Below are positions 1 to 43,321 of a DNA stretch of 43,321 nucleotides, in pieces (position 1 is the first letter of the stretch; the number at the start of each line of letters is the position of its first letter). The DNA is taken from positions 1 through 43,321 of the forward strand of contig JABWAK010000027.1 in the NCBI GenBank assembly GCA_013361065.1, written 5' to 3'. The stretch comes from Bacteroidota bacterium. GTDB lineage: Bacteria > Bacteroidota > Ignavibacteria > UBA10030 > UBA8401. A model generated the notes under the pieces. That model was not told the origin of the DNA and searched no databases. It worked only from the letters and a program-made list of their open reading frames with translations. The translations under genes and the position numbers were made by a program.

Positions 1-466
1 GCTCGTCGTGACGAGGATGCTCCTTCTCTTTGTGCTCCTGCGACCCGCTCTTGCCGCCGTCATCCTTGGTGCTGTCCGCGAACAGCATGGCGATGAAACC
101 GATCACCAGCACGAAACTGAGGAAGACCAGGAATTTCTCGCCCGCTGTCATCTCCCGCTGTACTGTCTGGGGTCTGTCCGCCTGGTCCAGGGAGGAATAC
201 CGCTCCGCCGTAATGACCCCTGCTGCGGCATCGCTGACGGTGAGGACATATCCGGACCGCTGTAACACTGTGATGCTGCGCTGGAACACCAGCGCCTGAC
301 CCTGTGTGAATGTGCGTGTCACCGGAACGGCCGGCGCATACTCGCCTGCCGCATGATTGCTGCTGCACCCCGTTATCGCGACCGTGGTGAACACTGCCAG
401 CACGGCAAAGACGAGAAGCGGATGCGTAAGACCGCGGCGGATGAGGTTTGGAGAATACGCGGTCAT
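1..466 (-). CDS. Putative lipoprotein with C-terminal membrane segment (3' end outside window)
   Basis: I do not recognise a family. The reading frame starts at the ATG at 466 and runs off the left edge without a stop, so about 155 residues are visible. An N-terminal hydrophobic stretch ends in the lipobox AITGC (Cys34), which predicts lipidation after Sec export. A region of about 70 residues follows, then a strongly hydrophobic segment (FLVFLSFVLVIGFIAML) and a charged Lys/Glu/His-rich tail. Its ATG overlaps the TGA of the proline dehydrogenase gene (ATGA), so the two are probably translationally coupled. The lipobox plus a second membrane segment is unusual for a simple periplasmic lipoprotein. 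The frame and start are clear; the function is unknown. Confidence 0.7.
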   Translation of the reverse strand, partial: MTAYSPNLIRRGLTHPLLVFAVLAVFTTVAITGCSSNHAAGEYAPAVPVTRTFTQGQALVFQRSITVLQRSGYVLTVSDAAAGVITAERYSSLDQADRPQTVQREMTAGEKFLVFLSFVLVIGFIAMLFADSTKDDGGKSGSQEHKEKEHPRHDE

Positions 467-1365
467 TGTCCGATACCGAACATCGCCTTGAAGATATGCC
501 CTGCCATCTGCGGATTCTCCTTCAGACGGCGGATGGAATACCCGTACCAGTCCATACCGAACGGCACATAGACGCGCAGACGATGACCTTCATTCACGAG
601 CCGCTTCCGCGTCTCGTCCCGTACACCAAGGAGCATCTGGAACTCGTACTTCTCGCGGCCCAGTTTCATCTCGTTCACCATCGCGATGGCGCCGTTGATC
701 AGCACATCGTCATGCGTGGCGATGCCGACATAGCTCCCTCCCTCCAGCAGGATACGGAGGAGTTTCAGATAGTTCTGCTGGATGCCGGCCCGGTCCTTGA
801 TGGCAACGGCCGCCGGTTCCACATAGATCCCTTTGCAGAGACGGACATTGGCGCGGTCCGCCGCCAGCGCCCGGATATCCTTCTCGCTCCGGTGCAGGTA
901 TGCCTGGATGACGATACCGACCTTCTCATGACGGCTGCGCATGGCGCGGTACACATCGAGCGTATCGTCCGTACAGGTATGGTCCTCCATATCGATACGG
1001 ACGAAGTTGTTGTGCCGCTTCGCCGTCTCCACGATCCGCGCGGTATTGTCCATGCAGAACTCCTTCTCCATCTTGAGTCCGAGCGAGGTGAGTTTGATGG
1101 AGAGATTGGAGTCGATGGACTCTGCGGCGATCGCATCGAGCACGGCGATGCTCGCATCGCGGCTCTGCATCGCCTGGTCCCGCGTGAAGATATCCTCGCC
1201 GAGCACATCCACGGTCGCCATGGCGTGCTGGCCGTTCAGCTGCCGCACGGTCGCAACGGCATCCGCCAGCGTCGCACCGGCGATGTACCGGCTGGCCACT
1301 TTGGCGATGATCGGTTTCGGGACGAACGGCATAGCGCCGACGATCAGGGAGTTCAGGAGATTCAT
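463..1365 (-). CDS. Proline dehydrogenase (monofunctional, FAD-dependent)
   Basis: Oxidises L-proline to 1-pyrroline-5-carboxylate, passing electrons to the quinone pool through FAD; first step of proline breakdown. The 300-residue product has the length of monofunctional PRODH (Thermus/Bacillus type) and lacks the P5C-dehydrogenase half of PutA. The C-terminal signature DWYGYSIRRL is present; Tyr276 and the Arg279/Arg280 pair correspond to residues that hold substrate in the family. The frame stays open further upstream, but the ATG at 1365 begins a typical N-terminus (MNLLNSLIVG) and keeps the gene clear of the upstream stop at 1421. Shine-Dalgarno is weak. It lies in a run with spmA, spmB and an outer-membrane protein and overlaps a lipoprotein gene by 4 bp. 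No P5C dehydrogenase is in the window. Confidence 0.93.
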   Translation of the reverse strand: MNLLNSLIVGAMPFVPKPIIAKVASRYIAGATLADAVATVRQLNGQHAMATVDVLGEDIFTRDQAMQSRDASIAVLDAIAAESIDSNLSIKLTSLGLKMEKEFCMDNTARIVETAKRHNNFVRIDMEDHTCTDDTLDVYRAMRSRHEKVGIVIQAYLHRSEKDIRALAADRANVRLCKGIYVEPAAVAIKDRAGIQQNYLKLLRILLEGGSYVGIATHDDVLINGAIAMVNEMKLGREKYEFQMLLGVRDETRKRLVNEGHRLRVYVPFGMDWYGYSIRRLKENPQMAGHIFKAMFGIGQ

Positions 1366-1420
1366 ACGTCTTTGCACAGGACCGCCGGCAAAGCAGCGCC
1401 GGCGGTCGGTGATGGGTTCA

Positions 1421-2770
1421 TTATAACGGGAAGACGAAGCTGACCTTGGGGGTGATACGCTTCTGCGGTGCATATCCGATCACTTCGCCGGCACCGTCCT
1501 TCTGCGGAGCGAAGGTCCACGTGTACAGGGTCGAGACGATCATGAACGGATACGGTTTGTAGCCGACCTCGGCATAGAGCAGGGAGCGTTCGTCGAGGGT
1601 GAAGACATCCTTGTTGTCCCGGATGTACTTCTTGTCGTACCCGGCGCTCACGCTCACGAGCGGGATCTTGCTGCCGGTGTTGGCGCCGATATGCAGCACG
1701 CCGCTGTTCGGATCGAGGTCGAGTTTCTGATAGGAACCTTCCGCCTGGATGGTGCCGAGCACGTCGACGAGCAGGGTGCCGAAGTAGCCGGAGCCTGGCG
1801 AGATCGTGTTCTCCAGGGTGCGGGCCTTGCTGCTGAACTTGCCCGGGGTCGCCTGGTAGCGTTCCAGCTCATAGAAGGCATCGAAGTACGCCGGCAGGAA
1901 CTTGTCGGTCTGACCGAAGCGGCGTTCGAACTTCGTGAAGACCTTCACCAGTCCCATCGCCGAGAAATTCAGGTCGATACCGGCAGCGAACCCGCTCCCG
2001 TAATTGAAGATCTTCGCATAGTCCATATAGAGCGTTGCATCGGCGACCGGCAGTTTGAACAGCGGCAGACCGAGGTCGAAGCCGATGACGGACATGGCGC
2101 CGGTGTTGTACGCAGACGTATCGAACGAGGCTCCGGAGGCTGTGATCACTACGCCGGTATCGCGGGCATCGCTGCGCACGTCACTGGCGAAGGTCGCACC
2201 GACCTCGAGATTGCCGATGATCGGGATGGAGGCGGCCGGCGTGAACTGCAGCGGGCGGGTGTAGCCGCGCATACCGAGGACGCTGGCAGCGGCGAAATCA
2301 CCGTACACGGTCTCCAGACCCCACTTACCGAAGTCAAGGTCCAGTTCCGCGCCGACCTTGCGGTTATCGAAGCTCGGGCTGTTCTTATAATTATAGAGGA
2401 TGAACCCGTGGCCGAGGCGTGAATAATCGAGCGCACCGACACGGACATAGATCTCGTCCCCCTTGGTGCCGTACCGCAGATAGCGGATGATGCGGATGTA
2501 ATCGTAGGTCTCGTCGAAATCCTGCTCGCGGATCTTCTGGTCCTTGCTGCTGATATGCAGATTCAGGTCCAGACCGACGCCCCATTTGCCGAACGCGAGC
2601 TCCGGCGCGAGCGAGACGAGATAATACGCTTCCCCGTCGATCCAGGTCATACCGACGCCGCCTTTCGCGACTCCTCCCGAACCTGCCGCGGCAGCAGCGG
2701 CAGCTTTGGATTGGGCGGAAGCCGCCGAGATCATCAACACGGTGAGCGCGCAGAGCAGATACTTCTTCAT
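1421..2770 (-). CDS. Predicted outer-membrane beta-barrel protein
   Basis: 449 residues starting with a clear signal peptide (MKKYLLCALTVLMISAASAQ; cleavage near residue 19-20), then a short Ala-rich linker and a long series of alternating, aromatic-bounded strands such as GKWGVGLDLNLHI and KVGAELDLDFGKWGLETVYG, ending FVFPL. The terminal aromatic-rich strand and repeated glycine/aromatic pattern suit a porin-like outer-membrane barrel. I do not recognise a named family. The start has an AGGGG Shine-Dalgarno 6-7 nt upstream. It lies 22 nt after spmB and 55 nt before proline dehydrogenase, so co-transcription is likely. Role unknown. Confidence 0.75.
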   Translation of the reverse strand: MKKYLLCALTVLMISAASAQSKAAAAAAAGSGGVAKGGVGMTWIDGEAYYLVSLAPELAFGKWGVGLDLNLHISSKDQKIREQDFDETYDYIRIIRYLRYGTKGDEIYVRVGALDYSRLGHGFILYNYKNSPSFDNRKVGAELDLDFGKWGLETVYGDFAAASVLGMRGYTRPLQFTPAASIPIIGNLEVGATFASDVRSDARDTGVVITASGASFDTSAYNTGAMSVIGFDLGLPLFKLPVADATLYMDYAKIFNYGSGFAAGIDLNFSAMGLVKVFTKFERRFGQTDKFLPAYFDAFYELERYQATPGKFSSKARTLENTISPGSGYFGTLLVDVLGTIQAEGSYQKLDLDPNSGVLHIGANTGSKIPLVSVSAGYDKKYIRDNKDVFTLDERSLLYAEVGYKPYPFMIVSTLYTWTFAPQKDGAGEVIGYAPQKRITPKVSFVFPL

Positions 2771-2792
2771 GGTTTTCCCCTATTGGTTCGGA

Positions 2793-3341
2793 TTACAGAC
2801 TGAACAACACGCGAACGATGAATACGGCACCGAGCATACCGAAGAAGTCAGCAACGAGACCGGCCGGCAATGCGTGACGCGTATTCTTGATCCCGACAGA
2901 ACCGAAATAGACCGCCAGGATATAGAAGGTGGTCTCGGTACTGCCGAACATGGTGGAGGCGAGTACGCCGATGAACGAATCGGGTCCGTTGGTCTTCATC
3001 AGCTCGGTCATGAGTCCCATCGACCCGCTGCCGGAGAGCGGCCGCAGCAGAGCGAGCGGCAGCACATCGGCCGGCATGCCGATCAAATTGGTGAGCGGCG
3101 ACAGGAGCGATACCACGACATCCATGGCACCGCTGGCCCGGAAGATACCGATGGCGAAGAGCATCGCCACCAGGAACGGGATGATCTTCACGGCGGTGTT
3201 GAATCCGTCCTTCGCCCCTTCCACGAACACTTCGTACACTTTCACTTTCTTGATGAGTCCCCATCCCAGGAAGACGACGATGAACATCGGGATGGCGAAT
3301 GCGGAGATGATATTGACGATGGATTTGAAGGTCTCAGCCAC
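2793..3341 (-). CDS. spmB: SpmB-like nucleoside-recognition (Gate) membrane protein
   Basis: 182-residue integral membrane protein of the SpmB family. In Bacillus, SpmA/SpmB are needed for spore-core dehydration, but homologous pairs occur in many non-sporulating bacteria, where their substrate is unknown. Family features seen are the PLSGSGSMGLMTEL segment, the STMFGSTETTFYILAVYFG motif, and about five hydrophobic helices. The start is a GTG at 3341: it overlaps the last eight bases of spmA (GTGGCTGA) and is preceded at a good distance by GAGAGGAGG, a strong Shine-Dalgarno. A longer frame upstream merely shadows spmA. The 8-bp overlap indicates coupled translation with spmA and a probable complex. 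Confidence 0.9.
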   Translation of the reverse strand: MAETFKSIVNIISAFAIPMFIVVFLGWGLIKKVKVYEVFVEGAKDGFNTAVKIIPFLVAMLFAIGIFRASGAMDVVVSLLSPLTNLIGMPADVLPLALLRPLSGSGSMGLMTELMKTNGPDSFIGVLASTMFGSTETTFYILAVYFGSVGIKNTRHALPAGLVADFFGMLGAVFIVRVLFSL

Positions 3342-4317
3342 GGGCCGCCTCCTCTCCGTCGATCTCCAGTTCCTTCTTGTACCGCGGGAGACGCTGCAGC
3401 AGTTTGACGGCGGTAAGGCCGGCGATGGTCGCACAGGCGGCGCCGAAGATGGAGGTGCCGATGATGATGCCGGGGTCGGCAGAGCCGAGTCCGGCACGGA
3501 TGGCGATGGCGGTGGCCGGGATAAGGGTGAGACCGGAGGTATTCACCACCAGGAAGGTGCACATTGCATTGGTGGCGGTACCGGCCTTCGGATTCAATTT
3601 GTTGAGTTCCTCCATCGCCTTCAGCCCCATCGGCGTGGCGGCATTGTTCAGACCGAACATGTTGGCGGCGATATTCATGATCATCGCGGCAACAGCGGGA
3701 TGGTTGGAAGGGACATCCGGGAAGAGCCGCCGGGTCACCGGGGTCATCACCTTCGTCAGCGCCTCGAGCAGTCCTGCCGCCTCCCCCACCTTCATGATAC
3801 CGAGCCAGAGTGCCATCACGCCGATGAGCCCGAGCGAGATGGTGACGGCGGTATCGGCGAATTCGATGGCGGCCTTCGTGACCGCTTTGATCTTGACGAA
3901 TGCGATCCGTTCCATGGTGAACGAGAGCGTGCCGGATGCGGCATCATAGGAATCGACGCTCGCCTCCATCGTCCCCTTGCCCGCCACCTCCGCCATCCGT
4001 TTCCAGTGGGCGGGGGTGGCATCGGACACCGTGATCTCGAGTTTTTGTCTGCCGGATGCCAGGGTGGTGAGGACCGCCGGTTGACGGATCTCGCCGGCAG
4101 CTGAGGTGATGCCGTAGAACTGATCGAACGATGCTGCGGGGATGACGATGGTACCTTCAAAGACGGGATGGGCGGAAGTGCGCTGACGGGTCTGCTCGAA
4201 TCGGGCCGGGACCGGCTGACCGTTCCGGTAGGGATCGGTCACGACATCATGGATGTCACGCCCGATCGCCGTAAAGATGCCGATGAGCAACAGGGAGATC
4301 CAGACATAATTGAGCAT
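3334..4317 (-). CDS. spmA: SpmA-like nucleoside-recognition membrane protein with large insertion
   Basis: 327 residues. After one hydrophobic N-terminal helix (LNYVWISLLLIGIFTAIG) come roughly 110-120 polar residues, and then the conserved SpmA core: ADTAVTISLGLIGVMALWLG, NIAANMFGLNNAATPMG and CTFLVVNTSGLTLIPAT. SpmA proteins are usually near 200 residues, so the polar block looks like an inserted, probably periplasmic, domain between helices 1 and 2. The ATG at 4317 was chosen; an in-frame TTG lies two codons upstream. The Shine-Dalgarno is poor. It is the first gene of the run spmA-spmB-outer-membrane protein-proline dehydrogenase-lipoprotein, and a promoter-like element lies 40-70 nt upstream. 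The transport or signalling role in this organism is not known. Confidence 0.88.
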   Translation of the reverse strand: MLNYVWISLLLIGIFTAIGRDIHDVVTDPYRNGQPVPARFEQTRQRTSAHPVFEGTIVIPAASFDQFYGITSAAGEIRQPAVLTTLASGRQKLEITVSDATPAHWKRMAEVAGKGTMEASVDSYDAASGTLSFTMERIAFVKIKAVTKAAIEFADTAVTISLGLIGVMALWLGIMKVGEAAGLLEALTKVMTPVTRRLFPDVPSNHPAVAAMIMNIAANMFGLNNAATPMGLKAMEELNKLNPKAGTATNAMCTFLVVNTSGLTLIPATAIAIRAGLGSADPGIIIGTSIFGAACATIAGLTAVKLLQRLPRYKKELEIDGEEAARG

Positions 4318-4360
4318 GGGCAAACCGCGCAGTGAATGGGCCGTGTGTTTCGGACATCAC

Positions 4361-4389
4361 AATATAACCGATGAAAAAAACCGAAGCAA
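4361..4389 (-). promoter_or_regulatory. Candidate sigma70-type promoter for the spmAB operon
   Basis: On the minus strand TTGCTT (4389-4384) and TATATT (4366-4361) are separated by 17 nt, giving a predicted start near 4354 and a leader of about 37 nt before the spmA ATG. The -35 box matches consensus only in its first three bases. Called by eye. Confidence 0.45.
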
Positions 4390-4423
4390 GGGAATGTTGC
4401 GGAAAAAGAGGCCTGAGAACAGC

Positions 4424-4464
4424 GGACCCCGGTCCCGCATCATCGACAGGTGCGGCCGGGGTCC
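4424..4464 (-). terminator. Hairpin downstream of the receiver-kinase gene (likely terminator)
   Basis: The arms GGACCCCGG (4424-4432) and CCGGGGTCC (4456-4464) are perfectly complementary, with an inner CGCA/TGCG pair extending the stem. It begins about 25 nt past the stop of the 4489-5628 gene. A CTTTTT tract follows only some 15 nt after the stem on the minus strand, so this is not a textbook intrinsic terminator. Confidence 0.5.
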
Positions 4465-4488
4465 CGGAACATCATGATGGTATCAGGT

Positions 4489-5628
4489 TCATTCGGTGAC
4501 AGCGGGGAGCGTGAAGGTGAATGTGGTGCCGAGATTCACCTCGCTGGAGACCCCGATGGTGCCGCCGTGCGCCTGCACGATCAGTTTGCAGATGGCCAAT
4601 CCAAGTCCCGTACCCTTCTCCTTCGTCTTCGTGGAGGATGAGACCTGACGGTATTGTTCGAACAACAGCGGGACCTCCTCCGGTTTGATACCGACACCGG
4701 AGTCCGAAACGGAGACCTTGATGAAATCCGCCTTCAACTCGTGATGGTGTTCCTTCTCCACTTTGATGGTAACGGTGCCGTTATCGGGCGTGAACTTCAT
4801 CGCATTGGAGAGAAGATTGGTCATCAGCTGGACGATCTTGCCGGAGTCCGCTTCGACACGCGGCAGGTCCGGCTTCACATCGGTCCGCAGCTCGATGTTC
4901 TTCTTCTTGAACTGCAGCAGGAAGGGCTGGAGCGACTCTTCGATCATCTCGTGGATGGTGATGGTCTGCTTGGTGAGCAGCATCTGTCCGGCCTGGTATT
5001 TGGAGAGGTCGAGCAGGTCGTTCACCAGGTTCGCCATACCGCGGGTGGAGGCCAGAACGGTCTCCATCAGTTTCACGCTGTCCGTATCGAGCGGTTTCCC
5101 GCCGGCATAATGCCGCAGGATGTAATCGATGCTGCTGATGACGATGGTGAGCGGGGTGCGCAGGTCGTGCACGAGCATCGCCATGAACTGCGATTTCACC
5201 TGTTCCAGTTCGCGCTGCACGGCCATCACACGATAGATGGAACGGACGCGGGCGAACAGTTCCTCCAGGTCGATCGGCTTGGTGAGGTACTCCTCGGCGC
5301 CGAGCAGGATCCCTTCCGCGATGCTCTGCGGGTCCCGTTTGATGGCGGTCAGGAAGATCACCGGGATCTTGGCGGTGGCCGGATTCGCACGCAGACGGCG
5401 CAGGGTCTCGAACCCGTCCATCTCCGGCATCTGGATATCGAGCACGATCATATCCGGCTGCTGTTCCTCGGCCACCACCAGGCATTCCTTGCCGCTGGAG
5501 GCACGGAACATGGTGATCGGCTTCTTCTTCAGCGCGAATTCCAGCAGATCGAGGTTATCCTCGGTATCGTCCACGAACAGGACCTTGGGAATGGTCGGAA
5601 CGGTCTCATCTTGTTCGAACATATTCAT
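4489..5628 (-). CDS. Response-regulator/histidine-kinase fusion (REC-HisKA-HATPase)
   Basis: 379-residue soluble signalling protein with the receiver first. Receiver about 14-130: acidic pair Asp20/Asp21, phospho-acceptor Asp64 in VLDIQMPEMDG, Thr94 and Lys117. Kinase: HisKA with His154 in MLVHDLRTPL, then HATPase_c with N box LMTNLLSNAMKFTP (Asn271/Asn275), G1 box SDSGVGI and G2 box GTGLGLAI. No membrane segment or output domain. This order suits a relay in which the receiver controls the attached kinase. It is the last gene of a three-gene unit: only 3 nt separate it from the upstream hybrid kinase, and a single-domain receiver lies further upstream. The ATG at 5628 has an AGAG-type Shine-Dalgarno; a second ATG lies two codons on. 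The output pathway is unknown. Confidence 0.93.
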   Translation of the reverse strand: MNMFEQDETVPTIPKVLFVDDTEDNLDLLEFALKKKPITMFRASSGKECLVVAEEQQPDMIVLDIQMPEMDGFETLRRLRANPATAKIPVIFLTAIKRDPQSIAEGILLGAEEYLTKPIDLEELFARVRSIYRVMAVQRELEQVKSQFMAMLVHDLRTPLTIVISSIDYILRHYAGGKPLDTDSVKLMETVLASTRGMANLVNDLLDLSKYQAGQMLLTKQTITIHEMIEESLQPFLLQFKKKNIELRTDVKPDLPRVEADSGKIVQLMTNLLSNAMKFTPDNGTVTIKVEKEHHHELKADFIKVSVSDSGVGIKPEEVPLLFEQYRQVSSSTKTKEKGTGLGLAICKLIVQAHGGTIGVSSEVNLGTTFTFTLPAVTE

Positions 5629-5631
5629 ACT

Positions 5632-8514
5632 CTATCTCTTCTCAGCGTTCAGGGCGTGTTTGATGGCGGTGGAGAGGGTCGCCGAGGAATAATCCTTCTT
5701 TTTCAGGAGCTCTCCGGTCAGGTCGTTGATCTCGGCGATCTGCGACTCGTTCAGGTCGATCCCGGTCAGGATCACGACCGGGATGGTATGCCATTGTTCT
5801 GACCGTTTCAGGCGCTTCAGTACTTCGAAGCCGTCCATCACCGGCATGCTCAGGTCGAGCAGCACCATCGACGGCCGGCTTGCTTCGATCTTCGTCATGG
5901 CGGCCTGTCCGTTCGTGGCGGTCTGCACCATGAATCCCTCGTCCTTCAGCACCTTCACCAGTAACGAGCGGAAATCATCATCATCATCCACGACCAGGAT
6001 GTACTTATCATCAGCGGTCGCCGCTTTGCGGACCATCCGCAGCACCATGGTGACATCAGCCGGCTTCGGAAGATAGTCGATGGCGCCGAGCGAGAAGGCG
6101 AGCGGGATGTTGTCCACCATTGAGTGGATCAGCACCGGGATGTTCTGCGTGAGCGGATTGGCTTTGAGCTCTCGCAGCACCTGCCAGCCATCCTTCTTCG
6201 GCATCATGATATCGAGCGTGATCACCGCCGGCTGGAGTTTCTCCGCCAGCTTGATGCCGTCATCACCGGAATTGGCGCCGAACACCGTATACCCTTCCGG
6301 CACAAGATAGTTGCGGAGGATCTCGATCACATCCGGTTCATCGTCGATGCAGAGCACACGGGTCTCCCCGTCCTTCTTCACCGCCGGGAGTTCCATCTGT
6401 TTGATCTGCTGCACCACGGCTTCGGGCTGCGCCGCCGGGAGCGTGACGGCGGCTGCCGGTGCGGCCGGCTGGTCCGCCGATGCAAACACAGGAGGCACGG
6501 TGAGCGAGAAGGTGGAACCCTTCCCGACGGTGCTCTCCACGGAGAGGTCGCCGCCGAGCAGCTGAGCGAGCCGCCGTGCGATCGGGAGACCGAGTCCCGT
6601 TCCCTGATACTTGCGTGAGTGACTGGAGTCGACCTGTGAGAATTCCTCGAAGATCTTCCCGAGGTTCTTCGGTTCGATGCCGATACCGGAATCGATCACG
6701 GAGAGCTTCACCATGGCGCCCTCCTGTTTCGCGCGGATGATGATCACGCCGTTCTCGTCGGTGAACTTGGCGGCATTGCTCAGCAGGTTCACGAGGATCT
6801 GCTTGATCTTCAGCACGTCCGTATTGAACATCGGCAGACCGGCCGGGATCTCCTCCTTCAGCTGGATGTTCTTCTGACGGATGAGCGCCTCGGCGGTCAT
6901 GATGGCGCCGTTCACGACCCCTTCGACCGAATCCGATTCCACGCTGACATGCATCCGGCCCGACTCGATCTTGGAGAAATCGAGGATGTCGTTGATGAGC
7001 TGCAGCAGATGCTTGCCGTTCTTCAGGACCTTCTCCAGCGCCTTCCGCTGATCCGCCGTCAATGGATCGCCGCGGTCCCCCAGCAGGATCGACGAGAAGC
7101 CGATGATGGAGTTCAGCGGCGTCCGCAGTTCGTGGGACATATTGGAGAGGAAGTCCGATTTCACCCGGTACGCCTTCTCCAGTTCCTGCGTCTTGGTGTT
7201 CAGTTCGTCATGTTTCTTGGAGATCTCACGGGAGAGTTCCTGTGTCTCCTCATAGTTCTGCACGTTGGTCAGCGCCACGCCCATCTGCGGAAGCACTCCT
7301 TCCACCAGGCTGCGGGTGAGATCGGTGAACTTCTGCATGGAACCGAACACCAGCACGCCGATCAGGTTCTCCTGGAACATGATCGGGAATGCATAGATGT
7401 ACGACGGAACGCGGGATTCGATGCCGGTCTCGACCGACAGCATGCCGTTCTGGACGGCATCGAAGACCTCGAGGGATTGCTGCAGCCGGGCGCATTCACC
7501 GACGATCCCTTCACCGACCGCGAAGGAGGTCTGCGTCCGGTGCTGGGAACTCATGGCGAATTGACCGGACAGCACGAGTTTGTTGAGTCCCTTCTTATAG
7601 ATATAGAGCGCACCGACGCCCGAATGGGTCTGCTGACACAGCAGGTCCAGACTCTCGGTGACCACACCGCTGAACGTGTCGTTCCGGTTCAGGGTGGTCA
7701 TCATGTCCGAATATGCCTTCACGCGCGTATAGTTCTCGTTCAGCATGGAGGACATGTAATTGAACTCGTTCGCCAGTTGTCCGAACTCGTCCACCCGATG
7801 GAGGTCGATGGTGACGAATTTCGATTCGACGATGTTGCGCGTCCCTTCGCGCAGCTGTTCGAGCGGCCGGGTGATGGACCGGCTGAGGATGAAGCCGAGT
7901 GCGATGGCGAAGATCGCGAAGAGGATGTTGACGATGATGATGAAGCGGGTGAGCTCGCCGCCGAGATCGCGGGCGTTATCGATCCGCAGCGATTGGGAGA
8001 GCAGCGACTGCTCGTAGATGGCAACGGTCAGCAGGCGGGCCTGTGCGAGGTAGTTCCGCTCTGCTTCCAGTTTGTCCAGCGCGGCCGTAACGATGGCAAC
8101 GGAATCACGGGGAACGCCGCCGGTCAGGATCAGCAGCCGCGGTTCACCGATGTAATGGGTCCAGTCATAGAACAGGGTCTCGATCTGGTCGAGCGTGGTT
8201 CCCGAGAGCGAGTCCGGGTACCCTTTCTTGATCTGCTCCACCAGGGGACCGAAATCGTTGAGGCCTTTCAGGAAATCGACACGGTATTGTTCGTTCCGTG
8301 ATTTCGCATAGAGATCAAGATACTCCGGGATGTCGACGATCGCAGCACGGAGACGTTCCAGGTCCTCCAGGAACTTCACTTCCGAACTCGATGACTTGTA
8401 CTCCTTCTCGATAGTGACCTGGCGGTTCGTGACGATCCAGGTCATGGCAACGAGCACGATCAGGAGGAAGCCGAAATATCCGAGAACCTTGAAATAGACC
8501 TTAGAGCGGAACAT
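5632..8514 (-). CDS. Membrane hybrid histidine kinase (HAMP-GAF-HisKA-HATPase-REC-REC)
   Basis: 960 residues. A TM helix at about 10-28, a helical extracytoplasmic domain of about 160 residues, a second TM at about 190-211 and HAMP at about 211-263 form a four-helix-bundle-type sensor. A GAF-like domain (about 275-420) and a coiled coil (423-450) lead to HisKA (His461 in MSHELRTPLNSIIGFS), HATPase_c (N box VNLLSNAAKF, Asn576/Asn580; G boxes DSGIGI and GTGLGLPI), then, after a Pro/Ala-rich linker, two receivers. Receiver 1 has Asp724/725, phospho-Asp768 and Lys817; receiver 2 has phospho-Asp887. It starts 12 nt after the single-domain regulator and ends 3 nt before the receiver-kinase gene, so the three are very likely one operon. 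Stimulus unknown. Confidence 0.95.
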   Translation of the reverse strand: MFRSKVYFKVLGYFGFLLIVLVAMTWIVTNRQVTIEKEYKSSSSEVKFLEDLERLRAAIVDIPEYLDLYAKSRNEQYRVDFLKGLNDFGPLVEQIKKGYPDSLSGTTLDQIETLFYDWTHYIGEPRLLILTGGVPRDSVAIVTAALDKLEAERNYLAQARLLTVAIYEQSLLSQSLRIDNARDLGGELTRFIIIVNILFAIFAIALGFILSRSITRPLEQLREGTRNIVESKFVTIDLHRVDEFGQLANEFNYMSSMLNENYTRVKAYSDMMTTLNRNDTFSGVVTESLDLLCQQTHSGVGALYIYKKGLNKLVLSGQFAMSSQHRTQTSFAVGEGIVGECARLQQSLEVFDAVQNGMLSVETGIESRVPSYIYAFPIMFQENLIGVLVFGSMQKFTDLTRSLVEGVLPQMGVALTNVQNYEETQELSREISKKHDELNTKTQELEKAYRVKSDFLSNMSHELRTPLNSIIGFSSILLGDRGDPLTADQRKALEKVLKNGKHLLQLINDILDFSKIESGRMHVSVESDSVEGVVNGAIMTAEALIRQKNIQLKEEIPAGLPMFNTDVLKIKQILVNLLSNAAKFTDENGVIIIRAKQEGAMVKLSVIDSGIGIEPKNLGKIFEEFSQVDSSHSRKYQGTGLGLPIARRLAQLLGGDLSVESTVGKGSTFSLTVPPVFASADQPAAPAAAVTLPAAQPEAVVQQIKQMELPAVKKDGETRVLCIDDEPDVIEILRNYLVPEGYTVFGANSGDDGIKLAEKLQPAVITLDIMMPKKDGWQVLRELKANPLTQNIPVLIHSMVDNIPLAFSLGAIDYLPKPADVTMVLRMVRKAATADDKYILVVDDDDDFRSLLVKVLKDEGFMVQTATNGQAAMTKIEASRPSMVLLDLSMPVMDGFEVLKRLKRSEQWHTIPVVILTGIDLNESQIAEINDLTGELLKKKDYSSATLSTAIKHALNAEKR

Positions 8515-8526
8515 TGATTCCTTGCG

Positions 8527-8901
8527 TTAGATATTCGTGTACTTGCGGATGAGCCGGGTGAATTCGTCGGGATCCATCGGCTTGGTGTAATGTTCCACAC
8601 AGCCGATCGATTTGGTCAGCATCTTGTCCTCGGCGCGCGCCTGTGCGGTGAAGGCGATGATGGGGATATGCTGCACGGCGGGGGTCGATTTGATGAGTTT
8701 CACAGCTTCGAAACCGTCCATCACCGGCATCTGCATATCCATCAGGATGAGATCGGGAATATGACGCTCGGCCAGTTCCACCGCTTCCTTGCCGTTCTCC
8801 GCCTGCAGTAATTCAAGGTCAAGCCCGCTCCGCTGGAGCATGAACATCACCAGGTCGCGGTTGTCCTCGTCATCTTCGGCTAACAGGATCTTTTTCGTCA
8901 T
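8527..8901 (-). CDS. Single-domain response regulator (CheY/DivK-like receiver)
   Basis: 124 residues consisting only of a receiver domain. It has the acidic pocket Asp10/Asp11, phospho-acceptor Asp55 in LILMDMQMPVMDG, the Thr of FTAQARA, and Lys107 in YTKPMD. With no output domain it probably shuttles phosphate or binds a partner protein. The MDMQMPVMDGFEA style resembles the free-standing receivers common next to hybrid kinases. It is the first gene of the three-gene signalling unit; the next kinase begins 12 nt downstream. The Shine-Dalgarno is weak (CTGAGAA directly before the ATG). Confidence 0.93.
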   Translation of the reverse strand: MTKKILLAEDDEDNRDLVMFMLQRSGLDLELLQAENGKEAVELAERHIPDLILMDMQMPVMDGFEAVKLIKSTPAVQHIPIIAFTAQARAEDKMLTKSIGCVEHYTKPMDPDEFTRLIRKYTNI

Positions 8902-8934
8902 TTCTCAGAGTCAGGAATAAATGGATATGTTCGA

Positions 8935-8965
8935 CAAAGGTATGAAGCACACGGCTGAGATGCAA
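8935..8965 (-). promoter_or_regulatory. Candidate Bacteroidota-type promoter of the signalling operon
   Basis: On the minus strand TACCTTTG (8942-8935) fits the Bacteroidota -7 element TAnnTTTG, and a TTG (8965-8963) lies 20 nt upstream, close to the usual -33 TTTG position. A start near 8928 would leave a leader of about 27 nt before the ATG at 8901. Called by eye. Confidence 0.4.
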
Positions 8966-9091
8966 CAGAACTGCGGATATGCCTCAGGGAACGGTACCGG
9001 CAGGGACCGTTCCGGATCGGCGTGACAGTCCGTACGTAGTGCAGATTGAACACTTGGAATATACGTGATTTTCCGGCGGGAATCGACAGGT

Positions 9092-9138
9092 TTCGGCCGG
9101 TATTCCCGGTCACCGAGACCGGGAATACCGAAGCCGGA
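9092..9138 (-). terminator. Strong hairpin after the oxidoreductase operon
   Basis: Arms CGGTATTCCCGGTC (9098-9111) and GACCGGGAATACCG (9117-9130) form a perfect 14-bp stem with a 5-nt loop. Outer bases TTCGGC and GCCGGA pair further across a 2-nt AA bulge. It lies 11 nt past the stop of the small gene at 9149-9406, where an operon terminator is expected. No T-tract follows on either strand, so it may be a U-less terminator or a 3'-end stabiliser. Confidence 0.6.
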
Positions 9139-9148
9139 GGGGACGGGT

Positions 9149-9406
9149 TCAGTTGAACATATCGTTCACATTATTGTAGATCTGCATGCGGGCACGGACC
9201 TCATTGAGTTTCTGCATGATGGTCAGCACCTGTTCGCTGCTGTTCTCTGCCAGGTCTGCGATGAACGATTTGATGTTGTCATCATCGCATTGCTGCATCA
9301 TCTCCTCGGAGAGGCGGACGATCTCGGATTCCAGCTGCATGGCCTTGGTCAGCGCGGAACAGGTGTTCCGGCAAGTTTGCTCACAACGGAATTGCTGCAG
9401 TGACAT
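9149..9406 (-). CDS. Small helical Cys-containing protein of unknown function
   Basis: 85 residues, not recognised. The N-terminus holds three evenly spaced cysteines (Cys8, Cys12, Cys16 in CEQTCRNTC), with a fourth at Cys40; the rest is acidic and predicted almost wholly helical (heptad-like LSEEMMQQ and VLTIMQKLNEV). The Cx3Cx3C spacing places the thiols on one helix face, which could suit metal binding or disulfides, but this is inference. The ATG at 9406 has a strong GGGAGG Shine-Dalgarno. Only 10 nt separate it from the stop of the oxidoreductase gamma subunit, so it is the fifth gene of that operon and may be an accessory or assembly factor. A longer upstream frame is rejected because it overlaps the gamma gene and lacks a ribosome site. 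Confidence 0.75.
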   Translation of the reverse strand: MSLQQFRCEQTCRNTCSALTKAMQLESEIVRLSEEMMQQCDDDNIKSFIADLAENSSEQVLTIMQKLNEVRARMQIYNNVNDMFN

Positions 9407-9416
9407 AACGCCTCCC

Positions 9417-9977
9417 TTAGACTGCCTGATAATGTTCTGCCGCGAACTGTGCGCCCGCATGCAGTGCCTCTTCATTCAACGGGATCAGATGATGATGCCG
9501 CTCGGGGAGCACCTCATGCAGCGCTGCCAGGACATTCGCGATGCTCACTACGGGACGGCGCTCGAGGAATGCGCCGAGCAGGATCATATTGGCCACCTGC
9601 TTCTTCCCCATCGTCACCGCCATCTCGGTCGCCGGCACCATCAGCTGTTCGATGTCCGTGCGGATGCTCGGCGTGATGATGGTCGACCGCTCGCAGAGCA
9701 GCAGTCCGCCCGGCTTCACCTTCGCTTCGAACTTGTCCAGCGACGGCTGGTTGAGGATGACACCGGAATCGAACATCGTCACGATGGGAGAACTGACCCT
9801 CGTGGGCGATACGATGACGATGCAGTTGGCGGTACCGCCACGCATCTCGGGGCCGTACGCCGGCATCCAGCTGACCTCTTTCCCTTCCTTCATCGCCGAG
9901 TACGCGATGATCTGACCCATGGAGAGCACCCCTTGCCCTCCGAACCCTGCAATGATCATTTCCTGTGATTGTACCAT
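9417..9977 (-). CDS. 2-oxoacid:ferredoxin oxidoreductase, gamma subunit (VOR/KOR type)
   Basis: 186-residue gamma subunit of a four-subunit 2-oxoacid:ferredoxin oxidoreductase. The N-terminal GFGGQGVLSMG motif (about residues 11-20) and MPAYGPEMRGGTANC are hallmarks of the pyruvate/ketoisovalerate oxidoreductase catalytic domain that contributes to the CoA site. The ATG at 9977 is preceded by GATGAGG at proper spacing; an in-frame ATG four codons upstream abuts its Shine-Dalgarno and is less likely. It lies 50 nt after the beta-subunit gene and 10 nt before the small Cys protein. Function is assigned from the operon: alpha, beta and ferredoxin-like delta subunits lie upstream in order. Confidence 0.93.
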   Translation of the reverse strand: MVQSQEMIIAGFGGQGVLSMGQIIAYSAMKEGKEVSWMPAYGPEMRGGTANCIVIVSPTRVSSPIVTMFDSGVILNQPSLDKFEAKVKPGGLLLCERSTIITPSIRTDIEQLMVPATEMAVTMGKKQVANMILLGAFLERRPVVSIANVLAALHEVLPERHHHLIPLNEEALHAGAQFAAEHYQAV

Positions 9978-10027
9978 GTGGGACCTCATCCTCTCTTCGG
10001 GGTCTGTGCACCGAAGGGTTGATTGAC

Positions 10028-10798
10028 TCATTTCATCGAAGCCGGGACCTTGATATCGCCCGGAGGGAAGTGCGGGAACATATGCTGTTCCATCCATGCA
10101 TTGGATTCGTTGGGCGTCATCTTCCAGCCGGAGGGACAATTGGAGACCACTTCGATGAAGCAGGTCCCTTTCCGCTCCTTCTGCGCCTCGAACGACGCTT
10201 TGAATGCTTTCTTCAGTTTGCGTACGGCACCGGGTGTATGCACGGAGTGACGTGCCACATAGTATGCACCCGGCAGCTGGGCGATCATCTCGGTGATCTT
10301 CAGCGGATGACCGACCTGCGCAGCGTCCCGTCCGTACGGGGAGGTCGACGTGACCATCCCGCAGAGCGATGTCGGCGCCATCTGTCCGCCGGTCATGCCG
10401 TAGATGCCGTTGTTGACGAAGACCATCAGGATGTTCTCGCCGCGGTTCACCGTATGGATCGTCTCACCGGTACCGATGGCGGCAAGGTCGCCGTCCCCCT
10501 GATAGGAGAAGACGAACTTGTCGGGCAGCACTCGGCGGACACCGGTGGCAACAGCACTGGCACGGCCGTGGGCGGCCTCCTGCATGTCCACATTCATATA
10601 GTGATAGGCGAACACGGAGCAGCCGACCGGTGCGACACCGATGGTCTGTTCTGCGATCCCCATCTCATCGATCACTTCCATCAGCACGCGGTGCACCACA
10701 CCATGACCGCAGCCGGGGCAATAATGCATCGGCGTCTCGGTGAGGGTCTGCGGTTTATGGTAGACCACTTCCATCTGTTCGTTGATGATCTCGTTCAT
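10028..10798 (-). CDS. 2-oxoacid:ferredoxin oxidoreductase, beta (thiamine diphosphate) subunit
   Basis: 256-residue beta subunit, which binds thiamine diphosphate and usually a [4Fe-4S] cluster. The TPP/Mg motif runs from GDGDLAAIG (GDGD at 101-104) to NNGIYGMTGGQ (129-139). Candidate cluster ligands are Cys27 and Cys30 (YCPGCGHG) plus Cys60 (VGCSVFAYHY). The ATG at 10798 overlaps the alpha-subunit stop (ATGA), showing coupled translation. The enzyme oxidatively decarboxylates a 2-oxoacid to acyl-CoA and reduces ferredoxin; by its alpha subunit the substrate is probably 2-ketoisovalerate and related branched-chain acids, though 2-oxoglutarate or indolepyruvate cannot be excluded from sequence alone. 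Confidence 0.94.
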   Translation of the reverse strand: MNEIINEQMEVVYHKPQTLTETPMHYCPGCGHGVVHRVLMEVIDEMGIAEQTIGVAPVGCSVFAYHYMNVDMQEAAHGRASAVATGVRRVLPDKFVFSYQGDGDLAAIGTGETIHTVNRGENILMVFVNNGIYGMTGGQMAPTSLCGMVTSTSPYGRDAAQVGHPLKITEMIAQLPGAYYVARHSVHTPGAVRKLKKAFKASFEAQKERKGTCFIEVVSNCPSGWKMTPNESNAWMEQHMFPHFPPGDIKVPASMK

Positions 10799-11904
10799 AG
10801 ATACCCCGCCGACTGATTGGTGATGCGTTGCTTCTCGGACATCGCCTCCACCTCCAGCAGGATCTCCTCCGGTGTGGGGACCATCCCGCCCATGCGTCCT
10901 TTGAAATACACGGGGCAGCGGCCGTTCACGGCCAGGCGGACATCCTCCACCATCTGACCGGCATTCATCTCCACAGTCAGGAACATCCGCATCGGGTCGG
11001 CCAGCGCGGCGATCGCTTCGTACGGGAACGGATAGAGGGTGATGGGACGGAGCACGCCGACATTGAGTCCTTTCGCACGGGCGACTTCCATCACTTTATT
11101 GCAGATGCGGGCGGTGAGTCCGAACGCCACGAGGATGATATCGGCATTCTCGCAATTGGTCAGCTCGACGCGGACCTCTTTCCGCAGTTTGCGGTACTTG
11201 TCCTGCAGATGCAGGTTGATCGTCTCCATCTTGTCCGGTTCGATATGGAGCGAGGTGATGTAGTTCCGTTCGCGGGCGGCCGGTTTCCCGACCGTGGCCC
11301 ACGGTTCCTCCTGCTTCGGCAGGGAGCCGGCCTTCGGCAGATAGATCTTCTCCATCATCTGACCAAGCGCGCCGTCGGCCAGGATCATGGCCGGCATACG
11401 GTACTCCTCGGCGAGCCGGAAGCCGTCGAAGACGAAGTCCGCCATCTCCTGCACGGACGAGGGGGCGAGCACGATCAGATGATAATCACCATGTCCGCCT
11501 CCTTTCACCGCCTGGAAGTAGTCGCCCTGTGCGGGCTGGATGGTGCCGAGTCCCGGACCGCCCCGCTGCACATTGGCGATGACGCACGGAAGTTCGGCTG
11601 CGGCGATATAGGAGATCCCTTCCTGCATCAGGCTGATGCCGGGACTGGAGGAGGTGGTCATGACGCGTGCGCCGGCACCGGCCGCACCGTAGACCATGTT
11701 GATGGATGCGATCTCACTCTCGGCCTGCAGCACGACCGTTCCCGGGTGCTTCGGCGCCTGCTCCTCGAGGTATTCGAGGATCTCGGACTGCGGAGTGATG
11801 GGATACCCGAAGTAGGCCTGAAGTCCGGCGCGGAGCGATGCTTCGGCCAGCGCTTCATTCCCCTTCATCAGTTTCGGGGTTTCATCGTGGATGATATTCG
11901 GCAT
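10795..11904 (-). CDS. vorB: 2-ketoisovalerate-type ferredoxin oxidoreductase, alpha subunit
   Basis: 369 residues resembling the alpha subunits named VorB (3-methyl-2-oxobutanoate:ferredoxin oxidoreductase). Motifs include LMKGNEALAEASLRAG at the N-terminus, YFGYPITPQSEILEY, SSSPGISLMQEGISY, RGGPGLGTIQPAQGDYFQA and GGGHGDYHLIVLAPSS, all typical of the pyrimidine-binding alpha chain. The reaction converts branched-chain 2-oxoacid plus CoA to acyl-CoA, CO2 and reduced ferredoxin; it links valine, leucine and isoleucine breakdown to anaerobic electron flow, or runs in reverse for synthesis. It lies 18 nt after the ferredoxin subunit and overlaps the beta gene by 4 bp. Naming of Vor subunits varies between organisms; the symbol follows common database usage for the alpha chain. 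Confidence 0.92.
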   Translation of the reverse strand: MPNIIHDETPKLMKGNEALAEASLRAGLQAYFGYPITPQSEILEYLEEQAPKHPGTVVLQAESEIASINMVYGAAGAGARVMTTSSSPGISLMQEGISYIAAAELPCVIANVQRGGPGLGTIQPAQGDYFQAVKGGGHGDYHLIVLAPSSVQEMADFVFDGFRLAEEYRMPAMILADGALGQMMEKIYLPKAGSLPKQEEPWATVGKPAARERNYITSLHIEPDKMETINLHLQDKYRKLRKEVRVELTNCENADIILVAFGLTARICNKVMEVARAKGLNVGVLRPITLYPFPYEAIAALADPMRMFLTVEMNAGQMVEDVRLAVNGRCPVYFKGRMGGMVPTPEEILLEVEAMSEKQRITNQSAGYL

Positions 11905-11922
11905 GATCTCTCTCTTTCATCG

Positions 11923-12183
11923 TTATGCGGCATGGGACGCAATGACCGTTTGGGGGACGCGTTTCGCCGTCTTCTTCTCGCGGTAGACGGTGATGGCAGA
12001 ATCCGGGCAGACGAGCGCACAATTGGTGCAGCCGGTGCAATTGTCCCGGATGAGCTGGGCGAAACGGTATCCCTTGCGGTTGATGGATGAGGAGAGACCA
12101 AGACTGTCCTGCGGGCAGGATGCAATGCACAACTCGCATCCCTTACAGATTTCGGTGGCAACAACAACGGTTCCGGAGATCAT
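11923..12183 (-). CDS. 2x[4Fe-4S] ferredoxin, delta subunit of the oxidoreductase
   Basis: 86 residues with two classical CxxCxxCxxxCP motifs: Cys13/16/19/23 (CKGCELCIASCP) and Cys49/52/55/59 (CTGCTNCALVCP), each predicted to bind a [4Fe-4S] cluster. In VOR/KOR complexes the delta subunit carries electrons from the thiamine/FeS core to external ferredoxin. The ATG at 12183 follows GGAG at about 8 nt. It is the first gene of the delta-alpha-beta-gamma operon; a promoter-like element and an 8-bp inverted repeat lie directly upstream. Confidence 0.94.
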   Translation of the reverse strand: MISGTVVVATEICKGCELCIASCPQDSLGLSSSINRKGYRFAQLIRDNCTGCTNCALVCPDSAITVYREKKTAKRVPQTVIASHAA

Positions 12184-12190
12184 ACATGCT

Positions 12191-12210
12191 CCATAAATTT
12201 ATATTTATGG
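12191..12210. promoter_or_regulatory. Palindrome in the leader of the oxidoreductase operon (possible operator)
   Basis: CCATAAAT and ATTTATGG (12191-12198 and 12203-12210) are perfect 8-bp inverted repeats with a 4-nt AT spacer. They lie between the predicted transcription start (about 12218) and the Shine-Dalgarno of the ferredoxin gene. This suits a dimeric repressor site, or a weak AU-rich RNA hairpin close to the ribosome site. The regulator is unknown. Confidence 0.4.
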
Positions 12211-12224
12211 TACAGTGACAGACA

Positions 12225-12253
12225 ATTATAGTGCCATAGCAATTCTTTGGAAA
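12225..12253 (-). promoter_or_regulatory. Candidate sigma70 promoter of the oxidoreductase operon
   Basis: On the minus strand a perfect TATAAT (12230-12225) lies 17 nt after TTTCCA (12253-12248), which matches four of six -35 consensus bases. The predicted start near 12218 gives a 35-nt leader before the ATG at 12183. Confidence 0.55.
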
Positions 12254-12436
12254 ATCACCGGAAACGTGATGGAGCGGAACGGATGATTTGCAAATTCAGG
12301 AAAGGGCCGGATTGGCATTCTTACAAAGGGAAAAGCGGAAAGGACCACACCGACACGGATCGGGTCCCTGTTGAAATACTCCACACCGGTTCGATTCCGG
12401 AGGACATCGTCCTGATTCAGCACATGGTCCTTTTAA
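12254..12436. other. Intergenic stretch with no supported gene
   Basis: Together with the flanking promoter and terminator this makes a gap of about 310 bases between the operon start at 12183 and the T9SS gene at 12498. Short frames on both strands lack ribosome sites and recognisable protein features. A tRNA T-arm-like string (GGTTCGATTCC near 12388-12398) has no matching acceptor or anticodon arm. I see nothing functional here. Confidence 0.6.
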
Positions 12437-12474
12437 AACAGCAGCGCCGCCCGGTGATCACCGGACGGCGCTGC
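12437..12474 (-). terminator. Intrinsic terminator of the T9SS-substrate gene
   Basis: GCAGCGCCG (12441-12449) pairs with CGGCGCTGC (12466-12474), and between them CCGGTGATCACCGG is itself a perfect palindrome, so the stem is about 16 bp with one C/A mismatch. On the minus strand the stem is followed by TGTTTT. It begins 24 nt past the stop codon at 12498. Confidence 0.85.
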
Positions 12475-12497
12475 AGGGATCGAAGATACTCCAAGGT

Positions 12498-15400
12498 TTA
12501 CTTCAGGAGCATCATCTTCTTGGTGGAGATGAACTGGCCGGCTTCGATACGGTAGATGTAGATACCGGATGCAACCGAGGTGCCTTTGTTGTTACGGCCG
12601 TCCCATGCCACGTTATGATACCCGGCGGCCATATCCGTGTTGACCAGCGAACGGACTTCGCGGCCAAGGATATCGTACACCGTGAGTCTCACCGACGCAT
12701 CGCTCGGCAGAGCGAACTGGATGGTCGTGGACGGGTTGAACGGATTCGGATAGTTCTGTTCCAGTGCGAATTCCACCGGCAGCAACGTACCCGGCACACC
12801 GGTCAGCGAGCTGTCCGGCATGAATTTCACCACGCGCATCTCCGGGCCCCATTCAGAACCCCACCAGCTCTTGTGGAAGCTGCCGATGGCGCCCCACGGC
12901 GTGCCGGTACCGGTATATCCATCCGGATCGAAGATGTTGACCATCACCATGACGGAATCGAACTTCGTGAATCCGAGCGAATCCAGTTTGATGACGAGTT
13001 CAGCGGAGTAACCGCTGTCCGCTGCCGTCGTGTCGTTCACGATGGTGGCGGGATGCTTCACACCGACGCCGAAGCCGTGCGAGCTGTCGGTCGCTTCATA
13101 ATGCATCGCGGAATTGCCCGGGAGGTTATAATAGAGTTTGAACTCCTTATCCACACCCTGGGCATTCTTGATCTTCATGAAGAGACCATCACCTTCCCAG
13201 CTGTCGCCGAAGCGGCTGACGGAGAGGTCCTTGGAACGGAAACCGACGAACATGTGCGGTCCGCGGCGTGCGAACTTCAGCTGCGTGAACGATTCGTCGT
13301 GTTTCGGCGAGGGTTTCACAATGGCGCCGTTGGTAACGGTGCGGGCCATGGAATCCGGATGGAACGCCGGCGAACCGAACACCAGGAACGGTGTGTTGGC
13401 CTGCCAGATCGGTTCGTCGAGGATACCATCGACCTTCACCACGTTCTTCGACGCAAATGCCGGCATCATCTTCGGATCCTGGTAGACCGGGACCGGTTTC
13501 GTCTGACGGATATCATCGAAGTAGTACGTGAAGTTCGCACCGCCGTCGCCGACCGTGCCGAGATCGAAGATCACCACGACCTTCTGGAATTTCACGGTAT
13601 CGTTGACGGAGCTGAAGTCGAACGTCAGTTCTTCCCATTCGTTCGCTTTCGTTGCCGCCACATCGACCTCTTTATTGATCGCACCGTTCGTGAGATGCTC
13701 GAGCTTGAAGAGCATCTTTGCGCCGACCTTCGGCATATAGACCTTCGCTTTGAAGATCTTGCCTTTGGTCAGGTCCACCGGAGCAGAGAGGGTCAGGAAG
13801 GAACCGGCCCAAGGATCGCCGGCACCCTTCACGGTCTTGGCCACGAAACCGCTCGTGTCCATGCCGGTCTTGAAGGGATTCGGCACTTTCATGGTCGTGG
13901 CACCGCTGAAGTTGATGAAGTCGTACGATACCATCGGGTCTTCAAAGTGGATCGGCAGGCCGAGCGTTGCCGGCACATACTTGAAGTCGTTGGAGTCGCG
14001 CGGGATGAACTGATAGTCCCACAGGCGGGGCGAGGAGGCATCGAACTGGCCTGCCACACCGACCACCAGAGGCCACGGGCCCGGGATCGGGTTGCCGGAG
14101 AGTCCGCCGAACTCCGCCGGACGCATCGTCACCGTGTCGGTGCCGTTGTCGGTCACGCGCAGGTTCAGCGCCGTACCGGTCGCACCGGCTGCCGGCCACG
14201 CCGGCGAGGTCGCCGTGAAGTTGATGTTCTTCACCGCCACCAGCGAGTTCTCATACAGTTCGCCGTTGTCGTTCAGTTCCTTCACCGTCACCACTTTCGG
14301 GATGATCGGCATGCCCGGACCGAGGTCCGTGAACGCCGGCGTCGGGTGACCCGTCCGCTCTTCGCGGATCTGCACCTTGCCGTTGAACGCCTGGATACGC
14401 GCCACCACCGAATACCGGTTGCCGCGTTTGATCTTCTGCTTGATACCGCCGTTCGCCAGCGGGTTGAACACCGTCATCGCGCCCATGTCATCCTGGAAGT
14501 TCACATCCAGGTTGATCCGCTGCGTGATGCTGTCCTCCTGGATACAGACACCCTCGATACGGATGCCGTAGTTCGCCCAGAGGATACCGCCGACAGAGTC
14601 GATGTCACGCGGACCGCCCTTATACGCCATCTTCGTCGTGCCGGCAAAGTAGCCCGGAATGACCGGTGAGGTAAAGGATTGGTTCGACACATCCTTCACC
14701 GTTGCCACGAAGTTCACGCGGCGGCCGTCGCGGTTCACCGAACCGGGGACGATCGCGCTGTACACGCGGCCCGAGGACTGCGTCAGGGTCACTGCGCCGG
14801 AGTCGACACCGTTCTGGTCGCTCGATGCGCTGCGGTAGCCGTAATACTTCACTTCGGCTGTTGCGAACGGCTTCATGCTCAGCAGATTGAAATACACCGT
14901 GTCCGGTTCCCCGGCCATCGGCACATACGGGAAGCGGTCATTGTAGGTCACGCCCGGCTGCGAGAGCGGGATGCTGAACTTCCCGACGCCGTTGTTCGTG
15001 CCGAGGGCGATCAGGGTCGTATCGGCGGCATTGTAATGGACCTCACCGGTCCCGTTGGCGTTGGCATAGTTACCCAGCGCTGCGGTCACGCCGACCACAT
15101 ACGAGGTCAGACCGCCATTGGTGATATCCACCACGCGGACCACCGACGGGGTGACGTTCCCTGCGAACATCGCCAGGAACTTCCGTCCGCCGAACTCGAA
15201 ATACTTGGCAGTGGATGCGCCGCTGGAGACGATACCCGTCCCGACGGTATCCTTCGGTGCGCCGGTCGAGTCATACTTGATGGCCGGTTTGCCGGCGGTG
15301 TTCAGCCAGAAGTCGCCCATCCCGTTCCCTACCGGTCCGATGCCCAGAACGCCGGAGGCCCAGCCGGTCGGAGTGATCTCTTTGTAGAACACCAGTGTGT

Positions 15401-15970
15401 CGCCCGAGCGCTTCAGCACGTTCACCACGCCGGGGGTGGCATTGCCTGCCACGAACACATAGGTCTCCTGGCCGGAGCCGACAACGGTCAGCGCATCACC
15501 GATACGCGGTCCGCGCAGCGAGTCGCTGAACGCCACGATCGGCGCCGCGCCTTCGTTCGCCCAGGTATAGATCCGCACCGGCGCTGTCTTGCTCACCGCC
15601 GTCTGCAGGTTCATCGTGTAGATCCGGCCGTCGCCGCTCACCGCAACGCGGTTGAACGGGAAGGTCCCGGCGCCGGTCGCAACGCCGGTCATATCCAGCC
15701 GGCCGAGCGTATCACCGTTCGCGCCGTCCAGGATCATGATCGCTTTGTACGCTGAGTCGCGCGTGGCGACCAGCACATGGCCCGTTGCGGGATTGAATGC
15801 CATACCGCGGACCAGGTCTCCCGTTCCGCCGCCGAACGGACGCTTGAACCACTGCGGCCCTGCGGCCACGCCGTTCACGAACGTACCGGCTGTATCCAGC
15901 CACACCTTCGGTAATGTGCTCTGCGCCTGGACGACCGAACTTCCGGTCACCAGTGAAGAAGTTTCTTCAT
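12498..15970 (-). CDS. Large T9SS-exported multidomain protein; signal-peptide region frameshifted
   Basis: About 1150 residues in the main frame. An N-terminal beta-propeller-like region (about 300 residues, DUF4623-like by impression) is followed by an Ig-like stretch, an OB-fold-like region, a galactose-binding-like module (about 700-850), a CBM9/DOMON-like module opening VDGILDEPIWQA, and a C-terminal type A sorting domain with NYPNPFNPSTTIQFALP, YDILGREV and a Lys-rich end. It should cross the inner membrane by Sec and the outer membrane by T9SS. The ATG at 15970 has a strong AAAGGAG Shine-Dalgarno and a promoter about 80 nt upstream, but reads MKKLLHW then TGA (15949-15947). The mature protein continues in another frame as LVTGSSVVQAQS. 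No intact signal peptide can be read, so the gene is broken here or the assembly lost bases. Ligand unknown. Confidence 0.82.
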
Positions 15971-16047
15971 ACGTACTCCTTTGTGATGAATGAGGAACAT
16001 TGTTGATTAACTGCAGGAAATATCTAGGGGATGACGCTTGATGTGGC

Positions 16048-16075
16048 AATATATAAAATGTTCACCGGAAATCAA
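16048..16075 (-). promoter_or_regulatory. Candidate promoter of the T9SS-substrate gene
   Basis: On the minus strand TTGATT (16075-16070) and TATATT (16053-16048) are separated by 16 nt. The predicted start near 16041 supports the ATG at 15970 rather than a TTG at 16049, which lies inside the -10 box. Confidence 0.5.
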
Positions 16076-16143
16076 CCATGAATAATGCTCCGCAACGGAG
16101 GATTGACTCCCATTTCAGTCACCGATGACTGGCACTGTGAAAT

Positions 16144-16180
16144 ATTGATGCACAACAGCGCGGGACCGCTGTGCATCAAT
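16144..16180 (-). terminator. Likely terminator of dsbD
   Basis: ATTGATGCAC..CAGCG and CGCTGTGCATCAAT form a stem of about 14 bp with a 3-nt bulge and a 6-nt loop, some 30 nt past the dsbD stop. The following minus-strand bases (ATTTC) are only weakly T-rich. Confidence 0.6.
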
Positions 16181-16211
16181 AATCATCGAAAATCGGGATG
16201 GCTAGAGGGGT

Positions 16212-18008
16212 TTATTGTACTGCGGAAAGCCGGCGCAGGAACTCCGCCGCATCGACGAATCCGGTGATCCGATCCCGCTCCGCACCGTTCGCATCGATGA
16301 TGAGGATGGTCGGCACTCCTTTGATGGCGAACCGTTTCGTCAATGCCTCGGTCGCCGGATCATCGGATCTGGTGAGATCGGCCTTGTACATCGTGAACCG
16401 GCGGGAGGCGTCGATCACGGAAGGATCCGAGAAGGTAAGCGCATCGAGTTCCTTGCACGGGATGCACCAGTCCGCATAGAAGTCGATCACCATCACATCG
16501 TTCGCTTTCAGGGACTGTTCGTACGCCGCTTCGGAGAACGGCTTCCAATCCGGCTTCAGTTGTTCGGACGGCACGAGTGCGTAGACCGAGAGGCCGGCAA
16601 CGGCGAGCATCAGTAATACTTTCACCGTCCGAAAACCCTTCACCGAGTTGCCGGTCCTGTCGATAAAGATCAGGATGACAGCGGCCAGAAGACCAAAGAC
16701 CGGAAGCACATACGGACGGACCTCGTTCGGCAAGACCGGGTCAAGGAAGTAGAGCGCCATGCCGAGCATGATGAATCCGAAGAGATGCTTCACCCCTTCC
16801 ATCCATTCACCGGAACGGGGAAGGTTCTTGATCTTCCCGGAGAAGAGCGCCAGCACCAGGTACGGCAGACCGAGACCGATCGCAAGAACGAAGAACATCA
16901 GGAATCCCTGGAACGGGTCGCCTTTCGCGGCAACGAAGGTGACCAGGCCGAGGACGAACGGACCGATACACGGCGCAGCGACGATACCCATGGTGAGACC
17001 CATGAAGAATGCACCGTATGCCCCTCCCTTCGCTCCGCCGGCTGCCGCCATCCAGGAACTGGGAAGATTGAACTCATATACACCGAACTGGCTGAGGGCG
17101 AGCACCACGAAGAGCAGTGCGATACCGATGATCACGTAGATGTTCTGGAGCAGCGTTCCGAAGAGTGCGCCGCTCAGCGACGTGACCACACCGATCACGG
17201 AATAGGTGAGCGCCATGCCGAGCATATAGAGAACGCCGAGCAGAAAGAGCCGGCTGGTCCTCCCTTCGCTCTGTCCGCCGAAGTAGCCGATAGTGATGGG
17301 GATCAGCGGATAGACGCACGGGGTCAGATTCAGCGCCAGACCGCCGAGGAAGATCAGCAGCAACGAGAGTGCGAGCCCGCTCCGTTCCAGCGTTGCCGCC
17401 AGGGAATCCTCCTGTGTTGCAGAGGCCGGAGCTCCGGCGAAGGTCTGCAGTGTCTCCGGTGCGGCAGCTGCAGCCGGATCCTGAGGATCTGACGGTGCTT
17501 CCTGTGCGACCGTCTGTTCACCCGCGGCAGCGGCAACGACCATCACCTGCGCTTCGGCGGTGATCCGTTTCGGTGCGAGGCAGGTCTGATCATCGCACGC
17601 CTGATAGAGCAGCGTGACCGTGACACTGCGCGCTCCGGGTACCGCATCAGCTGCTGCGGTGAGACGGAGCTTCACGTCGAACGTTCCCTGGAAGACCGAG
17701 ACCGGCTGGTCGGAAAAACCGAACACGACATCATGCGGAACGGGATAGTCAACGCGGGAGAGAGTGAGGCCGTCGGCGTTGACCGTCACTTTGGATGCGA
17801 TCAGCGACGGATCGTTGGGAACATGGGAATTGATGTGCCACGGCTTGTCGATCTGCACCTGCATCGTCACGGAGCGGGCACTGCCGGCCGGGATCTCCAC
17901 CGGTCCGCCGGTCACCGAGATGGTGACAGGATCGGGCGGCTGCGCATTCACAAGCGAGAATGAAAAGAAGAGGAACAGAACGGTTCGTATCACGGAAAGT
18001 CGCTGCAT
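16212..18008 (-). CDS. dsbD: Thiol:disulfide interchange protein DsbD
   Basis: 598 residues. DsbD moves reducing equivalents from cytoplasmic thioredoxin across the inner membrane to periplasmic partners (disulfide isomerases, cytochrome c maturation, peroxide defence). All three parts are visible: a signal peptide and N-terminal alpha domain with Cys138/Cys143 (CDDQTC); an Ala-rich linker; a membrane domain of about eight helices with the paired cysteines Cys231 (LNLTPCVYPLIP) and Cys347 (AAPCIGPFVLG); and a C-terminal thioredoxin domain with CIPC (Cys515/Cys518). The ATG at 18008 begins a normal signal peptide (MQRLSVIRTVLFLFFSFSLVNA); the open frame further upstream is not expected to be translated. 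It is divergent from ssb and followed by its own hairpin, so it is probably monocistronic. Confidence 0.96.
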   Translation of the reverse strand: MQRLSVIRTVLFLFFSFSLVNAQPPDPVTISVTGGPVEIPAGSARSVTMQVQIDKPWHINSHVPNDPSLIASKVTVNADGLTLSRVDYPVPHDVVFGFSDQPVSVFQGTFDVKLRLTAAADAVPGARSVTVTLLYQACDDQTCLAPKRITAEAQVMVVAAAAGEQTVAQEAPSDPQDPAAAAAPETLQTFAGAPASATQEDSLAATLERSGLALSLLLIFLGGLALNLTPCVYPLIPITIGYFGGQSEGRTSRLFLLGVLYMLGMALTYSVIGVVTSLSGALFGTLLQNIYVIIGIALLFVVLALSQFGVYEFNLPSSWMAAAGGAKGGAYGAFFMGLTMGIVAAPCIGPFVLGLVTFVAAKGDPFQGFLMFFVLAIGLGLPYLVLALFSGKIKNLPRSGEWMEGVKHLFGFIMLGMALYFLDPVLPNEVRPYVLPVFGLLAAVILIFIDRTGNSVKGFRTVKVLLMLAVAGLSVYALVPSEQLKPDWKPFSEAAYEQSLKANDVMVIDFYADWCIPCKELDALTFSDPSVIDASRRFTMYKADLTRSDDPATEALTKRFAIKGVPTILIIDANGAERDRITGFVDAAEFLRRLSAVQ

Positions 18009-18192
18009 AATGTCACTCGGTCTGGATCGGTTGTCGTCGGTCAGTGGAAGATCAGTGTTCACACACATTGAACAGTATCGCGGAGGAAATCGTTCTCCTC
18101 TCTGTTAGATGCAATATAACGGAAAATGATCCGCGGAAACAGTATGCCCTGCCGGACAATCCAACAGACAATAAAATAGAGAGGCGCATTAC

Positions 18193-18221
18193 TTGACATT
18201 TTTTGCTGTTTGTCGTATGTT
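18193..18221 (+). promoter_or_regulatory. Strong sigma70 promoter of ssb
   Basis: A perfect TTGACA (18193-18198), a 17-nt T-rich spacer and TATGTT (18216-18221). The predicted start near 18228 gives a leader of about 30 nt containing a full TAAGGAGG Shine-Dalgarno. This is the best promoter in the window. Confidence 0.85.
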
Positions 18222-18257
18222 TTTTCCCACAATTCACTGTCCACCTAAGGAGGTCTT

Positions 18258-18683
18258 ATGTCGCGCAGCTTAAACAAGGTTCAATTGATCGGAAATTTGG
18301 GTAAAGACCCCGAATTGAAATACACGCCGAGCGGCGTTGCGGTAGCAACGTTCTCCATCGCCACCAGCGAGAGCTGGAAGGACCAGGATGGGAACCAACA
18401 GGAGAAAACGGAATGGCACAACATCGTCGCCTGGCGGAAACTCGCCGAGATCTGCGGCGAATATCTGAAAAAGGGTAAGAAGGTATATCTCGAAGGAAAA
18501 TTACAGACACGGAACTATGAGAAGGACGGCGTGAAACGGTACGTTACCGAGATCGTTGCGGACCAGCTGATCATGCTGGACGGCGGCGGCGGGGCCGGCA
18601 GGAGCAGCAGCGGCAGCGGCGCTTCCTCCGAATCGTCACCGGTCCATTCGGATGTCCCGAAGGATGACGATCTGCCGTTCTAA
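18258..18683 (+). CDS. ssb: Single-stranded DNA-binding protein SSB
   Basis: 141 residues. The N-terminal OB fold (about 1-108) shows [47 protein letters not shown] and [16 protein letters not shown], all typical of bacterial SSB. A Gly/Ser-rich flexible linker and the acidic tip DDDLPF follow; the tip recruits replication and repair partners. It forms tetramers on single-stranded DNA in replication, recombination and repair. The start at 18258 has a near-perfect TAAGGAGG Shine-Dalgarno. It is transcribed from its own strong promoter and ends in an intrinsic terminator, with no ribosomal-protein neighbours. Confidence 0.98.
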
Positions 18684-18706
18684 ATAATCCTTCTCTCTAT
18701 TATAAT
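18678..18706 (+). promoter_or_regulatory. Candidate ggt promoter overlapping the ssb 3' end
   Basis: A perfect TATAAT (18701-18706) lies 17 nt after TTCTAA (18678-18683), which overlaps the ssb stop codon. Transcription would begin near 18713, inside the 5' arm of the ssb terminator, so the ggt message would lack a full hairpin. The -35 box is weak. Confidence 0.45.
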
Positions 18707-18735
18707 GCCCTGTCCCCCGACAGGGCTTCTTTTTT
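18707..18735 (+). terminator. Intrinsic terminator of ssb
   Basis: GCCCTGTC (18707-18714), loop CCCC and GACAGGGC (18719-18726) form a perfect 8-bp stem followed by TTCTTTTTT. A textbook rho-independent terminator, 24 nt past the ssb stop and only 10 nt before the ggt ATG. Confidence 0.95.
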
Positions 18736-18745
18736 AAGGCTGCCC

Positions 18746-20440
18746 ATGAAGAACCTCCTCCTCTCGCTTCTTGTCGTATTTCTCCTCCTTCCTGATGCAA
18801 CCCTTTCCGCCTCCCGCAAACCGGTGAAAGCAAAGAACGGCATGGTCGTTTCTGCCGATCCGCTGGCGACGCAGGCGGGACTGGAGGTGCTGAAACAGGG
18901 CGGGAATGCCGTGGATGCTGCGGTGGCGGTCGGCTTCGCGCTGGCCGTCACCTATCCGGCTGCCGGGAATATCGGCGGCGGCGGATTCATGAACATCCGC
19001 ATGTCGGACGGGCGGATGGCGGCGATCGATTACCGGGAGAAGGCGCCGGGTGCCGCGTACCGCGACATGTTCCTGGACAGCACCGGAACATTCCTCCCGG
19101 ACAAGAGTACCGAAGGTCATCTTGCCTCCGGCGTACCGGGTGCGGTCGCCGGGATGCTCACCGGACTGGAGCGGTTCGGCACGATGGACCGGAAGAAGGT
19201 GATCGCACCGGCATATCGTCTGGCAAAGGACGGTTTCCCGCTGCTGCAGGATCTGGCCGATGATCTGAACTGGGGCCGGCAGACGTTCCTGAAATTCCCC
19301 GGCAGCACACGGTACTTCGTTAGCAAGGACAGTGCGTACCGCGAAGGAGAACTGTGGAAACAGACCGACCTGGCGAAGACGCTCAAACGGATCATGGACA
19401 AGGGGAAGGATGGATTCTACAAAGGAACGACCGCAGACCTGATCGTGGCGGAGATGAAACGGGGCGGCGGCATGATCTCGCATGCGGACCTTGCTGCGTA
19501 CGAAGCGGTGATCCGTGAACCGCTCCGCGGCACGTACCGCGGGTACGAGATCATCTCGCAGCCGCCGGTCAGTTCCGGCGGGACGGCGCTGCTGCAGCTG
19601 CTGAACATCCTGGAAGGGTACGACCTGCGGAGTTACGGACACAACTCCGCGGCCACGCTGCACCGGTACATCGAAGCGATGCGCCGTGTCTATGCGGACC
19701 GCGCGGAGCATCTCGGCGATCCGGCATTCTATGACGTACCGGTGGCGGGGCTCACCTCCAAAGAGTACGCCGTGCTCCGACGTGCGACGATCGACACGAT
19801 GCGCGCCAGCAGGAGCAGCGAGATCTCGCACGGCACGCCGCCGAAACGCGAGAAGGAAGAGACGACGCACTATTCCGTCGTCGACCGGTGGGGGAATTGC
19901 GTCAGCGTCACCACCACCATCAACGGCGGCTTCGGCAGCTTCGTTGCGGTGGACGGCGCCGGATTCCTGTTGAACAACGAGATGGATGATTTCTCCGCCA
20001 AACCGGGAGTCCCGAACATGTTCGGTGCGCTCGGCAACATCGCCAACGAGATCCAGCCGGACAAACGAATGCTCTCTTCCATGACGCCGACCATCGTCAC
20101 GAAGGACGGCAAGCCGTTCATGGTGATCGGCACACCGGGCGGAACGACCATCATCACCACCGTGATGCAGGTGATCTGCAATGTGATCGATTTCGAAATG
20201 AACATCCAGCAGGCGATCGATGCACCGAGGATCCATCATCAGTGGTCGCCGGATATGACGTACTTCGAGCGCCGCGGACTCTCGGCGGATACGGCGGACA
20301 AGCTCCGCAGCATGGGCCACACACTGAATGAACGGCGCGGCAGCAGCGGTCTGGCCGAAGGCATCATCATCGATACGGAACGGGGTCTGCTGTTCGGCGC
20401 AACGGACCCGCGCGGGTACGGACTCGCCGCAGGATACTGA
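18746..20440 (+). CDS. ggt: Gamma-glutamyltranspeptidase (glutathione hydrolase), periplasmic
   Basis: 564 residues. Hydrolyses or transfers the gamma-glutamyl group of glutathione and related peptides; made as a precursor that cuts itself into large and small subunits. The signal peptide is MKNLLLSLLVVFLLLPDATL. The N-terminal part has GGNAVDAAVAVGFALAV and GNIGGGGFM. The self-cleavage site is Glu372/Thr373 in EETTHYSVVD, Thr373 being the catalytic nucleophile. The small subunit keeps LLNNEMDDFSAKPGVPN, LSSMTPTIV, the oxyanion-loop GTPGGTTIITTV and the C-terminal DPRGYGLAAGY. Length and order match E. coli Ggt. A modest AAGG Shine-Dalgarno precedes the ATG. A lipoprotein gene starts 4 nt after the stop, suggesting co-transcription. 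Confidence 0.97.
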   Translation: MKNLLLSLLVVFLLLPDATLSASRKPVKAKNGMVVSADPLATQAGLEVLKQGGNAVDAAVAVGFALAVTYPAAGNIGGGGFMNIRMSDGRMAAIDYREKAPGAAYRDMFLDSTGTFLPDKSTEGHLASGVPGAVAGMLTGLERFGTMDRKKVIAPAYRLAKDGFPLLQDLADDLNWGRQTFLKFPGSTRYFVSKDSAYREGELWKQTDLAKTLKRIMDKGKDGFYKGTTADLIVAEMKRGGGMISHADLAAYEAVIREPLRGTYRGYEIISQPPVSSGGTALLQLLNILEGYDLRSYGHNSAATLHRYIEAMRRVYADRAEHLGDPAFYDVPVAGLTSKEYAVLRRATIDTMRASRSSEISHGTPPKREKEETTHYSVVDRWGNCVSVTTTINGGFGSFVAVDGAGFLLNNEMDDFSAKPGVPNMFGALGNIANEIQPDKRMLSSMTPTIVTKDGKPFMVIGTPGGTTIITTVMQVICNVIDFEMNIQQAIDAPRIHHQWSPDMTYFERRGLSADTADKLRSMGHTLNERRGSSGLAEGIIIDTERGLLFGATDPRGYGLAAGY

Positions 20441-20444
20441 ACCG

Positions 20445-22169
20445 ATGACACCCCGACTTCCTTTTGCTTTCGCCCTGCTGCTCCTCTCCCTCGCCGGCTG
20501 CGGTTCCACCGACAATCTGGACCGTACTCCGCCGACGGTCGAGATCGTACCGCCGGAGGAATCCGAGATCGGTGCGCCGCTCCCGGTCACCGTGACCGCG
20601 TCGGACCAATCGTACGTTACGGCCGTCTCGCTCTATGTGGACGGTATCTTCCTGGAACGGAAAACGGACACCCCGTACACATTCCTCTGGCACAGTGATT
20701 TCTGGGGCGACGGCAGGAAGCATATCCTGAGCGCAACTGCGGTCGACTCCGCAGGGAATATCGGGCTATCCTCCACGGTCAACGTCGAGGTCTTACGCAC
20801 ATCCCGGCCGCGCGTGGAAGTGCTGGCGCCCCTGCACAATGCCGTCGTGCGCGACCAACGCGTCACGCTCCGCTGGAAACCGATCGACAATGCGGTCTCG
20901 TACACCGTCCAGATCTCCGATACCACGTCGATGGACTATCTGATCGTCGATACGCAGACCAAGGAGCCGTCCCTCACCGTGGATCTTCCCGATGAACGGA
21001 CCTACCGCTGGCGCGTCCTTCCGGTCACCGTCGGCAATCTGCTCGGCGCATGGAGCGAACCATCCCTGCTCCACCGCACCGGTGCCTTCACGGCGGTCTC
21101 CGGACGGGGCGGATTCGATATCTTCCGTGCGATCACGCCGGCCGGCGACGGCGGATATCTGCTCGCGGGATCGACCCATTCGCGCGGCACCGGCGGCACA
21201 CTGGTGAAAGTGAACAGGACCGGCACCATCGAGTGGTCCCGCTTCTATGCCGGAGCGGATATGGCATGGTTCACCTCCGCTGCACCGGCACCGTCGGGAG
21301 GGTTCATCGCGGCAGGACAGAACAGTTCGCGGGAATTCCCGGCGGACCGGTGGTTCGTCCGGACCGACAGCAGCGGGAATGTACTCTGGAACCGCACCAT
21401 CGTGCATGACGGTGCGCAGGGAGTGAACAGCATCATCCGTGTGCGGGACGGATTCATCGTCTGCGGGTATACTGAGACCGACAGCGACCGTACCGACATC
21501 TCGCTGACGAAGTATGATGACCAGCTCGAACTGATCTGGGACCGGACCATCGGCGGAGTGTACCACGATGAAGCGTACCGGCTGCTGGAGACATCGGACG
21601 GAGGATTGCTGCTGAGCGGCATGTCGCAGAAGGGAACGGACCGCGGGTCGGACCGTGCGACCGTCATCCGGCTGAATTTCCTCGGCGAGGAGAAATGGCG
21701 GCGGGACCTGCGGAGTCCGGGCGGCGCGGCATTCCGTGCTGCCGCAGAGTTCCGCGGACGGTACTATCTGTGCGGAACGGCGCGCACCTCCACGAACAAG
21801 CAGGATGCGATCGTGGCAGCGTTCGATTCCGCCGGCACGCATCTCTGGACGAAGTCATATGGCGGTGCGCGCGATGACGATGCGGCCGACCTCGCCGTCG
21901 TGAACGGCCGCATCGGCATCTGCGGCAGCACGGCGTCCGACTCGCTCGGCGCGCAGGATGCGTGGCTGCTGGTCCTGGATACGGAGGGAAAGGAACTGGC
22001 AGAACAGCGGTACGGCGGGCGGTATCACGATGCGGCGACCGGCATCGCGCCGCGGGAGAACGGATTCATCATCATCGGCTCAACAGCGTCCTACACTTCC
22101 GGCAGCAGCGACGGATTCATCATCGTCACCGATCTGAACGGCACGGTGGTCCCGCCCTCCGCTCCCTGA
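20445..22169 (+). CDS. Lipoprotein with Ig-like, FN3-like and beta-propeller repeats
   Basis: 574 residues. A short signal peptide ends in the lipobox LSLAGC (Cys19), so the protein is lipid-anchored. Residues about 27-105 look like an Ig-like domain (VTVTASDQSYVTAVSLYVDG, TAVDSAGNIG), about 110-205 like a fibronectin-type or Ig module (VTLRWKPIDNAVSYTVQIS), and about 210-565 are six or seven blades of a propeller with recurring pairs such as TSDGGLLLSG and LNFLGEEKWRRDL (Gly-Gly turn, aspartate, then a W-containing strand). Such propellers are common in FCB surface proteins and usually bind ligands or proteins. There is no T9SS domain. The ATG at 20445 lies 4 nt after the ggt stop with no Shine-Dalgarno of its own, so translation is probably coupled. 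Function unknown. Confidence 0.85.
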   Translation: MTPRLPFAFALLLLSLAGCGSTDNLDRTPPTVEIVPPEESEIGAPLPVTVTASDQSYVTAVSLYVDGIFLERKTDTPYTFLWHSDFWGDGRKHILSATAVDSAGNIGLSSTVNVEVLRTSRPRVEVLAPLHNAVVRDQRVTLRWKPIDNAVSYTVQISDTTSMDYLIVDTQTKEPSLTVDLPDERTYRWRVLPVTVGNLLGAWSEPSLLHRTGAFTAVSGRGGFDIFRAITPAGDGGYLLAGSTHSRGTGGTLVKVNRTGTIEWSRFYAGADMAWFTSAAPAPSGGFIAAGQNSSREFPADRWFVRTDSSGNVLWNRTIVHDGAQGVNSIIRVRDGFIVCGYTETDSDRTDISLTKYDDQLELIWDRTIGGVYHDEAYRLLETSDGGLLLSGMSQKGTDRGSDRATVIRLNFLGEEKWRRDLRSPGGAAFRAAAEFRGRYYLCGTARTSTNKQDAIVAAFDSAGTHLWTKSYGGARDDDAADLAVVNGRIGICGSTASDSLGAQDAWLLVLDTEGKELAEQRYGGRYHDAATGIAPRENGFIIIGSTASYTSGSSDGFIIVTDLNGTVVPPSAP

Positions 22170-22173
22170 CCGG

Positions 22174-23085
22174 TCACTGCAGCAGATGTTCCAGCGCCGG
22201 ACGGAGCGCCGGGTACGAGAAGCGGTACCCGGCAGCCAATAGCCGCTCCGGAACGGCACGCTGACCGGAGACGATCACCTTCGCCCCTTCACCATAGAGC
22301 ACATCGAGAGCGATATCCGGCACCGGAAGCCAGGACGGACGGTGCAGTACGCTGCCGAACTGCTTCGCGAACTCCTTCATTGTCACCGGTTCCGGTGCGG
22401 TCAGATTGTACACTCCCTTCAGTCCCTCCTGCTCCAGCGGAAAGAGGATCCCGCGCACAACATCCTCCATATGGATCCACGGAAGGTATTGCCGGCCGCT
22501 GCCGATCGGACCGCCGGCGAAGAGGCGGAACGGCAGCAGCATCTTCCCGATCATCCCGCCGGACCGCTCCAGCACCAGACCGATGCGCGGAACAGCAACG
22601 CGCACCCCGAACTGTTCCGCCTTGAACGCTTCCCCTTCCCACTGCACGGCCAGGTCCGCCAGGAAGTCGTTCCCCGGCTGGGCGGACTCCGTGATGATCC
22701 CATCATCCCGGTGTCCGTAGTATCCCACCGCCGAAGCGGAGATGAGTACGGATGGTTTCCGTTCCGCCCGGCCGATCGCTTCCACCAGCAGACGGGTCGG
22801 CACCACACGGCTGTCGAGCACCTGCTGCTTCACCTGCGGGTTCCACCGTTGCTCGAAGACGTTCTTCCCGATGAGATTGATGACCGCGTCACATCCCTCC
22901 ACCTCCTTCTCCCATGTACCGCGTTCGAGCGGGTTCCAGCGGACGTACTTCACGGTGAGTGACCCTGTCAACTCCATGCCCGGCGCTCCGCGGGTGAGCA
23001 GGACGAGGTCGTTCGGTGTGGAGGAGAGATAGCGGCGGAGGGCGGAACCGATGAACCCGGTACCGCCGGTGATGAGGATCTTCAT
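22174..23085 (-). CDS. TIGR01777 family NAD(P)-dependent epimerase (YfcH/SulA-like)
   Basis: 303 residues, an extended short-chain dehydrogenase with the dinucleotide-binding GGTGFIGSAL at the N-terminus, then NLIGKNVFEQRWNPQVKQQ, LISASAVGYYGHRDDG, GSGRQYLPWIHMEDVV and YNLTAPEPVTMKEF. These are the landmarks of the TIGR01777 group (E. coli YfcH, cyanobacterial SulA, plant GC1/SulA). Its true substrate is unproven; in plastids and cyanobacteria relatives affect division. The gene follows the large hybrid kinase by 12 nt on the same strand, so it may be expressed with it. It converges on the lipoprotein gene with only 4 nt between the stops, and no terminator is visible there. Confidence 0.92.
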   Translation of the reverse strand: MKILITGGTGFIGSALRRYLSSTPNDLVLLTRGAPGMELTGSLTVKYVRWNPLERGTWEKEVEGCDAVINLIGKNVFEQRWNPQVKQQVLDSRVVPTRLLVEAIGRAERKPSVLISASAVGYYGHRDDGIITESAQPGNDFLADLAVQWEGEAFKAEQFGVRVAVPRIGLVLERSGGMIGKMLLPFRLFAGGPIGSGRQYLPWIHMEDVVRGILFPLEQEGLKGVYNLTAPEPVTMKEFAKQFGSVLHRPSWLPVPDIALDVLYGEGAKVIVSGQRAVPERLLAAGYRFSYPALRPALEHLLQ

Positions 23086-23097
23086 TTCCTTGCCTTA

Positions 23098-26000
23098 TCA
23101 GTCGTTCTTCAATACTCGCTGGATAACGGAGATGATCTGGTCGAACTTGTACGGCTTCGTGACCACATCCCGGATGCCGCGCTGCAGCAGCTCCGACCGG
23201 GAGGTGCTGTCGAGGAACCCGGACGAGACGATGACCTTCACCGCAGGATCCATCGAATGGAGTTTCGCGAAGAGCTCCTCTCCCCCCATATTCGGCATCC
23301 CCAGATCGGTGATGACCAGCGCGATGCGACCGCGGTGCTCGGCATAGACACGCAGGGCATCGATACCGTCCACAGCGGAGAGAGTCTCGAACCCCTCCTC
23401 GCGGAGGCTCTCCACCAGGATCTCTCGGAGCATCTCCTCATCATCGACGATCAAGACCGTTGCGGGCCGCTGCGGCTGCATGGGTGTCTCGTCCTTTGGT
23501 TCCTCCGTCGCTTCCACTGCGATCGAAGGGAAATACATGGTAAAGGTGGTACCGGTACCCGGGGTACTGGAGACATCGATGAGCCCCTTATGGAGCCGGA
23601 CGATACCGTGAACAATCGCGAGCCCCAATCCTGTTCCCTTCCCGCGGGCCTTTGTGGAGAAGAACGGTTCGAAGATGCGCTGCTGGATCGTCTCGTCCAT
23701 GCCTGCCCCGGTATCCTTCACGGACAGCGAGACATACTCGTGGTCCGGTGCATCCGGGAACCGCCGGCGCACCTCGTCGCCCGGCAGGAGGGCCGTGCTG
23801 AGGGTGATGACGCCGCCGTTCGGCATGGCATCCCGCGCGTTGATGGAGAGGTTGAGCAGCGCCTGGTGCAGATGACCCGCATCCCCCATGATGATGCCGG
23901 AGGTGCTGGCCGTGCGCGGCACGACCACATATTGTTTCGGCAGGAAGTGGGTGAGGAAATCGACCGTTTGCGCGATCACCGTGTGCACCGAGATGGGAAG
24001 CAGTTCCGCCTGTTCCGGACGCGAGAAGAGCAGGAGCTGCTTCGAGATGGAGGCGCCCCGTTCGGAGGCCTCGATGATCCGTTCGATGTACCCGCGGATA
24101 GCGGGATTCTCCTTCGCCTGCCGCTTGATGAGTTCGGCCGTACCGAGGATCATGGCGAGCAGGTTGTTGAAATCGTGCGCGATGCCGCCGGCGAGCGTAC
24201 CGATGCTCTCCATCTTCTGCGCCTGGATGAGCTGCTGCTCCAGCTGTTTGTTCTGTGTGATATCCCGCATGGAGCCGTTGAACAGCGCCGGCTTCCCCTC
24301 CTCATCCCGGATGACGACGGTGGTGAGCAGCACATGCGCCTTGCTGCCGTCCTGTTTGCGGAGCACCACCTCGAAATCCTTCACATAATCCTTCGACTCG
24401 AACTCCTTGATGAACTTGATCCTGTCCGCCGGATAATAATAGAAGTCCGGCACCCTCCGCTTCTTCATCTCCTGCTTGTCGGTATATCCGAGGATCTCCA
24501 TCATGGAGGTATTCACATCGAGCATCACACCGTCGAACGTGGTGATGTAGATGCCGTCCTTCGAATCCTCGAAGAGCCGGCGGTACTTCTCCTCGCTCTC
24601 GCGGAGAGCCCGTTCGGCGAGCTTCCGTTCGGAGATATCGCGGAAGATCCCCTGCGCGATGATGCGGTTATCGTCCAGCCGTACGACGCTCGCCTTGATC
24701 TCCACCGGCACACGGACGCCCCGGGCATCGACTACCTCGAACTCCACCGCATGCTCGCCCAGCGTGAGGATCTGTTCGCGGAAGAGGGATTCCGCCTCTT
24801 CGGACCGCTCGGGCGGGTGGATGAAGGACTGGTGCTTGCCGATGATCTCGGTGCGGGACCGGCGGAGGAGCTTCTCGGCCTCCGCATTCACATCGATGAT
24901 GGTGCCGGTGCGGGTGTCGGTGAGGAAGACGGCGTCCTTCGCATTCTCGAACAGTGAGCGGAAGCGGAGCTCGGATTCGAGCAAAGCGATCTCATGCAGC
25001 TTCCGTTCGGTGATATCGCGGGCGATCACCTGCGCGGCCGGCTCCCCTTCGAACGTGAACGGGATGGCCGAGATCTCCACATCGATCACGCCGCCGTCCA
25101 GCCGGAGGTACTTCTGTTCGGCGGTCGGCTGGATGTAGTTCGCATACACCTTCTCCATGCGCAGCCGCGCATTCTCGCGGTAGTCGGGATGGATATGGTC
25201 CATCATCCTCCGGCCGATGAGTTCGCGGGGCACGGAGGCGCCGAAGAGGATGACCGCGGCATGGTTGACGAACTGGATGATGCCGTTCACATGGACGAAG
25301 ATGGCGGTGGGGGAATGTTCCACCAGTTCCCGGTACCGTTCCTCGCTCTCGCGCAGCAGCAGTTCGGCGCGGTTCTGTTCCTCGATGTGCCGCATCATCT
25401 CCACGTTCTGTTCGCGGATCTCCTTGAAGAGCCGCGCATTCGCGATGGCAACGGAGATATGGTTGGCGACGATCTGCAGATGTTCCAGGTCCGTGGCAGA
25501 GAACTCCCGCACCCGTGCGGTGGTGTAGAGTCCGACGATGCCGATCACGGTGTGACCGATGAGCAGCGGCGCACCGGCATAGGAGATGAACTCGAAGGCA
25601 CCGCCTTCCGGTCCGGTATCCGGCTGCATGAGGGAGCGGGAGAAGTTCTCCCGTACATCCTTCACGGCCAGAGCACGCCGGTTGCTCATGATCTGCTTCG
25701 GGATGCCGGCGGAGGCCGGGCGTTCCTTCATCAGCCGGTGCTCGGCCACACCGATGCTGGCCAGCAGCTGCAGCTGTTCGTTCTCCGTGACACGGATGAT
25801 GACCGCATCGACCGCGAAGGCCTGCTTCACCTGGTCGATCATCTCGCGCGCCTGTTTCTGGATAGGGAGCGCACCGATCACCTCGCCGGTGACGCGGGCG
25901 ATCAGGTCGAGACGCCGGTTGAGGTGGTTCAGCTGCTGTTCCGATTCCTTCCGCTGGGTGATGTCGCGGAAGTTGACGACGATGCCGCCGACCGCCGGAT

Positions 26001-27090
26001 CGGCAAGGAGGTTCGTCCCTGTCGCTTCGATCCAGCGCCAGCTGCGGTCCTTATGCCGCCACCGGATCTCCACCAGGATGCTCCGTTCCGGCCGGTGCAG
26101 CAGGTCGGCGAAGCGTTCCTTGTTCTGTTCCGCCTCGTCCGGATGGAAGAACTCGAAGACGGAGCGTCCGGTATATTCCTCCACCGTGTATCCGAGCATC
26201 GGCGTGATGGACCCGGTGGCATAGGCGACCGTTCCCTGCGCATCGATGATCACGACCACTTCGGAACTCTTCTCGATGAGCGCGCGGAACCGTTTCTCGC
26301 TCCGGTGCAGTTCGTCCTGGGAGCGGCGCCGTTCGGTGACGTCGCGGAACGTGAGCACGACGCCGGTGATGCCGCCGGCATCGTCGACGATCGGCGCAGC
26401 GGAATCCTCGATGAAGGTGCGCCGTCCGTCCCGGGCGATCAGAATGGTGTGGTTGGTAAGGCTGAGCGGTGTTCGTTCCCGGAGCACCTTGGCGACCGGA
26501 TTGGGGAGCCGTTTCCCGGTCCCCTCGTTCTCCACCACGAACACCTCGGCGAGCTTCCGGCCGACCGCTTCCTGCTGCGGCCATCCGGTCAGCTGTTCGG
26601 CGATGATGTTCATGAAGGTGATGAGACCCTTCTTGTCCGTGGCGATCACCGCATCGCCGATGCTGCGGAGGGTGGTGGTGAGCCAGAGCTGCTGTTCGCG
26701 GAGCTGACGGCGGGCCTTGTACTTGAAGAGGGCCATCTCAACGGTGGTGCGCACATCGCGCTCGTCGAACGGCTTCAGGATGTACCCGTCCGCATCGGTG
26801 CGGTGCGCCTCTTCCAGCGTCTGCTCGTCCGAATGGGCGGTGAGGAACACGATCGGGATATCGTACTGTGCCGTGATGGTCCGGGCCGCTTCGATGCCGT
26901 TCATCGGTCCCTTCAGACTGATATCCATCACGATGACATCGGGCCGGAGTTCCGCGGCCAGGGCGACCGCCTGTTTCCCCGCAGCCGTCTCGCCGACGAC
27001 GGTGAACCCGGCATCGGTCAGGATGGAACGGAGGTCGAGTGCGACGATCTTCTCATCCTCCACGATGAGCACATTCTTCTTCTTCTTCAT
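23098..27090 (-). CDS. Multi-PAS/GAF hybrid kinase with receivers at both ends
   Basis: 1330-residue cytoplasmic signalling protein. N-terminal receiver (about 6-120): Asp56 in IVMDISLKGPMNG and Lys106. Then PAS (132-255), PAS (262-382), GAF (395-555), and three more PAS domains (578-697, 702-823, 830-948), most ending in a DITERK-type C-cap. HisKA with His972 in LAGGIAHDFNNLLAMI, HATPase_c with Asn1084, G boxes DTGAGM and GTGLGLAI, and a C-terminal receiver with Asp1216/1217, Asp1262 and Lys1312. The IAHDFNNLLA kinase type and terminal receiver are typical of PAS-rich hybrid kinases. The ATG at 27090 overlaps the stop of the MASE1 kinase (ATGA), so the pair is translationally coupled and the N-terminal receiver is a natural target of that kinase. 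No DNA-binding domain. Confidence 0.95.
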   Translation of the reverse strand: MKKKKNVLIVEDEKIVALDLRSILTDAGFTVVGETAAGKQAVALAAELRPDVIVMDISLKGPMNGIEAARTITAQYDIPIVFLTAHSDEQTLEEAHRTDADGYILKPFDERDVRTTVEMALFKYKARRQLREQQLWLTTTLRSIGDAVIATDKKGLITFMNIIAEQLTGWPQQEAVGRKLAEVFVVENEGTGKRLPNPVAKVLRERTPLSLTNHTILIARDGRRTFIEDSAAPIVDDAGGITGVVLTFRDVTERRRSQDELHRSEKRFRALIEKSSEVVVIIDAQGTVAYATGSITPMLGYTVEEYTGRSVFEFFHPDEAEQNKERFADLLHRPERSILVEIRWRHKDRSWRWIEATGTNLLADPAVGGIVVNFRDITQRKESEQQLNHLNRRLDLIARVTGEVIGALPIQKQAREMIDQVKQAFAVDAVIIRVTENEQLQLLASIGVAEHRLMKERPASAGIPKQIMSNRRALAVKDVRENFSRSLMQPDTGPEGGAFEFISYAGAPLLIGHTVIGIVGLYTTARVREFSATDLEHLQIVANHISVAIANARLFKEIREQNVEMMRHIEEQNRAELLLRESEERYRELVEHSPTAIFVHVNGIIQFVNHAAVILFGASVPRELIGRRMMDHIHPDYRENARLRMEKVYANYIQPTAEQKYLRLDGGVIDVEISAIPFTFEGEPAAQVIARDITERKLHEIALLESELRFRSLFENAKDAVFLTDTRTGTIIDVNAEAEKLLRRSRTEIIGKHQSFIHPPERSEEAESLFREQILTLGEHAVEFEVVDARGVRVPVEIKASVVRLDDNRIIAQGIFRDISERKLAERALRESEEKYRRLFEDSKDGIYITTFDGVMLDVNTSMMEILGYTDKQEMKKRRVPDFYYYPADRIKFIKEFESKDYVKDFEVVLRKQDGSKAHVLLTTVVIRDEEGKPALFNGSMRDITQNKQLEQQLIQAQKMESIGTLAGGIAHDFNNLLAMILGTAELIKRQAKENPAIRGYIERIIEASERGASISKQLLLFSRPEQAELLPISVHTVIAQTVDFLTHFLPKQYVVVPRTASTSGIIMGDAGHLHQALLNLSINARDAMPNGGVITLSTALLPGDEVRRRFPDAPDHEYVSLSVKDTGAGMDETIQQRIFEPFFSTKARGKGTGLGLAIVHGIVRLHKGLIDVSSTPGTGTTFTMYFPSIAVEATEEPKDETPMQPQRPATVLIVDDEEMLREILVESLREEGFETLSAVDGIDALRVYAEHRGRIALVITDLGMPNMGGEELFAKLHSMDPAVKVIVSSGFLDSTSRSELLQRGIRDVVTKPYKFDQIISVIQRVLKND

Positions 27091-29387
27091 ACCGCAGCGT
27101 GCCGGTGATTGGGGAATTCTATGGTGACGACGGTGCCGGGACCGGGACCGGTATCGATGGTCCCGTGCAGCTGTTCCGTGAGTGCGCGGACGATCCGGAG
27201 ACCGAGCGATCCTCCGGCCGGACGTTTCGCCGGCATCCCGGTGCCGGTATCGCTCACGGACAGCCGGACCGTGGAGGACCGGAGCTGTTTCATCGAGACC
27301 GTGATGGTGCCGGAGCGGCCGCGCGGGAATGCATATTTCAGAGCATTCGAGACCAGTTCGTTGATGATCAGACCGCACGGCACCGCTTCGTCCATTCCGA
27401 GCAGCACACGGCCCACCTTCACAGTGATGGTGACCGAAGCGGCACGCGGCCCGAACGACCGCTGCAGCGATGCGGTCAGCTGACGGATATAAGCGGCGAA
27501 ATCAACGCTGGCCAGGTCATCGGACTGGTAGAGGATCTCATGGATGAGCGCCATCGATTTCACGCGGTCCCGGCTCTCCCGGACCATGGCGACCGCCTCG
27601 GTCTCCGTACGCGAAGCCGTCTGCAAATTAAGAAGACTTGAGATGACTTGCATGTTATTCTTCACGCGGTGATGGACCTCCTTCAGCAGGATCTCCTTCT
27701 CCTGCAGGGAGCGCCGCAGCCGGTCCTCCGCTTCGATCCTGCCGGTCACATCGCGGAAGTTCGCCACGAAGGCATTCACACCGGGATTGTTGAAGAGGTT
27801 CGTCACCATCCCTTCGATATGCACCCACGCACCGCTGCGGTGCCGGAACCTGCCGAACAGATGCTGACTCCGTTCGTATTCCACCGTGAGACGGCCGAAG
27901 CGGTACGTGTAGCGTTTCGCTTCGGATGGATGGAGGATGGTGAAGATGCTCGTTCCGAGGAGTTCCTCCGGTGTATAACCGATGATCCGCTCCGCCGAAG
28001 GGCTCACGAAGATGATCATCCCGCGTTTGTCCATCAGCATGATCCCGTCGGCACTCTTCTCGATGAGCACGCGGAACCGTTCCTCGCTCTCGCGCAGCCT
28101 GCGGAAGATCGTGTTCTGCAGGGTGATGTCCGCCATCGTACCGAGCAGCCGGTACGCCTCTGCTGCCCCGTTGCTGCGGTAGAGATATGTGCCGCGGTCC
28201 AGCACATCGACGTAGGAACCGTCCTTCCGCCGGAACCGGTACTCCATCCTCAGTTCCGTCCGTTCCCGCATCGCCCTGTTCATCTGCTCCTCCGCCCCGC
28301 TCCGGTCATCCGGGTGGACATGCTCGAGCCATTGGTCGACACCGATCGTGCGGAACTCCTCCGGTCCGTAGAGCGTCACTTCGTGCACCGCCCCTCCCCA
28401 CAGGATCGAACCGGTCGCGATATCATAGTCATAGACCAATTGTCCTGTCCGTTCCGTGACAAGACGGTAGCGCTCCTCGCTGTTCCGGACCGTCTGGTCC
28501 GCACTATTGCGTTCCTCCGCAAGCGAGGCAAGCGAGAGCGCGGTCGCCCCGAGCATCAGCACGAAGAGGTCCACCAGCAGGATACTGGCCGCATAACTGT
28601 CCGCAGCGAAGAGCCCGGCGCCGGTCGCAACGGAGAGCACGGCGTTCAGAGCGATGACGAACACGGCGCTGACGGCACCGATGATGCCGAACCGAACGGA
28701 GGCGATCACCGCCAGCGGGAAGAGGATGAAGACGACATGGAAGGTGAATCCGGAGGTCACGGCCGCGCCGTTGAAGACGACCGCCGAGAGGATACCGGCA
28801 GCGATCATGAGGAGGGCGAACTCCGCCACACGGCGCCTTCCCCACTGACCGGTCCACGGCGCCGTCAGCAGACAGAGTGCCGGAGTGAGCACGATGACGC
28901 CGACCAGATTCCCCATCCACCAGAGCAGGATGTTCAACGGCTGGAACGGTTCATCCGGCACCACAAGCAGGGAATGGATCACGCTGCCCAGCAGTGCACC
29001 GGCGGCAGTACTGACGGCACCGCTCATCACGATCAGTCTTCCCACATCGCGCAGCGACCGGAGCCCGGGATCGAACTCCGAACGCCGGAGCAGGAAGGCG
29101 CCAAGCAGCGCCTCCAGCGATGCCACACATGCCAGCAGTAACGCCGCCGGAACCGACGGCAGGAAAATGAGGAAACTCACCGCGGTTCCCGCGAGTACCG
29201 CCGGCACGATATGACGGCCCATCAGGAAGAGCAGGAGGATGGTCAACCCGGAGGGCGACCAGACCTGCGTGAGTCCGGTGCCGGTATACGCAAGCGACAT
29301 ACCGATACCATGGATACCGGCGATGGCCACCGTGAACAGAACGAGCTGGAGCGGATATGGGATTGCCTGAACGGAGAGGGTGCGCAC
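27087..29387 (-). CDS. MASE1-PAS-PAS histidine kinase of the HisKA_2 family
   Basis: 766 residues from a GTG at 29387. Eight or more hydrophobic helices (about 12-290) form a MASE1-type membrane sensor, with QVWSPSGLTILLLFLMGR as the family-like landmark. PAS domains follow at about 302-425 (HPDDRS, YRFRRKDGSYV) and 432-550 (GIMLMDKRGMIIFVSPS, GYTPEELLG). The kinase core is HisKA_2: LLKEVHHRVKNNMQVISSLL, with His573 the likely phospho-acceptor, then a short HATPase_c (INELVSNALKYAFPRG, DTGTGM, GGSLGLRIV). Receivers served by this class are often unlinked or adjacent; here a receiver-first hybrid kinase overlaps by 4 bp. The start is uncertain: no Shine-Dalgarno is visible and no ATG precedes helix 1. 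The longer frame upstream is antisense to the symporter gene. Confidence 0.9.
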   Translation of the reverse strand: MRTLSVQAIPYPLQLVLFTVAIAGIHGIGMSLAYTGTGLTQVWSPSGLTILLLFLMGRHIVPAVLAGTAVSFLIFLPSVPAALLLACVASLEALLGAFLLRRSEFDPGLRSLRDVGRLIVMSGAVSTAAGALLGSVIHSLLVVPDEPFQPLNILLWWMGNLVGVIVLTPALCLLTAPWTGQWGRRRVAEFALLMIAAGILSAVVFNGAAVTSGFTFHVVFILFPLAVIASVRFGIIGAVSAVFVIALNAVLSVATGAGLFAADSYAASILLVDLFVLMLGATALSLASLAEERNSADQTVRNSEERYRLVTERTGQLVYDYDIATGSILWGGAVHEVTLYGPEEFRTIGVDQWLEHVHPDDRSGAEEQMNRAMRERTELRMEYRFRRKDGSYVDVLDRGTYLYRSNGAAEAYRLLGTMADITLQNTIFRRLRESEERFRVLIEKSADGIMLMDKRGMIIFVSPSAERIIGYTPEELLGTSIFTILHPSEAKRYTYRFGRLTVEYERSQHLFGRFRHRSGAWVHIEGMVTNLFNNPGVNAFVANFRDVTGRIEAEDRLRRSLQEKEILLKEVHHRVKNNMQVISSLLNLQTASRTETEAVAMVRESRDRVKSMALIHEILYQSDDLASVDFAAYIRQLTASLQRSFGPRAASVTITVKVGRVLLGMDEAVPCGLIINELVSNALKYAFPRGRSGTITVSMKQLRSSTVRLSVSDTGTGMPAKRPAGGSLGLRIVRALTEQLHGTIDTGPGPGTVVTIEFPNHRHAAV

Positions 29388-29480
29388 GGGAGTAAGGTAG
29401 AGAGTGCAGCAGAGAAAATCAATCACACGATCCTGTATTTCCTCCTTCTTTTTCTCCTCTTTTTTTCTTTTATTTTTCGC

Positions 29481-30869
29481 ATGAATCTGTTGCTCATCGG
29501 CATCCTTGCCTTCATCGCCGTCCAGCTGGCCATCGGCTACATCGTCTCCCGGAAGGTCCGGTCGGAGGATGACTACCTTCTGGCAGGACGCCAACTCGGC
29601 GTTCCCCTTGCGACCTTCTCCATCTTCGCCACGTGGTTCGGCGCCGAATCGTGCATCGGTTCCGCCGGAACGGCGTACGATGCCGGACTCGCCGGCATCT
29701 CCTCCGATCCGTTCGGGTACGGACTCTGCATCCTCATCGTCGGTTCTTTCTTCGCGCGGAAGTTCTGGGACATGAAGCTCGTCACCATCGCCGATTACCT
29801 CCGCGTGCGCTACTCCGAACGGAGCGCGCGTCTCTGTGCGCTGCTGATGGTGCCGACCTCCTTCCTCTGGACGGCAGCCCAGATCCGCGCCTTCGGCACC
29901 GTGCTCTCCGCCGTGACGGAGATCGATCTGACCCTGGCGATCGCCGCCGCGACCGGCATCGTCCTCTTCTATACATCGTTCGGCGGCATGATGGCGGATG
30001 TGATCACGGACCTGATCCAGGGAACGATCCTCATCACCGGACTCGGGATGCTCCTCTATTTCACGGCGGACCATCTCGGCGGTGCGGCATCCTTCGCGGC
30101 CCATATCGGCGCCGGCATCTCCTCCGGCGCTGCAGCGAACGACATGAGCCTGCTGCAGCGTGCGGAACAATGGCTCATCCCCATCTGCGGTTCCATCTTC
30201 GCCCAGGAACTGATCTCCCGCACCCTCTCTTCCCGCTCATCCGCCGTGGCACAGCGTTCCGCACTGACCGCGGGAGTACTGTACATCCTGGTGGGACTCA
30301 TCCCGCTCTCCATCGGTCTGGCCGGCGCCTCCATCGTGCCGGGACTCACGGACGGCGAACAGGTGCTGCCGGCGATGGCCTCACGCTTCCTGACGCCGAC
30401 CCTGTACATCATCTTCACCGGAGCGATGATCTCCGCCATCCTCTCCACCGTGGACAGCACCCTGCTCGCCATCTCCGCCCTGATCACCCACAACGCCTTC
30501 CCGATGAGCAAAAACCTCCCGGAACGGCAGAAGATCGCCATCGACCGGACGATCGTGATCATCGCCGGACTCGCCTCGGCGCTCTTCGCTCTCGGTGCGG
30601 ACGGCGTCTATGAACTGGTGAAGGATGCCTCCGCCTTCGGCAGCGCCGGCATCTTCGTGGTGATCCTGCTGGGGGTCTATACGAAACTGGGGAATGACCG
30701 CGGCGCCATCGCCACGCTGGCGGGCGGAACGATAACGTGGATCGTCTGTTATTACATCCTCGGACTGGAGTTCAGCTATCTGTACTCACTGCTTGTCAGC
30801 TTCACCCTCTACTTCCTCTTCCACTTCTTCCCTGGCACGGGCATTCGTTCATCGGCATCAACCGCGTAA
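29481..30869 (+). CDS. Sodium:solute symporter (SSS) family transporter
   Basis: 462 residues, about 13 hydrophobic helices, LeuT-fold SSS family (relatives of PutP, PanF and SGLT). The N-terminal pattern YIVSRKVRSEDDYLLAGRQL followed by FATWFGAESCIGSAGTAYD is typical of the family, as is ISAILSTVDSTLLAISALI, whose adjacent Ser/Thr residues commonly line the Na2 site. Substrate cannot be assigned; a proline dehydrogenase lies 28 kb away, but sequence alone does not make this PutP. The ATG at 29481 has no Shine-Dalgarno and is preceded by a long pyrimidine tract (29440-29480). Divergent from the MASE1 kinase, with only 93 bp between the two starts, so a shared control region is possible. Confidence 0.9.
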   Translation: MNLLLIGILAFIAVQLAIGYIVSRKVRSEDDYLLAGRQLGVPLATFSIFATWFGAESCIGSAGTAYDAGLAGISSDPFGYGLCILIVGSFFARKFWDMKLVTIADYLRVRYSERSARLCALLMVPTSFLWTAAQIRAFGTVLSAVTEIDLTLAIAAATGIVLFYTSFGGMMADVITDLIQGTILITGLGMLLYFTADHLGGAASFAAHIGAGISSGAAANDMSLLQRAEQWLIPICGSIFAQELISRTLSSRSSAVAQRSALTAGVLYILVGLIPLSIGLAGASIVPGLTDGEQVLPAMASRFLTPTLYIIFTGAMISAILSTVDSTLLAISALITHNAFPMSKNLPERQKIAIDRTIVIIAGLASALFALGADGVYELVKDASAFGSAGIFVVILLGVYTKLGNDRGAIATLAGGTITWIVCYYILGLEFSYLYSLLVSFTLYFLFHFFPGTGIRSSASTA

Positions 30870-30906
30870 TGTGTGGAGTGTGCGGTTTCGCTCTTTTGCG
30901 TCACGC

Positions 30907-30956
30907 AGATTCTTCACTCGCATTCACGGCACGAGGCCGGCTCGTTCAGAATGACC
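30907..30956. repeat. Dispersed-repeat-like intergenic element (AGATTCTTC...TCAGAATGAC type)
   Basis: The stretch opens AGATTCTTCACTCG and closes CTCGTTCAGAATGACC, with a GC-rich middle (GGCACGAGGCCGGC). The arrangement resembles short intergenic repeats of the form AGATTCTTC-GCTTCG-CTCAGAATGAC found in many bacterial genomes; that resemblance is from memory. Only one copy is in the window. Confidence 0.4.
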
Positions 30957-30974
30957 GTTGAACGAAAATTACGG

Positions 30975-31013
30975 GAATTGAATCATTGGCCCATTGATTC
31001 ATTGATTCAATTC
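30975..31013. repeat. Perfect 11-bp inverted repeat with CATTGATT tandem
   Basis: GAATTGAATCA (30975-30985) and TGATTCAATTC (31003-31013) are exact inverted repeats around a 17-nt loop. The 3' part also contains two exact tandem copies of CATTGATT (30992-31007). No T-tract follows, so a terminator is not indicated. Confidence 0.6.
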
Positions 31014-31060
31014 ATTGTCAGTGCAATTCATTTCCACAGTTTCGCGATCTTTCAATTCTT

Positions 31061-31087
31061 CTCTGTGTTCTTTGCGAACTCTGCGGT
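31061..31087. repeat. Short 9-nt-periodic intergenic motif
   Basis: A degenerate period of about nine bases, TCTGTGTTC / TTTGCGAAC / TCTGCGGTA, between the symporter and the lipoprotein gene. Similar strings occur as scattered intergenic sequences in other genomes, from memory. No coding sense. Confidence 0.35.
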
Positions 31088-31115
31088 ATTCTGTAATTGG
31101 TTCCGAGGATTGGTT

Positions 31116-31640
31116 CTATTCGATCAGCACACCGTACTTCATCAGCGAGGTACGGATGCGTGCATCATTCCGGTATTCCGGTGCACCTTGCGGCAGGGTG
31201 ATGGCGTACGGGGGACCGGACAGGATATCGATCACGGCACAGGCAGGCGGGATACTGGAGGAGGTCGTCCACCAGAACGTACCGAGGTAGATCCTGTCGA
31301 TCCCTACCACGATAACGAATGGGACGCCGTGTGCGACATTCTTCCGCTGTTTCAGCAGATCCATGGCCGGTGTGAGCTGTTCCTTCACGGTGAAGGTATG
31401 TTCCGCCCACCGGTATCCGGTCAGGTCGGAGACCAGGATGAAGGCAGTATCGGCGAGCTGCAGTGCGGAGAGCGGTTTCGCCACCGCATCGTTCGCGGTG
31501 AGCGTGGTATCGCGGAGCAGGTAGACGGCGAAGGTGTCCTCCACCTCCTCAATCTGTACGGTACTGTCGCAGGAATGGAGCAGCGCTGCCCCGCAAAGGA
31601 ACAGCGCTGAGACGAACATATACCGCGCGGAAGTTACCAT
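31116..31640 (-). CDS. Putative lipoprotein of unknown function
   Basis: 174 residues, not recognised. The N-terminus MVTSARYMFVSALFLCGAAL ends in a LLHSC lipobox (Cys24), predicting a lipid anchor. The mature part is a small mixed alpha/beta domain (DTFAVYLLRDTTLTAND, FVIVVGIDRIYLGTFWW) with an aromatic WW pair. It is the last of six same-strand envelope genes. A second in-frame ATG lies at 31619, but the one at 31640 supplies the positive charge a signal peptide needs. Neither has a Shine-Dalgarno. A TATATT box (31652-31647) lies only 6 nt before the first ATG, so a leaderless transcript or use of the second ATG are both possible. Confidence 0.7.
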   Translation of the reverse strand: MVTSARYMFVSALFLCGAALLHSCDSTVQIEEVEDTFAVYLLRDTTLTANDAVAKPLSALQLADTAFILVSDLTGYRWAEHTFTVKEQLTPAMDLLKQRKNVAHGVPFVIVVGIDRIYLGTFWWTTSSSIPPACAVIDILSGPPYAITLPQGAPEYRNDARIRTSLMKYGVLIE

Positions 31641-31688
31641 TGCTGTAATATAAAGAAAATCAGAAGCGAATGGAATGCTGCTCCCGCA

Positions 31689-32357
31689 TCAGAACGCATA
31701 ACCGACAACGACCATCAGTGCGGAGATCGGCATTTTCCCTTCCCACACGAATGTTCCGTTGATCATCGTCACGCTCGCTTCGGATTTGAATTCCGGTTCG
31801 GAGCGGAAGTACCGCACCGAGAGATCGAAGGAACTGAACACACGGGCGCCGGCGGAGAGGCTGAATGCCATGGCGGAGGATGAGGATGAGCTCGCGACGA
31901 TACTGATCACGTTATCCGAGATATTCAAGCCCGGGTACGAAGCGAACAGGATGCCTCCCTGGGCCATCACGAACGGACGGACGGTCTCTGTGACCGGAAT
32001 GTTCACCCGGGCACCCGCCAGCAGATAGGTCGTGGAAAAGGAACGATCCTCGATCGTGGCGCCGGCAGGAAACCCGCCTTCTTTGAGGATCGCTTCACCA
32101 TCCCTTGAATTCCTGGAATAATTCACCGATCCAACAATGGCAACATTCTTATCCGAGACCATCATAACATCGGCACCGATCCCGAACCCCGGCAGGGCAA
32201 ACCCAGCCCTGTCCGCCGTTGTGGAAGCAAAGTCACCTGTCGGCATTGAGAACAATCCATAGACCTGGAATTCCTCAGTGAAGACGAGTTTGGATTGAGC
32301 ACCGGCGGTCACAGCCAGTGCGAACAACAGCATGAACATCCTATTCATAGAACGCAT
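31689..32357 (-). CDS. Predicted outer-membrane beta-barrel protein (small)
   Basis: 222 residues. The signal peptide (MNRMFMLLFALAVTAGAQS, preceded by MRS) is followed by about eight amphipathic strands, e.g. FQVYGLFSMPTGDFAS, AIVGSVNYSRN and ARVNIPVTETVRPFVMAQGG, ending MVVVGYAF with a terminal Phe. This is the usual look of an eight-stranded OmpA/OmpX-like barrel. The ATG at 32357 was chosen because AAGAAGG lies six bases upstream; the longer open frame runs back into the T9SS gene. It lies 53 nt after the small T9SS protein. Role unknown. Confidence 0.78.
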   Translation of the reverse strand: MRSMNRMFMLLFALAVTAGAQSKLVFTEEFQVYGLFSMPTGDFASTTADRAGFALPGFGIGADVMMVSDKNVAIVGSVNYSRNSRDGEAILKEGGFPAGATIEDRSFSTTYLLAGARVNIPVTETVRPFVMAQGGILFASYPGLNISDNVISIVASSSSSSAMAFSLSAGARVFSSFDLSVRYFRSEPEFKSEASVTMINGTFVWEGKMPISALMVVVGYAF

Positions 32358-32410
32358 ATCGAACCTTCTTGTGTGTGTGATGTGGGGCTGCAAACGATCG
32401 AAGCGCTGAT

Positions 32411-33244
32411 TCATCGCAGCAGATGAAATGTCCGTACGGTCCTTCGTCCGCCGGAGATGAGTTGATAGAAATAGATACCACTGGCCAATCCCTGAGCGGT
32501 CCACTGCTCGGCGTAGGAACCGGCACGCCGGAAGCCTGAGGCGACGACCGCCACCTCCCTTCCCAGCATATCGAACACGGACAATCGCGTCGAACCATCC
32601 TCGGAAAGCGTAAAAGGGATCGTCGTGGAGGGATTGAACGGATTCGGGAAGTTCTGACCGAGGGTGAATTGGTCCGGTACGTCCGGTCCGCACACGATCA
32701 CCTTCACCACATTCCCGAACTGAACGCCGTTGACGACACAGCCGGTGAGGATGTTCGAATAGTTCGGCCACGGAGGAGGCGGATCACCGTAAAAATGTTT
32801 CGCGGTCAGTCCGAAACCTTCGGTCAGTTCAAACTCATTCGTGACGAGGGCATCATACCGGTACCGTATCCGTCTCGCCTTCTTGCCGAAGACCGAAATG
32901 CTGTCGATGGCAGTGATCGTGGTCCGCTCTTGCATAAAGATGCGGACCGTATCCCCCACCGCTCCTTTCAGCGAAAAGAATCGCGTCTCAATATCCTGAC
33001 GATAGCCATAATAGTAGACATAGGCCGAATCGGTCCGCACATAGATCCCGCCTGCCCGGTCCGACCGGTCGAGGACAGTATAGATGCGTCCGTTCGGCAT
33101 GAGCGTATCGTTCACCACCCGTACCGGAACGGAGGAAGAGTCATAGTACCACCGGTTACCGACCGTCAGCGGATAGTACGGTGCTGACGATTGTGCGAGG
33201 ATGCCTTGTATGGCTGCCACGGCAAGGATAAGAACGGTACGCAT
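32411..33244 (-). CDS. T9SS-exported protein with C-terminal sorting domain
   Basis: 277 residues. Signal peptide MRTVLILAVAAIQGILAQS, then a domain of about 170 residues beginning YYPLTVGNRWYYDSS, a motif often found in secreted FCB proteins, with YVYYYGYRQD and GLTAKHFYGDPPPPWP. The C-terminus is a type A sorting domain: NFPNPFNPSTTIPFTLSEDG, FDMLGREVAVV, GLASGIYFYQL and a final FHLLR. It is therefore predicted to be exported by T9SS to the surface or medium. The ATG at 33244 has a GGAGG Shine-Dalgarno; another ATG six codons upstream overlaps the preceding stop (ATGA) but lacks one. Ligand or activity unknown. Confidence 0.88.
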   Translation of the reverse strand: MRTVLILAVAAIQGILAQSSAPYYPLTVGNRWYYDSSSVPVRVVNDTLMPNGRIYTVLDRSDRAGGIYVRTDSAYVYYYGYRQDIETRFFSLKGAVGDTVRIFMQERTTITAIDSISVFGKKARRIRYRYDALVTNEFELTEGFGLTAKHFYGDPPPPWPNYSNILTGCVVNGVQFGNVVKVIVCGPDVPDQFTLGQNFPNPFNPSTTIPFTLSEDGSTRLSVFDMLGREVAVVASGFRRAGSYAEQWTAQGLASGIYFYQLISGGRRTVRTFHLLR

Positions 33245-33258
33245 CGTTCCTCCACGGA

Positions 33259-33756
33259 TCATTCGGACCAGGAAAGAGCAACGACCATCTCCGGCTCACC
33301 ATTCCCATTCAGGAACCGGATCTCTTCCACGCCATCCAGCTGCGCTGCGTCGAACTCCAGCGTGCGGTCCTGCAGCAGAGAGACGGAGGACAGGTTCACA
33401 TCCAGCCGGTCCGGCGTGAGATTGTATGCCGCACCGGAGATGAAATCCACACCGCATCCGATCAGGCCTCCGAAGAGGATATTTCCCAGCAGCCAGCCGG
33501 AGATCTTCTTGGTGATTCGGACATTCACATCACTATACCCTTCCTTCCGGAGTGTGATCAGGTGATGCTCCTTCCGGCTGAGCGTGAGCCGGGTCGGCGA
33601 GAGACCGCTCCGCATCCCGTCCACCCACACTTCGGCATCGGCGGGATTGGTCACGACATTCATCGTCTGCGAGGAACCGTGGATGATGGTGGCGCATCCG
33701 GTGGAAAGACGGATAGCCAAGAATACAAGAATGATCGGAACAATACGCTTACTCAT
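33259..33756 (-). CDS. PEGA-domain lipoprotein
   Basis: 165 residues. The signal peptide ends in the lipobox LSTGC (Cys21). Residues about 30-75 form a PEGA-like beta-sandwich: VVTNPADAEVWVDGMRSG, SPTRLTLSRKEHHLITLRKE, GYSDVNVRI. A hydrophobic segment (GWLLGNILFGGLIGCGVDFI) and the family-typical SGAAYNLTPDRLDVNL follow. PEGA lipoproteins are thought to bind cell wall or S-layer components. An AAGGGA Shine-Dalgarno precedes the ATG at 33756. It stands between two barrel genes and a T9SS substrate, on the same strand, suggesting one envelope operon. Confidence 0.85.
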   Translation of the reverse strand: MSKRIVPIILVFLAIRLSTGCATIIHGSSQTMNVVTNPADAEVWVDGMRSGLSPTRLTLSRKEHHLITLRKEGYSDVNVRITKKISGWLLGNILFGGLIGCGVDFISGAAYNLTPDRLDVNLSSVSLLQDRTLEFDAAQLDGVEEIRFLNGNGEPEMVVALSWSE

Positions 33757-33801
33757 GAAATCCCTTATAATTGTGGTGTGAGATAACGATGATATGGTCG
33801 A

Positions 33802-34443
33802 TCACTGCACCAACGCACCGACCATGAATGAATATTGCATGCGGTCCGTATAATTGGAATAATACTTCACTGCCGTTTCGACGGCGATTCCTCCCACCAA
33901 CGAATACCGCAATCCCAGTCCGGCTGAATGGACAAGATAGACCGATTCGCTGAATCGTAAAGTATATCGTGTGGTCATACCAGAATTACTCATCCACGTA
34001 GCACGGATGTTGCCGACGGATCCCATCGTGGCACCGACGCCGGTCGAGAGCAGCAGTTCGAGCGGACCGGAGAGCGGCTCGCTATAGACTCCTTCGATCA
34101 TCAGCCGTACGACCGATGATGCATCACCGTCCGCCGCGACCAATGTATATGCTGCCGGGTCTGCCAATCCTACACTCATCGCTTCGCGGGGAGGTTGTTG
34201 TTCACCATAGGACTTGTATGGCAGGTATGCATATCCCAATGTTGCGCGGAAGTCGATCGTTGGAAGGATGCGCTTCTCCATTCCAATTGCGAGTGCGGCT
34301 CCGTTCGACCAATAATGGGCAAGCGGCGATTCCGTCCCGGAGGTGCTGGAGGCGGAGGAAACCATCGTCCCTCCGGAGACGAAATATTTGATCTGCGCGG
34401 TGAGCAGCGCGGGAAGCAGTGCAAGGAGCAATAGTCGTTTCAT
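33802..34443 (-). CDS. Predicted outer-membrane beta-barrel protein
   Basis: 213 residues with a short signal peptide (MKRLLLLALLPALLTAQ) and alternating strands such as IDFRATLGYAYLPYKSYG, LELLLSTGVGATMGSVG, SAGLGLRYSLVGGIAVETAVKYYSNY and a last strand MQYSFMVGALVQ. It resembles the small barrel at 31689-32357 in size and style, but I cannot claim homology. AAGAGG lies five bases before the ATG at 34443, a good ribosome site. It starts 9 nt after the stop of a small membrane-protein gene. Function unknown. Confidence 0.75.
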   Translation of the reverse strand: MKRLLLLALLPALLTAQIKYFVSGGTMVSSASSTSGTESPLAHYWSNGAALAIGMEKRILPTIDFRATLGYAYLPYKSYGEQQPPREAMSVGLADPAAYTLVAADGDASSVVRLMIEGVYSEPLSGPLELLLSTGVGATMGSVGNIRATWMSNSGMTTRYTLRFSESVYLVHSAGLGLRYSLVGGIAVETAVKYYSNYTDRMQYSFMVGALVQ

Positions 34444-34452
34444 GTGAGCCTC

Positions 34453-34887
34453 TTAGTTCTGTTGAACAGCGAATGATGTAGCGGTGGCGCGATAGACCGC
34501 TTCCTGGTATTGATGCTCGCAATCGTTCCAGACGATATTGCCGACGATGACCATCAGTGCCAGGAGCGGCAGGACGGAGACAAGGACGATCAGACTAATG
34601 GTCACTTTTAAAGAGAGCAGAAGAAGCAGAATGACGGATGCTCCCCCGCCCCGGAGGAGGACATAGTCCCACAGGACGAAGCGGGCGCGTCCGAGCGAGC
34701 GTGTCCCCTCCCATTGTTTCATCCGGAGCTGCTGGAATGCCATCTCGGCTGAATAGATATATGCCATGGCGATCAACGAGAGCAGATAGAATCGAAGCTC
34801 CGGCAAGGATTCTCCGTTCTGCCAGGAATAAATCGCAGCGAAGACCAAGGGGCCGGCAAGCGACAGGGATCTGGAGAGCTCTCTCAT
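34453..34887 (-). CDS. Small inner-membrane protein, unknown
   Basis: 144 residues with four likely membrane helices (about 10-22, 31-49, and two between 80 and 118 in a Leu/Val/Ile-rich run). A basic linker (RMKQWEGTRSLGRARF) lies between helices 2 and 3, and the tail is polar. No family is recognised. It is the first gene of the same-strand envelope run 34887-31116 and lies 9 nt before the next gene. The ATG at 34887 has an AAAGG at slightly long spacing. Confidence 0.65.
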   Translation of the reverse strand: MRELSRSLSLAGPLVFAAIYSWQNGESLPELRFYLLSLIAMAYIYSAEMAFQQLRMKQWEGTRSLGRARFVLWDYVLLRGGGASVILLLLLSLKVTISLIVLVSVLPLLALMVIVGNIVWNDCEHQYQEAVYRATATSFAVQQN

Positions 34888-34930
34888 ATGTTCCGGACCT
34901 TTGAACCGTTCATTGATCAGTGAATTACCG

Positions 34931-35131
34931 CTAACTGAAACTGCTGAAGATCAGACCGACACCTAAACACATTACTATTACAGCTACAAGTATTTCTATG
35001 ATGTGCATCGTCAATAGGTCAAACAGACTATTAATAATATAGTTGACCCTGTCCTTCTTGTATTTATTGATATTGTTCTTTGTCCAGACGTATCCGGCAA
35101 AGAACAGGATGATGCCGAAAAGTATTTCCAT
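34931..35131 (-). CDS. Small AT-rich membrane protein, unknown
   Basis: 66 residues with two membrane helices (ILFGIILFFAGYVWT and IEILVAVIVMCLGVGLIF) and a basic loop NNINKYKKDRVN. No family is recognised. The gene is markedly AT-rich compared with its upstream neighbours. The ATG at 35131 has an AGGA four bases upstream; an in-frame TTG lies 12 nt further. It stands at the edge of the AT-rich island and may be acquired DNA. Existence is plausible but not certain. Confidence 0.5.
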   Translation of the reverse strand: MEILFGIILFFAGYVWTKNNINKYKKDRVNYIINSLFDLLTMHIIEILVAVIVMCLGVGLIFSSFS

Positions 35132-35170
35132 TGGATCCTGCAAAATGAAACATTTTTTACGCTAGCCTGC

Positions 35171-35204
35171 CCCGCAATGATTCTCTGCGGGATTCCTTTT
35201 TTTT
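35171..35204 (+). terminator. Plus-oriented intrinsic terminator with no plus-strand gene upstream
   Basis: CCCGCA (35171-35176) pairs with TGCGGG (35186-35191) around a 9-nt loop, followed by ATTCC and eight T. It reads as a terminator only on the plus strand, yet no plus-strand gene lies within 4 kb upstream. It may end antisense transcription or be carried in with the island. Confidence 0.6.
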
Positions 35205-35219
35205 ATGGTCAGCCTGCAA

Positions 35220-35693
35220 TCAATGAGATACGTTTACAATTGGATGTGGAATATTTATCAAAACACCATACCATTTGCTGAATCCGAATTGATTAAACAT
35301 TATTGGCAATTTAACTCTTCCCTTTACCATTTTCGAATCATAAACAACCTGTTTCCATTTGAATGATCGCAAGATATTTTCAACTTGAATCACAAACACA
35401 CTGTCGGACTGGCCAAAAACCTTCAACTCTTTTGTCTCCAATTCTCCGTCAAAGTGGAGATACTTCGTTGGCTCAAATCGATCAACATTTCCTAAGCTAT
35501 CAAATGAAAAATCAAAGATGTAAATACTCCAAAAACCTGCTCGCCGGTAAAGTTCTGAATATGGTATTCTGGCTTTTAATGAATCCCATCCTTCCATTGG
35601 TTCTGCTGATATATATCGAGAATCATAATTCTGGCACAATAGGCTGAAAGTGAATAAAGGAAATAAAAATACTGATAATCTAAATTTCTTCAT
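35220..35693 (-). CDS. Secreted orphan protein, possibly TonB-C-like
   Basis: 157 residues. Signal peptide MKKFRLSVFLFPLFTFSLLC, where the Cys could be lipidated although the -1 Leu is atypical. The mature part has FWSIYIFDFSFDSLGNVDRF followed by a strand/helix pattern and ENILRSFKWKQ, which weakly recalls the TonB C-terminal fold; this is an impression, not a clear family call. The gene is AT-rich with A/T-ending codons, unlike most neighbours. The ATG at 35693 begins the signal peptide; the frame continues upstream into the inverted-repeat region but without a sensible start. Function unknown. Confidence 0.6.
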   Translation of the reverse strand: MKKFRLSVFLFPLFTFSLLCQNYDSRYISAEPMEGWDSLKARIPYSELYRRAGFWSIYIFDFSFDSLGNVDRFEPTKYLHFDGELETKELKVFGQSDSVFVIQVENILRSFKWKQVVYDSKMVKGRVKLPIMFNQFGFSKWYGVLINIPHPIVNVSH

Positions 35694-35740
35694 TTTGCAC
35701 ACTTCTGGTATTGCCACCTTACGGACGGCAGCTAAGTTGC

Positions 35741-35854
35741 GTGCGAACGTTTTAGCGCGCCGGATTCCGTTCTTAGATTTAAAATGATGTTTCGAATCGT
35801 AAGTTGTAAGTTGAGAACACAACAATTTCAGTTTAAGCGCGGCGCGGTTCGCAC
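35741..35854. repeat. Long imperfect inverted repeat between two orphan genes (attC-like)
   Basis: GTGCGAAC (35741-35748) and CGCGCCG (35756-35762) on the left pair with CGGCGCG (35840-35846) and GTTCGCAC (35847-35854) on the right. The left arm has seven extra bases (GTTTTAG) between its two boxes; the right arm has none. The central 77 bases are AT-rich and unpaired apart from short matches. Two short complementary boxes around a variable centre recall integron attC sites, but the canonical RYYYAAC and GTTRRRY cores were not found. Confidence 0.55.
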
Positions 35855-35873
35855 GGATAATAGTAAAAAGAGG

Positions 35874-36410
35874 TTATCGAAAATGGTAGTTTTCAAACTT
35901 ACTCGTGACTTCACTTTTATTAGCGCCTAAAATCGAAAACTCTTCATCATTAACCCTGAGACGTTCTTTGATAAAAAAGAACAACGGTTTCTCTTTATAA
36001 AAATATATTTCTGAACTTCCTTGAAAGGCAACAAATCTCTCGCTCTTTACATAATATTTATAGCCATCCTTCTCAGCAAAATACATGCGCTCATTCGTCC
36101 TTTCGGAAGAAAAAACAACGATTGATGAAAACAAAATAGCAATTGCCAATATAATGCTTGATAAGACTGATAGTGCTATGCATGAATACACTACCCAGTT
36201 AATTTTAATGGTTATTGCCAATGTGATAAGTGACAGCACAATAATTGAAAGAAAAACCGTTGTCTCAGTGAAATGAAAAAAATTATCGATCTTATCGTTA
36301 CCAAAGCTTATGGTATCTGCATACGTAATTTGAAAAATAAATATTATTGACAATAATATTATTATTGTGATAAGTGACCTAAATAGAATATGAATAGGTG
36401 AGCATTTCAT
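35874..36410 (-). CDS. AT-rich orphan membrane protein
   Basis: 178 residues; three or four membrane helices at about 8-30, 51-68 and 71-100, then a polar C-terminal domain of about 75 residues rich in Tyr, Phe, Lys and Glu (YFAEKDGYKYYVKSERFVAF). No family is recognised. The base composition is strongly AT-rich and the Ile/Lys/Asn-rich codon use differs sharply from the rest of the window. The ATG at 36410 avoids overlap with the upstream stop at 36449; in-frame ATGs further upstream would overlap the DUF2007 gene. The Shine-Dalgarno is weak (GGTGA). Probably horizontally acquired. Confidence 0.6.
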   Translation of the reverse strand: MKCSPIHILFRSLITIIILLSIIFIFQITYADTISFGNDKIDNFFHFTETTVFLSIIVLSLITLAITIKINWVVYSCIALSVLSSIILAIAILFSSIVVFSSERTNERMYFAEKDGYKYYVKSERFVAFQGSSEIYFYKEKPLFFFIKERLRVNDEEFSILGANKSEVTSKFENYHFR

Positions 36411-36448
36411 TTTTGTCACCAAACCGGTATTACATTGACTACCAAGAA

Positions 36449-36856
36449 CTATTCCTTCCATTGATGACCGCAGGAGGAACATCGATACCTGTTGGTCCAT
36501 GACGCGACCGGCACAAAGAACAGTATCAGGAACAGAACGGCTGAGACAAAGGACCGCTGCCGGGCGACGTCAGCAGAACTGCATTTCGGACAAAGATTTT
36601 GGGGATCAAGTTCTTTCTCCAGTGTTTCGGCCAACTCCGGGTAATTGTTCTCATGGAGGATCTTTGCGGCCTGTTCGGCATCGTCCCGGCGGACGAACAA
36701 TTTCACTCCGCCGACCGCATTGGTCAGCACTGGATTGATCGAAACGATATTGTCATCCTGTAGAAATGACTCGATCTCTTCGTCTGCAAGCTTGGCTCGG
36801 TCCAGGTGCGCCAGATGCGCGAACTCGTATCGTTTCAGGATCGTGAACTCGGACAT
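36449..36856 (-). CDS. DUF2007 protein with membrane segment and zinc ribbon
   Basis: 135 residues. The first 75 form a DUF2007-type ferredoxin-like fold (LKRYEFAHLAHLDRAKLADE, VGGVKLFVRRDDAEQAAKIL), annotated in databases as a putative signal-transducing domain. A zinc-ribbon-like half follows: Cys89/Cys92 (CPKC), a membrane helix of about 18 residues (102-119, VSAVLFLILFFVPVASW), then Cys126/Cys129 and His131 (CSSCGH). The two cysteine pairs thus flank the helix. The start at 36856 has a moderate GAGT ribosome site. Biological role unknown. Confidence 0.85.
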   Translation of the reverse strand: MSEFTILKRYEFAHLAHLDRAKLADEEIESFLQDDNIVSINPVLTNAVGGVKLFVRRDDAEQAAKILHENNYPELAETLEKELDPQNLCPKCSSADVARQRSFVSAVLFLILFFVPVASWTNRYRCSSCGHQWKE

Positions 36857-36868
36857 CGGTGTACTCGT

Positions 36869-36898
36869 TTGATCTGACCTCTATATTAAACATACTAT
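36869..36898 (+). promoter_or_regulatory. Candidate promoter of the DUF1385-prfA leader
   Basis: TTGATC (36869-36874), an 18-nt spacer and TACTAT (36893-36898) match four bases each of the -35 and -10 consensus. The predicted start near 36905 would give a leader of about 190 nt ahead of the DUF1385 ATG, containing a terminator hairpin. An alternative TATATT box near 37030 would give a much shorter leader. Confidence 0.35.
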
Positions 36899-37046
36899 TC
36901 CTTTCCCTTTGTAGCTATCACGTGAATACGGGATAGCTTCATTTTGACCAATGAATATCGAGTCGTTCGTCTGATTTCACTTCCCGAGGTGCCTTCGGCC
37001 TCTTCTACCGTTTCGGCACTTTTTTCGCTATATTGATGCATTGACC

Positions 37047-37078
37047 GACCTGTGAGTACATCACAGGTCTTCTTTTTC
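37047..37078 (+). terminator. Intrinsic terminator in the leader of DUF1385-prfA
   Basis: GACCTGTGA (37047-37055), loop GTACA and TCACAGGTC (37061-37069) form a perfect 9-bp stem followed by TTCTTTTTC. It ends 17 nt before the ATG at 37096 and reads in the same direction as that gene. No plus-strand protein gene lies between the DUF2007 gene and here. It is either an attenuator or the end of a small RNA. Confidence 0.8.
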
Positions 37079-37095
37079 ATAGTAGAATGGGGACC

Positions 37096-38049
37096 ATGAG
37101 CGAACAGCAGCGATTCAATGTGGAACAGCCGATCCAGGTAGGCGGCCAGGCGGTGATCGAGGGGGTGATGATGCGGGCGAAAGGGATGATCGCCACGGCA
37201 GTGCGCCGTGCGAACGGGGAGATCGTCATCAAACGGATGCCGTTCACTTCCGTGTTGGAGAAGTACCCTCTGCTGAACAAACCGATCGTGCGGGGTGCGG
37301 TGGGACTGGTGGAGATGATGTATGTAGGGATCAGCACGCTCAATTATTCCGCCGAAGTGGCGATCGCGGACGAGGAAGCGAAGGAACAGGGCAAGGAACC
37401 GTCCGCCGTTCCGGGAAAACAACAGGGGAAACTCGCCCTCACCTTCACGGTGGCGATATCGCTGGCGTTCGGTGTTGCACTCTTCTTCTTCCTGCCGCTC
37501 TTCGCCGCCACGCAGTTCTTCGATGTGTCGCAGCGTCCGCTCGCCTTCAATCTTGTCTCCGGTGCCATCCGTATCACCATCCTGCTCGTCTATCTCTACG
37601 CCATCTCCAAGATGAAGGATGTGCACCGGTTGTTCCAGTATCACGGTGCGGAACACAAGGCGGTCTTCGCGTTCGAACAGAACGCCCCGCTGACGGTCCC
37701 CTCCGCCATCACCTATACCCGTTTCCATCCCCGCTGCGGCACGAGTTTCGTCCTGCAGGTGATGCTGATCGCCATCCTGCTCTTCAGCGTGATGGATACG
37801 ATCCTGCTGCAGTTCCTCGATGAACTGACCCTGCCGGTCCGCCTTGCCACGCATATCCCGTTCATCCCCGTCCTCGGCGGCATCTCGTACGAGTTCCTGA
37901 AGTACTCCGCCAAGCACAGCACCACCAGGCTCGGACGCTGGTTCGTGGCACCGGGACTCTGGCTGCAGACGATCACCACGGAAGAGCCGGATGAATCGAT
38001 GATGGAAGTATCACTGGCCGCACTGAAAGCTGCACTGCAACGCGACTGA
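37096..38049 (+). CDS. DUF1385 (YqhQ-like) membrane protein
   Basis: 317 residues. The N-terminal signature [16 protein letters not shown] is diagnostic for DUF1385. Further conserved blocks are [19 protein letters not shown], the His-rich [15 protein letters not shown], and [16 protein letters not shown], with about four membrane helices. The biochemical role is unproven. The gene directly precedes prfA (25 nt), an arrangement seen in many bacteria. The start is either ATG 37096, three bases after a GGGGA, or ATG 37087 three codons earlier; 37096 gives the more usual MSEQ start. A terminator hairpin lies just upstream, so expression probably depends on readthrough. Confidence 0.9.
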
Positions 38050-38074
38050 CACCCACGCTGACCGACACCGATCC

Positions 38075-39160
38075 ATGAGCAATCTTGTAGAGAAATTACA
38101 ATCCATCAAACGCCGGTTCTCCGAAGTGCAGGAGCGCATGTCCAATCCGGACATCGCCGCGAATCAGCAGAAGAGCCGGGAACTGGGGCGGGAATTCCGC
38201 GAGTTGGGCGAGATCGTGAAGTGTGCGGACCAGTACCTGCGGGTGCACCGGGAGCTGGAGAGCGCGCGCGAACTGCTCGCGGCCGGCGGCGATGCTGCGA
38301 TGAAGGAACTGGCGCTGGCCGAGATCGCGGAGCTGGAACCGCAGCTGGAGCGTCTCGAGAACGAAGTGAAAGGACTGCTCGTCCCGAAGGACCCGAACGA
38401 CGACCGGAACGTGATCGTGGAGATCCGCGGCGGCACCGGCGGCGAGGAAGCGGCGCTGTTCGCCTCCGACCTCTACCGCATGTACGTCCGCTTCTGCGAG
38501 CGGAAGAAATGGCGGGTGGACACACTGGACTGGAACGAAACGGCCAAAGGGGGCTTCAAGGAAGTGACGATGAGCATCGACGGCGAGGATGTGTACGGCG
38601 TACTGAAGTTCGAGAGCGGCGTGCACCGCGTCCAGCGCGTCCCCGAGACCGAGGCGCAGGGCCGCGTCCACACCTCCGCCGCCACGGTGGCGATCATGCC
38701 GCAGGTGGACGATGTGGAGGAGGTGGTGATCAATCCCGCGGATATCGAGCTGGCCACTTACCGCTCCGGCGGCAAAGGGGGACAGAATGTGAACAAGGTG
38801 GAAACGGCGGTCCGCATCACGCACAAACCGTCCGGCATCGTGGTGGCCTGTCAGCAGGAACGGTCCCAGCTGCAGAACCGTGAGCGTGCGATGAAAATGC
38901 TCCGCTCCAAACTGTACGAGATGAAACTGCAGGAGCAGCAGAACGAACAGGCGGCTGCGCGTAAGTCCATGGTGGGCAGCGGCGACCGGAGCGATAAGAT
39001 CCGCACGTACAACTTCCCGCAGAACCGCGTGACCGACCACCGCATCGGCCTGACGCTCTACAATCTGGACCGGTTCATTGACGGCGATATCGACGAGATG
39101 ATCGAGGCGCTGCGCGTGGCGGACCGGGCGGAGAAATTGAAAGAGGGAATGGCGAGTTGA
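38075..39160 (+). CDS. prfA: Peptide chain release factor 1
   Basis: 361 residues, normal RF1 length. Recognises UAA and UAG in the ribosomal A site and triggers peptide release. The catalytic GGQ is in [20 protein letters not shown]; the stop-codon reading tripeptide position shows PET in [13 protein letters not shown], the P-x-T type of RF1 rather than the SPF of RF2. RIHTSAATV-like [12 protein letters not shown] and the C-terminal [15 protein letters not shown] are also present. The spacing around GGQ, with NVNKVETAV, differs from the commoner HVN(T/K)TDSAV. No Shine-Dalgarno is visible before the ATG at 38075. Followed by a strong terminator. Confidence 0.97.
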
Positions 39161-39178
39161 TCACATGCCGAGGCACAC

Positions 39179-39210
39179 AAAAAAGGACGACCAGTCGGTC
39201 GTCCTTTTTT
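39179..39210. terminator. Bidirectional intrinsic terminator after prfA
   Basis: Six A, GGACGACC (39185-39192), loop AGTC, GGTCGTCC (39197-39204) and six T. It ends the prfA transcript on the plus strand. The A-tract makes it equally able to stop minus-strand transcription coming from tadA, whose stop lies about 116 nt away. Confidence 0.93.
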
Positions 39211-39325
39211 ATTTTATACTATACTATGAAAGTAACAGCCTTCTTTTCTTGACGGGGCCCCACAAGGGTGATGACTCCAGGCCTGACATCAGGTGAAGCA
39301 TTGAAGGGACCGTTGATCAGGTGTG

Positions 39326-39781
39326 TTATTTCTTCCGAACCTTGGCAAAGAACTCCTTGACGAGCGAGCCGCATTCGGCATCCAGTACGCCGCCGATGAC
39401 GTGGACCTGATGATTGAGGCGCTTGTTCTCGGTAACATTTATGACGCTGCCGCTGGCGCCCATCTTCGGATCGTAGCAGCCGAAGACGATGGTGGGGATA
39501 CGGGAGAGGACGATGGCACCGGCGCACATCGGACACGGCTCCATCGTAACGTACAGGGTGCATTCCGCGAGGAACTTGTTGCCCAGGTGGGCGGCGGCGG
39601 CGGTAAGGGCGACCATCTCGGCATGGGCGGTGGGATCGTGCAGCGTCTCCACCTGATTGTATCCCTTCGCGATGACGGTGTTCTTGTGAACGACCACGGC
39701 GCCGACAGGGACCTCGTCCGCATCGAACGCGCGTACCGCCTGCTTCAGGGCGAGGGACATCCATTGTTCGTGCAGGGTCAC
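39326..39781 (-). CDS. tadA: tRNA adenosine(34) deaminase TadA
   Basis: 151 residues. Zinc-dependent deaminase converting A34 to inosine in the tRNA-Arg(ACG) wobble position; essential in most bacteria. Zinc ligands and catalytic base are in TAHAE (His53, Glu55) and PCPMCAG (Cys83, Cys86). VPVGAVVVHKNTVIAKGYN at the N-terminus and FGCYDPKMGASGS are usual for TadA. The ATG at 39781 overlaps the stop of the HisKA-only gene (ATGA), so translation is coupled. The region between its stop and the prfA terminator (39211-39325) has no gene. Confidence 0.95.
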   Translation of the reverse strand: MTLHEQWMSLALKQAVRAFDADEVPVGAVVVHKNTVIAKGYNQVETLHDPTAHAEMVALTAAAAHLGNKFLAECTLYVTMEPCPMCAGAIVLSRIPTIVFGCYDPKMGASGSVINVTENKRLNHQVHVIGGVLDAECGSLVKEFFAKVRKK

Positions 39782-40329
39782 GGCGTCTTCCGCGGTTCGA
39801 ACGGCGGAATATCGACCAGCTTCCCGACCGGGGAATCGGTCACTTCGTAGACCTTCGCTGCGGAGAATTCCTTGAGCGCATGGTTGATACGCTGGGACGC
39901 GGTCTCGATCTCCTCGATCTTCTTCAGGGACTCTGGATCAGGGGTGCTCTTCTTCAGCAGGCGGGCATATCCGAGGATGATGGCGAGCGGGTTGTTGATC
40001 TCGTGCTTCAGCGTCATGATCACTTCATGCAGCGTCTGGATCTGCGTCTCCTTCAGCTGGATGTTGTACTCATGCTCCAGGATCTCCTTCTCCCGCTTGT
40101 GCAGCCGCTCACGCAGTTCGATCACCTTCACGAGGGCATAGGCGAGCACCCACATCCAGAGCAGCGTATCGAAATGCCGCAACGCATCCGTGGTACCAAA
40201 GTGCCGGTCCTTGAACTTGATGTAGAACTCCATCGTGGAGATGAAGTAATAGCTGTAGATGAAGTACGATGCCAGGATGGCGGGATATCGGAGGACGAAA
40301 TCTCGTGCGGCTATGTAGGCATTCTTCAT
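39778..40329 (-). CDS. Membrane protein with HisKA domain but no ATPase domain
   Basis: 183 residues. Two membrane helices (about 14-36 and 54-70) separated by a short loop, a coiled coil (72-100, ELRERLHKREKEILEHE), then a full HisKA dimerisation motif with His109 in LKHEINNPLAIILGYARLLKK and a second helix. The frame ends about 40 residues later without any HATPase_c N or G box, and the next gene starts within its stop, so there is no room for a kinase domain. The His-Glu pair typical of autokinases is kept. It could be a phosphotransfer or dimerising partner for another kinase, or an evolutionary remnant. The ATG at 40329 begins the first helix. Encoded between a membrane protein and tadA. 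Confidence 0.8.
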   Translation of the reverse strand: MKNAYIAARDFVLRYPAILASYFIYSYYFISTMEFYIKFKDRHFGTTDALRHFDTLLWMWVLAYALVKVIELRERLHKREKEILEHEYNIQLKETQIQTLHEVIMTLKHEINNPLAIILGYARLLKKSTPDPESLKKIEEIETASQRINHALKEFSAAKVYEVTDSPVGKLVDIPPFEPRKTP

Positions 40330-40407
40330 GGGATCCAGGGTCTGCGGTGATGGCTCAAGATACCAAGATGTATGATGGAAGGCAACCTCCGCCGTATCCC
40401 GCGTCAC

Positions 40408-40433
40408 GGCGGTCCGGCTGCTGCCGGACCGCC
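40408..40433. repeat. Perfect 11-bp hairpin in the gap between two membrane genes
   Basis: GGCGGTCCGGC (40408-40418), loop TGCT and GCCGGACCGCC (40423-40433). It lies 24 nt past the stop of the 40458 gene and 78 nt before the next start. No T-tract follows on either strand, so it may be a U-less terminator or an mRNA-stabilising hairpin that uncouples the two genes. Confidence 0.65.
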
Positions 40434-40457
40434 GGTGCCGGTCATTCCCGATCCCGC

Positions 40458-41009
40458 TCATTTCCGTTCCAGGGAGTGGATATTCGCCTCACCGGCCTGT
40501 ACCCCCAATCCCATTCCCAGCCCGATCAGCAGACCATCGATGTAATTCGCGCGGAAAACCTCCGGCGGGATCACGGTGCCGGTCTGGAGCATGCCGACGA
40601 TGAGCGTCAAGAGGACGAACACCGCACCATAGACGATGCCGACCACGAAGCATTTGGCCCAGTGGAACACCGCAAGTTTCCGTTCGAACAGGAACGCAAG
40701 CCAGACCACCGGCAGGTTGACGCCGAACGACCAGAGTCCTGCATTGAGCATCGGCATCCATGCCGAAGCGGTGATGAACTGCACGACGCTGACCGTCATA
40801 GCTGCGGTGACGGAGTTCGAGAATCCGTACACATGATAGAACGCGAAGATGAAGGAACCGGAAAGACCGAACGCCACAAAGGCAAAGGTGACCCCGGTAT
40901 AGTTGAAAACCTCACTGCCGTACAGCATGAGGCCGAAGGTGATACTGCCGGCGGCGCCGGCGGCGGTGATCAGGGCGAACTTCCAGAGATGAGCGATGAA
41001 GGATTGCAT
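40458..41009 (-). CDS. Integral membrane protein, unknown
   Basis: 183 residues with five or six hydrophobic helices (e.g. FALITAAGAAGSITFGLMLYG, FAFVAFGLSGSFIFAFYHVY, VVGIVYGAVFVLLTLIVGML) and a polar C-terminal tail. No family is recognised. The ATG at 41009 is set by a strong AGGAGG Shine-Dalgarno five bases upstream; the open frame before it is short and unsupported. It is probably the first gene of a run with the HisKA-only protein and tadA, although a hairpin lies in the gap after it. Confidence 0.75.
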   Translation of the reverse strand: MQSFIAHLWKFALITAAGAAGSITFGLMLYGSEVFNYTGVTFAFVAFGLSGSFIFAFYHVYGFSNSVTAAMTVSVVQFITASAWMPMLNAGLWSFGVNLPVVWLAFLFERKLAVFHWAKCFVVGIVYGAVFVLLTLIVGMLQTGTVIPPEVFRANYIDGLLIGLGMGLGVQAGEANIHSLERK

Positions 41010-41256
41010 AGTGCCTCCTGAGGGACGTGATGGTGGACGTGGATCACGCACGGGCGCACCGGAAGCGGGGGACGACCGACGAACGGCCAGTCCTCTGGTC
41101 CGCGTCGTGCCGGTGTCTCATCAGGCGCAACGTAGAGAAGTTTGAGCAGAACAGCAACGGAGGAATTGCAGCGGCGGAGGTGATGAGAGCGATCGCGGAC
41201 CTTCCTGTCCGGTAATACAATAATTGCCGCAGTTCACGAGGGAATCGGGTGTTCCG
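41010..41256. other. Intergenic region with no supported gene
   Basis: With the following terminator this leaves about 305 bases between the membrane-protein start and the kinase stop. It must hold the minus-strand promoter for the 41009 gene, but I could not pick a convincing -35/-10 pair. A short plus-strand frame (41027-41215) lacks a ribosome site. A 5-bp hairpin CGGAC/GTCCG sits at 41196-41211. I see nothing else. Confidence 0.5.
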
Positions 41257-41293
41257 AAAAAAAACGGCCCCGCCCGGGGGAGAGCGGAGCCGT
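41257..41293 (-). terminator. Intrinsic terminator of the right-edge kinase
   Basis: On the minus strand ACGGCTCCGC and GCGGGGCCGT pair with one mismatch around a 10-nt loop, followed by a run of eight T (plus-strand A 41257-41264). It lies 21 nt past the stop at 41315. Confidence 0.92.
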
Positions 41294-41314
41294 GTGCGAG
41301 TTATGTGGGTGGGA

Positions 41315-43288
41315 TCAGAATTGGATGGTTTGCATTACTCCTTTCAGTTCGTTGAAGTTGATGGGTTTACGGAGGATCTTGGTCATCATATCCGTGTGGA
41401 CATGTTCTTCCAGATTCGCGCCGGAGACGAGGATCACCGGCATGTTCTTGGTCCGCTCATCGTTGCGAACCGCGCGGAGGAATTCGAGTCCGTTCATCTG
41501 CGGCATATGATAATCGGTGATGATCAGGTCCGGCACATTGGTGGCCATCATCGTGAGCGCTTCCTTGGCGGTCTCGGCGAAGAAGATCTCGGAACCTTCG
41601 GAGATGCGTTTCATGAACCGCGAGATGATGAGGCGGTTGCCGACCTGGTCGTCCACGACGAGCACCTTCTTGCAGGTGGAGCGGACGAGCTTGTTGAAGG
41701 TGAGGATGAACGATGTGCCGCGTCCCTCCTCGCTGACCGCTTCGATGGTGCCGTTATGCTTCTTCATGATCTCGTAGCACATCGGCAGTCCGAGTCCGGT
41801 GCCGTTCTCTCCCTGCAGTCCCTGCCGCGAGTACTTCTCTTCGATGCGGAACAGTTTCCCCAGATCCTCTGCCGGGATGCCGACGCCGGTATCGGAGACG
41901 CTCATCACCAGCTGGCCGGCGGTATCCGCCGTGACGTCGATGGAGACGGTGCCGTTGGCAGGCGTGAATTTCAATGCATTCCCGACCAGATTGAGCAGCA
42001 GACGGCGGATCAGTTGTTCATCGGCCGGCAGGATGGTCTCTTCCGGCACGGTGTACCGGATGGCGATCCCCTTCTTCATGGCCAGACCGAGCATGGAGGT
42101 GGCAACGGTGCTGACGAGCGAGCGGAGGTCGAGCGGCTGCACCCGCATGTTGATGCGTCCGGTCTCGATGCGCGACCAGTCGAGGATGGAGTTCACCATG
42201 GCGAGCTGCTGCATGGCCGCCTCGTTGATGAATCCGATGTACTCCAGTTTCTCCTTGTCCGTGAGCGTGGTGAACTCGCTCTTCAGCAGGTCGCAGAAGC
42301 CGAGGATGGAACTGAACGGTGAGCGGAGATCGTGCGAGACGATGGCGAGGATCTTGTCCTTCTGCGCGTTCAGCCGGGTGAGTTCCTCGCGGTTCGCTTC
42401 GAGTTTCTTGATGTTGGCCTGAACCTGTTGTTCCAGTTCCTTCTGCTCGGCGATGTTCTCCAGCACTCCTTCGAATCCGATGACCAGCCCGTTCTCGTCC
42501 TTCAGGATGCGCGTATGGGCCAGAACGATGATGGTGCTGCCGTCCTTCCGTTTGAGCTGCAGTTCCGCGGGGCGGGTTTCCGTACCGGACTGGATCCTGT
42601 CGAGGAAGGACATCCGCTGTTCGGGATGGACGTACACATCGGTCTCGAGATTGAGCGCCAGCAGTTCGGCGAACGAATCGTATCCGAGCAGCTGCATCAT
42701 GGCAATGTTGGCGTTGGTCAGCTTCCCGTCGATCGTCGATTCGTACATCGGCAGCACGGCATTCTCGAACAGCGAGCGGTAGCGGACCTCGCTGAGGTGC
42801 ATGGCGCGTTCCCATCGTTTCCGGTCGCTGATATCGCGGTACTCGGTGAGCACGTATGTTTCCTGGGCATCGTCCACCAATGTGGAGGTGATGATCTCCA
42901 CTTCCACGCAGTGACCGGAGTTCAGATGGAGTTCCTGCTCGTACTTGCGGGGGATGCGCTGCGAGCGCACCAGTTCCAGATAGGTATCGAAGACCGCTTT
43001 CCGGTCCGTGGTGCTGTCATAGATCACGGTGAACGGGAACCCGACGAGTTCCTGTTCGGACATACCGGTGAGTCCGCAGAAGGCAGCATTCACGGCAACG
43101 ATGAGACCATCGCTGTCCGTGAGGAGCATCCCGTCCTGCGTCCTGTCCCAGACCATTTCCAGAAGGTCCGGAGTGACCCGTGACAGGCCGGCATTGGAAT
43201 AGTGTTCGATCGATTCTGCGACCTGGGTCCGTTCCCGGTCGTTCATCAAAGAGGTGATCTTGCTGGAGATGGAAGAAGATCGATGCAT
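41315..43288 (-). CDS. PAS-PAS hybrid histidine kinase with C-terminal receiver
   Basis: 657 residues from the ATG at 43288. PAS domains at about 40-155 and 165-282, a coiled coil (283-310), HisKA with His319 in VSHDLRSPFSSILGF, HATPase_c with Asn433/Asn437 (LLNLVGNALKFTP), DTGVGI and NGTGLGLPM, and a receiver with Asp546/547, phospho-Asp592 (ITDYHMPQMNG) and Lys641. No membrane helix within this frame. A GGGGGA ribosome-like site precedes the ATG, but the frame stays open to the window edge (reading DSEFNQLSGDT before the Met), so the true start could lie further upstream and add an N-terminal sensor. Ends in a strong terminator. Partners unknown. Confidence 0.92.
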   Translation of the reverse strand: MHRSSSISSKITSLMNDRERTQVAESIEHYSNAGLSRVTPDLLEMVWDRTQDGMLLTDSDGLIVAVNAAFCGLTGMSEQELVGFPFTVIYDSTTDRKAVFDTYLELVRSQRIPRKYEQELHLNSGHCVEVEIITSTLVDDAQETYVLTEYRDISDRKRWERAMHLSEVRYRSLFENAVLPMYESTIDGKLTNANIAMMQLLGYDSFAELLALNLETDVYVHPEQRMSFLDRIQSGTETRPAELQLKRKDGSTIIVLAHTRILKDENGLVIGFEGVLENIAEQKELEQQVQANIKKLEANREELTRLNAQKDKILAIVSHDLRSPFSSILGFCDLLKSEFTTLTDKEKLEYIGFINEAAMQQLAMVNSILDWSRIETGRINMRVQPLDLRSLVSTVATSMLGLAMKKGIAIRYTVPEETILPADEQLIRRLLLNLVGNALKFTPANGTVSIDVTADTAGQLVMSVSDTGVGIPAEDLGKLFRIEEKYSRQGLQGENGTGLGLPMCYEIMKKHNGTIEAVSEEGRGTSFILTFNKLVRSTCKKVLVVDDQVGNRLIISRFMKRISEGSEIFFAETAKEALTMMATNVPDLIITDYHMPQMNGLEFLRAVRNDERTKNMPVILVSGANLEEHVHTDMMTKILRKPINFNELKGVMQTIQF

Positions 43289-43321
43289 GGTGTCCCCCGA
43301 CAGTTGGTTGAACTCGCTGTC

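What the first reader, a model, noticed from the sequence alone, without database searches (positions are those of the whole stretch)
15940..15990. Frameshifted signal peptide in a large T9SS substrate
The best ribosome site (AAAGGAG, 5 nt from the ATG at 15970) starts MKKLLHW and then hits TGA at 15949-15947. The mature protein, including the sorting domain 1100 residues later, continues in another frame that enters as LVTGSSVVQAQS. Even adding one base leaves a hydrophobic core too short for a Sec signal, so a longer piece (length 1 modulo 3) may be missing. T9SS cargo needs a Sec signal, so the gene as written should not be exported. The site sits on a GAAGAA-AC-TTCTTC inverted repeat, which could cause a real deletion, phase variation or an assembly error.
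Basis: partly seen in the sequence, partly recalled or inferred. Interest (0 to 1): 0.55.

Follow-up and report, generated by a model that had tools for sequence, protein, structure and literature searches.

The report
Broken export signal in secreted protein
One of two sister genes for a large secreted protein in an uncultured bacterium lacks a short piece of its export tag in this draft genome, while the sister copy and copies in a related bacterium keep it, so this is most likely an ordinary, recent gene break that still needs raw reads to rule out an assembly error.

Summary
After the ribosome site and ATG (15970), frame 0 reads seven codons and stops at 15949-15947; the 1151-codon body with its T9SS sorting domain starts at 15953 in another frame. 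Of 53 sorting-domain ORFs testable in 123 of 288 contigs, 51 have an in-frame hydrophobic N-terminus; this one scores lowest.

Real or artefact? Synteny fits one continuous locus (DsbD, gene B, downstream genes), with one conflicting relative. C161 overlaps the window by exactly 99 nt, starting at the base right of the gap, and another contig closes on itself with 99 nt, so 99 looks like the assembler's k-mer and the gapped junction seems to lie in the assembly graph. Two 89-nt end overlaps do not fit. The gap shows no microhomology. I favour a real, recent deletion (0.6) at the edge of a stretch homogenised between the paralogues, over an artefact (0.3). Phase variation has no positive support.

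The parts
16212..18068 (-). DsbD-like gene upstream of gene B
   Evidence: Pfam DsbD_TM, thioredoxin, DsbD_N; it precedes a gene-B-type start in G004:C344, G018:C61 and G006:C344
15976..15982 (-). Shine-Dalgarno-like AAAGGAG
   Evidence: read directly; a similar site precedes the G006 gene B start
15947..15970 (-). ATG start of gene B and its 7-codon frame ending in TGA (broken signal peptide)
15955..15968 (-).
15953..15954 (-). junction at which 28 nt are absent relative to three intact copies
   Evidence: alignment A1; 0 nt microhomology against the C161 stretch
15948..15950 (-). GTG in the body frame that overlaps the TGA; possible reinitiation codon (inference)
15855..15953 (-). 99 nt identical to the end of contig C161 of the same genome
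14353..14441 (-). 89 nt identical to the end of contig C39, probably the second half of paralogue A
12498..15953 (-). body of gene B, T9SS cargo of 1151 residues, open throughout
   Evidence: dN/dS 0.132 against G006:C190
12510..12752 (-). T9SS type A sorting domain
   Evidence: TIGR04183 and Por_Secre_tail, residues 1068-1148

Best explanation
The window carries gene B of a pair of paralogous T9SS cargo genes. In the sequenced population a 28-nt deletion has removed most of the hydrophobic core of its Sec signal peptide and shifted the frame. Ribosomes that start at the ATG make a 7-residue peptide; the body can at most be made as a leaderless cytoplasmic protein, for instance by reinitiation at the GTG that overlaps the stop. 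The product of this copy is therefore not exported, while paralogue A (contigs C161 and C39) keeps an intact signal. Shown: the missing 28 nt, the intact copies, conserved gene order, a contig end that meets the window exactly at the gap. Inferred: that the deletion is in the cells and not made by the assembler, that it is recent, and that it arose at the left edge of a tract copied between A and B (imprecise gene conversion).
For: 28 nt missing against C161, G006 gene A and G006 gene B. Gene order DsbD, gene B, then orthologues of five window genes in G018:C61, and DsbD then gene B in G004:C344, so the contig looks correctly ordered. C161 overlaps the window by exactly 99 nt starting right of the gap, and C156 has 99-nt identical ends, which suggests k = 99 and a graph branch exactly at the gap. 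No microhomology at the gap for an overlap-based false join. A and B are near-identical after the gap: 99 of 99 nt, then 97.8 and 98.3% nt at residues 505-624. Body otherwise intact, dN/dS 0.132.
Against: No reads were available. The related copies seen are intact, as they would be if this were an artefact. Errors gather at the borders of repeats, and the gap lies at the border of a stretch shared by two paralogues. The 89-nt end overlaps of C39 and C67 do not fit k = 99. G006:C190 joins the C161-type upstream gene to the window-type downstream genes, against the assignment of loci used here. An old break would be expected to show further decay, and none is seen.
Confidence: 0.6

Rival explanations
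1. Assembly or library artefact: gene B is intact in the cells, and the 28 nt were lost where the assembler entered a stretch shared by genes A and B.
For: The gap lies at the border of sequence shared with C161; in G006 the gene B contig also ends inside the shared stretch; short-read draft of 288 contigs; the copies compared are intact; unexplained 89-nt overlaps show that the graph is not simple here.
Against: The contig meets C161 with an overlap of exactly the inferred k, starting at the gap; an intact B similar to A would move that point to the left. No overlap exists at the gap edges to drive a false join. Gene order on both sides fits G018. No N in the window, C161 or C39.
Confidence: 0.3
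2. Mixed population or reversible switch: cells with and without the 28 nt coexist, and the assembler kept one version.
For: A metagenome-type draft samples a population (inference). A and B appear to exchange sequence in G000 and in G006, which could restore a broken copy.
Against: No repeat unit, inverted segment or recombinase site was found at the gap; only one state of the locus was seen in the one genome held for this species.
Confidence: 0.05
3. The protein is still exported: a ribosomal frameshift or another start provides a working signal.
For: The body frame is open upstream to 16049.
Against: No in-frame start within the first 130 codons of the open frame gives a segment above 1.16 mean Kyte-Doolittle over 10 residues (median of 53 cargo ORFs 2.84); a hypothetical product that joins the two frames would reach 1.43 against 2.78 for the C161 copy. 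No classic slippery heptamer at the site (judged by eye).
Confidence: 0.04

Closest known systems
Gene B start of sister genome G006 (contig C344, after DsbD)
   Same: Same place after DsbD, alike upstream region and ATGAAGAAA start
   Different: Signal peptide intact; only the first 77 nt of the gene are on the contig
Paralogue A of the same genome (C161, probably continued by C39)
   Same: 99 of 99 nt after the gap; same kind of T9SS cargo
   Different: Intact in-frame signal peptide; different upstream gene (DUF5009) and different second half
Frame-disrupted cargo genes with an intact paralogue (recent pseudogenes; general knowledge)
   Same: One disabling lesion in an otherwise open, conserved frame
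   Different: The lesion hits only the export signal, so the body may still be made in the cytoplasm (inference)

Membership tests
T9SS type A cargo | C-terminal sorting domain | tested here: met
   TIGR04183 39.9 bits, cut-off 23; Por_Secre_tail 28.3 bits, cut-off 27
T9SS type A cargo | N-terminal Sec signal peptide in frame | tested here: not met
   Absent in the window; present in the C161 copy and in both G006 copies. By hydropathy only; no signal-peptide predictor was at hand
T9SS type A cargo | Translocon in the genome | tested here: met
   SprA family TIGR04189 over its cut-off on C23, remaining part on C281
Recent pseudogene | A disabling lesion relative to intact homologues | tested here: met
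   28 nt missing, frame lost; that it is in the cells is inferred
Recent pseudogene | Further decay or relaxed selection in the body | tested here: not met
   No other stop in 1151 codons; dN/dS 0.132 against G006:C190. Compatible with a very recent lesion or with an artefact
Phase-variable gene | Repeat tract, invertible segment or similar switch at the site | tested here: not met
   No microhomology at the gap; only a short common inverted repeat
Phase-variable gene | Both states present in the population | not testable with these tools
   No reads available; one genome per species

The most novel reading that the evidence does not exclude
Two paralogous T9SS cargo genes keep exchanging their N-terminal parts by gene conversion, and the exchange switches export of one copy off (imprecise tract edge inside the signal peptide) and on again (conversion from the intact paralogue), so that the displayed surface protein varies within a population.
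Probability: 0.05. Interest if true: 0.5.

Novelty: new member of a known kind. Interest (0 to 1): 0.18.

Why it matters
If real, it is one ordinary loss-of-export allele of a surface protein, backed up by an intact paralogue. The more general points are the sign of sequence exchange between two T9SS cargo genes in two related species, and a practical one: signal peptides at the border of stretches shared by paralogues in draft metagenome assemblies need read support before they are called broken.

Tried and rejected
Chimeric contig (my first idea, notes 1 and 2): C161 plus the gene order of G006:C190 suggested that the window joins two loci. Set aside after G003, G004 and G007 showed DUF5009 protein, gene A and C39-type second half together, and G018 and G004 showed DsbD with gene B, G018 also with window genes downstream. 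G006:C190 still speaks against this.

28 nt as the difference between two assembler k values (127 minus 99): considered in note 2 and dropped, because the measured overlap is 99 nt and an intact B would put the branch point elsewhere.

Inverted repeat as cause: no support. Both window ends searched in the own genome: only themselves found. Viral contigs searched for the shared stretch: 0 matches. A second sorting-domain ORF without an in-frame hydrophobic start (on C50) was looked at; only a weak partial match (41% over 118 residues, in G026) was found in the 21 other genomes searched, so its N-terminus could not be compared. Not done: structure prediction and fold search, which would not bear on the question.

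Full report
What is there. On the minus strand, AAAGGAG (15982-15976) precedes ATG (15970) by 5 nt; frame 0 reads MKKLLHW and stops at TGA 15949-15947. From 15953 another frame reads LVTGSSVVQAQS and stays open for 1151 codons to the stop at 12498. The product ends in a T9SS type A sorting domain. The genome (G000; the window is its contig C44; 288 contigs, 97.6% complete) gave 191 first-look candidates for this protein, of which 150 were scored and 150 matched, most of the listed ones only at the sorting-domain end. It has the SprA family, apparently split over contigs C23 and C281.

Intact copies. Contig C161 of the same genome ends with 99 nt identical to window 15953-15855 and supplies an in-frame start with the peptide MKTFLQFSFMMLLCLLVTGSSVVQAQS. 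Sister genome G006 has two starts: on C190 a full-length gene (90% and 87% identical in two pieces), and on C344, right after DsbD, the first 77 nt of a gene cut by the contig end; both have intact signals. Aligned, the window lacks exactly 28 nt against all three. The gap begins after CTTCTTCA and ends before CTGGTGACC, with no microhomology against the C161 stretch.

Which gene is it? Relatives have two loci. Locus A: DUF5009 protein, gene A with a C39-type second half, and C39-type downstream genes, in G003:C3, G004:C167 and G007:C170. These are 3 of the 4 genomes in which the C161-type gene was seen in the stretches fetched; the fourth, G006:C190, has the window-type second half and downstream genes instead. 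Locus B: DsbD then gene B in G004:C344 and G018:C61, and DsbD then a gene start in G006:C344; in G003:C48 DsbD is followed by the start of a different, presumably secreted, protein. DsbD at E <= 1e-60 was found in 8 of 22 genomes of the family, the window's own included; I did not look at its neighbours in G011, G016 and G021. In G018:C61 gene B is followed by orthologues of window genes 4489-5628, 3334-4323, 2793-3497, 1421-2770 and 463-1473 in order, without the 2-oxoacid:ferredoxin oxidoreductase-type genes that the window has in between; in G018 a homologue of one of these lies on another contig. The window is thus a plausible, continuous locus B, and C161 and C39 are probably the two flanks of gene A in G000. 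G006:C190 is the result against this reading; it may be chimeric at the same repeat or a true rearrangement.

Is the gap in the cells? Of 220 contig ends tested in 123 contigs (18 or more of them cut at 20 kb, so only one end was tested there), 10 exact matches of 24 nt or more were seen: 24, 24, 25, 27, 76, 89, 89 and 99 nt (C161 with the window), and the two reciprocal 99-nt hits of C156, whose two ends are identical. The C156 overlap lies inside a coding frame that reads on across it, as expected for a k-mer overlap in a closed graph path. I read 99 as the k-mer length. C161 then ends at a branch node whose first base is the first base right of the gap, so the gapped path belongs to the graph and not to a later scaffold join. 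The 89-nt overlaps (C39 with the window, C67 with itself) do not fit k = 99 and remain unexplained; the smallest contig fetched is 3137 bases, so shorter connecting pieces may have been left out of the bin. Were B intact and like A, their identity would begin further left and C161 would end earlier. This argues for a real deletion, but not strongly enough to exclude an assembler fault without reads.

Consequence. No start in the body frame gives a hydrophobic segment. Of 69 ORFs with a sorting-domain hit in the 123 contigs, 68 have it at their C-terminus; 15 of these run off a contig or stretch end and were dropped. Of the remaining 53, 51 reach 1.5 or more on a 10-residue Kyte-Doolittle mean; this gene is lowest at 1.16 and an ORF on C50 has 1.21. 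The C161 copy reaches 2.78, and a hypothetical join of the two window frames 1.43. This is hydropathy only; no signal-peptide predictor was at hand. GTG (15950) overlaps the TGA, so reinitiation could make a leaderless cytoplasmic protein (inference). The body shows dN/dS 0.132 against G006:C190 over 1151 codon pairs; that partner may be a paralogue in part.

How it may have arisen. A and B are homogenised in part: 99 of 99 nt after the gap; between C39 and the window 97.8 and 98.3% nt identity at residues 505-564 and 565-624, then 84, 78 and 71%. In G006, 62 of 62 nt at the contig end are shared by A and B and differ from those of G000. In G004 the two genes are only 71% identical over the N-terminal stretch compared (query residues 13-140). 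In G006 the shared stretch starts within 2 nt of where the G000 gap starts. An imprecise edge of a conversion tract would explain both the identity and the gap; this is inference.

Known context. The Q-rule paper (PMC5837995; search listing and passages seen) reports glutamine after the signal-peptidase site in most Bacteroidetes substrates and a Q-value of 77% for Ignavibacterium album; here 43 of 51 cargo ORFs have a small residue followed by Q near the end of the core, and the broken gene keeps VQAQS. Two literature searches gave 6 and 0 papers; none of the 6 titles concerns such a deletion.

Noticed in passing
L128 (G000:C50) around 5360-5420, + strand: A second sorting-domain ORF without an in-frame hydrophobic start; just upstream another frame begins MNIILLILSLPVK and stops at TGA, much like a second frame-broken signal. 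No close relative in 21 other genomes to compare with.
   Followed up: partly
51 cargo ORFs in 123 contigs of G000: 43 of 51 have a small residue followed by Gln near the end of the hydrophobic core, in line with the Q-rule reaching this lineage.
   Followed up: partly
L030 (G006:C190): Joins the C161-type upstream gene to window-type downstream genes, unlike G003, G004 and G007; either chimeric at the A/B repeat or rearranged.
   Followed up: partly
window 12501-15953 against L030:3151-7077: The window gene has one copy of a repeat of about 160 residues (query residues 666-823) that occurs twice in the G006:C190 gene; the number of copies could be real or an assembly collapse.
   Followed up: no
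L179 (G000:C156): 3240-base contig with 99-nt identical ends that closes inside a coding frame of a secreted-type protein; looks like a graph loop, not a plasmid.
   Followed up: partly
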